Below are positions 1-64,000 of a DNA stretch of 64,000 bases, piece by piece (the stretch's first letter is position 1; the number at the start of each line of letters is the position of its first letter). Source of the DNA: Stappia stellulata (GTDB taxonomy: Bacteria; Pseudomonadota; Alphaproteobacteria; Rhizobiales; Stappiaceae); assembly GCF_020176715.1 (NCBI RefSeq), contig NZ_JAIVMF010000001.1, positions 496,001 to 560,000 on the forward strand, read 5' to 3'. The notes beneath the pieces are model-generated. The model saw nothing but the letters and a program-made list of their open reading frames with translations. It was not told where the DNA came from and did no database searches. A program made the position numbers and the translations under genes.

Positions 1-212
1 CTTCCTTCGACGAGGTCGTGGTGGTGCTGTTCCTGGGCTCGGCGGGTCAGAAGACGCTGCCCTGGCAGATGTTCACCGGCTTGCGCGAACAGATTTCTCC
101 GACCATCCTGGCGGTTGCCTCGTTGATGGTGGCGATCTCGGTCGTGCTGCTGACGGTGCTTGAGCTCCTGCGCCGCCGCTCCGAGCGGTTGCGCGGCCTG
201 ACGCCGTCCTGA
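1..212 (+). CDS. ABC transporter permease, polyamine/PotC type (C-terminal fragment)
   Basis: Only the last 69 residues are in the window; the reading frame is open from base 3 and ends with TGA at 210-212. The fragment starts in the conserved SFDE stretch that follows the EAA loop of spermidine/putrescine-type (PotC family) permeases. It continues into a final hydrophobic membrane segment (roughly residues 35-57) and a short arginine-rich tail (LLRRRSERLRGL). Such permeases work with a PotB partner, an ATPase and a periplasmic binding protein, which would lie upstream. The creatinase gene follows on the same strand, so a role in uptake of creatine or another guanidino/amine compound is possible. 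That is inference from position only, because a hairpin with a T-run separates the two genes. Confidence 0.8.
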   Translation, partial: SFDEVVVVLFLGSAGQKTLPWQMFTGLREQISPTILAVASLMVAISVVLLTVLELLRRRSERLRGLTPS

Positions 213-259
213 CGGCACGGCCCGGCTGTCCGCCCCGGCGGCGGATGGCCTCACATACA

Positions 260-313
260 GCGGAGCGCTCCGCTTTCCCGAACGGGAACCGGTGACGGAA
301 CGCCAGTCACCGG
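260..313. repeat. Two short inverted repeats between the permease and creatinase genes
   Basis: A perfect 14-base palindrome (GCGGAGCGCTCCGC, 260-273) is followed by an 8-bp inverted repeat (CCGGTGAC at 289-296, GTCACCGG at 306-313). Neither is followed by a T-run. They could be RNA hairpins stabilising the 3' end of the transporter mRNA or operator sites. The interval 213-452 shows no other feature except the terminator at 380-409. Confidence 0.4.
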
Positions 314-379
314 ACGGTCAGGACAGGGCCCTCGCCCCTCCCGACCCGGCGAAGCGCAACGCACCGAGTTTGGCCTGGC

Positions 380-409
380 GGGCCGGTTCCGATGGAGCCG
401 GCCCGTTTT
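380..409 (+). terminator. Rho-independent terminator after the permease gene
   Basis: GGGCCGGTTCC (380-390) pairs with GGAGCCGGCCC (394-404) over 11 bp including one G-U, with a 3-base loop, followed by GTTTT. It sits after the permease stop and 45 bases before the creatinase start, so it should limit read-through. An in-frame ATG at 408 lies in the T-run and is therefore not a credible creatinase start. Confidence 0.7.
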
Positions 410-452
410 GCGTTTCAACCGCCGTTTCCGGCAAGCCCGAGAGGAACCCGAC

Positions 453-1664
453 GTGTCCGACGATCTCATCCGCACCACCCGCTGGCACAATGGCGAGAAA
501 GCCTGGTCGCCCTTTTCGGATGCCGAAATGACCCGCCGCAAGACCGCGCTGCGGGCAACGCTCGCGAAGCGCGCCATCGATGCCGCGCTTTTCACCTCCT
601 ATCACAACATCTGCTACTACTCCGGCTTCCTCTACTGCCAGTTCGGCCGCCGCTATGGCCTCGTCATTGACCAGGAGCAGGCGACGACGATCTCCGCCGG
701 CATCGACGGCGGGCAGCCCTGGCGCCGCTCCCATGGCGATGCAGTGACCTACACCGATTGGCGCCGCGACAATTATTTCTTCGCCCTGCAAGGGCTGACG
801 AAGGGGGTCCGCCGGCTCGGGATCGAGTTCGATCATGTCTCGCTGGAGCTGCGCGCCCTGCTCGCCGACGCCCTGCCCGGCGTGGAGTTCGTCGACATCG
901 CCGCCGACGCAATGAGCCAGCGCACGATCAAGTCAGCCGAGGAACACGCGCTCATCCGCGAAGGCGCGCGGATCTGCGACATCGGCGGTGCGGCGGTGGC
1001 CGATGCGGTCGCGCCTGGAGTCGCCGAGCACGAGGTCGCCATCGCCTCGACCAATGCGATGATCCGCGAGATCGCCAGAAGCTTTCGCCAAGTCGAGCTG
1101 ATGGACACCTGGACCTGGTTCCAGTCGGGCATCAACACCGACGGCGCGCATAACCCGGTCACCAACCGGATCGTCGAAGCCGGGGATATCCTGTCGCTCA
1201 ACTGCTTTCCGATGATCTTCGGCTATTACACCGCCCTGGAGCGGACGCTGTTCTGCGATCACGCGCCGGACGCGCATCTGAAGCTCTGGGAGATCAACTG
1301 CGAGGTGCACCGGCGCGGGCTGGAGCTGATCCGTCCGGGCGCGCGCTGCTGCGACATCGCGGCCGAACTCAACGCGATCTACCGGTCGCACGGGCTGCTG
1401 CGCTACCGCTCCTTCGGCTACGGCCATTCCTTCGGCGTGCTTTGCCACTATTACGGGCGCGAGGCATCGGTGGAGCTGCGCGAAGACGTCGAGACGGTGC
1501 TTGAACCGGGCATGGTCGTCTCGATGGAACCGATGATCATGATCCCGGAGGGGGAGCCGGGGGCGGGCGGCTACCGCGAGCACGATATCCTCATCGTGAC
1601 AGACGACGGCGCGGAAAATATCACCGGTTTTCCCTATGGCCCGGCGCACAATGTGATCGGCTGA
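453..1664 (+). CDS. Creatinase (creatine amidinohydrolase)
   Basis: Predicted to hydrolyse creatine to sarcosine and urea in the cytoplasm (EC 3.5.3.3). The 403-residue product has the length of the Pseudomonas putida enzyme as I remember it and matches it along the whole chain (for example TSYHNICYYSGFLYC, DTWTWFQSGINTDGAHNP, YGHSFGVL, MVVSMEPMIM). It has the pita-bread fold of the M24 family but lacks the metal ligands of aminopeptidases. His233, Glu263 and Glu359 here line up with the known active-site His232, Glu262 and Glu358. The GTG at 453 is chosen because AGAGGA lies 7 bases upstream and it gives the family length; an ATG at 408 lies in a terminator. Sarcosine oxidase subunits on the opposite strand next door would use the product. 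Confidence 0.93.
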   Translation: MSDDLIRTTRWHNGEKAWSPFSDAEMTRRKTALRATLAKRAIDAALFTSYHNICYYSGFLYCQFGRRYGLVIDQEQATTISAGIDGGQPWRRSHGDAVTYTDWRRDNYFFALQGLTKGVRRLGIEFDHVSLELRALLADALPGVEFVDIAADAMSQRTIKSAEEHALIREGARICDIGGAAVADAVAPGVAEHEVAIASTNAMIREIARSFRQVELMDTWTWFQSGINTDGAHNPVTNRIVEAGDILSLNCFPMIFGYYTALERTLFCDHAPDAHLKLWEINCEVHRRGLELIRPGARCCDIAAELNAIYRSHGLLRYRSFGYGHSFGVLCHYYGREASVELREDVETVLEPGMVVSMEPMIMIPEGEPGAGGYREHDILIVTDDGAENITGFPYGPAHNVIG

Positions 1665-1703
1665 TTTTGCGTGCAAGCCGATCAATATTGCCAAGTTCGA
1701 GAT

Positions 1704-1731
1704 CAATATCGCTTAAATTTTCGCGATATTG
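1704..1731. promoter_or_regulatory. Perfect 9-bp inverted repeat CAATATCGC/GCGATATTG downstream of creatinase
   Basis: CAATATCGC (1704-1712) and GCGATATTG (1723-1731) are separated by an AT-rich 10-base spacer. A related half-site (CAATATTGC) lies just upstream at about 1683. It lies between the convergent creatinase and soxG genes. It is not followed by a T-run, so it may be a protein-binding site or a 3'-end hairpin. Function unknown. Confidence 0.4.
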
Positions 1732-1760
1732 CCTCCGAACTCGGACAAAATCGGCAAAAT

Positions 1761-1785
1761 CGCAGGCGGCGTCTCACCGCCTGCG
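1761..1785 (-). terminator. Rho-independent terminator of the sox genes
   Basis: CGCAGGCGG (1761-1769) pairs with CCGCCTGCG (1777-1785). Read on the minus strand, the hairpin lies directly after the soxG stop codon and is followed by ATTTTG. It could also act in the other direction for creatinase, though without a good T-run there. Confidence 0.65.
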
Positions 1786-1793
1786 GGCGCCGG

Positions 1794-2429
1794 TCAGGAT
1801 GCGGGACGCGGAACCGCATGGTCGATCGGGTCGCCGACACGGTAGCCGAATTCGGCCGCCGCATCGCGCAGCCAGCACAGGAAGGCATCGGCGAGGCTGG
1901 AGGAGACCAGCAGGTCGAAACTGTCTTCGCTGCGGCGCAGGATGACGACCGGAACCTGATCGATCACGGCCTGCGCCAGCGACCCCGGCGGAAACGCCTT
2001 GAGGTCGAAATCGATGGCGACTTGCTTGTTGAGCGTATCGATCGCCGCCGCGCCCGACAGGCGCACGCCCCGGCGGGCCGATCCGAGGTCGACCACGGCG
2101 GCGTCATTGGTATCGAGCGCCTCGCCGAGCCGCGTCGCATCCTCCTCGGCGTCGGACAGCCACAGGAAGCGGCCGAAAGCGAGCCAGCCGAGCAGCGCCG
2201 CATCGCCTTGCGAGAACCGCCCCGGCCGGCCCGGCGGGTCCGCCTGACACAGCGTCGCCAGCGTCTCCGTCACCGCCTCAAGGCGGTTCGGCCAGGCCCC
2301 GATTTCGAGCACGGCGGCAAGCTTGAGCTCGCACAGGGTCACCGCCGGATCTCCGGCGCCAACGGTTTCTCCGGGCGTCAATTCGCCGCTGGTCGGTTCA
2401 ACGTGAAGCTCGGACGGAGCATCGGACAT
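1794..2429 (-). CDS. soxG: Sarcosine oxidase gamma subunit-like protein
   Basis: The 211-residue protein resembles the gamma subunit of heterotetrameric sarcosine oxidase, a small GcvT-like fold subunit with no cofactor of its own. Recognisable stretches are the VDLGSARRGVRLSG segment near the middle and the C-terminal AFLCWLRDAAAEFGYRVG. The normal partners SoxB (FAD/substrate) and SoxD are not in the window, and the upstream SoxA-like protein lacks its folate-binding half. The start ATG at 2429 has a GGGAG-type ribosome site about 10 bases upstream. Sarcosine is the product of the neighbouring creatinase, so the location makes metabolic sense. Whether a working oxidase is made is doubtful unless other subunits are encoded elsewhere. 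Confidence 0.7.
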   Translation of the reverse strand: MSDAPSELHVEPTSGELTPGETVGAGDPAVTLCELKLAAVLEIGAWPNRLEAVTETLATLCQADPPGRPGRFSQGDAALLGWLAFGRFLWLSDAEEDATRLGEALDTNDAAVVDLGSARRGVRLSGAAAIDTLNKQVAIDFDLKAFPPGSLAQAVIDQVPVVILRRSEDSFDLLVSSSLADAFLCWLRDAAAEFGYRVGDPIDHAVPRPAS

Positions 2430-2629
2430 GCAGGCGGCTCCCGTAAGATGATGAAAAGGCGATCATGGCCGACCTGTCCGGGCCTTTCACTTGCCCGGGC
2501 GCCGAACGGCATCAGGTGCGACACCGGCGCGTATCGGCCAAAGGTCTGGCCAGCCACGGAAAAGACGTTCGGCACCGGCGAACCGGCACAGGCCGCATCA
2601 CCCCAGACTCGCCCGTCGCGTCGTCCCGG

Positions 2630-4309
2630 TCAAGGCCCACCGCGCGGCGCGACGACCGGCGAGCTGCCGACAAGCTCCGCCACCGAGCAACCGCGCAATC
2701 GCGCCAGAACGGCAAGGGCATCGGGGTTCGCAAGGCCGGCACGCGACGTCGCCAGCCCGAGCACGGCGGCAAGACGCTCGTCGCCGGGCCCGGCAAAACC
2801 GGCCCGCTCGGCGCGCTCCAGATCCTCGACCGTGACATCGTGGCGCAGGTCGAGGAAGCGCTTGCCGCGGCCCTGCGCCGGCACCTCGACCACGCCCAAA
2901 GGCAGGTCCGCCGGCTCTCCGGCCTCGACCTGCGGGCAGGCAGGCGCTTCCCCCAGCTCGCCGCCGCAGGCGCGCACCGCCGCCGCGCCCGCCGCGCGGC
3001 CGCTGTCGAGGTCGTCGTTGAGCGCGAGAAGGCCTGCGGCGGCGCCGCAGATCGTCCAGTCCCTCGCCGTCTCACTCGGCACAAGGGCGTTGAGCCGCGC
3101 ATCAAAAGTGGCCGTGGCGCCTGCTGGCAGGCACGGGATCCAGCCGCCCGAGACGAGCAGCGCGTCGCAGGAGGGATGCATGACATTGGGGCCGAGCTGC
3201 CCCGAACGCGGATCGAACCCGCGAATGTCGACCCCCTTGATCGCCCGCCGCCCGCGTGCGGCGGCGACGACCGCACCGGCTTCCAGACGAATTCCGCGCA
3301 CCGCGAGCGCCGTCACCAGCGCGGGGTCGGGACGGCTGCGCATGTCGACCACGGCTTTCACGCCGACGCCGGCCTCATGCAGCGCAAGCGCCGTGCGCGC
3401 CCCGCCATCGTTGTTGGCAAAGACAATGACCTTGTGGCCGACAGCAACGCCATGGCGCCGCGCGCAGCCAAGGCCGGCGGAGGCGAGCATCACGCCGGGC
3501 AGATCGTTTCCGGCGAAGATCAGCGACCGCTCCCGCGCCCCTGCCGCCCAGACGACATGGCCGGCGGCAATCCGCCAGTCCCGCCGCCCCGACACGCCCT
3601 GTTCGACGGCGCGCAACACGCCCCCTTCGCCTGCGGAGCAGACCCGGGTGCGCGGCAACATCGTGACATTCGGGAGAGCACCGAGCGCACGGGCGGTGGC
3701 CTGCGCCCAGTCATGGGGTGCCGCTCCATCAAGCCGGCCGGAGGTCTCGACCAGCCGTCCGCCGGCCCGCCGGTTCTCATCGACCAGCAAAACGCGCAGG
3801 CCGGCGGCAGCCGCGACCTTGGCCGCCATCAGGCCCGCCGGTCCGGCACCGACCACCAGCACGTCGCAGGCGGCCTCCAGCGTGCCTGTGTTTCCTGTAT
3901 CCGTCGTCTCCGCGACGCCATCTCCCTCACCGGGGCAAGAGATGCGACGAGGCCCGCGCAAGGCTTCGGCTCCGATCAGGGCGAATGGCAGTGACAGCCA
4001 GCCGCGCGATGGACGCCAGACCTCCAGATCCGCTTCAAGATCGACCTCCCGGGCAGCCATGTCCAACGCCCGCGCAGGGCGCCCTGCCCGCGCCACGCGC
4101 AGGTCGGTCAGATCATCGTCGGCGCCGAATACGCCGCGCGGCCGGCGATAGCGGGAACTGCGTCCAAACCGCAAAACGCCTGAGGCAAGGAGCGCCGAGG
4201 CGAGCGTGTCGCCGAAGAATCCAGTAGCGTCACGCCCATCGACACGAAACCGGATCTCTCGCCCCCGGTCGATCCACACGCCGCCGTCCTTCAGCCGATA
4301 GCCGCTCAC
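2630..4309 (-). CDS. Sarcosine oxidase alpha subunit-like protein, lacking the GcvT half
   Basis: The 559-residue product follows the N-terminal half of sarcosine oxidase alpha. It has a HcnA/Fer2_4-like domain (about 10-100, with a GRSSRYRRPRG motif), a Rossmann FAD/NAD domain (VLVVGAGPAGLMAA near 150), a second nucleotide-binding part, and the linker domain around KRFLDLRHDVTVEDL. SoxA is normally about 1000 residues with a C-terminal aminomethyltransferase-like domain that binds tetrahydrofolate. Here translation stops where that domain should begin. The usually conserved stretch before it (TTLGMGTDQGK in family members) reads as a degraded LAAVLGLATSRAGLA. The 200 bases down to soxG contain no recognisable remnant. 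I read it as a truncated, possibly decaying gene; a redox-only oxidoreductase of the opine/proline dehydrogenase alpha type is the alternative. Confidence 0.65.
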   Translation of the reverse strand: MSGYRLKDGGVWIDRGREIRFRVDGRDATGFFGDTLASALLASGVLRFGRSSRYRRPRGVFGADDDLTDLRVARAGRPARALDMAAREVDLEADLEVWRPSRGWLSLPFALIGAEALRGPRRISCPGEGDGVAETTDTGNTGTLEAACDVLVVGAGPAGLMAAKVAAAAGLRVLLVDENRRAGGRLVETSGRLDGAAPHDWAQATARALGALPNVTMLPRTRVCSAGEGGVLRAVEQGVSGRRDWRIAAGHVVWAAGARERSLIFAGNDLPGVMLASAGLGCARRHGVAVGHKVIVFANNDGGARTALALHEAGVGVKAVVDMRSRPDPALVTALAVRGIRLEAGAVVAAARGRRAIKGVDIRGFDPRSGQLGPNVMHPSCDALLVSGGWIPCLPAGATATFDARLNALVPSETARDWTICGAAAGLLALNDDLDSGRAAGAAAVRACGGELGEAPACPQVEAGEPADLPLGVVEVPAQGRGKRFLDLRHDVTVEDLERAERAGFAGPGDERLAAVLGLATSRAGLANPDALAVLARLRGCSVAELVGSSPVVAPRGGP

Positions 4310-4417
4310 GAAAACTCCTCAAGGTGACCCTGCTCGGCGAAGCCGCGAGGCCGTCGGCTAACCAGTGGCCGAAACGCCGCGGCCCGTTATGGACAGGGCC
4401 TGCCGGGGATGCCAACG

Positions 4418-4446
4418 AAAAACCGCGCCGGATCGCTCCGGCGCGG
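4418..4446 (-). terminator. T-run hairpin in the first repeat unit; likely terminator of the iorAB transcript
   Basis: CCGCGCCGG (4423-4431) pairs with CCGGCGCGG (4438-4446); on the minus strand the stem is followed by five T (complement of AAAAA 4418-4422). The equivalent hairpins in the other three units lack the T-run, so this is the only copy expected to terminate transcription. Confidence 0.6.
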
Positions 4447-5343
4447 CGAAGTTGCTGACAAAACCATGGAGAAAGGCGTCCTCCCGGACGCAGCGTTAGC
4501 TGCGATCCGGACACCGGGAGGCACGGTTTCGCGGTGAGCACCCCACAAGACCATAAGCTTCTGGCTCTCCAATACCGGGTCGCGCTTCCGCTTGCCCGGT
4601 ATGACGCGAGAGAACATGCGCACCCCTCGTCAGCAGTCTGAACCGCGCCGGGTCGCTCCGGCACGGTGCGGTTGCTGGCAAAGCCACGGAAAAGGCGTCA
4701 TTCCGGACGTAGCGTAAGCTGCGATCCGGAATCGGGGAGGCACGGTTTCCCGGTGACCACCCCACAAGACCATAAGCTTCTGGCTCTCAGATACCGGGTC
4801 GCGCTTTCGCTTGCCCGGTATGACGCGGCAGAGCATGCGCCCCCTTCATCAACCGTCCGCACCGCGCCGGGTCGCTCCGGCGCGGTGCGGTTTCTGGCAA
4901 AACCTCGGAAAAGGCGTCATTCCGGACGCAGCGTTTGCTGCGATCCGGAATCGGGGAGGCACGGTTTCCCGGTGACCACCCCACAAGACCATAAGCTTCT
5001 GGCTCTCCGATACCGGGTCGCGCTTCCGCTTGCCCGGTATGACGCGGGAGAGCATGCGCACCCTTCGTCAACCGTCCGCACCGCGCCGGATTGCTCCGGC
5101 GCGGTGCGGCTTCTGGCAAAGCCACGGAAAAGGCGTCATTCCGGACGCAGCGTTAGCTGCGATCCGGAATCGGGGAGGCACGGTTTCGCGGTGAGCACCC
5201 CACTAAGACCATAAGCTTCTGGCTCTCCGATACCGGGTCGCGCTTTCGCTTGCCCGGTATGACGCGGGAGAACATGCGCAATCTTCATCAACCGTCCGCA
5301 CCGCACCGGATTGCTCCGGCGCGGTGCGGTCTCGTGAAGAGCC

Positions 5344-5361
5344 CCGGCTTTGAGAAGCCGG
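5344..5361 (-). terminator. Small hairpin immediately after iorB
   Basis: CCGGCTT and AAGCCGG pair around a 4-base loop directly behind the iorB stop codon. There is no T-run on the minus strand, so it may protect the 3' end rather than terminate. Confidence 0.35.
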
Positions 5362-7584
5362 TCAGGCAAGGCCCGCCTTGGAGAGCGGCAGGACCGACGG
5401 GACGCTGCCGGTCGCGGCGCGGATCGCATTGGCGACGGCCGGGCCGATGGGCGGGGTGCCGGGCTCGCCCGCACCGGTGGGCGCGGCCGCCGAGGCGATC
5501 ACCTCGACCTCGACCGCCGGCATGTCTTCCATGCGCAGCGGACGGTAGGTGTCGAAGTTTTCCTGGTCGACGTGGCCATCGGTCAGCGTGATCTCGTCGA
5601 AGAGGATCGCGCCGAGCCCGTAACCGATGCCGCCCTCCATCTGCGCCTTGACGTTGTCGGGATTGACGGCGACGCCGCAGTCGACCGCACACCAGACCTT
5701 CTCGACCTTGAAGGTGCCGTCGTCGCGCCGGCTGACCTCCGCGACCTCGGCCACATAGCTGTTGAAAGACTTGTGGACGGCAACGCCGCGGAAGCGGCCT
5801 TCGGGCGCACCCTCGCTCCAGCCGGACATCTCGACGACCTTGTCGAGCACGCCGAGCTTGCGGGCGTTGTCGGCATCATGCGCGTCGCTCCCGGTCTTGC
5901 GGGTGAGATGCGCCCGGCGGAAGGCGACCGGATCGGCACCGGCCGCCTCGGCGGCGCGGTCGATCATGGTTTCCACCACATAGGCCGTCTGGGTGTGGCC
6001 GACAGACCGCCACCACAAAACCGGCACGCCGACCTTCGGCGAATGCAGCTCGCCGTGGAACGCCGACACCGCATAGCTGAAGTCCTCGACGCCCTCGACG
6101 GAGGTGGAATCGATCCCGTCCTTGACGGCGAAGGATTCAAACGCCGTTCCGCTCATCAGCGACTGCTGGACGATGCGATGGTGCCAGCCGACCAGATTGC
6201 CATCGGCATCGAGACCGACACGCACCTTGTGAACGCCCATCGGCCGGTAGTAGCCGGCGCGCGTGTCATCCTCGCGGGTGTAGACCAGTTTGATCGGCTG
6301 GGACTTGCCCCAGATCTTCGCAATGGAGGCCGCCTCGACGATGTGCTTGGCGTCAAACGAAGTGCGCCGGCCGAAGGAGCCGCCGCCGTAGAGCGTGTTG
6401 ATCGCGACATTTTCCTGCGGGATGCCCAGCACGGAGGCCGCCGTTGCCTGGTCGACCGTCTGGAACTGCGCAGGATACCAAAGTGTCGCCCGGTCTCCCT
6501 CGACATGGATGGTGAGCACCATCGGCTCCATCATGCCATGGGCGAGATAGGGAAACTCGAAGGTCTCCTCGACCACATTCGCCGCGCCCTCAAGCTGCGC
6601 CGCCGCATCGCCATCGTGCCGGAACACCGGCCCCTCGGCTTGCGCCAGCGTGCGGTATTCGTCGAACAGGGCATCGGAGGACCGGGTTTCGGCCTTGCTT
6701 TCGTCCCACTCGATCTCCAGCAGGCCCTGCGCCTTGATCGCCGGCCAGGTGGAGGTCGCAAGCACCGCAACGCCGTGGCCCGGCACATCGATGACGTCGA
6801 CGACGCCCGCGACCTTGCGCGCCTCGTCGGCGTTGAGCGAAGCGACCGTCGCGCCGAAGGCCCGCGGACGGGTCAAAACGGCAACCAGTTGGTCGTCGCG
6901 CTGCACGTCCATGCCGTAGGTATTGGGCGCGCCGACCGTCTTGTTCGCCACGTCGAGCCGCGGGAAGCCCTTGCCGATATAGACCCACTGGTCCGGCGTC
7001 TTGAGGGTGACGTCGCCCGGCACGTCCAGCGCCGCTGCCGCCTCGGCCATCTCGCCGAAGGTCGCCGACTTGCCCGAGGGATGCGACAGGGTGCCGGCCT
7101 TGACGGAGATCTCGGAGGCTGCAACGCCCCAGGCCTCGGCGGCGGCCGCCACCAGCATGGCGCGCGCAGTGGCGCCGGCCTTGCGATACTGCTCGAAGGA
7201 GTTGGCGATGGCGGTCGAGCCGCCCGTCCCCTGAACGCCGAAGAGCAGATTCTGGTACTTCGCATTGTCGGCGGGCGCGAATTCCGCCCGCATCTGCTCC
7301 GTCGAGGCATCGAGTTCCTCGGCGACGAGGGTCGCAAGCCCCGTGGCGTTGCCCTGCCCCATGTCGAGATGCTTGTTGAGCACGGTGACAAGATTGTCCG
7401 GCGTGATGCGCACGAAGGGCGTGAACATCTGGTCCGAGGCAGCGCCTTCCGCGGCCTGCGCCAGGGAACCCGGCAGCTTGACGCCGATCAGCAGCCCGCC
7501 GGCAGCGCCGGCGGAGAGCTTCAAAAAGGAGCGCCGGCTCGGGCGCGGGGCCGCATTGGCCATTCGTTGCATGAGATGCAGCAT
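5362..7584 (-). CDS. Molybdopterin-binding aldehyde/N-heterocycle oxidoreductase large subunit (IorB type)
   Basis: This is a 740-residue catalytic subunit of a xanthine-dehydrogenase-family molybdenum hydroxylase, of the kind typified by isoquinoline 1-oxidoreductase beta. A twin-arginine signal ([15 protein letters not shown], about residues 16-30) predicts folding with cofactor in the cytoplasm and export to the periplasm by Tat. Family landmarks include [16 protein letters not shown], the GSFGRR loop (YGGGSFGRR) and the C-terminal [17 protein letters not shown] segment that carries the catalytic Glu. It follows the [2Fe-2S] subunit gene after 4 bases and must form a complex with it; electrons would pass to a membrane cytochrome. 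The substrate (an N-heterocycle or aldehyde) cannot be told from sequence. Alternative start codons lie at 7572 and 7563. Confidence 0.85.
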
Positions 7585-7588
7585 CGGC

Positions 7589-8047
7589 TCAGCCCTCCAT
7601 CGTTTCGGATGCGCGGTGGATCGCCGCGCGGATGCGGTGGTACGTGGCGCAGCGACAGACGTTTCCGCTCATCGCGGCGTCGATGTCGTCGTCGCTCGGC
7701 TTCGGCGTCTCGGCCAGAAGCGCGGTCGCCGCCAGAATCTGCCCCGACTGGCAGTAGCCGCATTGCGGAACGTCGAGCTCGCGCCAGGCGGCCTGCACGG
7801 CGCTGGCCGCCTTGCCGTCGACACCCTCGATGGTGGTGATCTTCGCGCCTTCGACATCCGACACCCGCGTCTGGCAAGACCGGGTGGGAAACCCGTCCAT
7901 CTGCACGGTGCAGGCGCCACAGGCTGCAATGCCGCAGCCGTATTTCGTTCCGGTCAATTGCAACTCGTCGCGCAAAACCCACAACAGCGGCGTCTCGGGA
8001 TCGACATCGACCTCTCGATCCTCGCCGTTCACATTCAAACGGATCAT
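7589..8047 (-). CDS. [2Fe-2S] subunit of molybdenum hydroxylase (IorA type)
   Basis: The 152-residue small subunit carries two [2Fe-2S] clusters: a plant-ferredoxin-type domain (residues 1-75, with [15 protein letters not shown]) and an all-helical domain with the CGYCQSG and GNVCRCATY motifs. It transfers electrons from the molybdopterin subunit encoded directly downstream. There is no signal peptide, as expected for a subunit exported as a hitch-hiker on the Tat-dependent partner. A strong AGGAGG lies 7 bases before the start. There is no gene here for a FAD subunit, which is typical of the two-subunit IorAB class that uses a cytochrome c acceptor. The operon is divergent from a LysR-type gene 125 bases away that probably controls it. 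Confidence 0.88.
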
Positions 8048-8112
8048 GAAAGCCTCCTGGACGCGGGACCGGCGACTTGCGCGCCGGCCTTTCGAAAACG
8101 GAACCCGATTGT

Positions 8113-8125
8113 ATCTGGGGCAGAT
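8113..8125. promoter_or_regulatory. Candidate LysR operator between iorA and lysR
   Basis: ATCTGGGGCAGAT is a perfect 5-bp inverted repeat with a 3-base spacer, including a T-N11-A match typical of LysR-type operators. It sits about 65 bases from iorA and 48 bases from the regulator start in the divergent promoter region. Confidence 0.45.
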
Positions 8126-8172
8126 GCCGTCTATCGTCCAATTGATTTTGGGTATCCTGTGACATTCACCAG

Positions 8173-9159
8173 ATGAATATATCAGCCATCGACCTCAATC
8201 TTCTCGTCGCCTTCGACGCGCTGTTCAGCGAACGAAATGTCACGCGCGCGGCGCGCCGGGTCGGCCTGTCGCAACCGGCGATGTCGAACGCGCTGTCGCG
8301 CCTGCGCGCGCTGCTCGACGACGAGCTGTTCGTGCGCTCCGGCCGGGGCATGGAGCCGACGGCCCGGGCGCAATCGCTTGCGCTGCCCGTGCGCGAGGCG
8401 CTGGCGCGGATCGAGGAGGCGCTGGCCCCGGCACTGGCCTTCGACCCGGCCCGGCTCGACCGGGTGGTGAGGATCGCCATGACCGACAATTCCATGGCGG
8501 TGCTCCTGATCGACATGATCGAGCGGGTCCGGGAGACGGCTCCCAGTCTCGATCTTCACATCAAGAACACGCGGACCGTCGGCATGGCACCGATGCTGGA
8601 CGACGGCGAGATCGATCTCGCCATCGGGGTCGTCGGCGATCTTGAACCCCGCCACCGCGCCGCGCCGCTCTATGCGGATCGCCTGGTCGGGATCGCCCGG
8701 CGCGGGCGGTTCGGACCCGACGGTCCGACACTGGAGCAATTCGTCGAAGCCGAACACGCGCTGGTCGCCCCGCGCAACGGTCCGGGTGGCGCGATCGATG
8801 CAGCGCTTGCAGCGCGCGGGCTGAAGCGGCGCGTGTTCCTGACCCTGCCGCAGTTCATCTTCGCGCCTTATGCGGTCGCGAAAGCCGATCTGGTCGCCTG
8901 CCTGCCGGCGCGCATCGCGCTCGCCAAGGCGGAGCTGCTGGACCTGGAGATCTTCGAACCGCCGATCGAGATGCCGGAATTCACCGTCAAGCTGATCTGG
9001 CACAGCCGCGACGACGCGGATCCCGCCCACCAGTGGCTGCGCACGACCATCGCCGCAGTGGCGCAGGACGTCACCCGCCACAATGAAGACGCGCTCTGGG
9101 GGATGTGCCGGCCGCAGGTCCGCGCGCCGGCGCGCGAGATCGCGGACACGCCGGCCTGA
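8173..9159 (+). CDS. LysR-family transcriptional regulator, divergent from iorAB
   Basis: The 328-residue protein has an N-terminal winged helix-turn-helix ([33 protein letters not shown], residues about 20-52) and a periplasmic-binding-protein-like effector domain. The [19 protein letters not shown] opening is that of the NodD/SyrM-like branch of LysR proteins, which often respond to aromatic compounds. Divergent placement from the molybdenum hydroxylase genes argues that it is their regulator, with the hydroxylase substrate or product as the likely co-inducer. That assignment is inference. A hairpin shared with the convergent mcm gene follows its stop codon. Confidence 0.85.
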
Positions 9160-9174
9160 GCAAGGTGATGCAAA

Positions 9175-9204
9175 ACGGCCGGTCGCGGGATCGCAACCGG
9201 CCGT
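9175..9204 (-). terminator. Terminator between lysR and mcm (convergent)
   Basis: ACGGCCGGT (9175-9183) pairs with ACCGGCCGT (9196-9204). On the minus strand it is followed by TTTTG, ending the mcm transcript; on the plus strand the following GTT is weak, so it probably serves lysR less efficiently. Confidence 0.7.
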
Positions 9205-9231
9205 GTTCAGTCGATCAGAAAGCGCAGCGCC

Positions 9232-11376
<2,145 letters not shown>

Positions 11377-11440
11377 CTTGTCATCCCTCCGCGGGCCTGT
11401 CCTGCCAGGACATGCTCATTCTCGGAAAATGGCTTCAATC

Positions 11441-11907
11441 TCAGGCGACAGCACCTGTCACCCTGCGTTCTCCGGACGGCCAGTCCCTCACCACGAACAG
11501 CCCTGCGACCGCATAGCCGGCCAGAAAAAGATACCCCAGCGACACCGAGGACACGATGCCGAGGATGGCGAGCTGTCCGCCAATCGCGACAGCAGCCAGG
11601 CCGAGGCCGAAGAGCAGCGCAAGCCGGCCGATCCGCACGGACCCGAACAGCATCCGCATGCAAAGCCCGTAGGCCAGGCCGCCCCAGGCCCCCCACACAC
11701 CGGCGTTGAACAGATGAACCCAGAAGGGTCCGCCGCCGAACGCCGGAATTCCCACCAGAGCCGCCTTGGCGAAGAACATTCCGGCTGACCCCGTCGGCGG
11801 AAACCGGACCCAGATCGCGCCGTGGGCCACCATCGCCACGCTGGTCGCAAGGGCACCTGCAAGTACGCAACACAGAATCCGGATCTCCTTGCCGGGGTCT
11901 ATCCGCA

Positions 11908-11908
<1 letters not shown>
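11441..11908 (-). CDS. Small integral membrane protein of the propionate operon, function unknown
   Basis: The 155-residue protein is mostly hydrophobic, with about four or five membrane segments. Examples are ILCCVLAGALATSVAMVAHG at the start, LALLFGLGLAAVAIGGQLAIL in the second half and SLGYLFLAGYAVAGLFVV near the end, followed by a charged tail. I do not recognise a named family. The GTG start at 11908 overlaps the pccA stop by one base, which suggests translational coupling. The gene sits between pccA and mcm, both on this strand, so it should be made together with the propionyl-CoA enzymes. A role in short-chain acid transport or membrane sensing is only a guess. The exact start is uncertain because there is no strong ribosome site. 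Confidence 0.6.
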
Positions 11909-13914
<2,006 letters not shown>

Positions 13915-14035
13915 TCTGTGTCTTTCCGATCTGAATGACGTGCCCGCATCATGTGTGACGCCACCTTCAACTTCGTCTTTTGCTGTCAGGTGGAAGTTGC
14001 GCGAGAACCGGGCAACGGATTTTCCACCCTCGAAA

Positions 14036-14314
14036 CTACTCAGCCGCCTCCGCCGGAGGCGTCGCGCCAGGGGCCTTACGGCCCTTCAGCATCCCCTCAA
14101 TGCTCAGGTCCTCGTCGATCTCCGGCCAATGCACGCCGAAGGGCGACAACTCGATCACGCGGCGCTGCTCCGGTGTCGCCTGGAGGAGCCGCGGATACCA
14201 CCACAGGGGCGTGACGAGACGAACTCCGTCGGCAAGCGTGACCACGAGTTCGCTCTCGGTGCAGTGAGCCGCGACCGGCTCGAGAAGATCATGATCAATC
14301 TCCAAAATATTCAT
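14036..14314 (-). CDS. DUF2442 protein
   Basis: A 92-residue protein matching the DUF2442 family, whose signature is visible here as LADGVRLVTPLWWYPRL...TPEQRRVIELSPFGVHWPEIDEDLSIEGML. No biochemical function is established to my knowledge. It overlaps the upstream DUF4160 gene by 20 bases and the two families are commonly encoded as a pair, so they probably act together; a toxin-antitoxin-like role has been suggested by arrangement only. The pair interrupts pccB and pccA without breaking the operon orientation. It has a proline- and alanine-rich tail (PGATPPAEAAE). Confidence 0.8.
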   Translation of the reverse strand: MNILEIDHDLLEPVAAHCTESELVVTLADGVRLVTPLWWYPRLLQATPEQRRVIELSPFGVHWPEIDEDLSIEGMLKGRKAPGATPPAEAAE

Positions 14315-14531
14315 GCCACCTCTCCACGAAAGCGTCTCGGTTTCGGGTCACGACTTTCAGGATCGCCGAAATATCCTGATCGCTACACCGCCTGTTTTTC
14401 GCGACCGCAAGGCTCTCCAGCCAGATTTTGACTTCCTTGCGATCCTTGCGAACATGAACATGCGGCGGTTCATGGCCATCGAGACTGTAGAACAGAAACT
14501 TCCATCCCTTCCATTCGAAGATCGTCGGCAC
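14295..14531 (-). CDS. DUF4160 protein
   Basis: A 78-residue protein of the DUF4160 family. It shows the typical opening (PTIFEWKGWKFLFYSLDGHEPPHVHVRKDRKEVKIWLE), with the conserved EPPHVHV motif, and a C-terminal NRDAFVERWHEYF helix. The histidines in the first motif could bind metal or be catalytic, but no function is proven. It starts 18 bases after the pccB stop and overlaps the DUF2442 gene, so it is translated within the propionyl-CoA carboxylase operon. Partner pairs of this kind are usually accessory and mobile, suggesting late insertion into the operon. Confidence 0.8.
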   Translation of the reverse strand: MPTIFEWKGWKFLFYSLDGHEPPHVHVRKDRKEVKIWLESLAVAKNRRCSDQDISAILKVVTRNRDAFVERWHEYFGD

Positions 14532-14549
14532 CCCGGACGCCTCCCCGCC

Positions 14550-16082
<1,533 letters not shown>

Positions 16083-16093
16083 GGACGGGCCTT

Positions 16094-16672
16094 TCAGCTA
16101 CGAGGACGAGGGGTCAGCGCCACGGCAATGGCGGCGGCGAGAAGCGACTTGACGATACCGCCAAGAACGAAGGGATACAGCCCCCAGGCGAGAACCGGCT
16201 TGTCGAAACCGAGAAGCAGGCCGAGCCAGAGCAGGCCGGGGACAAAGACAACCGCCTGGGCGATCAGCGCGGCCGGCACGGCGCGCCACAGGTTTTGCGT
16301 CCAGCCGCTGAGCGCGAACCAGCCCGCAAGCCAGGCGGAGGCGAGGAAACCGACGAGGAACCCGCCCGTCGGGCCGGCCATATAGGCAAGGCCGATGCCC
16401 TTGGCCGGCGTCCCGGAGAAGACCGGCAAACCGGCCGCGCCCTGCGCCAGATAGAGCAGCACGGCGGCGGCGGCGCAGCGCGGGCCGAGCGTGAAGCCCA
16501 GCACCAGCAGCGCCAGCGTCTGCAGCGTCATCGGAACGGGATAGAAGGGGATGCTGACCTTGGCGGAGACGGTGAGAAGCAGCGATCCGGCGAAAGCGGT
16601 GGCGAGCGTCGCGACAAGGCCCTTCGGCGCGAAGGACAGCGAAGCGCGTGTCGATCCGGCATGTTGCGTCAT
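16094..16672 (-). CDS. bioY: Biotin transporter BioY
   Basis: The 192-residue membrane protein is the substrate-binding (S) component of a biotin uptake system. About six membrane segments and the family stretches [44 protein letters not shown] and [21 protein letters not shown] are visible. BioY can work alone or with the BioM/BioN energising module, which is not encoded here. As first gene of the operon before pccB and pccA, it supplies the cofactor for the biotin-dependent carboxylase. A GGGAGG ribosome site lies 8 bases upstream of the start. The TTATCTATAA-like BioR operator typical of many alphaproteobacterial bioY genes is not evident; TTTGCAAA boxes are present instead. Confidence 0.93.
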
Positions 16673-16762
16673 TGCGAAACCTCCCGATGCAATCGTCCGT
16701 GCTCCTACCCGTTTAACGCGGCGAAGTCAGAGTTGAAAAAGCCGCAAAGCGAATTTAATCTG

Positions 16763-16792
16763 TTTGCAAATTCAATTCTGCAAATTTGCAAA
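16763..16792. promoter_or_regulatory. TTTGCAAA boxes between bioY-pcc operon and pccR (probable PccR operator)
   Basis: Perfect TTTGCAAA palindromes lie at 16763-16770 and 16785-16792, with a one-mismatch copy TCTGCAAA at 16777-16784 abutting the second. The short-chain fatty acyl-CoA regulator PccR of Rhodobacter sphaeroides is known to bind paired TTTGCAAA sites at pcc promoters. The boxes lie 48-77 bases upstream of pccR and about 90-120 bases upstream of bioY, suitable for control of both. Confidence 0.75.
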
Positions 16793-16839
16793 CTCGCCGG
16801 ACAGGCCGTCACGGCGGATCGGGAGACGGACACGCCGGA

Positions 16840-18252
16840 ATGAAAAAACTTTTCCTCGGCCGCCAGATCCGCAGTCTGCGCGAGAAAGCGGCGCTGACGC
16901 AACGGGATTTCGCCGAAAGGCTCGGCCTGTCGACCAGCTACGTCAACCAGCTGGAGAACAACCAGCGCCCGGTCTCCGCCCCCGTGCTCTTGTCGCTCAG
17001 CGAGAAATTCAGCCTCGATATCTCCTCGCTGTCGGTGGACGACAACGACCGGCTGCTTGCAGCGCTTCAGGAAGTCTTCGCCGATCCGGTGTTCGCGGGC
17101 AACGTGCCGGGGCTGCAGGACTTCAAGATGGTGTGCCAAAACGCACCGGACATCGCCCACGGGCTGGTGCGGCTGCATCAGGCCTACCGCCAGACCAGCG
17201 AGCAGCTCGCCACCCTCGACGACACGCTGGCGCGCGACGAGAGCCTGGCGCGGCCGACGCCTTACGAGGAAGTGCGCGATTTCTTCCACTTCGAGAACAA
17301 TTACATCCACGACCTCGACCTGGCGGCGGAAGCTCTGTCGCAGACAATCGCGCCGGCCGGACGGATCTTCGCCCGCGATCTGGTCGACCACCTGGAAACC
17401 CGGCATGGCATCACCGTGCAGCGCCGCCGCTCGGGCGAGGACGCGGGCCAGATCCGCACCTATGACAGCGCGGCCAAACGGCTGGTGCTCAACGAGGCCC
17501 TGCCGGAATCGACCATCGTCTTTCAGCTCGCCCACCAGATCGCCCTGCTGGAGGCGACCGGGATCATGGACGGCGTGTTGAAGGATGCGAAGTTCCAGTC
17601 GGACGACGCCATCCATGTCGCGCGCATCGGGCTTGCCAATGCCTTCGCCGGCGCGCTGGTGCTGCCCTATCGCGCCTTCCTGCGCGCGGCGCAGGAAACC
17701 CGCCACGACCTCGACCTGATCGCCGACCGCTTCGGCGCGAGCCTCGAACAGGTCGCGCATCGCCTGTCGACGCTGCAACGGCCCCGCATGAAGGGCATCC
17801 CGTTCTTCTTTGCCCGCGTCGACCGGGCCGGCAACATCACCAAGCGGCACTCCGCCACAAAGCTGCAGTTCGCCCGCTTCGGTGCCGCCTGCCCCTTGTG
17901 GAACGTCCATCGCGCCTTCGAGACCCAGGGCACGATCATCCGCCAGTTGGCCGAGACGCCGGACGGCTCGCGCTACATCTCGCTCGCCGCGCATGTGATC
18001 AAGAAATCGGGCGGCTACAGCGGGCCGGTGCTGCATTACGCCATCGCGCTCGGCACGGAGATCGCCCATGCCCGCGACATCGTCTATTGCGACGACCTCG
18101 ACCTGACCCGCGCCGCCGCCTTCGAGCCGATCGGCATCTCTTGCCGCATCTGCGAGCGGCTGACCTGCCCGCAACGCTCCGTGCCGCCGCTCAACCGCGC
18201 CATCACCATCGACAGCAACGACCGCCGGCTGATCCCCTATACGATTGCCTAA
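16840..18252 (+). CDS. pccR: Short-chain fatty acyl-CoA regulator PccR/ScfR family
   Basis: The 470-residue regulator has an N-terminal XRE-type helix-turn-helix (ALTQRDFAERLGLSTSYVNQLENNQRPV, about residues 15-42), a central IrrE/DUF955-like region and a C-terminal DUF2083 domain rich in cysteine (ISCRICERLTCPQRS near the end). This is the ScfR family that includes RamB, MccR and PccR, which sense acyl-CoA esters. Divergence from the bioY-pccBA-mcm operon and TTTGCAAA boxes in the shared promoter identify it as the propionyl-CoA-responsive member. The start at 16840 begins MKKLFLGRQIRSLREKAALT, where family members begin; an in-frame ATG at 16786 lies within the operator. Confidence 0.88.
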   Translation: MKKLFLGRQIRSLREKAALTQRDFAERLGLSTSYVNQLENNQRPVSAPVLLSLSEKFSLDISSLSVDDNDRLLAALQEVFADPVFAGNVPGLQDFKMVCQNAPDIAHGLVRLHQAYRQTSEQLATLDDTLARDESLARPTPYEEVRDFFHFENNYIHDLDLAAEALSQTIAPAGRIFARDLVDHLETRHGITVQRRRSGEDAGQIRTYDSAAKRLVLNEALPESTIVFQLAHQIALLEATGIMDGVLKDAKFQSDDAIHVARIGLANAFAGALVLPYRAFLRAAQETRHDLDLIADRFGASLEQVAHRLSTLQRPRMKGIPFFFARVDRAGNITKRHSATKLQFARFGAACPLWNVHRAFETQGTIIRQLAETPDGSRYISLAAHVIKKSGGYSGPVLHYAIALGTEIAHARDIVYCDDLDLTRAAAFEPIGISCRICERLTCPQRSVPPLNRAITIDSNDRRLIPYTIA

Positions 18253-18300
18253 AAGCAGGCGCACCCCGCGAGAACGGACAAATTGAATGGGAGCGCCCGC

Positions 18301-18325
18301 GATTCGTCGGTATTATCGACGAATC
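18301..18325. promoter_or_regulatory. 9-bp inverted repeat upstream of the Lrp-type gene
   Basis: GATTCGTCG (18301-18309) and CGACGAATC (18317-18325) are perfect inverted copies around GTATTAT, ending 22 bases before the start codon. Lrp/AsnC regulators commonly bind such sites in their own promoters. A related half-site, AATCGTCGG, appears again before the saccharopine dehydrogenase gene near 18825. Confidence 0.5.
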
Positions 18326-18347
18326 ACCGGACCGGAACACGGATTTC

Positions 18348-18812
18348 ATGGCCTCTCCCCGCGATTCCCTCGACAAGAAGCTCCTTGCGCTGCTGCAGAT
18401 GAACGCGCGCATGCCGACTTCCGAGCTTGCGCGCAAGCTCGGCGTCGCCCGCTCAACCGTGCACGAGCGGATCGCGCGACTGGAACGGACGGGTGTGATC
18501 ACCGGCTATACGACCGTGCTGTCGCGCCCGGCGCAGGACAATCCCGTGCGCGCCCTGGTGATGCTCGCCGTCGAGCAGCAGCAGGTGCGACAGACGCTCA
18601 AGCGTCTGGAAACCTTTCCGGAAATCCGCTCCTGCCTGACGGTCTCGGGCGAATTCGACATCTGCCTCGTCGTCGAGGCGCCGCAGCTTGAGGATCTCGA
18701 CGAGGCGCTCGACGACATCGCCGGCATTCCCGGCGTGCAGCGCTCGCGTTCCTCCATCGTGCTCGCCACCAAGTTCGACCGCAGCCCCGTGCCGACGCTC
18801 GCCGGCGGCTGA
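18348..18812 (+). CDS. Lrp/AsnC-family transcriptional regulator
   Basis: The 154-residue protein has a helix-turn-helix ([32 protein letters not shown], about residues 23-54) and a C-terminal RAM (ligand-binding, oligomerising) domain with the [12 protein letters not shown] motif. Lrp-type regulators respond to amino acids. The next gene encodes a saccharopine-dehydrogenase-family enzyme on the same strand 130 bases on, so a lysine-related ligand is plausible. An inverted repeat just upstream suggests autoregulation. The ATG at 18348 is preferred because the conserved region begins at once ([15 protein letters not shown]). Confidence 0.88.
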
Positions 18813-18897
18813 TCCGGCAAATCGTCGGAAGTTCTGTCAAATCAACGAAAAACCGGCAACATCCGGCGGAATGGGCCCTCCCCGGCGAACGGACACG

Positions 18898-18942
18898 GAC
18901 GTAACCTCCTCGAAATCAAGGCTTTTGAGGAGGATTTACGTC
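18898..18942 (+). promoter_or_regulatory. 18-bp mRNA hairpin sequestering the Shine-Dalgarno of the saccharopine dehydrogenase gene
   Basis: GACGTAA (18898-18904) pairs with TTACGTC (18936-18942), and CCTCCTCGAAA (18905-18915) pairs with TTTTGAGGAGG (18923-18933). This leaves a 7-base loop, one G-U pair and a 2-base bulge (AT at 34-35). The GAGGAGG ribosome site is fully paired and the stem ends at the base before the ATG at 18943. Such a stem should block initiation unless it is opened by a ligand, protein, temperature or a transcript start inside the left arm. Confidence 0.7.
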
Positions 18943-20073
18943 ATGAGCACATGGCCGGTACTGATCGTGGGCGCAGGCAAGATCGGGCGCGCGCTTGCCG
19001 CGATGCTCGCCGATACGGGCGACTATGCCGTCACCATCGCCGACCGCGATGCCGCCGCGCTGGCGAATGCCGCCCGGCCGGGGGTCGCCACCGAAGTGGT
19101 CGACGTCGCCGACGAGGATGCGCTGGTCGCAGCGCTGTCGGACAAGAAGGCGGTTCTCTCCGCCGCGCCGTTCTTCCTCACCGAAACGATTGCCCGCGCC
19201 GCAAAACGCGCCGGCGCGCATTATCTCGACCTGACGGAGGACGTCGCCTCGACCAAGGCCGTGCGCGCGCTCGCCGAGGGCGCGGAGACGGCCTTCGCGC
19301 CGCAATGCGGTCTGGCGCCGGGCTTCGTTTCCATCGCCGGTCACGACCTCGCCAAGCGCTTCGACACGCTCGACACGCTGACGATGCGCGTCGGCGCGCT
19401 GCCGCGCTTTCCCACCAATGCGCTGAAGTACAATCTCACCTGGTCGACCGACGGGCTGATCAACGAGTATTGCGAGCCCTGCGAGGCCGTCGTCAACGGC
19501 AAGCCGACGCTGGTCCAGCCGCTTGAGGGCTACGAGAACTTCACCCTCGACGGCGTGACCTACGAGGCGTTCAACACCTCCGGCGGTCTCGGCTCGCTGA
19601 GCGAGACGCTGGCCGGCAAGGTCCAGAACCTGCGCTATCTCACCACCCGCTATCCGGGGCACCGCGACATCATGCGCATGCTGCTGCAGGACCTCGGCAT
19701 GAAGGATCGCCGCGACCTGATGCGCGAGGTGCTGGAAACCGCCGTGCCGATGACCCGGCAGGATGTGGTGCTGATCTTCATCACCGCCTCGGGAACCAAG
19801 GGCGACCTGCACGAGCAGGATTCCGCCGTCTACCGGGTGACGGCGCAGGAATTTGCCGGCGACACCTGGTCGGCGATCCAGTGCACCACATCGGCCGGCG
19901 TCTGCACCGCGCTCGACCTGATGCGTGCGGGCAAGATCGCGACGCGCGGCCTGATCAAACAGGAAGATATCGCGCTCGACACCTTCCTTGCGAACCGCTT
20001 CGGCCGGATCTTTGCAAGCGGCGCGGCAACGCCGGCAAGCGTCGCGACGACCGCACCGCGCGCCGCCGCCTGA
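18943..20073 (+). CDS. Saccharopine dehydrogenase-family oxidoreductase
   Basis: The 376-residue enzyme has an N-terminal Rossmann domain ([21 protein letters not shown], residues 4-24) and the C-terminal domain of the saccharopine dehydrogenase/LYS9 family (ECG-like [21 protein letters not shown] and the [18 protein letters not shown] stretch, both family hallmarks). The likely reaction is NAD(P)-dependent oxidative cleavage of saccharopine to 2-aminoadipate semialdehyde and glutamate in lysine breakdown. A lysine-ketoglutarate reductase partner is not in the window, so a related carboxy-amine such as a polyamine derivative is possible. It follows an Lrp-type regulator. Its strong ribosome site is buried in a hairpin, pointing to translational control. 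Confidence 0.83.
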
Positions 20074-20164
20074 GGCGACCGCAATTCGGGCTCAAATTGC
20101 CGTATAGTCGGGGGAATTGCACGATTCCCTCGACACGCCCCGACACGGGGCAGGGCCCCGCTGA

Positions 20165-22120
20165 ATGCTCGAAACGCTGAACCTCGTGATCCTGATCGCT
20201 GCCGGTCTCGTCGCCGTGTCGGTGTTCACGTCGCTCGTCAGCTTTCGGGTCGGGGCGCCGCTGCTTCTCGTGTTCCTGCTGGTCGGCATTGCCGCCGGCG
20301 AGGACGGTCCCGGCGGCATCGCCTTTTCCGACGCGCGCGCGGCCTATTTCATCGGCTCCATCGCGCTTGCCATCATCCTGTTCGATTCCGGTTTTCGAAC
20401 ACGACTGTCGACCTTTCGGCTCGCCGCAGCCCCTGCCCTCGTGCTGGCGACGCTCGGCGTCGGCATCACCTCCGCGGTGGTCGGGACGGCGGCGCATCTG
20501 CTGTTCGACTGGTCCTGGGTGGAGGGGCTCCTGCTCGGCGCCATCGTCGGCTCGACCGACGCGGCGGCGGTGTTCTTCCTCCTGCGCGTCGGCGGGGTCC
20601 ACCTGCGCGAGATGATCTCCGCCACGCTGGAGGTGGAATCGGGATCGAACGACCCCATGGCGATCTTCCTCACCATGACGCTGGTGAGCATGATCACGGC
20701 CGGCGCGCTCGACTTCGACAGCGGCACCGCCGGCGGACTTGCCCTGCAATTCGTCCAGCAGATGGGCATCGGCCTGGCCGCGGGTCTCGCCGGCGGCTAT
20801 GCCATCGTGCAACTGGTCAACCGGGTCAACCTGGAGCCGGCGCTCTATCCGATCGTCGTGCTGGCGCTGGCCCTGGCGCTTTCCGGCGCGACCTCGCTTG
20901 CCGGCGGCAGCGGGTTCCTCGCCGTCTATGTCGCCGGCATCACCTGCGGCAATGTCCGCATCCGCCAGCAGCCGGCGCTGAAAAACTTTCAGGGCGGCAT
21001 GACCTGGCTCGGGCAGATCGGCATGTTCGTGACGCTGGGTCTTCTGGCGACACCCTCGCAATTCGGTGACGTCGCGCTCCCCGGACTGGTGCTCGCCGCC
21101 GTGCTGATCTTCGTCGCCCGGCCCGTCGCGGTCTGGCTCTGCCTGCTGCCCTTCGGCTTTACCCGCGCGGAGATCGCCTTCGTCTCCTGGGTGGGCCTGC
21201 GCGGCGCGGTCTCGATCCTGCTCGCGATCCTGCCGCTGATCGCGGGACTGCCGAATGCCCAGGCGATCTTCAACGTCACCTTTCTGATCGTGCTGACCTC
21301 TCTCGTCCTTCAGGGCTGGACAATCCGCCCGATGGCGAAATGGCTGAAGCTGATCGTGCCTGCAAGGCGCGGCCCCGTCGAGCGGATCGAGCTGGAACTG
21401 CCGGGCGGGCTCGATCATGAAATCGTCTGCTACACGGTGCATCCGGCAAGTGCGGTGGCGCGCGGGGCCCGCATTCCCCGCTGGGCCAGGCCGACGCTGA
21501 TCCTGCGCGACGGCAAGACCATCCGCCTGCAAAAGGCCGGACGTCCCGAGGCCGGCGACCGGGTCTATATCCTCACCAACGCGCGTCAGGTGCCGGTGCT
21601 CGACGCACTCTTCGCCGGCGCGCCGGAAGACGAGCACGACCCGGCGCTGTTCGGTGACTTTCCGCTCGATCCGGCAACGCGCATCGCCGACGTCGGCGCG
21701 GCCTACGGGTTTCGCGTCGAGCGGCGCGATGCCGAACTGACGCTCAAGCAGGTGATGGAACGCGAGCTTGGCGACGACATCGAGCCGACCGACCGCGTGC
21801 CCTACGGCGACATCGACCTCGTCGTGCGCGACATCAACGACGATCACGGAATCACCGCCGTCGGGCTTGCGGTGGAACATGTCGAACCGGAAGAACCCGT
21901 GCTGCCGTTCTTCTTCTCGCGGCAGGATCTCGGCAAGGTATCGCGGCGGGCAATGAACAAGGTCAAGATGAGACGTGCGCGCAAGAAAGTCACGGCGCGC
22001 AGGCTCAGTTCCTTTGACACTCCGCGCAAGGATGCAGCCCCGGATGGCCCTACCGAGCCCGGGACTGCAGCGAAACCGGACCAGGTGCCGGATGACACCA
22101 CCCGGCGGTCACAGCCCTGA
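20165..22120 (+). CDS. Potassium/proton antiporter, CvrA/NhaP2 type
   Basis: The 651-residue membrane protein has a monovalent cation/proton antiporter (CPA1) domain of about 12 segments (residues 1-385). Family-typical stretches include GAIVGSTDAAAVFFLLRVGG and VESGSNDPMAIFLTM, which carry the conserved acidic residues. It then has a TrkA-C (RCK C-terminal) domain (about 395-475) and a CorC/HlyC-like domain (about 480-580). This order is that of NhaP2/CvrA antiporters, which exchange K+ for H+ and help pH and volume control at the inner membrane. A lysine/arginine-rich, proline-rich tail follows. It ends 12 bases from the convergent chaN-like gene. Confidence 0.88.
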   Translation: MLETLNLVILIAAGLVAVSVFTSLVSFRVGAPLLLVFLLVGIAAGEDGPGGIAFSDARAAYFIGSIALAIILFDSGFRTRLSTFRLAAAPALVLATLGVGITSAVVGTAAHLLFDWSWVEGLLLGAIVGSTDAAAVFFLLRVGGVHLREMISATLEVESGSNDPMAIFLTMTLVSMITAGALDFDSGTAGGLALQFVQQMGIGLAAGLAGGYAIVQLVNRVNLEPALYPIVVLALALALSGATSLAGGSGFLAVYVAGITCGNVRIRQQPALKNFQGGMTWLGQIGMFVTLGLLATPSQFGDVALPGLVLAAVLIFVARPVAVWLCLLPFGFTRAEIAFVSWVGLRGAVSILLAILPLIAGLPNAQAIFNVTFLIVLTSLVLQGWTIRPMAKWLKLIVPARRGPVERIELELPGGLDHEIVCYTVHPASAVARGARIPRWARPTLILRDGKTIRLQKAGRPEAGDRVYILTNARQVPVLDALFAGAPEDEHDPALFGDFPLDPATRIADVGAAYGFRVERRDAELTLKQVMERELGDDIEPTDRVPYGDIDLVVRDINDDHGITAVGLAVEHVEPEEPVLPFFFSRQDLGKVSRRAMNKVKMRRARKKVTARRLSSFDTPRKDAAPDGPTEPGTAAKPDQVPDDTTRRSQP

Positions 22121-22132
22121 AGGCAGTTGGCA

Positions 22133-23134
22133 TTATTCCTTGCCGCGCTTCTTGCCGAAGCGCTTTTCCAACGCCGCGCAAGGGTCGCCGCGCTCCGCCC
22201 CGCGTCCGGGCGTGAACCAGACATAATCGTAAAGCGCCGCGTCACCGTCGCCGACCGCCGCATAGTCCTGCGGCTGCGTCGCATCCGCGCGCACCTCGAC
22301 AAACCCGACCGTGACGACGGTGGCCGTCGCGTCGCGCCATGCCAGATAGCGCGGCACGCCGAAATCGGCGCGCACATGCCCGGCACCGGCGATCAGCACC
22401 GCGCCGTCGGCGCCATCTGCCGCGATCATCGCATCGGCCAGCGTCGCATCGCGCAGCCGCTGGACCGCGACCAGCGGCGCCAGCGCCGCGCGCGGCATCA
22501 GCCCGCAATGACCGTCGAACAGCGTGTCGAGAAGCCTGGCCTCCTCCGCCACACCGAGCGGGGCGTCCAGCGACAGCGTCGCGACCGTCTCCGCGCCAAG
22601 GCTCTCCGGCCCCTCCCGTGCCAGCGCGCGGCGATCCGCGCGCGGCGCGTCGCCCGCAACCACGCTCAGGCCGGCCCCCAGGGCGGTCTCAAGGATCGGC
22701 CGGTAGATCGCATAGTCGGGCCAGCCAAGCTCGGACCAGCCGACGGCCGCGCCGAACCCGGCCGCATCCGCCGGCCTTGCGGCAAGATGCGCCTCGATCC
22801 GGTCCTGCCGGTCGCGCGGGATCATTTCCAGCACCACAGCCGGGCGGCGGCCGTTTGAGGCCGCCTGACCCAGCAAATAGGCCTGCAGGGCATGGTGGTC
22901 CGGGTTGTCGTGGATCTCGCCGAGAAGCACATAGCGCGCGTCGCGCACCGCCGTCCCGACCGCGTCGCCCGACACAAAGCCGCCATCCGCGCGCGACCAG
23001 ACCTTGCCCGAAAGCAGGTGATCCGCGCCGGCCTGCAGCGTGAAGGACGGAGGCTCCGCCCGCGCAGCCTGAACAGGCATCATCGCGAGGCAAACCAGGC
23101 CCCAGCCAAAAACAAGCGCGTTTGCCAACCGCAT
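22133..23134 (-). CDS. ChaN-family (haem-binding/Tiki-like) periplasmic protein
   Basis: The 333-residue protein starts with a cleavable signal peptide (MRLANALVFGWGLVCLAMMPVQAARA). It then carries the ChaN/DUF399 domain, marked by YVLLGEIHDNPDHHALQAYLL, VLEMIPRDRQ and the C-terminal LIAGAGHVRADFGVPRYL motif. ChaN of Campylobacter binds haem as a dimer, and the fold is related to Tiki/TraB-type proteases with conserved His and Glu. No lipobox cysteine is visible, so it is more likely a soluble periplasmic or differently anchored protein. Start 23134 is chosen for the signal peptide; longer open frame upstream is charged and unlike the family. No iron-uptake genes lie nearby. Confidence 0.78.
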   Translation of the reverse strand: MRLANALVFGWGLVCLAMMPVQAARAEPPSFTLQAGADHLLSGKVWSRADGGFVSGDAVGTAVRDARYVLLGEIHDNPDHHALQAYLLGQAASNGRRPAVVLEMIPRDRQDRIEAHLAARPADAAGFGAAVGWSELGWPDYAIYRPILETALGAGLSVVAGDAPRADRRALAREGPESLGAETVATLSLDAPLGVAEEARLLDTLFDGHCGLMPRAALAPLVAVQRLRDATLADAMIAADGADGAVLIAGAGHVRADFGVPRYLAWRDATATVVTVGFVEVRADATQPQDYAAVGDGDAALYDYVWFTPGRGAERGDPCAALEKRFGKKRGKE

Positions 23135-23242
23135 TTCGGCTTCCGTTCGTTGCGTGAGTGTCTCTACCAGTAGATAGGCAGCCAACCCACCCTGACGAGC
23201 GGCGGCCCACCGCGCCCGTCGAACGCGCGAGCGAAACGAAAG

Positions 23243-23266
23243 AAGGCCCGCCAAAGGGCGAGCCTT
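23243..23266 (-). terminator. Terminator after the thiolase gene
   Basis: AAGGCCCGCC (23243-23252) pairs with GGCGAGCCTT (23257-23266) over 10 bp with one G-U. On the minus strand, downstream of the thiolase stop, it is followed by CTTTCG. It lies also just upstream of the ChaN-type gene. Confidence 0.6.
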
Positions 23267-23291
23267 TCTCCGTTCGGTCAGCTCGCCCGCC

Positions 23292-24485
23292 TCACGCCGC
23301 GCTGAGGTTTTCCAGTGCCAGCGCGATGCCCTGCCCGCCGCCGATGCACATGGTCACCAGCGCATAGCGCCCGCCGGTGCGCTCCAGTTCGTACATCGCC
23401 TTGACGGCAAGGATACAGCCCGTGGCGCCGACCGGGTGACCGAGCGCGATGGCGCCGCCGTTCGGGTTGACCCGATTGGAGGGCAGGCCCAGTTCGCGCA
23501 TCACCGCGCAGGCCTGCGCCGCGAAGGCCTCGTTGGATTCGATCACGTCGAAATCCGCCGCCGTCATTCCGGTCTTTTCAAACAGCTTCTGCACCGCCGG
23601 AACCGGACCGATGCCCATGATATCCGGCGACACGCCGGCATGGGCATAGCCGATCAGCCGCGCCATCGGCGTCAGGCCGCGCGCCTCCGCCGCCGATCGT
23701 TCGGCCAGAACGACGGCCGCCGCTCCATCGTTGATCCCCGAGGAATTGCCGGCGGTTACCGAGCCATCCTTGCGGAACACGGCCCGCAGGCCGCTCAGCG
23801 TCGAGGGCGAGGTGTCCGGGCGCGGATGTTCGTCGGTCGCAAAGGTCACCGTCTCGCGCCCGGCGCGGACCTCGATCGGCAGGATCTGGTCGACGAACCG
23901 GCCGTCGCGAATGGCGATCCCGGCCCGTTGCTGGCTGTCGACGGCCAGCGCATCCTGCGCCTCACGGCTGATGGTGTAGCGTTCCGCGACGTTTTCCGCC
24001 GTCACGCCCATGTGCCCGCCGCCGAAGGGATCGTTCAGCGCACCGAGCATCATGTCATGCAAGGCGGCATCGCCCATCTTCACGCCGAAGCGTGCACCCG
24101 ACGAGGCATAGGGCGCGCGGCTCATCGATTCCGCGCCGCCGGCGAGCGCGTAGTCGGTATCGCCGAGAAGGACCGACTGGGCGGCCGAGACGATGGCCTG
24201 CGCGCCCGATCCGCACAGGCGGTTCACGGTCAGCGCCGGCGTCTCGACCGGAATGCCCGCCTCAACGGCGGCAACGCGCGCAAGATACATGTCGCGGGGT
24301 TCGGTGTTGATCACATGGCCGAACACCACATGGCCAATGTCGGTTGCGGCGACACGCGAGCGCCGGATCGCCTCGGCGGCCACCTTCGCCCCCAGTTCAC
24401 TGGGCGGCACGCTCTTCAGCGACCCTCCGAAACTGCCAATTGCCGTGCGCACACCCGAAACGAGAACGACTTCACGCTGCGTCAT
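23292..24485 (-). CDS. Acetyl-CoA acetyltransferase / beta-ketothiolase
   Basis: The 397-residue thiolase II condenses two acyl-CoAs or cleaves 3-ketoacyl-CoAs. The catalytic residues are in place: nucleophile Cys91 in NRLCGSGAQA, His350 in GHPVGATG, and Cys380 in CIGGGQG. Overall it resembles BktB/PhaA-type biosynthetic thiolases, with roles in polyhydroxybutyrate synthesis, the ethylmalonyl-CoA route or fatty acid/isoleucine degradation. No reductase (phaB) or synthase gene is beside it, so its pathway is open; propionyl-CoA enzymes and methylmalonate-semialdehyde dehydrogenase elsewhere in the window would fit branched-chain amino acid breakdown. It stands alone between a terminator and a repeat block. 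Confidence 0.93.
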   Translation of the reverse strand: MTQREVVLVSGVRTAIGSFGGSLKSVPPSELGAKVAAEAIRRSRVAATDIGHVVFGHVINTEPRDMYLARVAAVEAGIPVETPALTVNRLCGSGAQAIVSAAQSVLLGDTDYALAGGAESMSRAPYASSGARFGVKMGDAALHDMMLGALNDPFGGGHMGVTAENVAERYTISREAQDALAVDSQQRAGIAIRDGRFVDQILPIEVRAGRETVTFATDEHPRPDTSPSTLSGLRAVFRKDGSVTAGNSSGINDGAAAVVLAERSAAEARGLTPMARLIGYAHAGVSPDIMGIGPVPAVQKLFEKTGMTAADFDVIESNEAFAAQACAVMRELGLPSNRVNPNGGAIALGHPVGATGCILAVKAMYELERTGGRYALVTMCIGGGQGIALALENLSAA

Positions 24486-24622
24486 CTAACCCTCTTGGAC
24501 TGTTGACCTTCCGCGGTCGCGGCGGCCCCGATTTTCGGGGCACAGTATCGGGACTTGCGCGGAACCGCAAACAGGACCGCAACCGAAGGGCTCGCAACCG
24601 GCAGATCCGGGCGGCAGACACG

Positions 24623-24648
24623 AAAAAGCCGGGACGCATGTCCCGGCT
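24623..24648 (-). terminator. Hairpin with T5, probable terminator of the mmsA transcript
   Basis: AGCCGGGAC (24627-24635) pairs with GTCCCGGCT (24640-24648) around GCAT; on the minus strand it runs into five T. It lies about 580 bases beyond the mmsA stop and 138 bases before the thiolase start, so it would insulate the two genes. Confidence 0.6.
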
Positions 24649-24660
24649 GAGGCTGATGAG

Positions 24661-24840
24661 AAAACCGCGAAAACGTCGTGATCCCTGACGCTGCGTGAGC
24701 TGCGGCCCGGAATCGGTGAGGCCCGGTCTTCCGGCGGACAAGTCAGAAAAAGGATAGGCTTTTGGCTCTCCGATACCGGGTCGCGCTTGCGCTTGCCCGG
24801 TATGACGCGGGAGAGCTTTCGCCGCCCTCGTCATCGGTCT
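24661..24840. repeat. Dispersed copy of the palindromic intergenic element
   Basis: The order of blocks matches the 219-bp units at 4.3-5.3 kb: a CTGACGCTGCG...GAGCTGCGG stem, then GGAATCGG, a G-rich joint, GGCTTTTGGCTCTCCGATAC, and the stem-loop ending GCCCGGTATGACGCGGGAG. Divergence is much higher than among the tandem units, so this is an older independent copy. Confidence 0.7.
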
Positions 24841-24903
24841 GGGGCCGGCTGCGGATGCGCAGCCGGCCTTCCCAATTCTGTTTCAGCCAGACCGCGTTCG
24901 CCC

Positions 24904-25222
24904 GACCGGATTGCAGTCTCGGACCACGGGGCTGACGCCCGCTTACCCTCGAGGCGCGTTCGCCCCTTCGATCATGCCACTGGCATGATCGATCCGGCCC
25001 TGACGGGCCGGACCGGGTTGCGGTCTCGACGCGGGTTGCGCCCGCTTACTCTCGACTCGCGTTCGCCCCTTCGATCATGCCACTGGCATGATCGATCCGG
25101 CCCTGACGGGCCGGACCGGGTTGCGGTCTCGACGCGGGCTGCGCCCGCTTACCCTCGACTCGCGTTCGCCCCTTCGATCATGCCACTGGCATGATCGATC
25201 CGGCCCTGACGGGCCGGACCGG
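24904..25222. repeat. Three tandem ~103-bp repeat units
   Basis: GACCGG followed by GTTGCGGTCTC (or ATTGCAGTCTC) starts units at 24904, 25011 and 25114, with a final GACCGGGG at 25217: lengths 107, 103 and 103 bases. Units two and three are almost identical; the first is diverged. Each carries two palindromes, GATCATGCCACTGGCATGATC and CCGGCCCTGACGGGCCGG-like stems. The array abuts the stop codon of the dehydrogenase gene. Confidence 0.85.
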
Positions 25223-25225
25223 GGC

Positions 25226-26725
25226 TCACTTCATCGTCGGGATGACGAATTCGGCGCCGTCCTTCAGGCCCGACGGCCAGCGCGAGGTGACCGTCTTGGT
25301 GCGCGTGTAGAACTTGAACGCGTCCGGGCCGTGCTGGTTGAGATCGCCGAAGCCGGAGCGCTTCCAGCCGCCGAAGGTGTGATAGGCAAGCGGCACCGGG
25401 ATCGGCACGTTGATGCCGACCATGCCGATGTTGATGCGGCTGGCGAAGTCGCGGGCCGTGTCGCCATCGCGCGTATAGATCGCCGTGCCGTTGCCGTACT
25501 CGTGGCTCATCGCCAGATCGATCGCCTCGTCATAATCGGGAGCGCGGACGACCGACAGGACCGGGCCGAAGATCTCTTCCTTGTAGATCGACATGTCCCT
25601 GGTGACATTGTCGAACAGGCAACCGCCCATGAAGTAGCCGTTCTCATAGCCCTGCATGGTGAAATCGCGGCCGTCGACGGCAAGTGTCGCGCCTTCCTTC
25701 ACGCCCTGCTCGACGAAACCGAGTACGCGGTCGCGCGCCTGCGCCGTCACCAACGGGCCGAAATCGACGTCGTCGCCGGCCGTATAGGGACCGATCTTCA
25801 GCGCCTCGACACGCGGGATGAGCCGCTCCATCAGCGCGTTGGCGGCTTCCTCGCCAACCGGAACCGCAACCGAGATCGCCATGCAGCGCTCGCCGGCCGC
25901 ACCGTAGCCCGCGCCGATCAGCGCGTCGGCGGCCTGATCCATGTCGGCATCCGGCATGATGATCATGTGGTTCTTGGCGCCGCCGAAGCACTGCACGCGC
26001 TTGCCGTTGGCGCAGCCGCGCGAATAGACGTATTCGGCAATCGCGGTGGAGCCGACGAAGCCGACGGCCATGATGTCCGGATCGTCGAGAATGCCGTCCA
26101 CGGATTCCTTGTCGCCATTGACGACGTTGAGGATGCCCGCCGGCAGGCCGGCCTCGAGCATCAGTTCCGCCAGCATGATCGGCACGGAGGGGTCGCGCTC
26201 GGACGGCTTCAGGATGAAGGCGTTGCCGGCGGCGATCGCCGGGCAGAACTTCCACATCGGGATCATCGCCGGGAAGTTGAACGGCGTGATGCCGGCAACG
26301 ACGCCAAGCGGCTGGCGCATGGAGTACATGTCGATGCCCGGGCCGGCGCCTTCGGTGAACTCACCCTTCAGCAGGTGCGGCGCGCCGATGCAGAATTCCG
26401 CGACTTCCAGGCCACGGATGACGTCGCCCTTGGCGTCGGGAATGGTCTTGCCGTGCTCGCGCGAGAGCGCCTCGGCGAGCTTGTCCATGTCGCGGTGCAG
26501 GAGCGCGACGAACTTCATCAACACGCGGGCGCGCTTCTGCGGGTTCTGCGCGGCCCAGGCCGGCTGCGCGGCGGCAGCGTTTTCGACGGCGGCGCGCAGC
26601 TCTGCCTGCGAGGCAAGCGCAACCTTGGCCTGCACTTCGCCGGTCGCCGGGTTGTAGACGTCGGCATGACGGCCGGAGGTGCCTTCGACGTGCTTGCCGC
26701 CGATGAAATGTCCAATTGTCTTCAT
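25226..26725 (-). CDS. mmsA: CoA-acylating methylmalonate/malonate-semialdehyde dehydrogenase
   Basis: The 499-residue aldehyde dehydrogenase converts methylmalonate semialdehyde to propionyl-CoA (valine and thymine breakdown) or malonate semialdehyde to acetyl-CoA (IolA in inositol breakdown). Visible are the NAD site (ITPFNFPAMIPMWKF; GFVGSTAIAEYV) and the catalytic Cys281 in GERCMAIS. The QCFGGAKNHMIIMPDAD segment before it is typical of MmsA/IolA rather than of ordinary aldehyde dehydrogenases, whose general-base Glu is missing. Its propionyl-CoA product feeds the pcc-mcm operon. The inositol-type genes 3 kb away make IolA equally possible. A LysR regulator is divergent. Start at 26725 has AAAGGGAGA upstream. 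Confidence 0.92.
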   Translation of the reverse strand: MKTIGHFIGGKHVEGTSGRHADVYNPATGEVQAKVALASQAELRAAVENAAAAQPAWAAQNPQKRARVLMKFVALLHRDMDKLAEALSREHGKTIPDAKGDVIRGLEVAEFCIGAPHLLKGEFTEGAGPGIDMYSMRQPLGVVAGITPFNFPAMIPMWKFCPAIAAGNAFILKPSERDPSVPIMLAELMLEAGLPAGILNVVNGDKESVDGILDDPDIMAVGFVGSTAIAEYVYSRGCANGKRVQCFGGAKNHMIIMPDADMDQAADALIGAGYGAAGERCMAISVAVPVGEEAANALMERLIPRVEALKIGPYTAGDDVDFGPLVTAQARDRVLGFVEQGVKEGATLAVDGRDFTMQGYENGYFMGGCLFDNVTRDMSIYKEEIFGPVLSVVRAPDYDEAIDLAMSHEYGNGTAIYTRDGDTARDFASRINIGMVGINVPIPVPLAYHTFGGWKRSGFGDLNQHGPDAFKFYTRTKTVTSRWPSGLKDGAEFVIPTMK

Positions 26726-26828
26726 GGGTCGTTTCTCCCTTTTGGCCAAGCCGCGGCTTTCGCGCGTGCGGTCCCCTCGTCACTGAGCGGAACGAATTGG
26801 CTGAACCTGTATTGCCTTCGTTTTTTGT

Positions 26829-26890
26829 CGGATGCAATGTGAGGAAAGCCGCATCCGTTGTGCAAAAATCGAAACTCGCGCCTTTTTTGC
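26829..26890. promoter_or_regulatory. Candidate operators in the mmsA/lysR divergent promoter
   Basis: Two inverted repeats lie between the divergent starts: CGGATGC (26829-26835)/GCATCCG (26851-26857), and GCAAAAA (26862-26868)/TTTTTGC (26884-26890). Both have spacers near 15 bases, compatible with LysR-type dimer sites. Which of them is functional cannot be told. Confidence 0.4.
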
Positions 26891-26909
26891 GATCCAGACC
26901 GGAGCCTAC

Positions 26910-27791
26910 ATGAACTGGGACGACACGCGCATCTTCCTTGCTGTCGCACGCCATGGCCAGTTGCTGGCCGCCGCCCGCGCGCTTGGCGTCAATCACGCGA
27001 CGGTTGCCCGCCGGCTGTCGGCGCTGGAGGCGGATCTCAAGGTAAAGCTTGTCGACCGGCGCACCACCGGGTCGGCGCTCACGGAAGCCGGCGAACGGTT
27101 TCTCGCCACGGCCGAGCGGGTCGAGGCGGAGATGCTGGGCGCCCGGGCGGAAATCGGCGACGCGGATGTGGCCGTTTCCGGCACGGTGCGCATCGGCGCG
27201 CCCGACGGCTTCGGCGTCGCCTTTCTGGCGCCGCGGCTCGGCGAACTGACCGAGCGGCACCCGGAACTGACGCTGCAGCTCGTGCCCGTGCCGCGCGCGG
27301 TGTCGCTGTCGCGCCGCGAGGCGGATATCGCCATCACCGTCGAGCGGCCAGACCACGGCCGGCTGGTCGCCAAGAAACTCGTCGACTACACGCTCGGCCT
27401 CTATGCCTCAAAGGCCTATCTGGCCCGCGCCGGCAAACCGGACACGCCGCAGGATCTCAAGCGCCACGCACTGGTCGGCTATGTGGAGGACCTCGTCTAT
27501 TCCGCCGCTCTTGCCTATGCCGACGAAATCGACCGCAGCTTCCGTCCGCGTTTCGAGATCGGCTCCGCACTCGGACAGACGGAAGCGGTGCGTTCGGGAG
27601 CGGGCATCGGCATTCTGCACGCCTTCATCGCCCGCAATCACCCGGAGCTTGAGCGCGTGCTGGAGGATCAAAGGATCGACCGAAGCTACTGGCTGGTGCT
27701 GCATGAATCCTCGCGCGACCTGCGCCGGGTGCGTGTCGTCGCCGATTTCATCGCCGAACAGGTCGCCCGCGACCGGACGATCTTCACCTGA
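26910..27791 (+). CDS. LysR-family transcriptional regulator, divergent from mmsA
   Basis: The 293-residue protein has the winged helix (MNWDDTRIFLAVARHGQLLAAARALGVNHATVARRLSALE, residues 1-40) and a PBP2-like effector domain. The NWDDTR opening and the ATVARRLSALE recognition helix are common in LysR proteins next to mmsA in proteobacteria. Divergent arrangement makes it the probable regulator of the semialdehyde dehydrogenase gene. Its TGA is directly adjacent to the stop of the convergent oxidoreductase gene, within the palindrome CCTGATCAGG. The ATG at 26910 gives the family-typical N-terminus; upstream in-frame residues are unlike LysR. Confidence 0.85.
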   Translation: MNWDDTRIFLAVARHGQLLAAARALGVNHATVARRLSALEADLKVKLVDRRTTGSALTEAGERFLATAERVEAEMLGARAEIGDADVAVSGTVRIGAPDGFGVAFLAPRLGELTERHPELTLQLVPVPRAVSLSRREADIAITVERPDHGRLVAKKLVDYTLGLYASKAYLARAGKPDTPQDLKRHALVGYVEDLVYSAALAYADEIDRSFRPRFEIGSALGQTEAVRSGAGIGILHAFIARNHPELERVLEDQRIDRSYWLVLHESSRDLRRVRVVADFIAEQVARDRTIFT

Positions 27792-28919
27792 TCAGGCGAC
27801 CTCCACCCATCCGCCGACCTCGAAAGACCGCGCTGCCGCATGCACCGCACGCTCGATCTCCAGCCCGTCGGCGAAGGAAATCACGCTCGCCGGTTCGCCG
27901 GCGATGGCGCGCAGCAGCTCGCGGCACTCGATCACCTTGAGATCGTTGAAACCGAGGCCGTGTCCGGGCGCGGGGATAAAGCGGTCGTAGGGCGGGTGCT
28001 GCGGCCCGGTCAGGATGCGGGCGAAGCCCTGCTGGCGCGCGTCGCCCTCGGCGCGGTAGAGCTCGACCTCGTTCATCCGCTCCTGATCATAGAGGATCGA
28101 GCCCTTCGAGCCGAAGACCTGAAGCGCGATCCGGCCCTTGCGCCCCCAGGCGCAGCGGTTGACCTGCAGGCTTGCCTGAAGCCCACCCTCTAGGCGCATC
28201 AGCAAGTTGGCCATGTCATGGGTCTCGACCGCACGCGCCTCGTCCCCGCCGTCCGGTCGGGTCGCATAAGGCATCGCCATGTCGCAGAAGACTCGCTCGA
28301 CCCGCCCGAACAGGCGCTGGATCAGCGACAGCGGGTGGACCGCGAAATCGTCGAGCGCGCCATAACCGGACGAGGATGCATTCTTCCAGAAGAACGGCGT
28401 GTCCGGATCGGCCATGAAATCCTCGTCCATCTCGGCGCGGATCTGGAACGGCGTGCCGATGGCGCCCTCGCCGATCAGCCGGGCGATCTCCCGAAACGCC
28501 GGGTTCTGGATGTAGTTGTACCCCAGCACCGCAACGCGGCCGCTCTCCTCGGCCGCAGCCTTCATGGCGAGCGCATCGGCGAAGTCGGGCGCCATCGGCT
28601 TTTCGCACCACACGTGCTTGCCGGCTTTCAGCGCGGCGATCGCCATCTCGGCATGGAACGCGTTCGGCGTGGTGATCGAGACAACATCGATGGCGGGATC
28701 CGACACCAACGCGTGCCAGTCGCTGGTTGAACGGGCAAAGCCGAACTCCTCGGCCCGCGCGCTTGCATAGGCCTCGGAGGTTTCGCACAGAAGCTCGAGC
28801 CGGGGCCGCGCGACGTCTCCGAACACGGGTTTCACCGCATTCCAGGCCAGCGCATGGCACTTGCCCATATAGCCCGTTCCGATCAGCCCGACACCGAGCG
28901 GCGCATTCGAGTTTGCCAT
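27792..28919 (-). CDS. Gfo/Idh/MocA-family oxidoreductase
   Basis: The 375-residue NAD(P)-dependent dehydrogenase begins with a Rossmann motif (GLIGTGYMGKCHALAW, residues 10-25). It carries the family signature HVWCEKPMAPDF, in which the lysine contacts cofactor and substrate, and a C-terminal alpha/beta substrate domain with the DDFAVHPL segment. Substrates in this family are sugars or inositols. It is divergent from iolG with 168 bases between, and a candidate IolR site lies in that gap, so a second inositol stereoisomer or an oxidised derivative is a reasonable guess. No sequence feature fixes the substrate. Confidence 0.85.
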   Translation of the reverse strand: MANSNAPLGVGLIGTGYMGKCHALAWNAVKPVFGDVARPRLELLCETSEAYASARAEEFGFARSTSDWHALVSDPAIDVVSITTPNAFHAEMAIAALKAGKHVWCEKPMAPDFADALAMKAAAEESGRVAVLGYNYIQNPAFREIARLIGEGAIGTPFQIRAEMDEDFMADPDTPFFWKNASSSGYGALDDFAVHPLSLIQRLFGRVERVFCDMAMPYATRPDGGDEARAVETHDMANLLMRLEGGLQASLQVNRCAWGRKGRIALQVFGSKGSILYDQERMNEVELYRAEGDARQQGFARILTGPQHPPYDRFIPAPGHGLGFNDLKVIECRELLRAIAGEPASVISFADGLEIERAVHAAARSFEVGGWVEVA

Positions 28920-29023
28920 GACTTCCTCTTTTCCGGCTTGCGCGGCAGGGTGCGCAGGTGCGACGCCAGTCCCGCCGCGTCTCTCGCCAGGCCCCGTTCA
29001 GACGCCGGCAGCGACCTTGCGCG

Positions 29024-29070
29024 AGTGAAACGTAAATTCTATGCTGCGGTCAATATGGAACATACATTCT
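29024..29070. promoter_or_regulatory. Candidate IolR operator before iolG
   Basis: GGAACATACATTCT (29057-29070) is a GGAA-N6-TTCT near-match to the GGAA-N6-TTCC consensus reported for the RpiR-type repressor IolR of Sinorhizobium. A weaker relative (GAAACGTAAATTC) lies about 30 bases upstream. The site overlaps an in-frame ATG at 29055, arguing that translation starts later, at the GTG of 29088. Confidence 0.55.
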
Positions 29071-29087
29071 CTTTGAAAGGACCAGAC

Positions 29088-30086
29088 GTGCTTTCCATCG
29101 CAATCATCGGAGCCGGACGGATCGGGCAGATCCATGCAGCCAATCTTGCCGCACGCGCAGCCGACCACAAGGACGTGGCGCTGGCCGGCATATGCGACGC
29201 CAGCGAGGCGGCCGCGCGCACGCTCGCGGGCCGTCTCGACGCACCGGTCATCGATCTCGACGAGGCGCTGGAGGGAAGCGGGTCCAATGCGGTGCTGATC
29301 GCCTCGCCCACCGACACGCATTCCGACTTCATCGAGCGCGCGGCCAGGGCCGGCAAGGCGATCTTCTGCGAAAAGCCGGTGGACCTGTCGGCCAAACGCA
29401 TCGAAGGCGTGCTGAAGACGGTGAAGGCCGCCGGCGTGCCGCTCTTCATCGGTTTCAACCGGCGCTTCGATCCGAATTTCGCCAGCGTCAAGGCACGGAT
29501 CGACGACGGCCAGATCGGCGAGGTGGAACTGGTGACCATCCTGTCGCGCGATCCCTCCCCGCCGCCGGTCTCCTACATCGAACGCTCGGGCGGCCTGTTC
29601 CGCGACATGATGATCCATGATTTCGACATGGCCCGCTTCCTGCTCGGCGAGGAGCCGGTCGAGGTGCATGCGGTCGGCTCCAGTCTGGTCGATCCGGCGA
29701 TCGGCGCGGCCGGCGATGTCGACACTGCCGCCGTGCTTTTGAAGACCGCAAGCGGCAAGATCGCACAGATTTCCAATTCCCGCCGCGCCACCTATGGCTA
29801 CGACCAGCGCATCGAGGTGCACGGCCAGAAGGGCCTGCTGCGGGCCGGCAACCAGCATGAAACCACCGTCGAGCTGGCAACGGGCGCGGGTTTCACCGCC
29901 GATCCCGCGCAGAATTTCTTTCTCCAGCGCTACGCAACCGCCTATCGGCTGCAACTGGACGCATTTCTGGCGGCCGCCCGCGGCGAGCAGGCGCCCAAGC
30001 CGGACGGGCATGACGGGCTGATGGCACAAAGGCTGGCGGACGCGGCAACGGAGTCGGCCAAAAGCGGGCAACCGGTCCGTTTTTGA
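29088..30086 (+). CDS. iolG: Inositol 2-dehydrogenase
   Basis: Oxidises myo-inositol to 2-keto-myo-inositol (scyllo-inosose) with NAD+, the first step of inositol catabolism. The 332-residue protein shows the Rossmann motif (IIGAGRIGQIHAANLA, residues 5-20), FCEKPVDLS with the active-site lysine, FIGFNRRFDPNFASVK and DMMIHDFDMARFL, the last holding the catalytic Asp/His pair. The match to rhizobial IolG is good along the chain. GTG at 29088 is chosen because AAAGGA lies 6 bases upstream; the upstream ATG falls inside a probable IolR operator. It is convergent with iolR. The genes for the later steps (iolE, iolD, iolB, iolC) are not in the window. Confidence 0.88.
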   Translation: MLSIAIIGAGRIGQIHAANLAARAADHKDVALAGICDASEAAARTLAGRLDAPVIDLDEALEGSGSNAVLIASPTDTHSDFIERAARAGKAIFCEKPVDLSAKRIEGVLKTVKAAGVPLFIGFNRRFDPNFASVKARIDDGQIGEVELVTILSRDPSPPPVSYIERSGGLFRDMMIHDFDMARFLLGEEPVEVHAVGSSLVDPAIGAAGDVDTAAVLLKTASGKIAQISNSRRATYGYDQRIEVHGQKGLLRAGNQHETTVELATGAGFTADPAQNFFLQRYATAYRLQLDAFLAAARGEQAPKPDGHDGLMAQRLADAATESAKSGQPVRF

Positions 30087-30114
30087 AATCAGGTCGTTGA
30101 GCGGCGGCGCGGCA

Positions 30115-30966
30115 TCAAAGGTCGCCGCCACCGTCTTCGCCGCGCCGCAGCTCGGCGGCAGCGACACAGAGCGCCATCGCCAGGCACAAGGTGCCGGAGA
30201 GCGAGCGAAAGGCACCGAGATCGGCTTCCACCACCTCGATCACGGCGCGGGCCGACTGGATCAGCGGCGAGAACGGGGAATCGGTCAGCGCCAGCACCGG
30301 CACGCCGCGCTCGGCCGCCGCGTTGGCGACGTCCACTGTGAGCGAGGTATAGGGGGTGAAGCTCACGGCGACCAACAGATCCTCGGGGCCGGCCGCGCCC
30401 GCCTGCTCCGGACCGAGCGAGGCCAGATTGTCGACCAGCACCGCCGGCATGCCGAGCTTGGCAAGCGCGTAGGACATATAGGCGCTCACCGGAAACGCGC
30501 GGCGCTGGCCGACCAGATAGATCACCCGGGCATCGGCCATCAGCCGCGCCGCCTCCTCCATCGTGTCGCCGGAAATGGAATTGCGCAGTCTGAGCAGCGA
30601 GGCGACCGCCGTGTCGACGAAATCGCCGAACAGCGCATGGGCGCCCCGGCTTTCGCCTGACCGCCGCCGCAAGGCCTCCAGCCGTTCGTCATAATCCGGC
30701 CAGCGCTCGCGCAGCCTGGCCCGAAACACGTCCTGGAACTCCGAAAATCCCTGATAGCCGAGAGACTGGGCGAAGCGCACCAGCGTCGAGGGCTGGACGC
30801 CCGCCTGCTCCGCGATGACGGCCACCGTTCCGAAGGTGACATCGTCGGGACGGTCGACGGCGAAGGCCGCTACCTGCGCAAGCCGCTTGGGCATGGACGG
30901 CCGGCGCGCGATCAGGAGCGCACGCAAACTGTCGTAGTCCCGCGGGGCCTCCTGCACATCGCTCAT
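30115..30966 (-). CDS. iolR: RpiR-family regulator, probable inositol repressor IolR
   Basis: The 283-residue protein has the RpiR N-terminal helix-turn-helix (VAVIAEQAGVQPSTLVRFAQSLGYQGFSEFQ, about residues 48-78) and a C-terminal SIS sugar-phosphate-binding domain (VIYLVGQRRAFPVSAYMSYAL, LLVAVSFTPYTSLTVDVANAA). In Sinorhizobium the homologous IolR represses iol genes and is released by an inositol intermediate. Here it stands between iolG and the ABC importer, and GGAA-N6-TTCC-type sites precede both transcription units, which supports the assignment. It is convergent with iolG and divergent from the importer genes. Confidence 0.85.
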   Translation of the reverse strand: MSDVQEAPRDYDSLRALLIARRPSMPKRLAQVAAFAVDRPDDVTFGTVAVIAEQAGVQPSTLVRFAQSLGYQGFSEFQDVFRARLRERWPDYDERLEALRRRSGESRGAHALFGDFVDTAVASLLRLRNSISGDTMEEAARLMADARVIYLVGQRRAFPVSAYMSYALAKLGMPAVLVDNLASLGPEQAGAAGPEDLLVAVSFTPYTSLTVDVANAAAERGVPVLALTDSPFSPLIQSARAVIEVVEADLGAFRSLSGTLCLAMALCVAAAELRRGEDGGGDL

Positions 30967-31078
30967 TCCGCATCCCTCTCCTGTCCACATTTGCCGGCGC
31001 ACAATCGCCGATCTTGTCAAAAACCGCAAAGCCTCCCGACACATGTCGCGTCCGCCGCCGGCCGTTTCGGTTTTCAGC

Positions 31079-31143
31079 TTGACACCGGCGAAGCGAAAAT
31101 GGAATAAAAATTCCAGATGTCGATTTTTGGAATGCGACATTCC
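31079..31143 (+). promoter_or_regulatory. Promoter of the sugar/inositol importer with two IolR-type operators
   Basis: A TTGACA -35 box (31079-31084) is followed at 17-18 bases by GAATAAA as the -10. The -10 lies inside GGAATAAAAATTCC (31101-31114), an exact GGAA-N6-TTCC match. A second palindrome, GGAATGCGACATTCC (31129-31143, spacing N7), lies just downstream. Repressor binding would cover the -10 and the start of transcription. Confidence 0.7.
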
Positions 31144-31315
31144 GGCCGCTTCGATGCCATTGCAATCCTGCACCCGTTTGGGAGCGGGCTGGATTGTCGG
31201 TCCGGCGCAGGGATGCGTCCCGGGCGAGGGCATCGCACAGGCGGCCGTCAAGGGAGAATTGCCTGAAATCCCGTTCAACGGGGTCCCCGCTGCGGGGAAA
31301 CTGGGAGGAAACCAA
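31144..31315 (+). other. Long leader before the binding-protein gene
   Basis: About 190 transcribed but untranslated bases are expected between the promoter and the ATG at 31316. They contain no supported ORF. The main visible structure is a CCCCGCTGCGGGG hairpin (31284-31297 region) just upstream of the GGGAGGAAA ribosome site. Confidence 0.4.
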
Positions 31316-32266
31316 ATGAATCGCTTGTTCACACGCTTGCTGTCGGCGGTCGCCGTCGTGGGGCTGACCGCGGTGGCTCCGGTCGCCCCGGCCTCGGCCG
31401 AGGACATCAATATCATCGTGGTCAGCCACGGGCAGGCCTCCGATCCGTTCTGGTCGGTGGTCAAGAACGGTGTGGCCCAGGCCGGCACCGACATGAATGT
31501 CGCGGTCGACTACCGTGCGCCGGAAACCTTCGACATGGTGGCGATGGCCCAGTTGATCGATGCCGCCGTCAACCAAGAGCCGCACGGGCTGATCGTCTCG
31601 ATCCCGGATGCGGATGCGCTCGGCGATTCCATCCGCAAGGCGGTCTCCGCCGGCATTCCGGTGATCTCGATGAACTCCGGCTCCGACGTCTCCGCCTCGC
31701 TGGGAGCGGCCCTGCATGTCGGCCAGGAAGAATATGACGCCGGCAAGAAGGCCGGCGAAGAGCTCGCCGCGATGGGCGGCAAGACCGGCCTTTGCGTCAA
31801 CCACGAGGTCGGCAATGTTTCGCTCGACCAGCGCTGCGAGGGCTTTTCCGAAGGCTTCGGCGGGTCGGTGACCATCCTGCCGACGACCAACGATCCGGGC
31901 GAGATCCTGTCGAAGGTCAAGGCGGCAATCGCCTCCGACGGCGACATCGACACCATCATGGCGCTTGGCGCGTCGCTCGCCGGCGAGCCGGTGGTGCAGG
32001 CGGTCAAGGACAGCGGTATGATCGGCAAGATCAATGTCGCGACCTTCGATCTCTCGGCCAACTTCCTGCAGTCGGTCGCCGACGGCGAAGCCGCCTTCGC
32101 CATCGACCAGCAGCAGTACCTGCAGGGCTACCTGCCGGTGGTGTTTCTGGCCAATCACGCCCGCTACGGCCTGATGCCGGGCGGAAATGTGCCGTCGGGT
32201 CCGAACCTGATCACCAAGGACAAGGCGGCCCAGGTGGTCGACCTTTCGGCCAAGGGCATCCGCTGA
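31316..32266 (+). CDS. Sugar/inositol ABC transporter periplasmic binding protein
   Basis: The 316-residue protein has a Sec signal peptide (MNRLFTRLLSAVAVVGLTAV...PASA) and the Peripla_BP_4 fold of ribose/fructose/inositol binding proteins. Family stretches are IIVVSHGQASDPFWSVVKNGVAQA, GLIVSIPDADAL and the C-terminal AIDQQQYLQGYLPVVFL. It captures the substrate outside the inner membrane for the permease and ATPase that follow. Gene order (binding protein, permease, single-domain ATPase) matches the rhizobial FrcBCA type, while iolR and iolG next door and the two IolR-type operators point to myo-inositol. A strong hairpin follows its stop, separating it from the rest of the operon. Confidence 0.88.
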   Translation: MNRLFTRLLSAVAVVGLTAVAPVAPASAEDINIIVVSHGQASDPFWSVVKNGVAQAGTDMNVAVDYRAPETFDMVAMAQLIDAAVNQEPHGLIVSIPDADALGDSIRKAVSAGIPVISMNSGSDVSASLGAALHVGQEEYDAGKKAGEELAAMGGKTGLCVNHEVGNVSLDQRCEGFSEGFGGSVTILPTTNDPGEILSKVKAAIASDGDIDTIMALGASLAGEPVVQAVKDSGMIGKINVATFDLSANFLQSVADGEAAFAIDQQQYLQGYLPVVFLANHARYGLMPGGNVPSGPNLITKDKAAQVVDLSAKGIR

Positions 32267-32291
32267 GCGGATGATCGACCGTTGACCGCCC

Positions 32292-32318
32292 GGGGGCGCG
32301 GCCTTGCGCCGTGCCCCC
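32292..32318 (+). terminator. Intra-operon hairpin after the binding-protein gene
   Basis: GGGGGCGCGGC (32292-32302) pairs with GCCGTGCCCCC (32308-32318), an 11-bp stem with one G-U and a 5-base loop, followed by GTTTCGTTT. It probably attenuates transcription or protects the binding-protein mRNA so that this subunit is made in excess over the membrane components. Confidence 0.65.
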
Positions 32319-32400
32319 GTTTCGTTTCCGCTACCGATCGCGGCCTGAGCCGGCGCACCCTGGCGCCCCCCCCCGCGACGTAGGCTTGCGAGGCCACACG

Positions 32401-33522
32401 ATGAGCGATGCAGACGCGGTGCCTGCCACGCCGGCACAGCCGGATGAACGGCTCAAGCAAACCACCCTGATGACCCGACTGCTGCGGCGCCCGGAACTCG
32501 GCGCGCTGGCAGGGCTCATTCTGGTGACGGCGTTTTTCATGACCGTCGCCAATCCGGCGATGTTCTCGCTCGCCGGCATCATGAACTTCATGGCGCCCGC
32601 AGCCCAGCTCGGCATTCTCGCCATCGGCGCGGCGCTGTTGATGGTCGGCGGCGAGTTCGACCTCTCGGTCGGCTCCATGGTTGCCTTTGCAGGCCTTGCC
32701 TTCGGCACGGTGCTCGTGACCTGGGAGATGCCGCTCATCGTCGCCATCGTCGCCACGCTGATCTTTGCCGGCGGCATCGGCGCGATGAACGGCCAGATCG
32801 TGCTGCGCACCGGCCTGCCCTCCTTCATCGTGACGCTGGCCTTCCTGTTCATCCTGCGCGGGTTGACGCTGGTCGGGCTGAAATGGGCAACCGACGGCGC
32901 CACCCAGTTGCGCGGCGTCAAGGAAGCGGCCGGCGACAGCCCGATCCTCGAACTCTTCTCCGGCGAGGCCTTCGAGGGGCTGTTCGCCATGCTCGCCGCC
33001 AACGGCTGGATCGACACCTTCCGAAACGGCACGCCAAAGGTGACCGGCATGCCGGTGGAGATCCTCTGGTTCGCAGGTATCGCGCTGGTCGCCACCTGGG
33101 TGCTCTTGCGCACCAAGTTCGGCAACTGGATCTTTGCTGCCGGCGGCGACGCCAATGCCGCGCGCAATTCCGGCGTACCGGTGCGCCGGGTGAAGACCAT
33201 CCTGTTCATGGCCACGGCGATGTGCGCGGCGCTGGTCGCGATCCTCACCGTGCTCGACGCCGGATCGACGGATGCCCGGCGCGGCTTCCAGAAGGAATTC
33301 GAGGCGATCATCGCCGCCGTCATCGGTGGCTGCCTGCTGACCGGCGGCTACGGCTCGGCCATCGGCGCGTTCCTCGGGGCGATCATCTTCGGCATGGTGC
33401 TGATCGGCCTGACCTACACCGACATCGACCAGGACTGGTATCTGGTGTTCCTCGGCGGCATGCTGCTGCTGGCGGTCCTGTTCAACAACTTCATCCGCAA
33501 GCGGGCGACGGGGGAGCGCTGA
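32401..33522 (+). CDS. Sugar/inositol ABC transporter permease
   Basis: A 373-residue inner-membrane permease of the ribose/fructose branch (BPD_transp_2) with about 8-10 membrane segments. Typical sequences are [20 protein letters not shown] (the conserved loop contacting the binding protein), [27 protein letters not shown] and the cytoplasmic EAA-like stretch [19 protein letters not shown]. It has an N-terminal cytoplasmic extension of about 40 residues. It lies 135 bases after the binding-protein gene, separated by a hairpin, and 4 bases before the ATPase gene. A run of nine C lies 27-35 bases before the start. Confidence 0.9.
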
Positions 33523-33526
33523 GGCC

Positions 33527-34318
33527 ATGACCGAATCCAACTCCACACCGCTGATCGAGGTGCGCGACCTGGTCAAGCACTTCGGCTCCGTGATCGCGCT
33601 CGGCGGCGTCTCGATGAAGGTCCATGCCGGCGAGGTGCTCTGCCTGCTCGGCGACAATGGCGCCGGCAAGTCGACGCTGATCAAGACGCTGTCCGGCGTC
33701 CATGCGCCGACGGAAGGAACCTTCCACGTCGAAGGCCGGCCGGTCTCCTTCCAGAGCCCGCGCGACGCGCTCGACGCCGGCATCGCCACGGTCTACCAGG
33801 ACCTGGCGATGATCCCGCTGATGTCGATCACCCGCAATTTCTTCATGGGCCGGGAGCCGCTGAAGGGATTCCCGCCCTTCCGCCACATGGACATGGCCCA
33901 TGCCGACACGGTGACGCGCGAGGAGATGCGCCGCATCGGCATCGACGTGCGCGATCCGCAACAGGCGGTGGGCACCTTGTCCGGCGGCGAGCGCCAATGC
34001 GTCGCCATCGCGCGGGCGGTCTATTTCGGCGCCAAGGTGCTGATCCTCGACGAGCCGACCTCGGCGCTCGGCGTGGCGCAAACCTCCATGGTGCTGAAGT
34101 ATATCAACCAGGTGCGCACCAAGGGGCTGGGGGTGATCTTCATCACCCACAACGTGCGCCATGCCTTCGCCGTCGGGAACCGCTTCACCGTGCTCAACCG
34201 CGGCAAGACCCTCGGTACCCACGCCAAGGACGAGATCACCATCGACGAACTGCAGAACCTGATGGCCGGCGGCAAGGAACTGCAGGACCTCGGCGCGGAA
34301 CTGGGCGGGACGGTCTGA
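33527..34318 (+). CDS. Sugar/inositol ABC transporter ATP-binding protein (single domain)
   Basis: The 263-residue ATPase has Walker A (GDNGAGKST, about residues 43-51), the signature [15 protein letters not shown], Walker B ([11 protein letters not shown]) and the switch His in FITHNV. Most importers of the ribose class use a tandem ATPase of about 500 residues; here there is a single domain, as in rhizobial FrcA, so it should act as a homodimer. It follows the permease by 4 bases and ends the operon. The 200 bases up to the pirin gene hold no recognised feature beyond small GC palindromes. Confidence 0.92.
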
Positions 34319-34518
34319 TCGAAGGGGCCGGCCAACGATGCCCGGAATCGTCACGGCCTTCAGATGGCTGAACGGTCCTGGCGAGAGCGCGCGAGATCGT
34401 TCACCCAGACCATACAATCCGTCTTGCGAACGGAGGCTGGAACCGGGCGCGGGATGGATTATCCTTTGAGACAGGACGGGCGCCCGACGCGCCCGACACA
34501 CCTGCCGAGGAGACAGCC

Positions 34519-35439
34519 ATGACGTGGATGCCCGATCTCGACCCGACGCCCGGCGACGCAAAATCCTGCGACATGATCGACACGATCATCGTGCCGCGCG
34601 CCCGCGATCTCGGCGGCTTCGAGGTGCGCCGCGCGCTGCCCTCGCCCAAGCGGCAGATGATCGGCCCCTTCATCTTCTTCGACCAGATGGGACCAGCGGA
34701 GTTCCTGCACACCGGCGGGATCGACGTGCGCCCGCATCCGCACATCGGCCTGGCGACGGTGACCTATCTGTTTGAGGGCGAGATCCACCACCGCGACAGT
34801 CTCGGCTCCGACCTGCCGATCCGGCCCGGCGAACTCAACTGGATGACGGCCGGCTCCGGCATCGTCCATTCCGAGCGCGAGGACCCGGAGCAGAAGGCGC
34901 GCGCCCGCAAGCTCTTCGGCATCCAGAGCTGGGTGGCCTTGCCGAAACACGCGGAGGAAACGGCACCCGCCTTCGAACATGTCGGCAAAAGCGACCTCCC
35001 GGTCCTCACCGATCAGGGCGCAACGGTGCGGGTGATCGCCGGGGAAATCTATGGCGCGCGCTCGCCGGTGAAGACGGCGTCGGAGACGATCTATGCCGAT
35101 GTCACGTTGGAGGACGGGCGCCGTCTGCCGGTCGACGCCACCCATGAGGAACGGGCGATCTACACCGTCGGCGGCACCATCGAGATTGCCGGCGACACCT
35201 TCGAGGAAGGGCAGCTTCTCGTCTTCAAGCCGGGCGACGCCATCACCGTGACGGCGCGCGGACCGGCGCGGTTCCTGATCCTCGGTGGCGAGCCGATGGA
35301 CGGGCCGCGCCATATCTGGTGGAATTTCGTCTCCTCGTCGAAGGAGCGGATCGACCAGGCCAAGGAAGACTGGAAGCAGATGCGTTTCGACACGGTTCCA
35401 GGCGATGCGGAAGAGTTCATTCCCCTTCCCGGCCGCTGA
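34519..35439 (+). CDS. Pirin-family protein
   Basis: The 306-residue double-cupin protein matches pirins. The N-terminal cupin holds the metal-binding set HPHIG (His about 74 and 76) and [10 protein letters not shown] (His and Glu about 117-119), and [11 protein letters not shown] and [19 protein letters not shown] are family hallmarks. Bacterial pirins are iron-binding and variously act as quercetin dioxygenases or as modulators of pyruvate dehydrogenase. No neighbour suggests which. It is a single gene preceded by GAGGAGACAGCC and convergent with a hypothetical gene that overlaps its end by 23 bases. Confidence 0.9.
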
Positions 35440-36349
35440 CCCCGCGGGTATCGCGCGTCTGCGGGTCTGCCCCGCCGACCGGCCGGTTGCGCCGGCGCTC
35501 GCCCGCCCTCTCCGCCTCCCAGGCGAAGGGGGCGAAGAGTTCCGCAGGCGCCACAAGGTCGACGACGGGGAACTCGACGATGACATTGACCCGCACCACG
35601 CCGGGCAGGTCCCCGGTCAGGTCCGGGTCCTCCGGCAGGATCGTCACCGTCATGCCGTATTGCTCGAATGTCGCCGCGCGATTGTCCGTCACCGCCTGCT
35701 GCACCCCCTCCGGCCAGGGCCAGCCGTAGCGCGAGCCGACCGCATCCAGAACCCGCAGCAGCGAGGCCCGCGCCCGGCTCACCGTTGCCGGGTTTTCCGC
35801 ATTCAGCTTGACGCGCACGGTGTTGAGCGACGTTTCGCTTTGCCCCCGCAGATTGACGAAAAGCGTGGCGTGCCGTCCGTCCGGCGCGGTGCGTCCAAGC
35901 ACGACCAGCTCGCTCGCGCAGTACCAGAAACCGGCGACAAAAGGGTCCGGCTTCCAGTCCGACATCGGCACGCCGAGACCGGAGATCGCCGCGCAGAGAT
36001 CCGCCGGATGACCGCCATAGACACGCTTGAAGACCGCGGGCCGGTCGAGCATGGGGCGCAACAGCCGCATCCGTTCCTCCGGCGGAAGACCGGCCAAGGC
36101 ATCGGCCGGCAGGTCCACGGCCCTCTCGCCGGTAATCGGCAAGGGCGGCGCGTCTCCCATGATCATGCGGGCAATCGCGAGGGCAAAGGCAACGGCTACG
36201 AGCACGCCGAAAAGCCCGAGAAGACGGCGGCCCATCTGCAGCCGATGCAGGCGGGCGAGCGCCTGGCGCCCGCTTCCGCCATCCGTCGGGGACGCCCCGG
36301 ACCTGCCTGACGCGGCGTCTTCGGTGTTTTCCCAAATCGTCTTCGGCAC
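35417..36349 (-). CDS. Hypothetical protein with one N-terminal membrane segment
   Basis: The 310-residue product has an about 40-residue cytoplasmic start, a single membrane segment ([22 protein letters not shown]) and an extracytoplasmic domain of about 230 residues. That domain has paired cysteines (DLCAAISGL and [10 protein letters not shown]) that could form a disulfide and a [17 protein letters not shown] stretch. It resembles uncharacterised rhizobial proteins, possibly those grouped as DUF6030, but I cannot confirm that. GTG 36349 is taken as start because AAGGGCGGGAC precedes it; ATG 36235 would give a shorter form that still includes the membrane segment. Codon use looks like its neighbours. 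Function unknown. Confidence 0.6.
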
Positions 36350-36476
36350 GTCCCGCCCTTCGATCCGCAAAACGCCGTCAGCGCGCTGGAAAGTCGCCGC
36401 CCGGTGGTGCACCATGTGCACGGACAACCGGTGCAAGTTCGTGGTCGCCCGGCTCTGTCCTATCACGGGAGGCGAC

Positions 36477-37748
36477 ATGCTGGAGGCGCTTTTTCGGCGC
36501 GTCGACGACAAGCGCGACGAGCTTGTGCGGTTGACCCAGGACCTGATCCGCATACCGACCGTCAACCCTCCGGGCGAAGCCTACACGCCCTGCGCGGAGT
36601 TCATCGGCACCCGGCTCGCCCGGCGCGGCTTCCAGGTGAGCTACATGCGCGGCGAGGACACGCCGGGCGACAGCGCCCGCTATCCGCGCACCAATGTGGT
36701 GGCCCGCATCGAGGGCCGGCGCCCCGGCCCCTGCGTTCATTTCAATTCCCACATCGATGTGGTCGAGGCCGGTCACGGCTGGAGCGTCGAGCCTTTTGCC
36801 GGCGTCGTGCGCGACGGCAGGGTTTACGGGCGCGGCGCCTGCGACATGAAGGGCGGACTCGCTGCCTCCATCATCGCAATCGAGGCTCTTCTGGAAGCCA
36901 TGCCGGAATTTCCCGGCGCCATCGAGATTTCCGGCACGGTCGACGAGGAATCCGGCGGCTTCGGCGGCGTCGCCTATCTGGCCTCCAAAGGGCTGTTCTC
37001 CAAGCCGCGCGTCGACCACGTGATCATACCCGAGCCGCTCAACAAGGATCGAATCTGCCTCGGCCATCGCGGCGTGTGGTGGGCGGAGATCGAGACGCGC
37101 GGCTCCATCGCGCATGGCTCCATGCCGTTCCTCGGCGATTGCGCCGTGCGCCACATGGGAGCCGTGCTGGAGCGCTTCGAGCGCGATCTCTACCCCAAGC
37201 TTGCCGCCAAACACACCGACATGCCCGTGGTGCCCGAAGGCGCGCGCTCCTCGACGCTCAACATCAACTCGATGCATGGCGGCCAGCCGGAAGGCTTCGA
37301 CGGTCTGCCCTCGCCTTGCGTGCCCGACAGCTGCCGGATGGTGATCGACCGCCGCTACCTGATCGAGGAAAGCCTGGAGGAGGTGAAGGGCGAGGTGATG
37401 GACATTCTCGACGACCTCGCCCGCACGCGGGAAAAATTCGACTACCGGATCCGCGACCTGATGGAGGTGATCCCGACGATGACCGACCGGGACGCTCCGG
37501 TGGTGCGCGCGGTCGCCGACGGCATTCGCGATGTGCTGTCGAAGGCGCCCGACTATGTGATCTCGCCCGGCACCTACGATCAGAAACACATCGCCCGCAT
37601 CGGCCATCTGCACGATTGCATCGCCTATGGCCCGGGCATTCTCGACATGGCCCACCGGCCGGACGAATTCGTCGGCATCGACGACATGGTCGACAGCGCC
37701 AAGGTGATGGCGCAGGCGACCGTGGCGCTTTTGACCGCCGGGCGCTAG
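36477..37748 (+). CDS. M20-family metallohydrolase (ArgE/DapE-like deacylase)
   Basis: The 423-residue zinc amidohydrolase has the ArgE/DapE/CPG2 motifs: NSHIDVV (first zinc His/Asp), GRGACDMKGG (bridging Asp), TVDEESGG (catalytic Glu pair) and IIPEPLNKD. It also has a lid domain with TLNINSMHGGQP and a C-terminal His in MAHRPDEFV. It hydrolyses an N-acyl amino acid or dipeptide-like amide; the precise substrate is unknown. GGGAGGCGAC precedes the ATG. The next gene, 80 bases downstream on the same strand, encodes a peptide-type binding protein, so the enzyme probably processes what that transporter brings in. Confidence 0.88.
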   Translation: MLEALFRRVDDKRDELVRLTQDLIRIPTVNPPGEAYTPCAEFIGTRLARRGFQVSYMRGEDTPGDSARYPRTNVVARIEGRRPGPCVHFNSHIDVVEAGHGWSVEPFAGVVRDGRVYGRGACDMKGGLAASIIAIEALLEAMPEFPGAIEISGTVDEESGGFGGVAYLASKGLFSKPRVDHVIIPEPLNKDRICLGHRGVWWAEIETRGSIAHGSMPFLGDCAVRHMGAVLERFERDLYPKLAAKHTDMPVVPEGARSSTLNINSMHGGQPEGFDGLPSPCVPDSCRMVIDRRYLIEESLEEVKGEVMDILDDLARTREKFDYRIRDLMEVIPTMTDRDAPVVRAVADGIRDVLSKAPDYVISPGTYDQKHIARIGHLHDCIAYGPGILDMAHRPDEFVGIDDMVDSAKVMAQATVALLTAGR

Positions 37749-37828
37749 GCTCGCACGCACGCGCGACGCAGTCATGCGACGGCACGGCGCCCGACCTCGG
37801 GCGCCGCACGAAAACGGGAGGTTTTTCG

Positions 37829-39328
37829 ATGATGGCATTCTTCAACCGGCGCGCGGCACTCGCCGCCGGCCTCGTGATCGGCGCGGCAGCGGCCTTCGCC
37901 CCGCTGCCCGCCGAGGCGGCCCGCACCGATATCGTGCTCGGCGTCCAGCTGGAGCCGCCGCATCTCGACCCCACGGCGGGCGCGGCCGCGGCAATCGATG
38001 AAATCACCTATGCCAACATCTTCGAGGGCCTGACCCGCATCGACAGGAACGGCGCCGTGCAGCCCTTGCTCGCCAAGAGCTGGACGATCTCCGAGGACGG
38101 ACTGACCTATACCTTCCAGCTTCAGGACGGCGTGACCTTCCATGACGGCACGAGCTTTGACGCGGAGGATGTGAAGTTCTCGCTCGACCGCGCCCGCGCG
38201 GAGGACAGCACCAACGCGCAAAAGCCGCTGTTTGCCGGCATCGAAGCCGTCGAGGTGGTCGATCCCGCGACCGTCCGGATCACGCTTTCCAAGCCGAACG
38301 GCGGTTTCCTCTTCAACCTCGGCTGGGGCGACGCCGCCATGGTGGCGCCGGAAAGCGCGGAGACAAACAAGACGAAGCCGGTCGGCACCGGTCCGTTCCG
38401 CTTCTCCAACTGGGCCCAGGGCGACAACGTCGAGATCGTGCGCAACGATGCCTATTGGGGCGACCCGGTGGCGTTGGAGAAAGCCACCTTCAAGGTGATC
38501 GCCGATCCGGGCGCAGGGCTTGCCTCGCTGCTGGCCGGCGACATCGATGCCTTCCCGGTCTTCCTGGCGCCGGAAAACCTGCCGATGCTGGATGCCGATC
38601 CGCGCTTCACCGTCGCCGTCGGCACCACCGAGGGCGAAACCATCCTGGCGATGAACAACAAGGCCGGACCGCTCGCCGACCTGCGGGTGCGCCGGGCGAT
38701 CTCCCATGCGATCGACCGCCAGGCGATCATCGACGGCGCGATGTTCAGCATCGGCACGCTGATCGGCACGCATTTCGCCCCGCATCATCCCGCCTATGTC
38801 GACCTCACCGACACCTATCCGCTCGACCTCGACAAGGCGAAGGCGCTGCTTGCCGAGGCCGGCTATCCGGACGGTTTCAAGGCGACGATCAAGCTGCCGC
38901 CCCCGGTCTACGCCCGGCGCGGCGGCGAGCTGATCGCCTCCGACCTGAAGAAGATCGGCATCGAACTGGAGATCGTTCCGCTGGAGTGGGCGCAGTGGCT
39001 GTCGGAGGTGTTCAAGGGCAAGGACTTCGATTTCACCATCGTCTCCCACACCGAGCCGATGGACATCGGCATTTACGGCCGCAAGGACTATTATTTCCAG
39101 TATGACAGCGCCCGGTTCGACGAGACCATGGCCAAGCTGGACACCGCTTCGGCGACGGACGAACGCTATGCTCTGATGGGCGAGGCACAGCGGATCATCA
39201 CCGAGGATGCGGTGAACGTCTATCTGTTCCAGCTCGCCAAGGCCGGCGTCTGGGCCTCGGGCCTGAAGGGCTTATGGGTCAATTCCCCGATCCAGGCGAA
39301 CGACCTGACGGGCGTTTCCTGGGAGTGA
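37829..39328 (+). CDS. Peptide-type ABC transporter substrate-binding protein
   Basis: The 499-residue SBP_bac_5 protein has a signal peptide with a twin-arginine-like start (MMAFFNRRAALAAGLVIGAAAA...AEAA) and typical cluster-C features (DPTAGAAAAIDEITYANIFEGL, the TFHDGTSFDAEDVKFSLDRA motif, GTGPFRFSNW, RRAISHAIDRQAII). It would bind a peptide or related amide in the periplasm. No permease or ATPase gene follows. The nearest plus-strand set (46.7-50.2 kb) lacks a binding protein, so the two may belong together, separated by the TAXI-TRAP and ProVWX genes. Confidence 0.88.
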   Translation: MMAFFNRRAALAAGLVIGAAAAFAPLPAEAARTDIVLGVQLEPPHLDPTAGAAAAIDEITYANIFEGLTRIDRNGAVQPLLAKSWTISEDGLTYTFQLQDGVTFHDGTSFDAEDVKFSLDRARAEDSTNAQKPLFAGIEAVEVVDPATVRITLSKPNGGFLFNLGWGDAAMVAPESAETNKTKPVGTGPFRFSNWAQGDNVEIVRNDAYWGDPVALEKATFKVIADPGAGLASLLAGDIDAFPVFLAPENLPMLDADPRFTVAVGTTEGETILAMNNKAGPLADLRVRRAISHAIDRQAIIDGAMFSIGTLIGTHFAPHHPAYVDLTDTYPLDLDKAKALLAEAGYPDGFKATIKLPPPVYARRGGELIASDLKKIGIELEIVPLEWAQWLSEVFKGKDFDFTIVSHTEPMDIGIYGRKDYYFQYDSARFDETMAKLDTASATDERYALMGEAQRIITEDAVNVYLFQLAKAGVWASGLKGLWVNSPIQANDLTGVSWE

Positions 39329-39911
39329 GCGGGCCTCGGCCTGCATGACAAGCGATCAGGGAGCCGGGGCAAGACGCCGCCGCTCTTCTGATGTGTGAAG
39401 CCAGGTGTTCAAGGGACGCGGGAGCGAGCAACTTGCAGGAACGAAACCGTCCCGCGCCCTGTCGTCCTTCCGGCCACTTGGCCGGTACCCAATCCACGTC
39501 GCAGCAGGCGCTGATCCTCGGCATTCCGAACTGATCGGCCGCACCGCGCCCGACACCGGCTGAGGGTGCCAATGGATCCTTGATCGAGTCGGAGATGACG
39601 GCTGCGGCGGGTGGAAACGCCCCAGCAGAAACAATCCCGGGATCGCCTGGGGTTTGCAAAGCGCAGCGAGACCGCGCCACTCTCCGCCGTCATCCCGGGC
39701 CCCGACCCGGGATCCAATCCACGCCACCAAGCGCTCGGGCGCGCGCAGGAGGCATTGCGTTTCCCAACCGTACCGCGTCTCACTCCGGCCAAGGGCACCA
39801 ATAGACCCCGGCTCGCGCTGTCGCTTGGCCGGGGTGACGGCGGTGCGTGCGGCGGAGGGCCCTGCACGACGCGAAATCGGCACGGTGAGCGTTTCTTCGC
39901 TTCACCGTCCC
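39329..39911. repeat. Gene-free block with palindromic intergenic elements
   Basis: No ORF is credible. A clear element spans 39684-39843, bounded by CCGCCGTCATCCCGG and its near-perfect inverse CCGGGGTGACGGCGG. Inside are CCCGGGCCCCGACCCGGG and a CCCCGGCTCGCGCT...GGCCGGGG stem-loop. A degenerate relative (CCGGCCACTTGGCCGG, then ACCCAATCCACG, ending in GATGACGGC) occupies about 39469-39605. The ends and the internal CGCGCT-N-CGCTTG loop resemble the ~219-bp units at 4.3-5.3 kb. The block separates the convergent binding-protein and TRAP permease genes. Confidence 0.7.
39882..39908 (-). terminator. Hairpin after the TRAP permease gene
   Basis: ACGGTGA (39882-39888) pairs with TCACCGT (39902-39908), with GCG/CGC extending the stem inside. 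On the minus strand it follows the stop codon by 3 bases; the downstream GATTTCG is only a weak T-run. Confidence 0.4.
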
Positions 39912-41669
39912 TCACACGAAGAGCAGCACCCCGCCGCCGGCGACAAGTACGGCGCGCAGCAGCGGGCTGAGCGGGGCGATGACGCCGAAGGAGATCGCGC
40001 CGAGGCCCGCCCCGGACTTGAGGGCGGCGAGAAGTGCGGCGACGGGCGTATCGGCGAGCGCGATCAGCGCCGGATTGGCGATCATGCCGAGCGGCACGAG
40101 ATAGAGGCCGAGGCCGAGCGCCATGGCGGAGAACGCGACCTTGAGCCAGTTCTCGCCGACCATGCCGGCGGCGATGAAGACCGCGCCGCAGACCGGGGGC
40201 GTGATGGTCGACAGGAGCGCGTACCAGAAGACGAAAAGATGCGCCTGCAAGGGCTCCAGACCGAGCGCGATCAGCGCCGGTCCCGCGACCGATACGCAGA
40301 TCACATAGGCGGCCGTTGTCGGCACCTCCATGCCGAGCACCAAACAGGCAACCGCCGTGAGCAACAGCGCCGGCCACAGGTAGCCGCCGGAGCCGGAGAG
40401 AATGAGCGAGGTGATCTTCACGCCGAGCCCGGTCATGCCGAGCACGCCGATGATGATCGAGGCGCAGAGGATGATCGCGGCGATGGTGCCGATCTGCTTG
40501 CCGCCGTTGATGCAGGCCTCTTCCAGCCGGAGCAGCGTGCGCTTCCAGTCGAGCGTGAGATTGGCGTCGAGCGCCAGAAGCGCCGCACCGGCGAGGATCG
40601 CAAGCGAAGCGGCATATTGCGGCGTCACCCCGGTGACGAACATGCCCCAGAGCAGCACGGTGAAAGGCACCAGGAAAAACGCCGAGGTGATCGCGACCGC
40701 GCGCAGGGACGGCCGGTCCTCCACCGCCAGCCCCTTGAGCGAATGGCGCAGCGAGAAGGCGTCGATGCCGATCCAGACGGCGAAGAAATAGAGGAACGCC
40801 GGCAGCAGCGCCGCCATGACGATGTCGGAATAGGGCGTGCCGGTCAGCTCGACCATGACGAAGGCGCCCGCCCCCATCAGCGGCGGCATGATCTGCCCGC
40901 CCGAGGAGGCGACCGCCTCGACCGCGCCGGCAAGCGCGCGCGGATAGCCGAGCCGGGTCATCGCCGGCAGCGTGATCGCGCCGGTGGAGGCGACATTGGC
41001 GGAGGCGGACCCGGAGATCGAGCCGAAGAGCGCAGACGACAGCACGGAGACCTTGGCGGCGCCGCCGCGCAGCCGGCCGGCCGCGGCGGCCGCGACATTC
41101 ATGAAGCCCTGCCCCGCCTCGCCGGCGTTCAGCACCGCGCCGAAGATCACGAAGATCGCCACCACATTGACCGACACGCCGGTGAGCTTGCCCCAGATGC
41201 CCCCCTCGGCAATCGTCAGCGTGCCGAAAAGGCTCGCCATCGGCAGGCCCGGATGGCCGAATTCGCCCGGGATTGCCGCGCCCCAGACCGCATAGGCAAG
41301 CGCAAGCGCCGCCACCAGCGGCAACGGCCAGCCAATGGCGCGGCGCGCCATTTCCAGCACCACGGCCAGAAGCGTCAGCGCGACCGCCATCTGGAAGGGG
41401 CCGCCGAGATAGCCGTATTGATCGCCAAGCGCGTCGGCGTTGACCGCGACCCACAGGCAGGCGGCGATCCCGACGGCCGCGATCGCCGCGCCGGACCAGC
41501 GCTCTGCCGGCGTTCTTGCCAGAAGCACCAGCACGAAGGGCAGCGCCAGCGCCATGTGCAACGGCCGGCTGACGAGGTTCGGCACCAGACCGGAGAACAC
41601 CAGAGCCAGATGGAAGGCGATGGAGACGGCGCCAAGGACGGCCCAGAAAAGGCGCGCGGATGGGGACAT
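39912..41669 (-). CDS. TRAP transporter fused permease (4TM/12TM, TAXI type)
   Basis: The 585-residue inner-membrane protein fuses the small (DctQ-like, first about 4 segments) and large (DctM-like, about 12 segments) TRAP subunits. Hallmarks are SISGSASANVASTGAITLPAM, ASSGGQIMPPLMGAGAFVM and VLGMEVPTTAAYVICVSVAGPAL. It imports an organic acid, amino acid or related solute with the Na+ gradient. The partner TAXI binding protein is encoded 138 bases upstream in the same direction. The start at 41669 is favoured because the longer frame begins inside a strong hairpin at 41741-41768, although the ribosome site is weak. Confidence 0.9.
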   Translation of the reverse strand: MSPSARLFWAVLGAVSIAFHLALVFSGLVPNLVSRPLHMALALPFVLVLLARTPAERWSGAAIAAVGIAACLWVAVNADALGDQYGYLGGPFQMAVALTLLAVVLEMARRAIGWPLPLVAALALAYAVWGAAIPGEFGHPGLPMASLFGTLTIAEGGIWGKLTGVSVNVVAIFVIFGAVLNAGEAGQGFMNVAAAAAGRLRGGAAKVSVLSSALFGSISGSASANVASTGAITLPAMTRLGYPRALAGAVEAVASSGGQIMPPLMGAGAFVMVELTGTPYSDIVMAALLPAFLYFFAVWIGIDAFSLRHSLKGLAVEDRPSLRAVAITSAFFLVPFTVLLWGMFVTGVTPQYAASLAILAGAALLALDANLTLDWKRTLLRLEEACINGGKQIGTIAAIILCASIIIGVLGMTGLGVKITSLILSGSGGYLWPALLLTAVACLVLGMEVPTTAAYVICVSVAGPALIALGLEPLQAHLFVFWYALLSTITPPVCGAVFIAAGMVGENWLKVAFSAMALGLGLYLVPLGMIANPALIALADTPVAALLAALKSGAGLGAISFGVIAPLSPLLRAVLVAGGGVLLFV

Positions 41670-41740
41670 GAGACCAAACCCGGGAGGCCGGGCCACAGCC
41701 TGACAACACAGGCCGGCCGGCACGATGAAATGAGACGGAA

Positions 41741-41768
41741 ACGGCCCGGACACTGACGTCCGGGCCGT
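41741..41768 (-). terminator. Intra-operon hairpin between TAXI binding protein and TRAP permease
   Basis: ACGGCCCGGAC (41741-41751) and GTCCGGGCCGT (41758-41768) form a perfect 11-bp stem with a 6-base loop. On the minus strand it lies 39 bases after the binding-protein stop and is followed by TTTCC. Likely an attenuator or 3'-end stabiliser. Confidence 0.65.
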
Positions 41769-41807
41769 CGATCTCGCCTATCGGTCCTGCGCCAAAAGCG
41801 CAAGCGC

Positions 41808-42764
41808 TTACTTCTGCGCGTCGGTCAGTTCGACCCCGCGTTCGGCGTAGTAGCGCTGCGCGCCGGGGTGGATCGTGCCGGTGATATTGGCAATAAGCGC
41901 ATCCGACACGCCGTTCCACCAGGGGGCGTCGGCACTCATCTTGTCCTTCTGTTCCCAGAAGGTCTTGGTCAGTTCATAGGCGGTGTCGTCGTCCATCGCC
42001 GTCGTGGTGAAGGCGACGACGGGAAGCGAGGTCGTGACGATGTCCTCGCTCTGACCCGCATAGGTGCCGGCCGGAATGACCAGCTTGGTGCGCTTGGTCT
42101 CGGCGATCTGCTCGTCGCTCAGCGACAGGATCGACACGCCGGTGCCGGCCGCCGCCTCGATCACATTGGGCGCGGGATAGGAGCCAGCGGTGACGAAGCC
42201 GTCGATCTGGCCGTTCTTCAGCGCGGGTCCCGCGTTGGACAGCTCAACGTCGGCGAGCGTCACCTTGTCCTTCAGGCCGAAGAGTTCGAGGTATTTCTCG
42301 CCCTCGCGCGCGCCGAAGCTGCCCTTGCCGAGCAGGATGGTCTTGCCGGCGAGATCGTCGAAGCTTTCGATCCCCGCATCGTCGCGCACGACGAAATGCA
42401 TGGTCAGCGAGGGGATCGGGAAGAGCGCGCGGATCTCGGCGAACTTCGGGTTTTCCTTGCCCTTAAACATCGCCTTGCCGCCCTGTGCGAGCGAGACGAG
42501 AACCGGTGGCGTGGTGAAGACATAGTTGCCCGGACGCACGGCGGCTTCCATGACGTTCTGCACGGAGCCCTGGCTTTCCTCGACAGTGAGGATGATCTCG
42601 CCATTCGAGCCGGCCTTCAGGCCTTCCGCAATCTGGACGGCCATTTGATAATAGGATGACCCGGCCGAGGCCGACTTGTAGGTGACCCGCGTTTCGGCCG
42701 CGGCCGACAGCGGAAGAAGCGCCAGCGCGGAGGCGGCGAACGCCAGTTTGCTCCAGATGTTCAT
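41808..42764 (-). CDS. TAXI-family TRAP transporter solute-binding protein
   Basis: The 318-residue periplasmic protein has a signal peptide (MNIWSKLAFAASALALLPLSAAA) and the TAXI family fold (KSASAGSSYYQMAVQIAEGL, LAGKTILLGKGSFGAREGEKYLELFGL, NGQIDGFVTAGSYPAPNVIEAA). TAXI proteins bind small organic solutes such as glutamate or other anions; the ligand here is unknown. It is the first gene of the two-gene TRAP operon, with CGGGAGGGACC before the ATG. The 199 bases upstream contain the strong terminator of the proVWX operon. Confidence 0.9.
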   Translation of the reverse strand: MNIWSKLAFAASALALLPLSAAAETRVTYKSASAGSSYYQMAVQIAEGLKAGSNGEIILTVEESQGSVQNVMEAAVRPGNYVFTTPPVLVSLAQGGKAMFKGKENPKFAEIRALFPIPSLTMHFVVRDDAGIESFDDLAGKTILLGKGSFGAREGEKYLELFGLKDKVTLADVELSNAGPALKNGQIDGFVTAGSYPAPNVIEAAAGTGVSILSLSDEQIAETKRTKLVIPAGTYAGQSEDIVTTSLPVVAFTTTAMDDDTAYELTKTFWEQKDKMSADAPWWNGVSDALIANITGTIHPGAQRYYAERGVELTDAQK

Positions 42765-42908
42765 GGTCCCTCCCGGGGAATTTCTCGTTGCGTCGATGGG
42801 TGTGGCCCGCCCGCCGGAGCCGGAGGCTGCCAACGGCGCGGGACGCCGAGACTAATGCCACCGGCCGCGCCTTGCACGCAGGAAGATTGCGGAACCACAA
42901 CAGGTGAG

Positions 42909-42944
42909 AAAAAACACACCCCGCAGGCGCAGCCGGCGGGGTGT
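42909..42944 (-). terminator. Rho-independent terminator of the proVWX-type operon
   Basis: ACACCCCGC (42916-42924) pairs with GCGGGGTGT (42936-42944). On the minus strand the stem lies 19 bases after the proV stop and is followed by six consecutive T after a short GTG (complement of AAAAAA at 42909-42914). This is one of the clearest terminators in the window. Confidence 0.85.
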
Positions 42945-42963
42945 CGCCTGTCCGCTCGCCATA

Positions 42964-44004
42964 TCAGGCGGCGTGCTCGGCCTTGCGGGGGACGAGCGCG
43001 CGCATGATGTCGGGCATCAGCAGCGTGCCGACGGGCTTGCCGTCGCGCATCACGCGAAAACGCGGCGACAGCGACCCTTCGGCCTTTTCGATCACGCTTT
43101 CCAGATTGTCGTTGTGGTCGATCTCGCCGGCGATCTCGCCGTCGACAGGCTCCGTGCGCATCACCGAACGCGCGCGCAAAACGCGCGCCCGGTAGATGTC
43201 GGCGACGAAGTCGGCGATGTAGGCGTCCGCCGGATTCAGCAGGATATGCTGCGGCTCGCCCTGCTGCACCACCGCCCCATCGTTCAGGATCACCAGATGA
43301 TCGGCGAGCTTGAGCGCCTCGTCGAGATCGTGGGTGATGAAAACGATGGTCTTGCGCAATTCGCCCTGAAGTTCGATCAGGAGATCCTGCATGTCGGTAC
43401 GGATCAGCGGATCGAGCGCGGAGAATGCCTCGTCCATCAGCATGATCGGCGCATTGGACGTCAGGGCACGGGCAATGCCGACGCGCTGCTGCATGCCGCC
43501 CGACAGTTGATGCGGGAACTGCCCGCCAAGACCGCCGAGGCCGACACGCTCCAGCCAGCGCTCTGCCTCCGCCTCATAGTCCTTGCGTTTCCGGCCGCGC
43601 GTGGCCAGGGCCAGGCCGGCGTTGTCGAGCACCGTTCGATGCGGCAGGAGGGCAAATTTCTGGAAGACCATCGACATGGTTTCGCGACGCATCTGGCGCA
43701 GCCGCGCCTCGTCCCACTCCAGAATGTTCTCCCCGTCGACAAGCACCTCGCCTGCGGTCGGTTCGATCAGCCGGTTGAAGTGGCGGATCAGGGTCGACTT
43801 GCCCGATCCCGACAACCCCATGATCACCGTGATCTCGGTCTCGCGGATGTCGACGTTGATGTCGCGCAGGCCGAGCACATGGTTGTGGGTCTCGAGCAGG
43901 TCCGCCTTGCTCATGCCCTCGCCAACCGCCTCCATCGCGGTCACGGGATCGTCCCCGAAGATCTTGTAGAGGTGGCGGATCGACACTTTTACCTGATTGG
44001 TCAT
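42964..44004 (-). CDS. proV: Glycine betaine/proline-type ABC transporter ATP-binding protein
   Basis: The 346-residue ATPase belongs to the quaternary amine (ProV/OpuAA/ChoV) class. It has the long N-terminus typical of the group, Walker A (MGLSGSGKST, about residues 63-72), signature LSGGMQQRVGIARAL, Walker B (IMLMDEAFSALD) and a C-terminal CBS-like region (about 275-340) that in OpuA senses ionic strength. It works with the permease gene 9 bases upstream. Likely substrates are glycine betaine, proline betaine or choline. Last gene of the operon, with a strong terminator behind it. Confidence 0.92.
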   Translation of the reverse strand: MTNQVKVSIRHLYKIFGDDPVTAMEAVGEGMSKADLLETHNHVLGLRDINVDIRETEITVIMGLSGSGKSTLIRHFNRLIEPTAGEVLVDGENILEWDEARLRQMRRETMSMVFQKFALLPHRTVLDNAGLALATRGRKRKDYEAEAERWLERVGLGGLGGQFPHQLSGGMQQRVGIARALTSNAPIMLMDEAFSALDPLIRTDMQDLLIELQGELRKTIVFITHDLDEALKLADHLVILNDGAVVQQGEPQHILLNPADAYIADFVADIYRARVLRARSVMRTEPVDGEIAGEIDHNDNLESVIEKAEGSLSPRFRVMRDGKPVGTLLMPDIMRALVPRKAEHAA

Positions 44005-44013
44005 CGCAGGCTC

Positions 44014-45051
44014 CTATCGGCTGGACTGGCTAGCATCGACACGGGCGAGCGCCGCCTTGGTGACGCGGTCCAGCAGGATGGCGATCATCACGATGCCGAG
44101 ACCGGCAACCAGGCCGACGCCGAGTTCCAGGTTGCGAATGCCGCGCAGCACCAGGACGCCGAGGCCGGGCGCGGAAACGAGCGAGGCGATCACCACCATG
44201 GCGAGGCTCATCATGATGGTCTGGTTCACACCGGCCATGATGTTGGGCAGGGCCAGCGGGATCTGCACGCCGAAGAGCTTCTGCCGGCTGGTCATGCCGA
44301 AGGCGTCGGCGGCCTCGACCACGCTCTGGTCGACCAGACGGATACCGAGATCGGTCAGGCGAATGACCGGAACGATGGCGTAGAGAATAATGGCGATGCC
44401 GTAGAGCTTCGGCTCGGTCACCGAGAAGAGAAAGATCAGCGGAATCAGATAGACGAAGGGCGGCAGCGTTTGCAGCATGTCCAGAATGGGGATCCCGATG
44501 CGTTGCATCCTGTCGGAGCGAGACATCGCGATGCCGATAGGGACACCGAAGAGAACGCATATGAAGGCGCAGACGAAGATGATGGCAAGCGTCTCCATCG
44601 CCGGCTCAAAATGGTCGATGAACGCCAGCAGACCGAGCGTCGCGGCGACGAAGCCCACCACCTTCCAGGAGCGCGCCACGAAAAAGGCCAGGAGCAGAAG
44701 GGCGGGAATGACGATCCACCAGGGTGTGGAGGTCATCACCCAGATCATGTCGCTGAGCATCCAGCTCAAGGGTTGCGTCAGCGGGTCGATGACAATGCGC
44801 AGACCGTCGCGAATGGCCAGGAAACCCTGCTCGAGGCCGAGTGTCAGGTCGCGCGACTGCGGGATCGCGCCGCAGGCTTCGTGAAGCGCATCGAGGGAGG
44901 GAAAGGGAAGATCGCGAAGCGAGCCCGCTCCGGCGTCGTCTCCGCCGGTCCGGGCCATCAGGTCGGCCATGGACATCGGCCCGTCGTTGCCGGAGGCATC
45001 GCACCATGCCCTCAGCCCGAGCGTATCGAACACACCGTCATAAGTTGCCAT
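44014..45051 (-). CDS. proW: Glycine betaine/proline-type ABC transporter permease
   Basis: The 345-residue inner-membrane permease has an N-terminal extracytoplasmic or amphipathic region of about 90 residues and then six or more segments. The BPD_transp_1 core includes RMQRIGIPILDMLQTLPPFVYLIPLIFLFS and VVEAADAFGMTSRQKLFGVQIPLALPNIMAGVNQTIMMSLAMVVIASLV, the EAA loop and the conserved post-loop helix of ProW/OpuAB. It lies between proX and proV; a terminator-like hairpin separates it from proX. Confidence 0.92.
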   Translation of the reverse strand: MATYDGVFDTLGLRAWCDASGNDGPMSMADLMARTGGDDAGAGSLRDLPFPSLDALHEACGAIPQSRDLTLGLEQGFLAIRDGLRIVIDPLTQPLSWMLSDMIWVMTSTPWWIVIPALLLLAFFVARSWKVVGFVAATLGLLAFIDHFEPAMETLAIIFVCAFICVLFGVPIGIAMSRSDRMQRIGIPILDMLQTLPPFVYLIPLIFLFSVTEPKLYGIAIILYAIVPVIRLTDLGIRLVDQSVVEAADAFGMTSRQKLFGVQIPLALPNIMAGVNQTIMMSLAMVVIASLVSAPGLGVLVLRGIRNLELGVGLVAGLGIVMIAILLDRVTKAALARVDASQSSR

Positions 45052-45112
45052 TGATTGTTCCGGACCGGATCGGTCCGCCCTTGTTGTTGTTGCAAGACAA
45101 GGTGTTGCAATG

Positions 45113-45142
45113 AAAAGGACGGAGCCGGTTCCGGCTCCGTCC
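45113..45142 (-). terminator. Intra-operon terminator between proX and proW
   Basis: GGACGGAGCCGG (45117-45128) and CCGGCTCCGTCC (45131-45142) form a perfect stem of up to 12 bp, realistically 10 bp with a 6-base loop. On the minus strand it lies after the proX stop and is followed by TTTT (complement of 45113-45116). It should make the binding-protein transcript more abundant than that of proWV. Confidence 0.8.
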
Positions 45143-45178
45143 GCAGGGTCGAAGGGGGGCCTTCGCCGTCGCTCCGGA

Positions 45179-46159
45179 TTACTGGAGCAACTTTGCCAGG
45201 CGCTCGCGCGCCGCGTCGCTGAGCCAGGGACCCCACTCGTCCTGATGATTGGTGAGGTAGTAGACCGCGGCCTCCTCGGCGGAGGCGTTGTTCTCGTCCT
45301 TCCAGGCGAGCAGTGCGCTCATCGTGTCGGTCTTGAAGGTCATCTTCGACATGAGTTCGGCGATAGCCGGCTCCCGCTTTTCCAGATCGGTCAGGATCGC
45401 GGTGTAGATCTTGGCCGTGGGGAAGCCGGACGGCTTGGGGTTCGGATTGTCTTTGTTCTGATTGGCGGCATGGGCCGCCTCATCGTACTCACCGAGGTCC
45501 ACCTTCACCATGTCGAACTTGCCGAGCGGAACGGTCGGGCCCCAGTAGTAGCCGAACCAGGGCTCGTTGTCCGCGTAGGCCGCGGCCATGGAGGAGGCCA
45601 GGGTCTCACCGGAGCCGTGGTTGAACACCTCGATGCCCGACGATTCCAGATCGAAGGCACGGATCAGATTGTCGCTGACAACCCGGCAGCCCCACCCTTC
45701 CGGGCAGTTGTTGAAGCGGCCGCCAACGAGCTCGGGATTGGCCATCACGCCGTCGATGGTCGCGAGCTCGGGATGCGCCTCGACCAAATAGGCCGGCAGC
45801 CACCAGCCCTCGATACCGCCCGGCGCCAGCACTTCGCCGGCCTGCTTGAGCTTTTTTTCCGCGATGAGGCGTTCATAAACGTCGCCCACGGAGTTCTGCC
45901 AAAGCTCGGTCACGATGTCCGGCTCGCCGTTTTCGGCAACCGAAGCCATCGCCGGAACCGTGTCGGAGGGAACGGCGGAAACGGTGCAGCCGTAGCCCTG
46001 TTCCATGATGAACTTCGCGACGGTGGTCACGATTTCGGCCGATGCCCAGTTCATCTGGGTGATCGACACCTCACCGCAAGATGCCTCCTCAGCCTGCGCC
46101 GAAAGCGGCAGGAGACACGAAGCCGCGAGAGCGGCCGCCGTCAAGGTCAGTTTCCGCAT
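45179..46159 (-). CDS. proX: Glycine betaine/choline-type substrate-binding protein
   Basis: The 326-residue OpuAC-domain protein has a signal peptide (MRKLTLTAAALAASCLLPLSAQA). It is rich in conserved tryptophans that form the aromatic cage for quaternary amines in this family (QMNWASAEIV, VTELWQNSVGDVYE, GGIEGWWLPAYLVE, NEPWFGYYWGPTVPLGKFD, DEWGPWLS). It probably binds glycine betaine, proline betaine or choline. Two cysteine pairs (ASCGEVS/YGCTVS and NCPEGWGCRV) may form disulfides. AGGATGATTTC precedes the start. A long AT-rich promoter region lies upstream. Confidence 0.9.
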   Translation of the reverse strand: MRKLTLTAAALAASCLLPLSAQAEEASCGEVSITQMNWASAEIVTTVAKFIMEQGYGCTVSAVPSDTVPAMASVAENGEPDIVTELWQNSVGDVYERLIAEKKLKQAGEVLAPGGIEGWWLPAYLVEAHPELATIDGVMANPELVGGRFNNCPEGWGCRVVSDNLIRAFDLESSGIEVFNHGSGETLASSMAAAYADNEPWFGYYWGPTVPLGKFDMVKVDLGEYDEAAHAANQNKDNPNPKPSGFPTAKIYTAILTDLEKREPAIAELMSKMTFKTDTMSALLAWKDENNASAEEAAVYYLTNHQDEWGPWLSDAARERLAKLLQ

Positions 46160-46703
46160 GAAATCATCCTGAATTTTTGGGGAGAAGAAGAAACGATCGG
46201 GACAGCAAGCAAGGCCGGCAAGCGGCGCATGTCGACGCCGGCACACCGGCGCCGCATCGCTCTGGACAACGTCTTTTGATTTTCCCGATCATTGCGGGGT
46301 CGTATAACCGAGCGTAATTAAAAACTCAAATCCAGCAAAATGACCTGAACGTCACAACGATGACAACTTACATTAAAAAAACACCCTGAAATTGAGGTCA
46401 TATTGCCTTTTTCAACCAGAGTCTCAAACCTCAAAAACACCCGAAATACTGCGGTTGGACCCTACGTTAACTTTATCTAACACCGCAAGGCCTCAACACG
46501 TCTTGAGATCCGGCCGATTTCTTGCGCTGCAGCCTGTGGAAGACTCGACCGGAACCGCAGGACCAGAACATGGTACCGGACGACAATCTGGCGGCCTGCG
46601 CTGATGTCTTTGCTTGTGCGCGGTTCCGCGCTAGGCTGTTTTCGTTGTTCGTGCCCCGCATTCTCATGCTCCCTCACACCGCGCGACGAAGGTCCGCTCC
46701 TGG
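46160..46703. promoter_or_regulatory. AT-rich divergent intergenic region between proX and the peptide-type ABC genes
   Basis: This 544-base gap has no supported gene. Its centre (about 46310-46490) is strikingly AT-rich for this GC-rich window and includes runs such as AATTAAAAACTCAAA and CATTAAAAAAACACC, which fit promoters. Inverted repeats seen are ATGACCT (46340-46346)/AGGTCAT (46395-46401), TGCGGT...ACCGCA around 46451-46485 enclosing GTTAAC, and CTCAA-N6-TTGAG near 46491-46506. A 70-codon frame at 46392-46604 has no ribosome site or family resemblance and is not called. Confidence 0.5.
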
Positions 46704-47648
46704 ATGCTGGTCTATGCCGCCAAACGCTTCGCCAGCCTGGCTGCGACGCTCCTCGTCGCGACGCTTCTGGCGTTCGTGGTGCTGGAGATCCTGCCGGGCG
46801 ATCCGGCACAGCTGATGCTCGGGCTGAACGCGCAGGACGACACGCTGGCGGCCCTTCGCCAGGAGCTCGGCCTCGACCGGCCCGCCTGGGTCCGCTATCT
46901 CGCCTGGATCGGCGGCTTTGCGACCGGCGACCTCGGCACCTCCTATACCTATTCCGTGCCCGTTGCCGATCTGGTGGCGGATCGCGCCGTCGTGTCGCTG
47001 CCCCTGGCGTTGATCGCGCTGGCGCTTTCCACCGTCATTGCCATTCCCGTCGGCGTCTATGCCGCGCGCCATCGCGGCGGCTGGCAGGACGGCGGCATCA
47101 TGGCGCTGACGCAGATCGGCATCGCGATCCCGAATTTCTGGTTCGCCATGCTGCTGGTCTATGTCTTCGCGGTGACCTTGCGCCTCGTCCCGTCAGGCGG
47201 GTTTCCGGGCTGGGGGGGCGGCATCGGTCCGGCACTTCTAGCGCTGACCCTTCCCGCCATCGCGCTGGCGCTGCCGCAGGCGGCAATCCTTGCGCGCGTC
47301 ATGCGCTCCGCCCTGATCGACGCGCTGCATGAGGACTATGTGCGCACGGCGCGCGCCAAGGGGCTGACCCGCAACGCGACGCTGTGGCGGCACGCGGTGC
47401 GCAATGCCTTCATTCCGGTGCTGACGATCCTCGGCCTGCAATTCTCCTTCCTGATCGCCGGCACGATCATCATCGAAAACGTCTTCTATCTGCCGGGACT
47501 GGGACGGCTGATCTTCCAGGCGATCACCCAGCGCGACCTGATCGTGGTGAAAAGCGTCGTCGTGCTTCTGGTCGGCACCGTCATTGTGGTGACCTTCCTC
47601 GTCGACATGGCCTATGCCGCGGCCGATCCGCGGCTGAGGAAACGGTGA
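46704..47648 (+). CDS. Peptide-type ABC transporter permease (DppB/OppB family)
   Basis: The 314-residue inner-membrane permease has a first membrane segment at residues 9-29 and the DppB hallmark EILPGDPAQLMLG. It then has six segments with the EAA loop (MRSALIDALHEDYVRTARAKGLTRNATLWRHAVRNAFIPVLTILG) and a GTIIIENVFYLPGLGRLIFQAI stretch. It pairs with the DppC-type permease gene 4 bases downstream. No binding-protein gene precedes it on this strand; the nearest candidate is at 37.8 kb. Confidence 0.92.
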   Translation: MLVYAAKRFASLAATLLVATLLAFVVLEILPGDPAQLMLGLNAQDDTLAALRQELGLDRPAWVRYLAWIGGFATGDLGTSYTYSVPVADLVADRAVVSLPLALIALALSTVIAIPVGVYAARHRGGWQDGGIMALTQIGIAIPNFWFAMLLVYVFAVTLRLVPSGGFPGWGGGIGPALLALTLPAIALALPQAAILARVMRSALIDALHEDYVRTARAKGLTRNATLWRHAVRNAFIPVLTILGLQFSFLIAGTIIIENVFYLPGLGRLIFQAITQRDLIVVKSVVVLLVGTVIVVTFLVDMAYAAADPRLRKR

Positions 47649-47652
47649 ACCC

Positions 47653-48510
47653 GTGAGCCAGACCCCGCCCGCCCTGCCGCTCGTCTTTCTGCTCATGCGC
47701 CACCGCACGCTGCTTGCCGGCGGCGCCATCGTCACGCTGGTGTTGGTGGCGGCCCTTGTCTCGCTGGTGTGGACGCCCTATGCCATCGACGCGCTCTCCG
47801 TCGCCGACCGGCTGAAGGGATCGTCGCTGGCGCATCCGCTCGGCACGGATCAATACGGCCGCGACATGCTGTCGATGCTGATGGTCGGCGCGCGCACATC
47901 CATCGCCGTCGCGCTCTTGGCGGTCGGGATCGGCGTTTGCCTCGGCGTGCCGCTCGGACTGATCGCCGCCGCGCGCGGCGGCTGGCTCGACGAGGGGCTG
48001 ATGCGGGTCAACGATCTCATCTTCGCCTTTCCGACGCTCCTGTCGGCGGTGATGATCACTGCCTTGTTCGGCGCCGGCGCGATCAACGCCATCATCGCCA
48101 TCGGCATCTTCAACATCCCGGTTTTCGCGCGCGTCGCACGCGGCGGCGCGCTCGCCACCAAGTCGCGCGAATTCGTGCTGGCGGCGCGGGTTTCGGGCAA
48201 GGGTGAAATCCGCATCATCGCGGAGCACATCCTGCCGAATATCGCGAACCTCCTGATCGTGCAGGGAACCATCCAGTTCTCGCTCGGCATTCTGGCGGAA
48301 GCCGGGCTGTCCTATGTCGGCCTCGGCGCGCAGCCGCCGCTCGCCTCCTGGGGCCGCATGCTGAACGAGGCGCAGACGATGATGATGCTGGCGCCGACGC
48401 TTGCGCTCTATCCGGGGCTGGCCATCGTCGTCACCGTGATCGGCCTCAACCTGCTCGGCGACGGCCTGCGCGACCTGCTCGACCCGCGCCTGAAGCGACG
48501 GGCGGCCTGA
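47653..48510 (+). CDS. Peptide-type ABC transporter permease (DppC/OppC family)
   Basis: The 285-residue permease shows HPLGTDQYGRDMLSMLMVGARTSIAVALLAVGIG (the DppC signature), the EAA loop (RGGALATKSREFVLAARVSGKGEIRIIAEHILPNI) and a C-terminal GLAIVVTVIGLNLLGDGLRDLLDPRLKRR. It forms the membrane channel with the preceding DppB-type subunit. The ATPase gene starts one base after its stop codon, so the three are translated as a unit. Confidence 0.92.
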   Translation: MSQTPPALPLVFLLMRHRTLLAGGAIVTLVLVAALVSLVWTPYAIDALSVADRLKGSSLAHPLGTDQYGRDMLSMLMVGARTSIAVALLAVGIGVCLGVPLGLIAAARGGWLDEGLMRVNDLIFAFPTLLSAVMITALFGAGAINAIIAIGIFNIPVFARVARGGALATKSREFVLAARVSGKGEIRIIAEHILPNIANLLIVQGTIQFSLGILAEAGLSYVGLGAQPPLASWGRMLNEAQTMMMLAPTLALYPGLAIVVTVIGLNLLGDGLRDLLDPRLKRRAA

Positions 48511-48511
48511 C

Positions 48512-50170
48512 ATGCTGTTCCAGGCGCGGGACCTGAGGGTCGAAATTCACGGAAAACAGATCCTGAAAGGTGTCAGTTTCGACATTGCCGCCGGCGAAAC
48601 GCTCGGCCTCGTCGGCGAGAGCGGCTCCGGCAAGTCGATGACGGCGCTCGCCGCCATGGGGCTTCTGCCGCATGGCGCGACGGTGGCGGGACAGCTACCG
48701 CTGAACGGGCAGGACCTTCTGCAATTGCGCGAAGCGGAGATGTGCAAGTTGCGCGGCCGGCGCATCGGCATGGTGTTTCAGGAGCCGATGACCGCGCTGA
48801 ACCCGGTCAGGACCATCGGCGACCAGATTGCCGAAGGGATCTTCTGGCACATGCGCGTGTCCCGCGCCGTTGCGGCGGAGCGCGCCCGCACGCTGCTCGA
48901 CCGGGTGGGACTGACGCGGGCGCGGGTGACCGGCGAGCGCTACCCGCATCAGCTCTCCGGCGGTCAGCGCCAGCGCGTCGTCATCGCCATGGCGATTGCC
49001 TGCCGCCCGGACCTCCTGATCGCCGATGAGCCGACAACCGCGCTCGACGTCACCATCCAGGCGCAGATCCTTGCCCTCATTCAGGAAATCGTGGACGAGA
49101 ACCGGATGGGCTGCCTGCTGATCAGCCACGATCTTGCCGTGGTGGCGCAAATGGCGGACCGGGTGGCGATCATGCGGGAGGGCGAGATCGTGGAAAGCGG
49201 GCCGACGGTGTCGCTCTTCGCCAATCTCACGCATCCCTATTCCAGGGCGCTGATGGCGGCCTCCAATCATGTCCCGATCCGCGCACGGCGGCCGATCCGC
49301 CCGGGCCGCGCCGCCTCCGACGAATTGCTCCTGAGCGTGCGCGACCTGGTGCGCAGCTACCCCCAGCCGCGCAAGCGCTTCTTCGAAAAGCCGCGCCGGC
49401 TGACCGCCGTCAAGGGCGTGAGCTTCGATATCCGCGCCGGGCAGAGCGTCGGGTTGGTCGGGGAATCCGGCTGCGGCAAGTCCACGCTGGCGCGCACGCT
49501 GCTTGCCCTCGAAGCCCCCGACAGCGGCACGCTGTCGGTTCTTGGCCGCGATCCGTTTTCCGCGCGCGGCGATGCCCGCGAGGCCGTGCACCGCGCCGTG
49601 CAGGTGGTGTTTCAGGACCCTTACGGCAGTTTCAATCCGCGCCATCGCATCGGCCGGGTGGTGGCGGAACCGCTGCATCTGATGCGCGGCGAGATCGGCC
49701 CGAGCGAAAAACGCGACCGCGTCGCACAAGCCTTGAGCGAAGTGGGCCTGAGCGCCGAGGATGCGAGCAAATATCCGCATGAGTTTTCCGGCGGCCAGCG
49801 CCAGCGCATCGCGATCGCGCGCGCATTGGTCACCCGGCCGCGGCTGATCATCGCCGACGAGCCGGTGTCCGCGCTCGATGTCTCGATCCGCGCGCAGGTG
49901 CTCGACCTGCTGGCGAGCTTGCGCGCGAAGCTCGGCCTCGCCTATCTGTTCATCTCGCACGACCTCAGCGTGGTGCGGGCGATCACCGACGAGGTCATGG
50001 TGATGAACGGCGGAAAGATCGTGGAGCGCGGGCGCACGGCGCGCGTGTTCGACCATCCCCGGCATCCGTATACGCGCATGCTGGTCGCCGCCGCCCCGGA
50101 TCTGAAAACGGCGCTGGCGGCGCGCCGGGCACGGGACGCCGAGCGACAGGGAGACACCAAAACGCCATGA
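48512..50170 (+). CDS. Fused peptide-type ABC ATPase (DppD-DppF)
   Basis: The 552-residue protein contains two complete ATPase domains. The N-terminal one (about 1-255) has [24 protein letters not shown] and [20 protein letters not shown]. The C-terminal one (about 275-535) has [24 protein letters not shown] and [14 protein letters not shown]. Separate DppD and DppF subunits are commoner; fusion fixes the pair at one to one. The C-terminal OppC extensions that bind an iron-sulfur cluster in classical DppD/F are short here. It overlaps the ROK kinase gene by 4 bases (ATGA), indicating translational coupling. Confidence 0.93.
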
Positions 50171-51087
50171 CGCAGGACACCTCACGGCGGCTCAGGATCG
50201 GCATCGACTGGGGCGGAACCAAGATGGAGGCGATCGCGCTCGCAGCCGACGGAACGGAGCGCTTCCGCCAGCGGATCGCGACCCCGCGCGACGACTACGA
50301 CGGCTGCGTTCGCGCGGTCGCAGCCCTTGTGAAGGCTGCCGAGGCTGCGACCGGCGAAACCGGCAGCGTTGGCCTTGGCATTCCCGGATCGCTGTCGCCG
50401 GCGACCGGGCTCGTCAAGAACGCCAACTCCACCTGGATGAACGGACAGCCGCTCGACCGCGATCTCGAGGCCGCGCTCCAACGGCCCGTGCGCATCCAGA
50501 ACGACGCGAACTGCCTGGCGGTCTCGGAGGCGACCGACGGGGCCGGCGCCGGCGCGCGGGTCGTTCATGCGATCATCATCGGCACCGGATGCGGGTCGGG
50601 GATCGCCATCAACGGCGTGGCCCATCGCGGCGCCAACGGCATCGGCGGGGAATGGGGCAACATCCCCGTGCCGTGGATGAGCGAGGACGAGTTTCCCGGC
50701 CCCGAGTGCTGGACCGGGCATCGCGGTACCATCGACCGGATGTGCTCGGGAACCGGGTTCCAGTGGGACTACGAACGGGTCACCGGCGCGGCCGCCACCG
50801 GGCATGAGATCGTCGCCCGCGCGCGCAGCGGAGAGGTCGAGGCGCAAGAGGCGCTGGAGCGCTACATCTCGCGGCTTGCCCGGGCAATGGCGATGGTCGC
50901 CAACATCCTCGATCCGGATGTCTTCGTGCTTGGCGGCGGCATGTCGAACGTCGACGAGCTCTATGCGCGACTGCCGGAGGCCATGGCGCCCTACATCTTC
51001 TCCGACCAGTATGAAGTGCCGATCCGCAAGGCGAAACACGGCGACAGCTCCGGCGTGCGTGGCGCCGCCTGGCTGTGGAACGACTGA
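50167..51087 (+). CDS. ROK-family sugar kinase-like protein without the zinc motif
   Basis: The 306-residue protein has the ROK phosphate-binding loop (RIGIDWGGTKMEAIAL, residues 9-24), the catalytic Asp in IQNDANCLAVSEA and the second phosphate loop IIIGTGCGSGIAING. It is closest in layout to fructokinase/N-acetylglucosamine kinase (Mak, NagK). The zinc-binding H...CxCGxxGCxE element is degenerate: GEWGN replaces GEWGH, and CWTGHRGTID replaces CxCGxxGCxE, so three of four ligands are gone. Coupling to a peptide-type importer suggests the imported substrate carries a sugar or aminosugar part, for instance a muropeptide or glycosyl amide. That is inference. Confidence 0.82.
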   Translation: MTQDTSRRLRIGIDWGGTKMEAIALAADGTERFRQRIATPRDDYDGCVRAVAALVKAAEAATGETGSVGLGIPGSLSPATGLVKNANSTWMNGQPLDRDLEAALQRPVRIQNDANCLAVSEATDGAGAGARVVHAIIIGTGCGSGIAINGVAHRGANGIGGEWGNIPVPWMSEDEFPGPECWTGHRGTIDRMCSGTGFQWDYERVTGAAATGHEIVARARSGEVEAQEALERYISRLARAMAMVANILDPDVFVLGGGMSNVDELYARLPEAMAPYIFSDQYEVPIRKAKHGDSSGVRGAAWLWND

Positions 51088-51183
51088 CGGCCTCCCCCTC
51101 GCCGCGCGCCAAAGGCTTGCCTATATCCTTGGTTGCGGCCCGGCATGCGCCGATACCCCGCAGGTCTACAAAGGGAGGTCAGA

Positions 51184-51777
51184 ATGCGTCGTTACGGAAC
51201 TCTCGCAGCCCTCGCCCTCGTTGCGGCATGGATCGCGCCGGCCGATCCGGCGCGCGCGGACCCGCGCGATTTCAGGATCGATCCGGCGCATTTTTCGATT
51301 GTCTTCAACGCCGACCACATCGGCTACGGGCCGACCTGGGGCCTGTTCCTGAAGGGCGAAGGCTCCTTCACCTACGACGAGGAGACCCGCACGCTGTCCG
51401 ATCTCACGGTCACCATCTTGGCAGACAGCGTGTTTTCCAACAATGAGCGGCGCGACGAGCATCTGCGCTCCGACGACTTTCTTTCAGCCGAAGCGCATCC
51501 CGACATCACTTTCCAGATGACCTCGAACGCGGAAGAAACACCGCGCAGCGGCATGGTGACCGGCGACCTCACCCTGCGCGGCGTGACGCAGCCGGTGACC
51601 CTCGACGTCACCTTGAACAAGGTCGGCCCCTATCCCTTCGGCGGCACCTATGTGATCGGCATCAGCGCGACGACGACGCTGAAGCGCTCCGATTTCGGCA
51701 TGACCTATGCGGTGGAAAACGGCCTTGTCGGCGACGAGGTGCCGATCCGCATCGATCTCGAAGCGATCCGGCAGTAG
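51184..51777 (+). CDS. YceI-family periplasmic protein
   Basis: A 197-residue protein with a signal peptide (MRRYGTLAALALVAAWIAPADPARA) and a YceI-like lipocalin beta-barrel. Characteristic segments are FRIDPAHFSIVFNADHIGYG, RRDEHLRSDDFLSAEAHPDITFQMTS, TGDLTLRGVTQPVTLDVTLNK and KRSDFGMTY. YceI proteins bind isoprenoid or amide lipids in the periplasm and are often induced by base or stress. GGGAGGTCAGA precedes the start. It is convergent with a cupin gene and does not appear to be linked functionally to the transporter upstream. Confidence 0.92.
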   Translation: MRRYGTLAALALVAAWIAPADPARADPRDFRIDPAHFSIVFNADHIGYGPTWGLFLKGEGSFTYDEETRTLSDLTVTILADSVFSNNERRDEHLRSDDFLSAEAHPDITFQMTSNAEETPRSGMVTGDLTLRGVTQPVTLDVTLNKVGPYPFGGTYVIGISATTTLKRSDFGMTYAVENGLVGDEVPIRIDLEAIRQ

Positions 51778-51791
51778 GGCGCGGGGAGCGC

Positions 51792-52472
51792 TCAGCCGCC
51801 CGTCGGCGCGGTGACCTCCCGCAGGTGGCCGGTCTTGACGAGGACGCGCGCGCCCTGCGCTCCGGCGACAGCCTGCAGCCGCGCGCCGACCGGAAGACGG
51901 ATCCAGCCGTTGCGGCCGAAGATCTCGTCGCCGTGGCGCAAGCTTCCGTCGAGCACGAGCAGTTCCGCCCCGCCGGCGACATCGAGGCCGACCTCGGAAT
52001 CCGGCTCCCAATGCTCGACGCGCACGTCCTCATGATCGTCGGCAAACAGCGGCAGCACGCAGACGCCCGGCCGGTCGCGATGGGGCACTGGCGCGGCCTT
52101 GTTGGTGTCGACGATCACATGGCTCTTGTCGGCGGGGTCGAACTGCCAGAGCTTGACGAAGATGACGCAGCCGTCCTTCGAGGCGGGCGTGTGGCTCGAT
52201 CCGGGTGGATTGCGCACATAGGTGCCGGCCGGATAGTCGCCATGCTCGTCCTGGAACACGCCCTCCAGCACGAAGAACTCCTCACCGCCGCCGTGGGTGT
52301 GGGCGGAAAAGGCACTTCCCGCGTCGTAGCGCACGATGGAGGTGGCGCGGGCCACCTCGTCGCCGATCCGGTCGAGCATGCGCCGGCTGACGCCCGGCAT
52401 GGGCGAGGCACGCCATTCCAGCTCGCCGGCATGAACGGCGACCGGCTGTTCGAAGTCGGCGTTGAGGTCCAT
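51792..52472 (-). CDS. ChrR-like cupin-domain protein
   Basis: The 226-residue protein has two cupin domains. The first (about 15-120) has the metal-binding set [37 protein letters not shown], typical of the ChrR cupin domain that binds zinc in anti-sigma factors. The second (about 130-220) is degenerate. There is no N-terminal anti-sigma zinc domain (HxxxCxxC) and no sigma factor gene beside it, so it is more likely a free-standing cupin, possibly an acetylacetone-cleaving-type or sensor protein. GGAGACGATCACG precedes the ATG. Function uncertain. Confidence 0.78.
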
Positions 52473-52557
52473 CGTGATCGTCTCCTTCGAGCGCCCGCAG
52501 GCGTCTTGCAGACGCTTCAGGATGGGGCGCTCGCGACTGCGGTCAAGGGCCGCGCGC

Positions 52558-53802
52558 CTACACCCGGTTGAGCAGCCGCGCGCGGATCGTGCCCGACAGC
52601 TTGCGGATTTCCTCCAGAAGGGTGACGGCGTCCTCCACCGGTCCGTCGGCGTCGAGCACGACGTAACCGATCTCGCCGTCGGTCTGATAATGCTGCGCGG
52701 CGATGTTGACCTTCCACTTGGCGAAGAGGTCGTTGAGCTTGCCGAGTTCGCCGGGCGCATTGCGCTGCACCTGGATGAAGCGGGTGTTGTTGGTTCCCTT
52801 GGGCAGCTGCACCTGGGGGAAATTCACCGCACCGATGGTGGAGCCGACGTCGGAATATTCCACCAGCCGGCGGGCGACTTCCTCACCGATGCGCTCCTGC
52901 GCCTCTTCGGTGGAACCGCCGACATGCGGCGTCAGGATGACGTTGTCGAGCCCGCGCAGCGGCGACAGGAATTCCTCGTCGTTCGACTTCGGCTCGCTCG
53001 GGAAGACGTCGACGGCGGCTCCCGCCAGATGGCCCGACTTCAGCGCATCGGCGAGTGCGTCGATATCGAGCACCGTGCCGCGGGCGTTGTTGATGAGATA
53101 GGCGCCCTTCTTCATGGCGGCGATCTCGGCGCGTCCGATCATGCCGCGCGTCTCCGGCGTTTGCGGCAGATGCAGGGACACGACATCGGAGGCTTCCAGA
53201 AGCGCGTGCAGCGTCTCGGTCGGCTCGACATTGCCGTGGCGCAGCTTGTCGGTCTGGTCGAAGAAGATCACCCGCATGCCCATCGCCTCGGCGAGCATGG
53301 AGAGCTGCGAGCCAATGTTGCCGTAACCGACGATGCCGAGCGTCTTGCCGCGCACCTCGTTGCTGCCGGCCGCACTCTTCAGCCAGCGGCCGTTGTGGGC
53401 GGCCATCGACTTCTGGAAAGTGCCGCGCATCAGCATGACGATCTCGGCGAGGGTCAGTTCGGCGACGCTGCGCGTGTTGGAAAACGGCGCGTTGAACACC
53501 GTGATGCCGCGCCGGTTGGCCGACACCAGGTCGACCTGATTGGTGCCGACCGAGAAGCAGCCGACGGCAACCAGCGTCTGCGCAGCTTCCAGGATCTCCG
53601 CATCAACCTGGGTGCGCGAGCGGATGCCGAGGATGTGCACGCCCTGCAGCGCGTCCTTCAGGGCTTCCTTGTCGAGCGCGGTCTTGAGCAGTTGAACGTT
53701 GGTGTAACCGGACGCGGCGAGTACGTCGGTCGCTGACGGGCTGATGCCCTCAAGCAGCAGCCAGCGGATCTGGTCCTTGGGGCGAGACAGACCGGTGTTC
53801 AT
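52558..53802 (-). CDS. serA: D-3-phosphoglycerate dehydrogenase
   Basis: Oxidises 3-phosphoglycerate to 3-phosphohydroxypyruvate, first step of serine synthesis. The 414 residues match the E. coli-type short SerA: N-terminal substrate domain, NAD domain with [20 protein letters not shown], catalytic Arg in NNARGTVLD, Glu in [15 protein letters not shown] and His in [18 protein letters not shown]-terminal ACT domain (about 340-414, with [15 protein letters not shown]) gives serine feedback. The first 30 codons of the longer frame are not typical, so ATG 53802 is used. serB and serC are not adjacent. It follows the amidohydrolase gene by 111 bases and could be read from the dpp operon or its own promoter. 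Confidence 0.93.
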
Positions 53803-53913
53803 GGGCGTTTCCGTGATCCTGGGGCAGGCGCGCGGAAGCCCGCGCGTGACAGATTGCGCTCTCCTGCCCTGTCCGCGTCCAAAATTCAACTGTCGCCAGG
53901 TGGAAATGCGGGT

Positions 53914-54780
53914 CTAACGTGCTGCGACCCAGTCGCGCAGCTCGCGCAGGAACCGGGTCAAACGCTCCTGCGTGTTCGAAAAATCCGCCGTCTTTTCAAA
54001 GCTCTCGACGTCCATGTAGAGAGCGCGATTGACCTCGATCTGCAGGCTGTGGACACCCGCGTCCGGATTTCCATGCTGACGCAGGATCTCCGCCCCCTTG
54101 AAGGGATCGTTGATCGCAACCGAGAACCCGAGGTCGAGAAGGATCCGTCGGGCTTCCGCAATGAAGCCGGCGGAACAGGTCCGGCCCTCGCGGTCGGACA
54201 GGACCATGTCGGGGCGCAAGCCTCCGGTCTCGTCTTCATGCATGGCATTGGCCACGGGCTGCATCGAATGGAGATCGAGATGATAGACCCCGCCGGCCGC
54301 GCCCCTGGTCTCGGCAAGCAGGTCCGCGAGGGCGGCGTGATAGGGCCGCCAGCAGCGCTCCAGGCGCACCTCGTAGTCGGAGCGCGGCAACGCCGATGCG
54401 AGCAGCGGTGCGCCGTCCGGCGGCGTCGCGGTCCAAACGACGCCCTTGCCGAGCCGGGCCTTGGCGCTGGGCGCCAATACCAGTTCGTCGCCGTCGGCCA
54501 GCGTTTCGGGCGCCAGATCGTCGAAGGCCCGGTTCACGTCGCAGTAGATCCGGCCGAAGCGGGCGGCGAGCAGAGGCATGCCGAGGTCGGGCGCTGCCGA
54601 AAACAGCTCGTCGACATACATGTCCTCCGCCCGTCGGTAGCGCGACGGAGGCTGCAGCGGATCGAAATCCTCCGGATAGACCGTGCCGGAATGCGGGCTG
54701 TCGAGCACCAGCGGCGCCAGCACCCGTGCCGGCCGGCGGATCTCGATCATCTCGGCCCCGACGCGCCCACCGTCCGCCAT
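53914..54780 (-). CDS. N-formylglutamate amidohydrolase family protein
   Basis: The 288-residue protein is an N-formylglutamate deformylase-type (HutG-like) zinc hydrolase. Motifs are LVLDSPHSGTVYPEDF near the N-terminus, RIYCDVNRAFDD, the central GVYHLDLHSMQPVA with zinc-binding His, and the C-terminal HSLQIEVNRALYMD. The classical reaction releases formate and glutamate at the end of one histidine pathway, but there are no other hut genes here. It starts 6 bases after the dppF stop, so it is part of the importer operon and probably deacylates the imported N-acyl amino acid. Confidence 0.88.
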   Translation of the reverse strand: MADGGRVGAEMIEIRRPARVLAPLVLDSPHSGTVYPEDFDPLQPPSRYRRAEDMYVDELFSAAPDLGMPLLAARFGRIYCDVNRAFDDLAPETLADGDELVLAPSAKARLGKGVVWTATPPDGAPLLASALPRSDYEVRLERCWRPYHAALADLLAETRGAAGGVYHLDLHSMQPVANAMHEDETGGLRPDMVLSDREGRTCSAGFIAEARRILLDLGFSVAINDPFKGAEILRQHGNPDAGVHSLQIEVNRALYMDVESFEKTADFSNTQERLTRFLRELRDWVAAR

Positions 54781-54786
54781 CTCCCG

Positions 54787-55781
<995 letters not shown>

Positions 55782-55785
<4 letters not shown>

Positions 55786-56783
55786 GCCGAGCCTCCTTCA
55801 TAGGCCGGCTCGTCCGGTCGGTGCGGATGGTGGCAGCGCACCCCGCGGCGATCGCTTGCGGACACCAGCTCCGGCATTTGCGTGCAGGCGGCATCGGCGC
55901 GCGGACAGCGCGCGGCAAAACTGCACCCGGGCGGCAGGGCAAGCAGCGACGGCGCCATGCCGGGGATCTGGGTCAAGCGCCGGCCGCGCTGGTTGTGGCT
56001 GGGCACGGAGCCGATCAGTCCGCGCGTGTAGGGATGAAGCGGCCCGTCGAGCACCTCGCCGACCGGCCCCTCCTCCACGATGCGTCCGGCGTACATCACC
56101 GCAACGCGGTCCGCGAGGCCGCCGACAACGGCAAGATCATGGGTGATCCAGATCATCGCGAGCCCCGTCTCGGCGCAGAGTTTCTGCACCTCGTAGAGGA
56201 TCTGCGCCTGGATCGTCACGTCGAGCGCGGTGGTGGGCTCGTCGGCGACGATCACCTCCGGCTCGTTCAGGAGCGCGATGGCAATCGCAACGCGCTGGCG
56301 CATGCCGCCGGAAAACTGGTGCGGATAGGCGACCAGACGTTCGTCCGGCGAGGGAATGCCGACCCGTGCGAGCGCGGCGCGGGCGCGTTCCCGGGCGGCC
56401 TCTTCCGACACATGCTCATGCGCGCGGATCGCCTCGATCATCTGGGTGTCGACCCGCAGCACCGGATTGAGGGTCATCATCGGATCCTGGAAGATCATCG
56501 CGATCTTGCGCCCGCGCAAGGAACGCCAGTCGCGTTCCGACTTGCCGACCAGTTCCTCTCCCGCCAGGCGGATCGATCCGCCGACGACCCGTCCCGGCGG
56601 GTCGACCAGACCCATCAGCGAAAAGCCGGTCACGGTCTTGCCGGAGCCACTCTCGCCGACGAGGCCGAGCACCTCGCCGCGTGCCAGCGAAAACGACACG
56701 CCGTCAACGGCTCGGGCAACGCCGGCCTTGGTGAAGAAATGCGTCTTGAGGTCCTCGACCTCCAGGACGGGTGACTTGCTCAT
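55782..56783 (-). CDS. dppD: Dpp-type ABC transporter ATPase (DppD)
   Basis: The 333-residue ATPase has Walker [45 protein letters not shown] and the C-terminal cysteine extension ([14 protein letters not shown]...CHHP) of the oligopeptide family. It partners DppF, whose gene overlaps its end. It lies 7 bases after dppC in a tightly packed operon. Confidence 0.93.
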
Positions 56784-56790
56784 GCCGTCC

Positions 56791-57729
56791 TCACTTTTGC
56801 AGTCGGGGGTTCAACACGTCGCGCAGTTGGTCGCCGACCATGTTGATGGAAACAATGGTGATCAGGAGGGCAACGCCCGGGAAGACCGCGATCCAGTATT
56901 TGCCGGACAGCATGTAGTCGAAGCCGTTGGCGATCAGCAGCCCGAGCGAGGGTTCCGTCGGCGGCAGGCCGACGCCGAGGAAGGACAGCGTCGCCTCCAA
57001 CGCGATCGCATGGGCCGTCTGCACCGTGCCGACGACGATCAGCGGTGCGACGCAATTGGGCAGGATATGGCGGAAGATGATGCGCGCGTGCCCGAGGCCG
57101 AGACAGGCGGCGGCCTCGACATATTCGCGCCGGCGCTCGACCAGCGCGGAGGCGCGCACGGTGCGCGCATAATAGGCCCACTGTGCGACGACCAACGCGA
57201 TAATGATCTTGTCGACGCCCTTGCCGAGAATCGCCAGCAGGATCAGCGCGATCAGAACCGCCGGCAGCGACAACTGCAGGTCGACCACGCGCATGATCAG
57301 GTTTTCGGTGCGCCCGCCCGCATAGGCGGCGGCGAGCCCGACGCTCATGCCGACGATGATGGCGATGATGCCGGACGCGACGCCCACCGACAGCGAGATG
57401 CGCAAGCCGTAGAAGATCGCGGACAAGAGATCGCGGCCCGCGCCGTCGGTGCCAAGCAGGAACGGCGTACCGTCCATCGCGTAGCTGCCCGGCGGCATGC
57501 GCGCGTCGAAGATCGACACGGTTGCGAGATCATAGGGGTCCTGCGGCGAGATCCAGGGCGCGAAGATCGCGATCAGGATGATCAGGAACAGGACGGCCGC
57601 CGCCCCCACCGCAAGCGGGCTGTCGGCGTAATCCGACAGGAAACGCCGCAGGGGCGTGTCGACCTTGGCGGGCAAAGCCGCTGTGGTGTCTGTCACGGTT
57701 GGTGTGTCCAATGGATCGCTGGCGCTCAT
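56791..57729 (-). CDS. dppC: Dpp-type ABC transporter permease (DppC)
   Basis: The 312-residue permease has an N-terminal cytoplasmic stretch and six segments. It includes FLLGTDGAGRDLLSAIFYGLRISLSVGV and the EAA loop (VERRREYVEAAACLGLGHARIIFRHILPNCVAPLIV), and the end MVGDQLRDVLNPRLQK. It forms the channel with DppB, encoded 8 bases upstream. Confidence 0.93.
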   Translation of the reverse strand: MSASDPLDTPTVTDTTAALPAKVDTPLRRFLSDYADSPLAVGAAAVLFLIILIAIFAPWISPQDPYDLATVSIFDARMPPGSYAMDGTPFLLGTDGAGRDLLSAIFYGLRISLSVGVASGIIAIIVGMSVGLAAAYAGGRTENLIMRVVDLQLSLPAVLIALILLAILGKGVDKIIIALVVAQWAYYARTVRASALVERRREYVEAAACLGLGHARIIFRHILPNCVAPLIVVGTVQTAHAIALEATLSFLGVGLPPTEPSLGLLIANGFDYMLSGKYWIAVFPGVALLITIVSINMVGDQLRDVLNPRLQK

Positions 57730-57737
57730 GGGTCCAC

Positions 57738-58715
57738 TCAGTTTCCGCGGTCTGCGAGCCGCACGCGCGGGTCGAGAAGCGAGTAGACGATGTCAACCAG
57801 GAGGTTGATGACGACGAAGAGGAAGACGATCATCATCAGGTAGGCGACGATGACCGGCCGGTCGAGCTGCTGGATCGACTCAATCAGGAGCTTGCCCATG
57901 CCGGGCCAGGCAAAGATGGTTTCCGTGACCACCGAGAAGGCGACCAGCGAGCCGAACTCCAGCCCGAGCACCGTGACCACGGGAATGAGGATGTTCTTCA
58001 GCAGATGCACGCCGACGATGCGGCTGCGCGACAGGCCCTTGGCGCGGGCGAACTTGATGTAGTCCTGCAGCATCGCCTCGCGCGTGCCGGCCCGCGTCAG
58101 GCGGATGACCAGCGAGATCTTCAACAGCGCCAGATTCAGCGCCGGCAGCGCCAGATGCTGCAACCCGTCGAGGGTCAAAAAGGAAAGCTCGATGCCGAAG
58201 ACGTCGACGGTCTCGCCGCGACCGGTCGATGGCAGCCAGCCGAGCACCACCGCAAACACCATGATCATCATGATGCCCACCCAGAAGGTCGGCAGCGAAA
58301 AGCCGAGGATCGAGCCGGCCATGATCGTCTTGGAGGTCTTGCTGTCGGGATAGAGACCGGCATAGAGGCCGAGCGGGATGCCGAAGACGATTGCCAGGAA
58401 CAGGGCCGCGAAGGCCAGTTCCAGCGTTGCCGGCATGCGCTGGACGATCAGGCCCAGCGCGGATTCGCCGAAGACGAAAGACTGGCCGAGGTCACCCTGG
58501 ATTGCGCTCGTCATGAACGCCCAGAACTGCTCCCAGATGGGCCGGTCGAGGCCGAGCGCGCGGGTCACCTTCTCGATGTCCGCCTGATCCATGTCGGGAG
58601 AGACGAACATATAGACCGGATCGCCGACCATATGGATGCCGAAAAACACGATGCTGGCCATGGCGACCATCACGAGCGCGCTTTGCAGCAGGCGACGAAG
58701 AATGAAAACGCTCAT
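57738..58715 (-). CDS. dppB: Dpp-type ABC transporter permease (DppB)
   Basis: The 325-residue permease starts MSVFILRRLLQSALVMVAMASIVFFGIHMVGDP. The last part is the DppB signature, where most members have PGDP. It then has an EAA loop (TRAGTREAMLQDYIKFARAKGLSRSRIVGVHLLKN) and six segments. It is separated from the binding-protein gene by a strong hairpin (58800-58837). Confidence 0.93.
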   Translation of the reverse strand: MSVFILRRLLQSALVMVAMASIVFFGIHMVGDPVYMFVSPDMDQADIEKVTRALGLDRPIWEQFWAFMTSAIQGDLGQSFVFGESALGLIVQRMPATLELAFAALFLAIVFGIPLGLYAGLYPDSKTSKTIMAGSILGFSLPTFWVGIMMIMVFAVVLGWLPSTGRGETVDVFGIELSFLTLDGLQHLALPALNLALLKISLVIRLTRAGTREAMLQDYIKFARAKGLSRSRIVGVHLLKNILIPVVTVLGLEFGSLVAFSVVTETIFAWPGMGKLLIESIQQLDRPVIVAYLMMIVFLFVVINLLVDIVYSLLDPRVRLADRGN

Positions 58716-58799
58716 GGGCCGGTGTGTCCTGGCGCGAGATGTACTGAAACATGGTGGCCGGCGGTCGCGACCCGGGAACAGACCCGGACCGTATGACAG

Positions 58800-58837
58800 G
58801 TGCGGGGGCGGCCGGGAAATCCTGGTCGCCCCCGCAC
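58800..58837 (-). terminator. Intra-operon hairpin between dppA and dppB
   Basis: GTGCGGGGGCG (58800-58810) and CGCCCCCGCAC (58827-58837) form a perfect 11-bp stem with a partly paired loop. It begins 8 bases after the dppA stop codon on the minus strand. There is no T-run, so stabilisation of the dppA mRNA end against exonucleases is more likely than termination. Confidence 0.55.
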
Positions 58838-58845
58838 TCGCGGGA

Positions 58846-60438
58846 TCAGTCCTTCACCACACCCTGGGCGACGGTGTATTCGTCCGTGCGCGGGATGTAG
58901 CTGATGCCGTTGCGGCTCGCCCAGGTGTTGACCTGATAATGGATCGGAATGATCGCGAGATCCGCAATCGCCATTTCCGTCGCCTTGGCGAGCAGATCCT
59001 GACGCTTGGCGTCGTCGACCTCCGCAAGCGCGGCTTCGATCACCGCATCGACTTCCGGATTGGAATAGCGGCCGCGATTGGCGGTGCCCATGCCCTTGTC
59101 CTTGTCGAAGGTGGCGATCAGCGCGCGCAGCGGCGAGGACGCCTCACCCGAGCCCGCACCCCAGCCAACCAGGATCAGCGAGAACTCCGGCAGGCCATCG
59201 GCTCCGCGCGAAGCGCGGGAGAAGTAGACCGACCGCGGCAGCGTCTCGACCTGTGCCTTGATGCCGATCCTGTTCAGCATCTGCGCGATGCCCTCGACGA
59301 TCTTGGCGTCGTTGACGTAGCGGTCGTTCGGGCCGTGGATCGTCAGCTCGAAGCCGTCCGGAACGCCGGCCTCGGCGAGGAGCGCCTTCGCACCTTCCGG
59401 ATCATAGGGTTCCGGCTTCAGGTTCTCCGACACGCCGAAGAAGCCTTCCGGCAGAAGCTGTCCGGCGGGAATGGAAAGCCCTTCCATCACGCGGTCGCGG
59501 ATCAGCTCGCGCGAAATCGCCTTGGAGATCGCCAGACGCACCTTCTGGTCCATCAGCGGGTTCTTGATGTCGCCGCCGCCATTGGCCTTCACGAAGGGCG
59601 AGTTCTCGCGGAACTGATCGATGTGCAGGTAGATCACGCGGTTCGACACGCCCTGCGACAGGGTGACGTCGTCGCGCGCCTTCAGCGTCTCGATATCGGT
59701 CGTCGGAACGCCGCTGATGACATCGACGTCGCCGGCGAGGAGCGCTGCAACGCGCGACGGGCCGGACTTGATCGGCTTGAGCGTGACCGTGTCCCAGATC
59801 GGCTTCTCACCCCAGTAGTCGTCATTGCCCTCAAGCACGATCCGGTCGCCCGGAACATATTCGACGAACTTGAAGGGCCCGGTGCCGGCGGCCGCCTTGC
59901 CGGAGTTGAATTCCTCCGTCGTGCCGTTGCAGCCGCCCTCGTTGGAGATGATCGCGACGTTGCCGAGATCGTTGACCATCAGCGGATAGGGCGCCTCGGT
60001 TTTCACGTGAACCGTGTAGTCGTCGATTTTCTCGAAGCTCTTGCCCTTGGTGTAGGTCGAGAAGCCCGCCGGGGAATTCGGCACCTCCGGCGCACGCTCG
60101 AACGTGCAGATCACATCGTCGGCATTGAAATCGCTGCCATCGTGAAATTTCACGCCTTCCCGCAGCTTGAATTCCCAGGTGGTCGGGTTCACCGGTTTCC
60201 AGGACACGGCAAGGCCCGGCTCGAAGCTCTGGCGCTCATCGGGATTGGCGAGACGATCGAAGATCATCAAGCTGAGCTGGTTGTTGGGACCCAGATTGTG
60301 GAAATGCGGGTCGATCGATGTCGCTTCCGAGGCCATGCCGATGGTGATGCTCTCAGCGGCGGCCGGCCCGGCCAGGGCAACGGCGGAACACGCCGCGCCA
60401 AACATCACGCGCATCAATGGCGCCTTGATGGATTTCAT
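58846..60438 (-). CDS. dppA: Dpp-type ABC transporter substrate-binding protein
   Basis: The 530-residue SBP_bac_5 protein has a signal peptide (MKSIKAPLMRVMFGAACSAVALAGPAAA) and the family features SIDPHFHNLGPNNQLSLMIFD, KFHDGSDFNADDVICTFERA, GTGPFKFVEYVPGDRIVLEGNDDYW and RLAISKAISRELIRDRV. Ligands in this family range from dipeptides to opines and nickel complexes. The co-encoded amidohydrolases point to N-acyl amino acids, an inference. It is first in the operon and divergent from a LysR regulator across 212 bases. Confidence 0.92.
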   Translation of the reverse strand: MKSIKAPLMRVMFGAACSAVALAGPAAAESITIGMASEATSIDPHFHNLGPNNQLSLMIFDRLANPDERQSFEPGLAVSWKPVNPTTWEFKLREGVKFHDGSDFNADDVICTFERAPEVPNSPAGFSTYTKGKSFEKIDDYTVHVKTEAPYPLMVNDLGNVAIISNEGGCNGTTEEFNSGKAAAGTGPFKFVEYVPGDRIVLEGNDDYWGEKPIWDTVTLKPIKSGPSRVAALLAGDVDVISGVPTTDIETLKARDDVTLSQGVSNRVIYLHIDQFRENSPFVKANGGGDIKNPLMDQKVRLAISKAISRELIRDRVMEGLSIPAGQLLPEGFFGVSENLKPEPYDPEGAKALLAEAGVPDGFELTIHGPNDRYVNDAKIVEGIAQMLNRIGIKAQVETLPRSVYFSRASRGADGLPEFSLILVGWGAGSGEASSPLRALIATFDKDKGMGTANRGRYSNPEVDAVIEAALAEVDDAKRQDLLAKATEMAIADLAIIPIHYQVNTWASRNGISYIPRTDEYTVAQGVVKD

Positions 60439-60650
60439 CTGGATAGTCTCCCCTCCGGATCCCTCTGGATTTTTCGAACAGCCGGAGCGGGATCGGACGG
60501 ATCTCCGGCTGCATGCAACCGTCATCGTTTTCGTGACGGCTTCAGCTTGTTCAGGAGGCTATTATGCGATTATATGATGGACAACGTAAAAACGATAACA
60601 AGAACGCATAGTCCTATTCCTGTCGTAAATACCTATCCCTGAGGTTTCCC

Positions 60651-61583
60651 ATGACGCGCCCCGCGGGCGACGGCGGCCACCGAAACGGCCCCACCCTTCG
60701 CGAGCTTGAGGTTTTGCGCGCGGTGATTACCGAGGGCAAGACAACGGCGGCCGCGCACAAGCTTGGAATCTCGCAGCCGACGGTCAGTCGCGCGATCCAG
60801 CAGCTCGAAATCCGGCTCGGACGCGAATTGTTTCATCGCTTCGGCAACAAGATCCAGCCCACCTCGGAGGGGCTGGCCTTCAACGAGCAGATCGAGCCGA
60901 TCTTCGCAACACTTGCCCGTCTCGAGACCACCAACAGCGACGAGGGCAATGCCAAACGGCTTCGCATCGCCGCGCCGCCGACGCTGAGCCACCATTTGCT
61001 GACCGGATTGTTCGCGGGCTTCCTCAAGGACCACCCGGGCGCCAGCATTCACCTGGAAATCGGCATGTCGACGACGGTCGCCGCGGCCGTCGCGGATGAA
61101 AACGCCGATCTCGGCATCAGCGACCATCTGATCCGGCACGACGGGCTGCGCATGCACCCGTTCCGTCACGCCATCGCCCATGCCGCGATTCCCTCCGGCC
61201 ACCGTCTTGCGAAGAAAACGGAAATCACGCCGGAAGACATGGCGGGCGAGCCCTTCATCGCCCTTACCCGCCGCTTTCACCAGCGCAATGTCTACGACCG
61301 GATCTTCGCCGAACGCGGCATTCACCGCGAAATAAGGGTCGAAACGGCCACCAGCATCGCCATTTGCGAGCTGGTGCGATCCGGCATCGGGCTTGGCCTC
61401 GTAAATCCCTTCCCGGTGGGTCAACGCCGGTTCGAGGGTGTCGAGTTTCGCCGGTTCACGCCCCGCGTGGACTATCTCACCCAGTTCTTCATGCCATCCG
61501 GCAAGGTGACCCCGATTGCGCAGCGTTTCATCGAACACGCCCGCCGCGCGGTCCCGGCCGACGCCTATTCACACCCGGCCTGA
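60651..61583 (+). CDS. LysR-family transcriptional regulator of the Dpp/amidohydrolase cluster
   Basis: The 310-residue regulator has a winged helix (TTAAAHKLGISQPTVSRAIQQLEIRLGRELFHR, about residues 31-63) and a PBP2 effector domain. It lies between the divergent dpp operon and two downstream hydrolase genes; argE-like starts 22 bases after its stop, so regulator and hydrolases may be co-transcribed. A regulator in this position usually controls the divergent operon, sensing the transported compound or its product. The AT-rich 212-base gap (with ATTATGCGATTATATGATG) would hold both promoters. Confidence 0.85.
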   Translation: MTRPAGDGGHRNGPTLRELEVLRAVITEGKTTAAAHKLGISQPTVSRAIQQLEIRLGRELFHRFGNKIQPTSEGLAFNEQIEPIFATLARLETTNSDEGNAKRLRIAAPPTLSHHLLTGLFAGFLKDHPGASIHLEIGMSTTVAAAVADENADLGISDHLIRHDGLRMHPFRHAIAHAAIPSGHRLAKKTEITPEDMAGEPFIALTRRFHQRNVYDRIFAERGIHREIRVETATSIAICELVRSGIGLGLVNPFPVGQRRFEGVEFRRFTPRVDYLTQFFMPSGKVTPIAQRFIEHARRAVPADAYSHPA

Positions 61584-61605
61584 CGGCCGTGAAAGGACGA
61601 CTGAC

Positions 61606-62772
61606 ATGCTAACCTCAGCAAGACCCGTTGCGGCGCAGATCCTGGCCGACCTCGTTGCCTTCGACACCACCAGCCGCAACTCGAACCTGGCCCTGATCGC
61701 CTATGTCGAGGACTTTCTGGCAAGGCGCGGCGTCTCGTCCACCCGAATTCCGGACGAGACCGGCGAAAAGGCCAACCTGCTTGCGACCATCGGCCCGCGC
61801 GACGTGCCGGGCTTCGTGCTGTCGGGGCATACCGACGTCGTGCCCGTCGACGGTCAGGACTGGGCAAGCGATCCCTTTTCGCTGGAAGACCGCGACGGCA
61901 AGCTCTACGGGCGCGGCGCCTGCGACATGAAGGGGTTTCTGGCCTGTTGCCTTGCCAAGGTCGACGACATGCTGGCCCGCGACCTGACGGCGCCGATCCA
62001 CCTCGCCTTCTCCTATGACGAGGAAGTCGGCTGCAAGGGCGTGCCGAGCCTGATCCGCAAGCTGGTCGATACCGTTGCCATGCCGCGCGCCTGTTTCGTC
62101 GGCGAGCCGACCGAAATGCAGGTGATCGTCGGCCACAAGGCGAAGCGCTCCTACAAGGCCATCGTTACGGGCCGAACCTGCCATTCCTCGCTGGCGCCGC
62201 AGGGCGTCAACGCGGTCGACTATGCCGCCATGCTGGCGCTGAAGGTGCGCGAAATGGGCAAGACGCTCGCCAAGGGCATGAGCGACGATCTCTACGACGT
62301 TCCCGTCACCACCGCCCACACCGGCATCCTGCAGGGCGGAACGGCGCTCAACATCGTGCCCGACCGCGCCGAATTGTCCTTCGAGTTCCGCGCGCTCCCG
62401 GCCGAGGATGTCGATGCTCTGGTCAAGGAGGTGATGCGCTACGCCCGCGAGGAACTGGAGCCGGAGATGCAGGCGATCGCGCCGGAAACCGGCATCGCCT
62501 TCGAGGAGATCTCCAGCTTTCCCGGCCTCGATACCGAGATCGACGCCGAGGTGACGCGGCTTGCCAAGCGTCTCGCGGGGCGCAACGACCACGCCAAGGT
62601 CGCCTATGGCACCGAAGGCGGCCGCTTCGTCGAGATCGGCGCCGTGCCGACCGTCGTCATCGGCCCCGGGTCCATCGAGCAGGCCCACAAGGCGGACGAG
62701 TTCATCGCCCTGTCGGAACTGGTGAAATGCGAGGCCTTCCTCGACAAGGTTCTGGACGAGGCCAGCGCCTGA
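61606..62772 (+). CDS. argE: Acetylornithine deacetylase-like M20 hydrolase
   Basis: The 388-residue enzyme matches the ArgE (acetylornithine deacetylase) group of the M20 family: LSGHTDVVPVDGQDW (zinc His/Asp), GRGACDMKGFLAC (bridging Asp), FSYDEEVGCKG (catalytic and zinc Glu), FVGEPTEMQVIVGHKA and the C-terminal GPGSIEQAHKADEF with the last zinc His. It would remove an acetyl or related acyl group from an amino acid. Being coupled to a LysR gene and followed by an aspartoacylase-type gene, it more likely serves catabolism of imported N-acyl amino acids than arginine synthesis. GAAAGGACGACTGAC precedes the ATG. Confidence 0.88.
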   Translation: MLTSARPVAAQILADLVAFDTTSRNSNLALIAYVEDFLARRGVSSTRIPDETGEKANLLATIGPRDVPGFVLSGHTDVVPVDGQDWASDPFSLEDRDGKLYGRGACDMKGFLACCLAKVDDMLARDLTAPIHLAFSYDEEVGCKGVPSLIRKLVDTVAMPRACFVGEPTEMQVIVGHKAKRSYKAIVTGRTCHSSLAPQGVNAVDYAAMLALKVREMGKTLAKGMSDDLYDVPVTTAHTGILQGGTALNIVPDRAELSFEFRALPAEDVDALVKEVMRYAREELEPEMQAIAPETGIAFEEISSFPGLDTEIDAEVTRLAKRLAGRNDHAKVAYGTEGGRFVEIGAVPTVVIGPGSIEQAHKADEFIALSELVKCEAFLDKVLDEASA

Positions 62773-62824
62773 CCGCCCGCCCCTTCCTTCAGCCTTCCAA
62801 GCACGACTAAAAACGGATCGAACC

Positions 62825-63826
62825 ATGACAGCAGTTGCCGCCGACACGCCGCCCGTCGAACTCTCCAAGGTCGACATCACCCCCTATCTTGCCGGCAACA
62901 CCGGCATTGAGGGCGTGACGACCTTCGACAGCGGCAAACCCGGTCCGCATGTGGCGATTTCCGCCATCGTGCATGGCAACGAGCTTTGCGGCCCGATCGC
63001 GCTCGACTGGCTGTTCAGGCACGATGTCCGGCCGGTCAGGGGCAAGCTGTCTCTGGTCTTCGTCAATCTCGACGCCTACGCCCGCTTCGATCCGGCCGAC
63101 CCCTTCGCCTCGCGCTGGGCGGATGAGGACATGAACCGGCTGTGGCAGGCGGAAACGCTTGACGACGACGCCACGCTGGAACGGCGGCGGGCCCGCGTGC
63201 TCCGCCCGTTCTTCGACACCGTCGATCTTCTGCTCGATCTCCACTCCATGCAGAACGCGACGCCGCCGCTGATGCTGGCCGGTCCGCTTGCCAAGGGACG
63301 CGATCTCGCCCGAGCCATCGGCGTTCCGGAGCTGGTGGTGAGCGATGCCGGTCATGCGGCCGGCAAGCGGCTGCGCGACTACGCGGAGTTCATCGATCCC
63401 TCGAGCGAGCGAAACGCGCTCTTGGTGGAGTGTGGCCAGCATTGGGAGGCGGAGGCCGCCGATGTCGCCATCGAGACAAGCCTGCGCTTCCTCCATGCGA
63501 CAGCCACGGTCGCGCCGGAGTTCGGCGCGGACTATCTCGCATCGCGTCCGGCCCCCGCGCCCCAGCAGTTCATCGAGATCGCCGCGCCGATCACGATCAC
63601 GACGGACACCTTCCGCTTCACCCAGCGCTTCATCGGCGGCGAGGTGATCGAGCGGGCCGGAACCGTGATCGCCCATGACGGCGGCGTGTCCGTCGCGACG
63701 CCCGAGGACAACATGATGCTGATCATGCCGACGCGCCGTCTCGACAAGGGGCTGACCGCTGTCCGGCTGGGGCGGTTGGTCGACGGCACGCAGGATCCGA
63801 ACCCGGCCCCTCCGCTGACGGCATGA
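62825..63826 (+). CDS. Succinylglutamate desuccinylase/aspartoacylase-family protein
   Basis: The 333-residue protein has the AstE/AspA zinc-site motifs: AISAIVHGNELCGPIAL (HxxE, about residues 47-50), VFVNLDAYARFDP with the RF element, DEDMNRLWQ and LLDLHSMQNATPP with the third zinc ligand. Family members remove succinyl, acetyl or related acyl groups from amino acids (AstE, AspA, DoeB). The substrate here is not determined. It is 53 bases downstream of the ArgE-like gene, likely in one transcript. Its stop codon is followed at once by the trp leader promoter. Length is typical of the bacterial branch. Confidence 0.88.
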   Translation: MTAVAADTPPVELSKVDITPYLAGNTGIEGVTTFDSGKPGPHVAISAIVHGNELCGPIALDWLFRHDVRPVRGKLSLVFVNLDAYARFDPADPFASRWADEDMNRLWQAETLDDDATLERRRARVLRPFFDTVDLLLDLHSMQNATPPLMLAGPLAKGRDLARAIGVPELVVSDAGHAAGKRLRDYAEFIDPSSERNALLVECGQHWEAEAADVAIETSLRFLHATATVAPEFGADYLASRPAPAPQQFIEIAAPITITTDTFRFTQRFIGGEVIERAGTVIAHDGGVSVATPEDNMMLIMPTRRLDKGLTAVRLGRLVDGTQDPNPAPPLTA

Positions 63827-63834
63827 TTTGCACG

Positions 63835-63869
63835 TTGCGCGCGCGCACGCCTTGCGCTACTGAAAACAC
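63835..63869 (+). promoter_or_regulatory. Promoter of the trp leader transcript
   Basis: TTGCGC (63835-63840) and TACTGA (63858-63863) stand 17 bases apart as -35 and -10 boxes. Six further bases place the expected +1 at 63870, the A of the leader ATG. This predicts a leaderless transcript, as described for the trpL leader of Sinorhizobium meliloti. Confidence 0.6.
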
Positions 63870-63920
63870 ATGAGCGACATTCGGATCCTGAACAGCGGCT
63901 GGTGGTGGCGCGCCCTTTAA
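63870..63920 (+). CDS. trpL: trp operon leader peptide
   Basis: The 16-residue ORF MSDIRILNSGWWWRAL ends with TAA at 63918-63920 and has three consecutive TGG codons at 63900-63908. The S. meliloti TrpL peptide is similarly short with three adjacent tryptophans near its end. Stalling at these codons when charged tRNA-Trp is scarce would free the downstream GGCGGC segment to pair with the left terminator arm and let transcription proceed. The regulated gene, presumably trpE(G), lies past the window end. The predicted start of transcription coincides with the ATG. In S. meliloti the released leader RNA and peptide also act in trans; that may hold here but is not shown. Confidence 0.85.
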   Translation: MSDIRILNSGWWWRAL

Positions 63921-64000
63921 AGGCGGCAATCGACAGCGCGTGACCGAACGTCACTTGAAGCAAATCGAAAAGCCGCCGCGGGGTCCCGCCGGCGGCTTTG
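63921..64000 (+). terminator. trp attenuator: antiterminator segment and terminator hairpin
   Basis: AAAGCCGCCG (63969-63978) pairs with CGGCGGCTTT (63990-63999) around a GC-rich inner loop, forming the terminator whose T-run would continue past the window end. GGCGGC (63922-63927), right after the leader stop codon, is complementary to GCCGCC (63972-63977) in the left arm and provides the competing antiterminator. A small GTGAC/GTCAC stem (63940-63954) lies between. The overlap of the two pairings is the attenuation switch. Confidence 0.8.

Follow-up and report, generated by a model that had tools for sequence, protein, structure and literature searches.

The right-hand end of the 64-kb stretch analysed here (the window, which is C1:496001-560000 of a 651,091-base contig of Stappia stellulata) very probably carries, in its last 170 bases, a ribosome-dependent tryptophan attenuator of trpE(G). 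Its parts, their order and the gene they precede were read directly from the DNA, and their conservation was established by comparison with relatives (Table 1). The original prediction placed trpE(G) just past the window edge. The contig could be read beyond position 64000 and the gene was found there, in the same orientation as the leader gene trpL, with its start 133 nt beyond the trpL stop. The encoded protein contains chorismate-binding and glutamine amidotransferase domains and scored 1160.8 bits against TIGR01815 (cut-off 739.15). The prediction therefore withstood its main refuting condition, the lack of a trp gene downstream; trpL is located directly upstream of trpE(G), as is expected of a rhizobial trpL-type leader.

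We infer a switch that would operate as follows. RNA polymerase would initiate on the A of the trpL AUG or on a neighbouring nucleotide, giving a leaderless mRNA, and the ribosome would begin translation at its extreme 5' end. When charged tRNA-Trp is ample, the ribosome would clear the three Trp codons, allowing the 1:2 hairpin and then the 3:4 hairpin to form; the latter would stop transcription near position 64000 and yield a terminated RNA of roughly 130 nt. Under a shortage of Trp-tRNA, the ribosome would stall at codons 11-13 and mask segment 1; segment 2 (GGCGGC) would then take segment 3 (GCCGCC), the terminator would be blocked and trpE(G) would be transcribed.

Table 1. Features of the trpL-trpE(G) locus, in window coordinates.
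Feature	Position	Strand	Basis or remark
-35 element TTGCGC	63835-63840	+	read from sequence
-10 element TACTGA, GC just before	63858-63863	+	read from sequence; ends 6 nt 5' of ATG
trpL, leader peptide MSDIRILNSGWWWRAL	63870-63920	+	translation; 16 codons + TAA
Segment 1:2 hairpin, Trp codons with region 3' of stop	63895-63941	+	predicted
Antiterminator 5' arm GGCGGC, segment 2	63922-63927	+	pairs with 63972-63977 without segment 1
GCCGCC, segment 3, common to antiterminator and terminator	63972-63977	+	sequence, folds
Terminator hairpin, segments 3:4	63969-63999	+	fold, covariation, terminator score
Terminator arms AAAGCCGCCG and CGGCGGCTTT	63969-63978 and 63990-63999	+	read from sequence
Fused trpE(G), anthranilate synthase, 731 residues	ATG at 64054	+ (same orientation as trpL)	TIGR01815

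Two observations concern the surroundings of the leader. Upstream, the + strand between 60651 and 63826 encodes a LysR-type regulator, an acetylornithine deacetylase-like M20 enzyme and a succinylglutamate desuccinylase/aspartoacylase-like protein. Downstream, the trpE(G) frame is open in the 5' direction, through the terminator, to a GTG in the leader region (window 63940-64053, L002:1941-2054), an extension that is probably due to chance in G+C-rich DNA.

trpL, its promoter and their conservation

The predicted 16-codon ORF is present, with its three adjacent TGG codons at 63900-63908, and so is the promoter that had been proposed ahead of it: TTGCGC and TACTGA are separated by 17 nt, and a further 6 nt lead to the A of the trpL ATG. 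In MSDIRILNSGWWWRAL, the locus has the feature typical of the rhizobial trpL type, a short ORF in which Trp codons are adjacent.

To survey relatives, the DNA preceding 150 TrpE homologues, as far as 420 nt from the gene, was searched for an in-frame ATG ORF containing TGGTGG and ending 60-330 nt before the gene. These loci comprised 45 from Stappiaceae, 75 other fused trpE(G) loci assigned to the same order, one less similar locus of that order (L038) and 29 class-level loci, some of the 150 rows being from the same genome or having identical leaders; L037, at a contig end, was not scored. The named loci, being the best 80 among 544 confirmed relatives, are biased towards close ones; for the class-level set, a search of 385 genomes gave 39 others with a strong match, of which 29 were used. 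A leader was found at 133 of the 150 loci (Stappiaceae 45/45, other loci of the order 75/75, L038 0/1, class-level 13/29). Ahead of trpE(G), a leader of the WW or WWW type is present at all 120 order-level fused loci examined, while no WW leader was detected at L038 and at 16 of the 29 class-level loci, for one of which (L126) the upstream sequence covered only 103 nt.

We then scored promoters. A promoter-like pair reached the set score in 128 of the 133 leaders, and the spacer was 17 nt in 122 of these 128, ties having been broken towards 17 nt. Because this threshold was also passed by 28% of the shuffled upstream sequences, only the tight spread of the gap between the -10 element and the ATG was taken as evidence. 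This gap was 6-8 nt in 113 of the 128 promoter-fitting leaders (Stappiaceae 39/45, other loci of the order 66/74, class-level 8/9). At the order level the figure was 105/119, and for this reason a transcription start at or beside the trpL AUG looks to be order-wide, as reported for Sinorhizobium meliloti. We infer that the trpL mRNA of the window would likewise be leaderless, with its +1 at 63870; a promoter geometry conserved over the order speaks for the putative leaderless start of the original prediction.

Removal of 8 identical leaders left 125 unique ones, 112 of them order-level, and 103 of these 112 fitted the promoter with a gap of 5-9 nt. A Shine-Dalgarno-like 4-mer upstream of the ATG was found in only 6 of the 103. 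Apart from the W run and the residues that directly follow it, the leader peptide is variable. Although the residues themselves vary, 8-10 of them stand ahead of the first W in 99 of the 103 leaders, a constancy favoured by the use of promoter fit in choosing among in-frame ATGs. One Stappiaceae genome has two near-identical trp leaders about 2.6 kb apart (L192:502 and L192:3073; G741:C1:5553000-5558700), an arrangement suggestive of tandem duplication of trpL-trpE(G).

The aspartoacylase-like gene ends at 63826, on the same strand and about 140 nt before the hairpin, and it could be argued that the hairpin is only the terminator of this gene and the ORF with three W residues a chance occurrence. 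We consider this highly improbable. A short ATG ORF with TGGTGGTGG occurs once in the 64-kb window, versus a mean of 0.04 in 100 dinucleotide shuffles of the window (4/100 contained one), and a conserved promoter lies between the aspartoacylase-like gene and the leader ORF. The presence of the leader at each of the 120 order-level fused loci is a further argument, and conservation across species already contradicts the idea.

Competing hairpins and the short U-run

The attenuator also predicts that two pairings exclude each other. All arms of these pairings lie where they had been placed, and both alternatives fold in the models, the antiterminator when segment 1 is excluded. The whole leader (63870-64000) folded with a z score of -2.33, 3/200 shuffles being as good. 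The terminator (63969-64000) folded at -23.5 kcal/mol with a z score of -4.13, a value equalled by 0/200 shuffles, and its terminator score of 31.5 was reached by 0/200 shuffles of the 115-nt region (shuffle maximum 7.1). For covariation, we aligned all 36 Stappiaceae rows, and at the order level 42 rows hand-picked for spread, including the window leader, from a pool of 106 (the pool omitted L036, L115 and all class-level rows). In the 36 Stappiaceae leaders, 93.4% of cells in the terminator stem pair, and 6 of the 13 pairs have changed on both sides (24 cells; 0/500 shuffles), versus 1-4 double-changed pairs and 1-5 such cells when the pairing was slid. An intrinsic terminator is therefore predicted between trpL and trpE(G), as in the rhizobial trpL type.

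The competing structures were characterized in the same way. The predicted 1:2 hairpin (fold of 63894-63945) reached -21 kcal/mol with a z score of -0.63, and 49/200 shuffles were as good, so that its stability does not exceed that of shuffled sequence; the Rfam RcsR1 model draws a similar stem. When the Trp codons were excluded (63918-63985), GGCGGC paired with GCCGCC, with a modest gain in stability over shuffles (z -1.70, 11/200 as good). Of the cells of this antiterminator, 91.2% remain paired in the 36 Stappiaceae leaders and 91.7% in the 42 order-level leaders. No antiterminator pair has changed on both sides in the former, and a single one has in the latter (4 cells), a pair count reached by 439/500 shuffles; the pairing being nearly invariant, covariation says little about it. 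The locus is thus predicted to have, like rhizobial trpL-type leaders, an antiterminator and a terminator with one arm in common; the antiterminator is conserved while hardly covarying.

The expectation of trpE(G) and a T-run past position 64000 was borne out for the gene but not for the run, which consists only of TTT (63997-63999) followed by GTC. The stem is thus followed by TTTGTC with a U-run of just three bases (region 63972-64002), and these three bases can themselves pair with AA(A/G) at 63969-63971. Such a tail could mean that the hairpin is no terminator on its own and needs Rho, or that it acts on trpE(G) translation, and the U score of unique leaders is indeed lower in Stappiaceae (median 4.0, n=38) than in the rest of the order (5.3, n=74). 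We regard either possibility as unlikely. The terminator score is far outside the range of the shuffles, and hairpin strength goes up as the U-run falls, with a Spearman coefficient of 0.79 over the 112 unique order-level leaders (0.73 within Stappiaceae, 0.68 outside), a value that is inflated and partly mechanical because longer stems consume Us and the rows are related. Furthermore, TTTGTC or TTTGCC occurs in 12 of the 14 species of the window's genus, and the remaining two (L015 and L016) have six Us with a stem that is similar to that of the window but weaker. In the attenuator, a strong hairpin apparently offsets the three-U tail.

The leader family and Rfam RcsR1

A covariance model was built from the 42-row order-level alignment and used to search whole genomes. 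In the window's own genome, the best match was the trpL site (68.3 bits, E 4.5e-11), followed at a distance by the next one (27.5 bits, E 0.015), a search that is partly circular because the window leader and its relatives built the model. Twelve matches at E <= 1 were obtained in this genome and the two next best were aligned. These sites, C16:32032 and C3:42701, have only a similar hairpin, with no TGGTGGTGG or Trp run, and were for that reason set aside as second trp-type leaders. Of 87 Stappiaceae genomes, 86 gave a match to the model at E <= 0.01; the exception was G032, a fragmented assembly of 980 contigs in which the best TrpE match reaches only 32% identity.

Rfam searched at its curated cut-offs gave no match within the window. 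Below the cut-off, RF02552 (RcsR1) aligned to the window leader at 63892-63999 over its whole length (model positions 1-96). The score was 11.8 bits (E 7.8), short of the gathering score of 60 and slightly below the 12.5 bits of a partial match to the opposite strand, and such a sub-threshold match carries no meaning by itself. We also ran RF02552 on 12 trpE(G) loci. It exceeded the cut-off at 5 of them (L035, L119, L110, L111 and L064), each time at the leader; among the other 7, it matched the leader below the cut-off in 3 (E 0.001, 0.15 and 0.34) and gave no match there in 4. As these loci had been picked for trpE(G), 297 whole genomes of the order were also checked, with stricter filters. 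Four matches exceeded the cut-off (L195, L196, L197 and L211), all just before trpE(G). Of 17 matches at E <= 0.001, 13 were below the cut-off; trpE(G) followed 2 of these and was absent from the 4 kb of sequence inspected for the other 11, so most of the weak matches are probably due to chance. From the four matches over the cut-off in the 297 genomes, RF02552 is the trp attenuator transcript in Rhizobiaceae. RcsR1 has been described as a stress and quorum-sensing RNA (PMC5977203). The curated model misses the window leader, and it misses at least 11 of the 12 Stappiaceae genomes tried, none of which appears among its matches; a broader model would therefore annotate these leaders.

Action in trans and comparison with known systems

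In the window's genome, trpDC is on contig C3, where it is followed by a gene that we take to be moaC, and trpE(G) is on contig C1. With trpDC on another contig, its coordination with trpE(G) would need action in trans. By analogy, the leader might yield, besides the attenuator, a trans-acting RNA (rnTrpL-like) and peptide (peTrpL-like) directed at mRNAs such as trpDC; this would add to the attenuator and not replace it. The architecture is the same as in S. meliloti, for which both activities have been reported (PMC7298713, PMC7143759). We examined duplexes between the leader RNA and trpDC in 19 genomes, in a test that ignored internal structure and used random seeds that were not fixed. The duplex of the window's own genome beat all 20 shuffles, which is in favour of action in trans. 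Just 3 of the 19 genomes, that one included, gave such a result, however, no site was common to all, and the peptide is variable outside the W run and its immediate C-terminal neighbours. Action in trans is a tentative proposal, with the balance of probability against it.

A broader and slightly more doubtful idea is that the design of the leaderless trpL is fixed throughout the order, with the spacing of 5' end, AUG and Trp codons kept while the peptide drifts, and that the trans activities known in Sinorhizobium may be general, Stappiaceae included. If so, each of these species would produce a small coding RNA that is leaderless. As the spacing from promoter to AUG is conserved, leaderless starts can easily be tested in many species.

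The above findings place a known regulator in another bacterial family, the Stappiaceae, and a blind prediction made at the edge of the window was confirmed by the DNA beyond it. Our literature search found no paper on a Stappiaceae trp leader, and we do not claim that none has been printed. For Sinorhizobium, descriptions already exist of the architecture, of the leaderless start and of the trans activities.

In the trp attenuator of Escherichia coli, a leader peptide with adjacent Trp codons is combined with competing hairpins, and both elements are present here. The trpL mRNA of E. coli begins with a 5' UTR containing a ribosome site, in contrast to the leaderless start proposed for the window. 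The E. coli trp genes are also reported to be repressed at high Trp (PMC7298713).

The closest counterpart is trpL of S. meliloti (rnTrpL, peTrpL), for which the published descriptions report a three-Trp ORF before a fused trpE(G), as found here, and mutually exclusive structures, as predicted here (PMC7298713, PMC10117765). Its RNA is reported to start with AUG (PMC7298713, PMC10117765) and to have Ribo-seq coverage over trpL (PMC10117765). The trp genes of that species are described as forming three operons (PMC7298713), with trpDC reported elsewhere in the genome, as here. Its peptide is given as 14 aa (PMC7298713), compared with the 16 aa of MSDIRILNSGWWWRAL. Relative to an Ensifer leader (L119; nT 4.88, -14.6 kcal/mol), the window leader (4.04, -19.4 kcal/mol) has a shorter U-tail and a stronger hairpin. 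Finally, action in trans is reported for S. meliloti trpL, whereas for the window leader it is suggested by analogy with that system.
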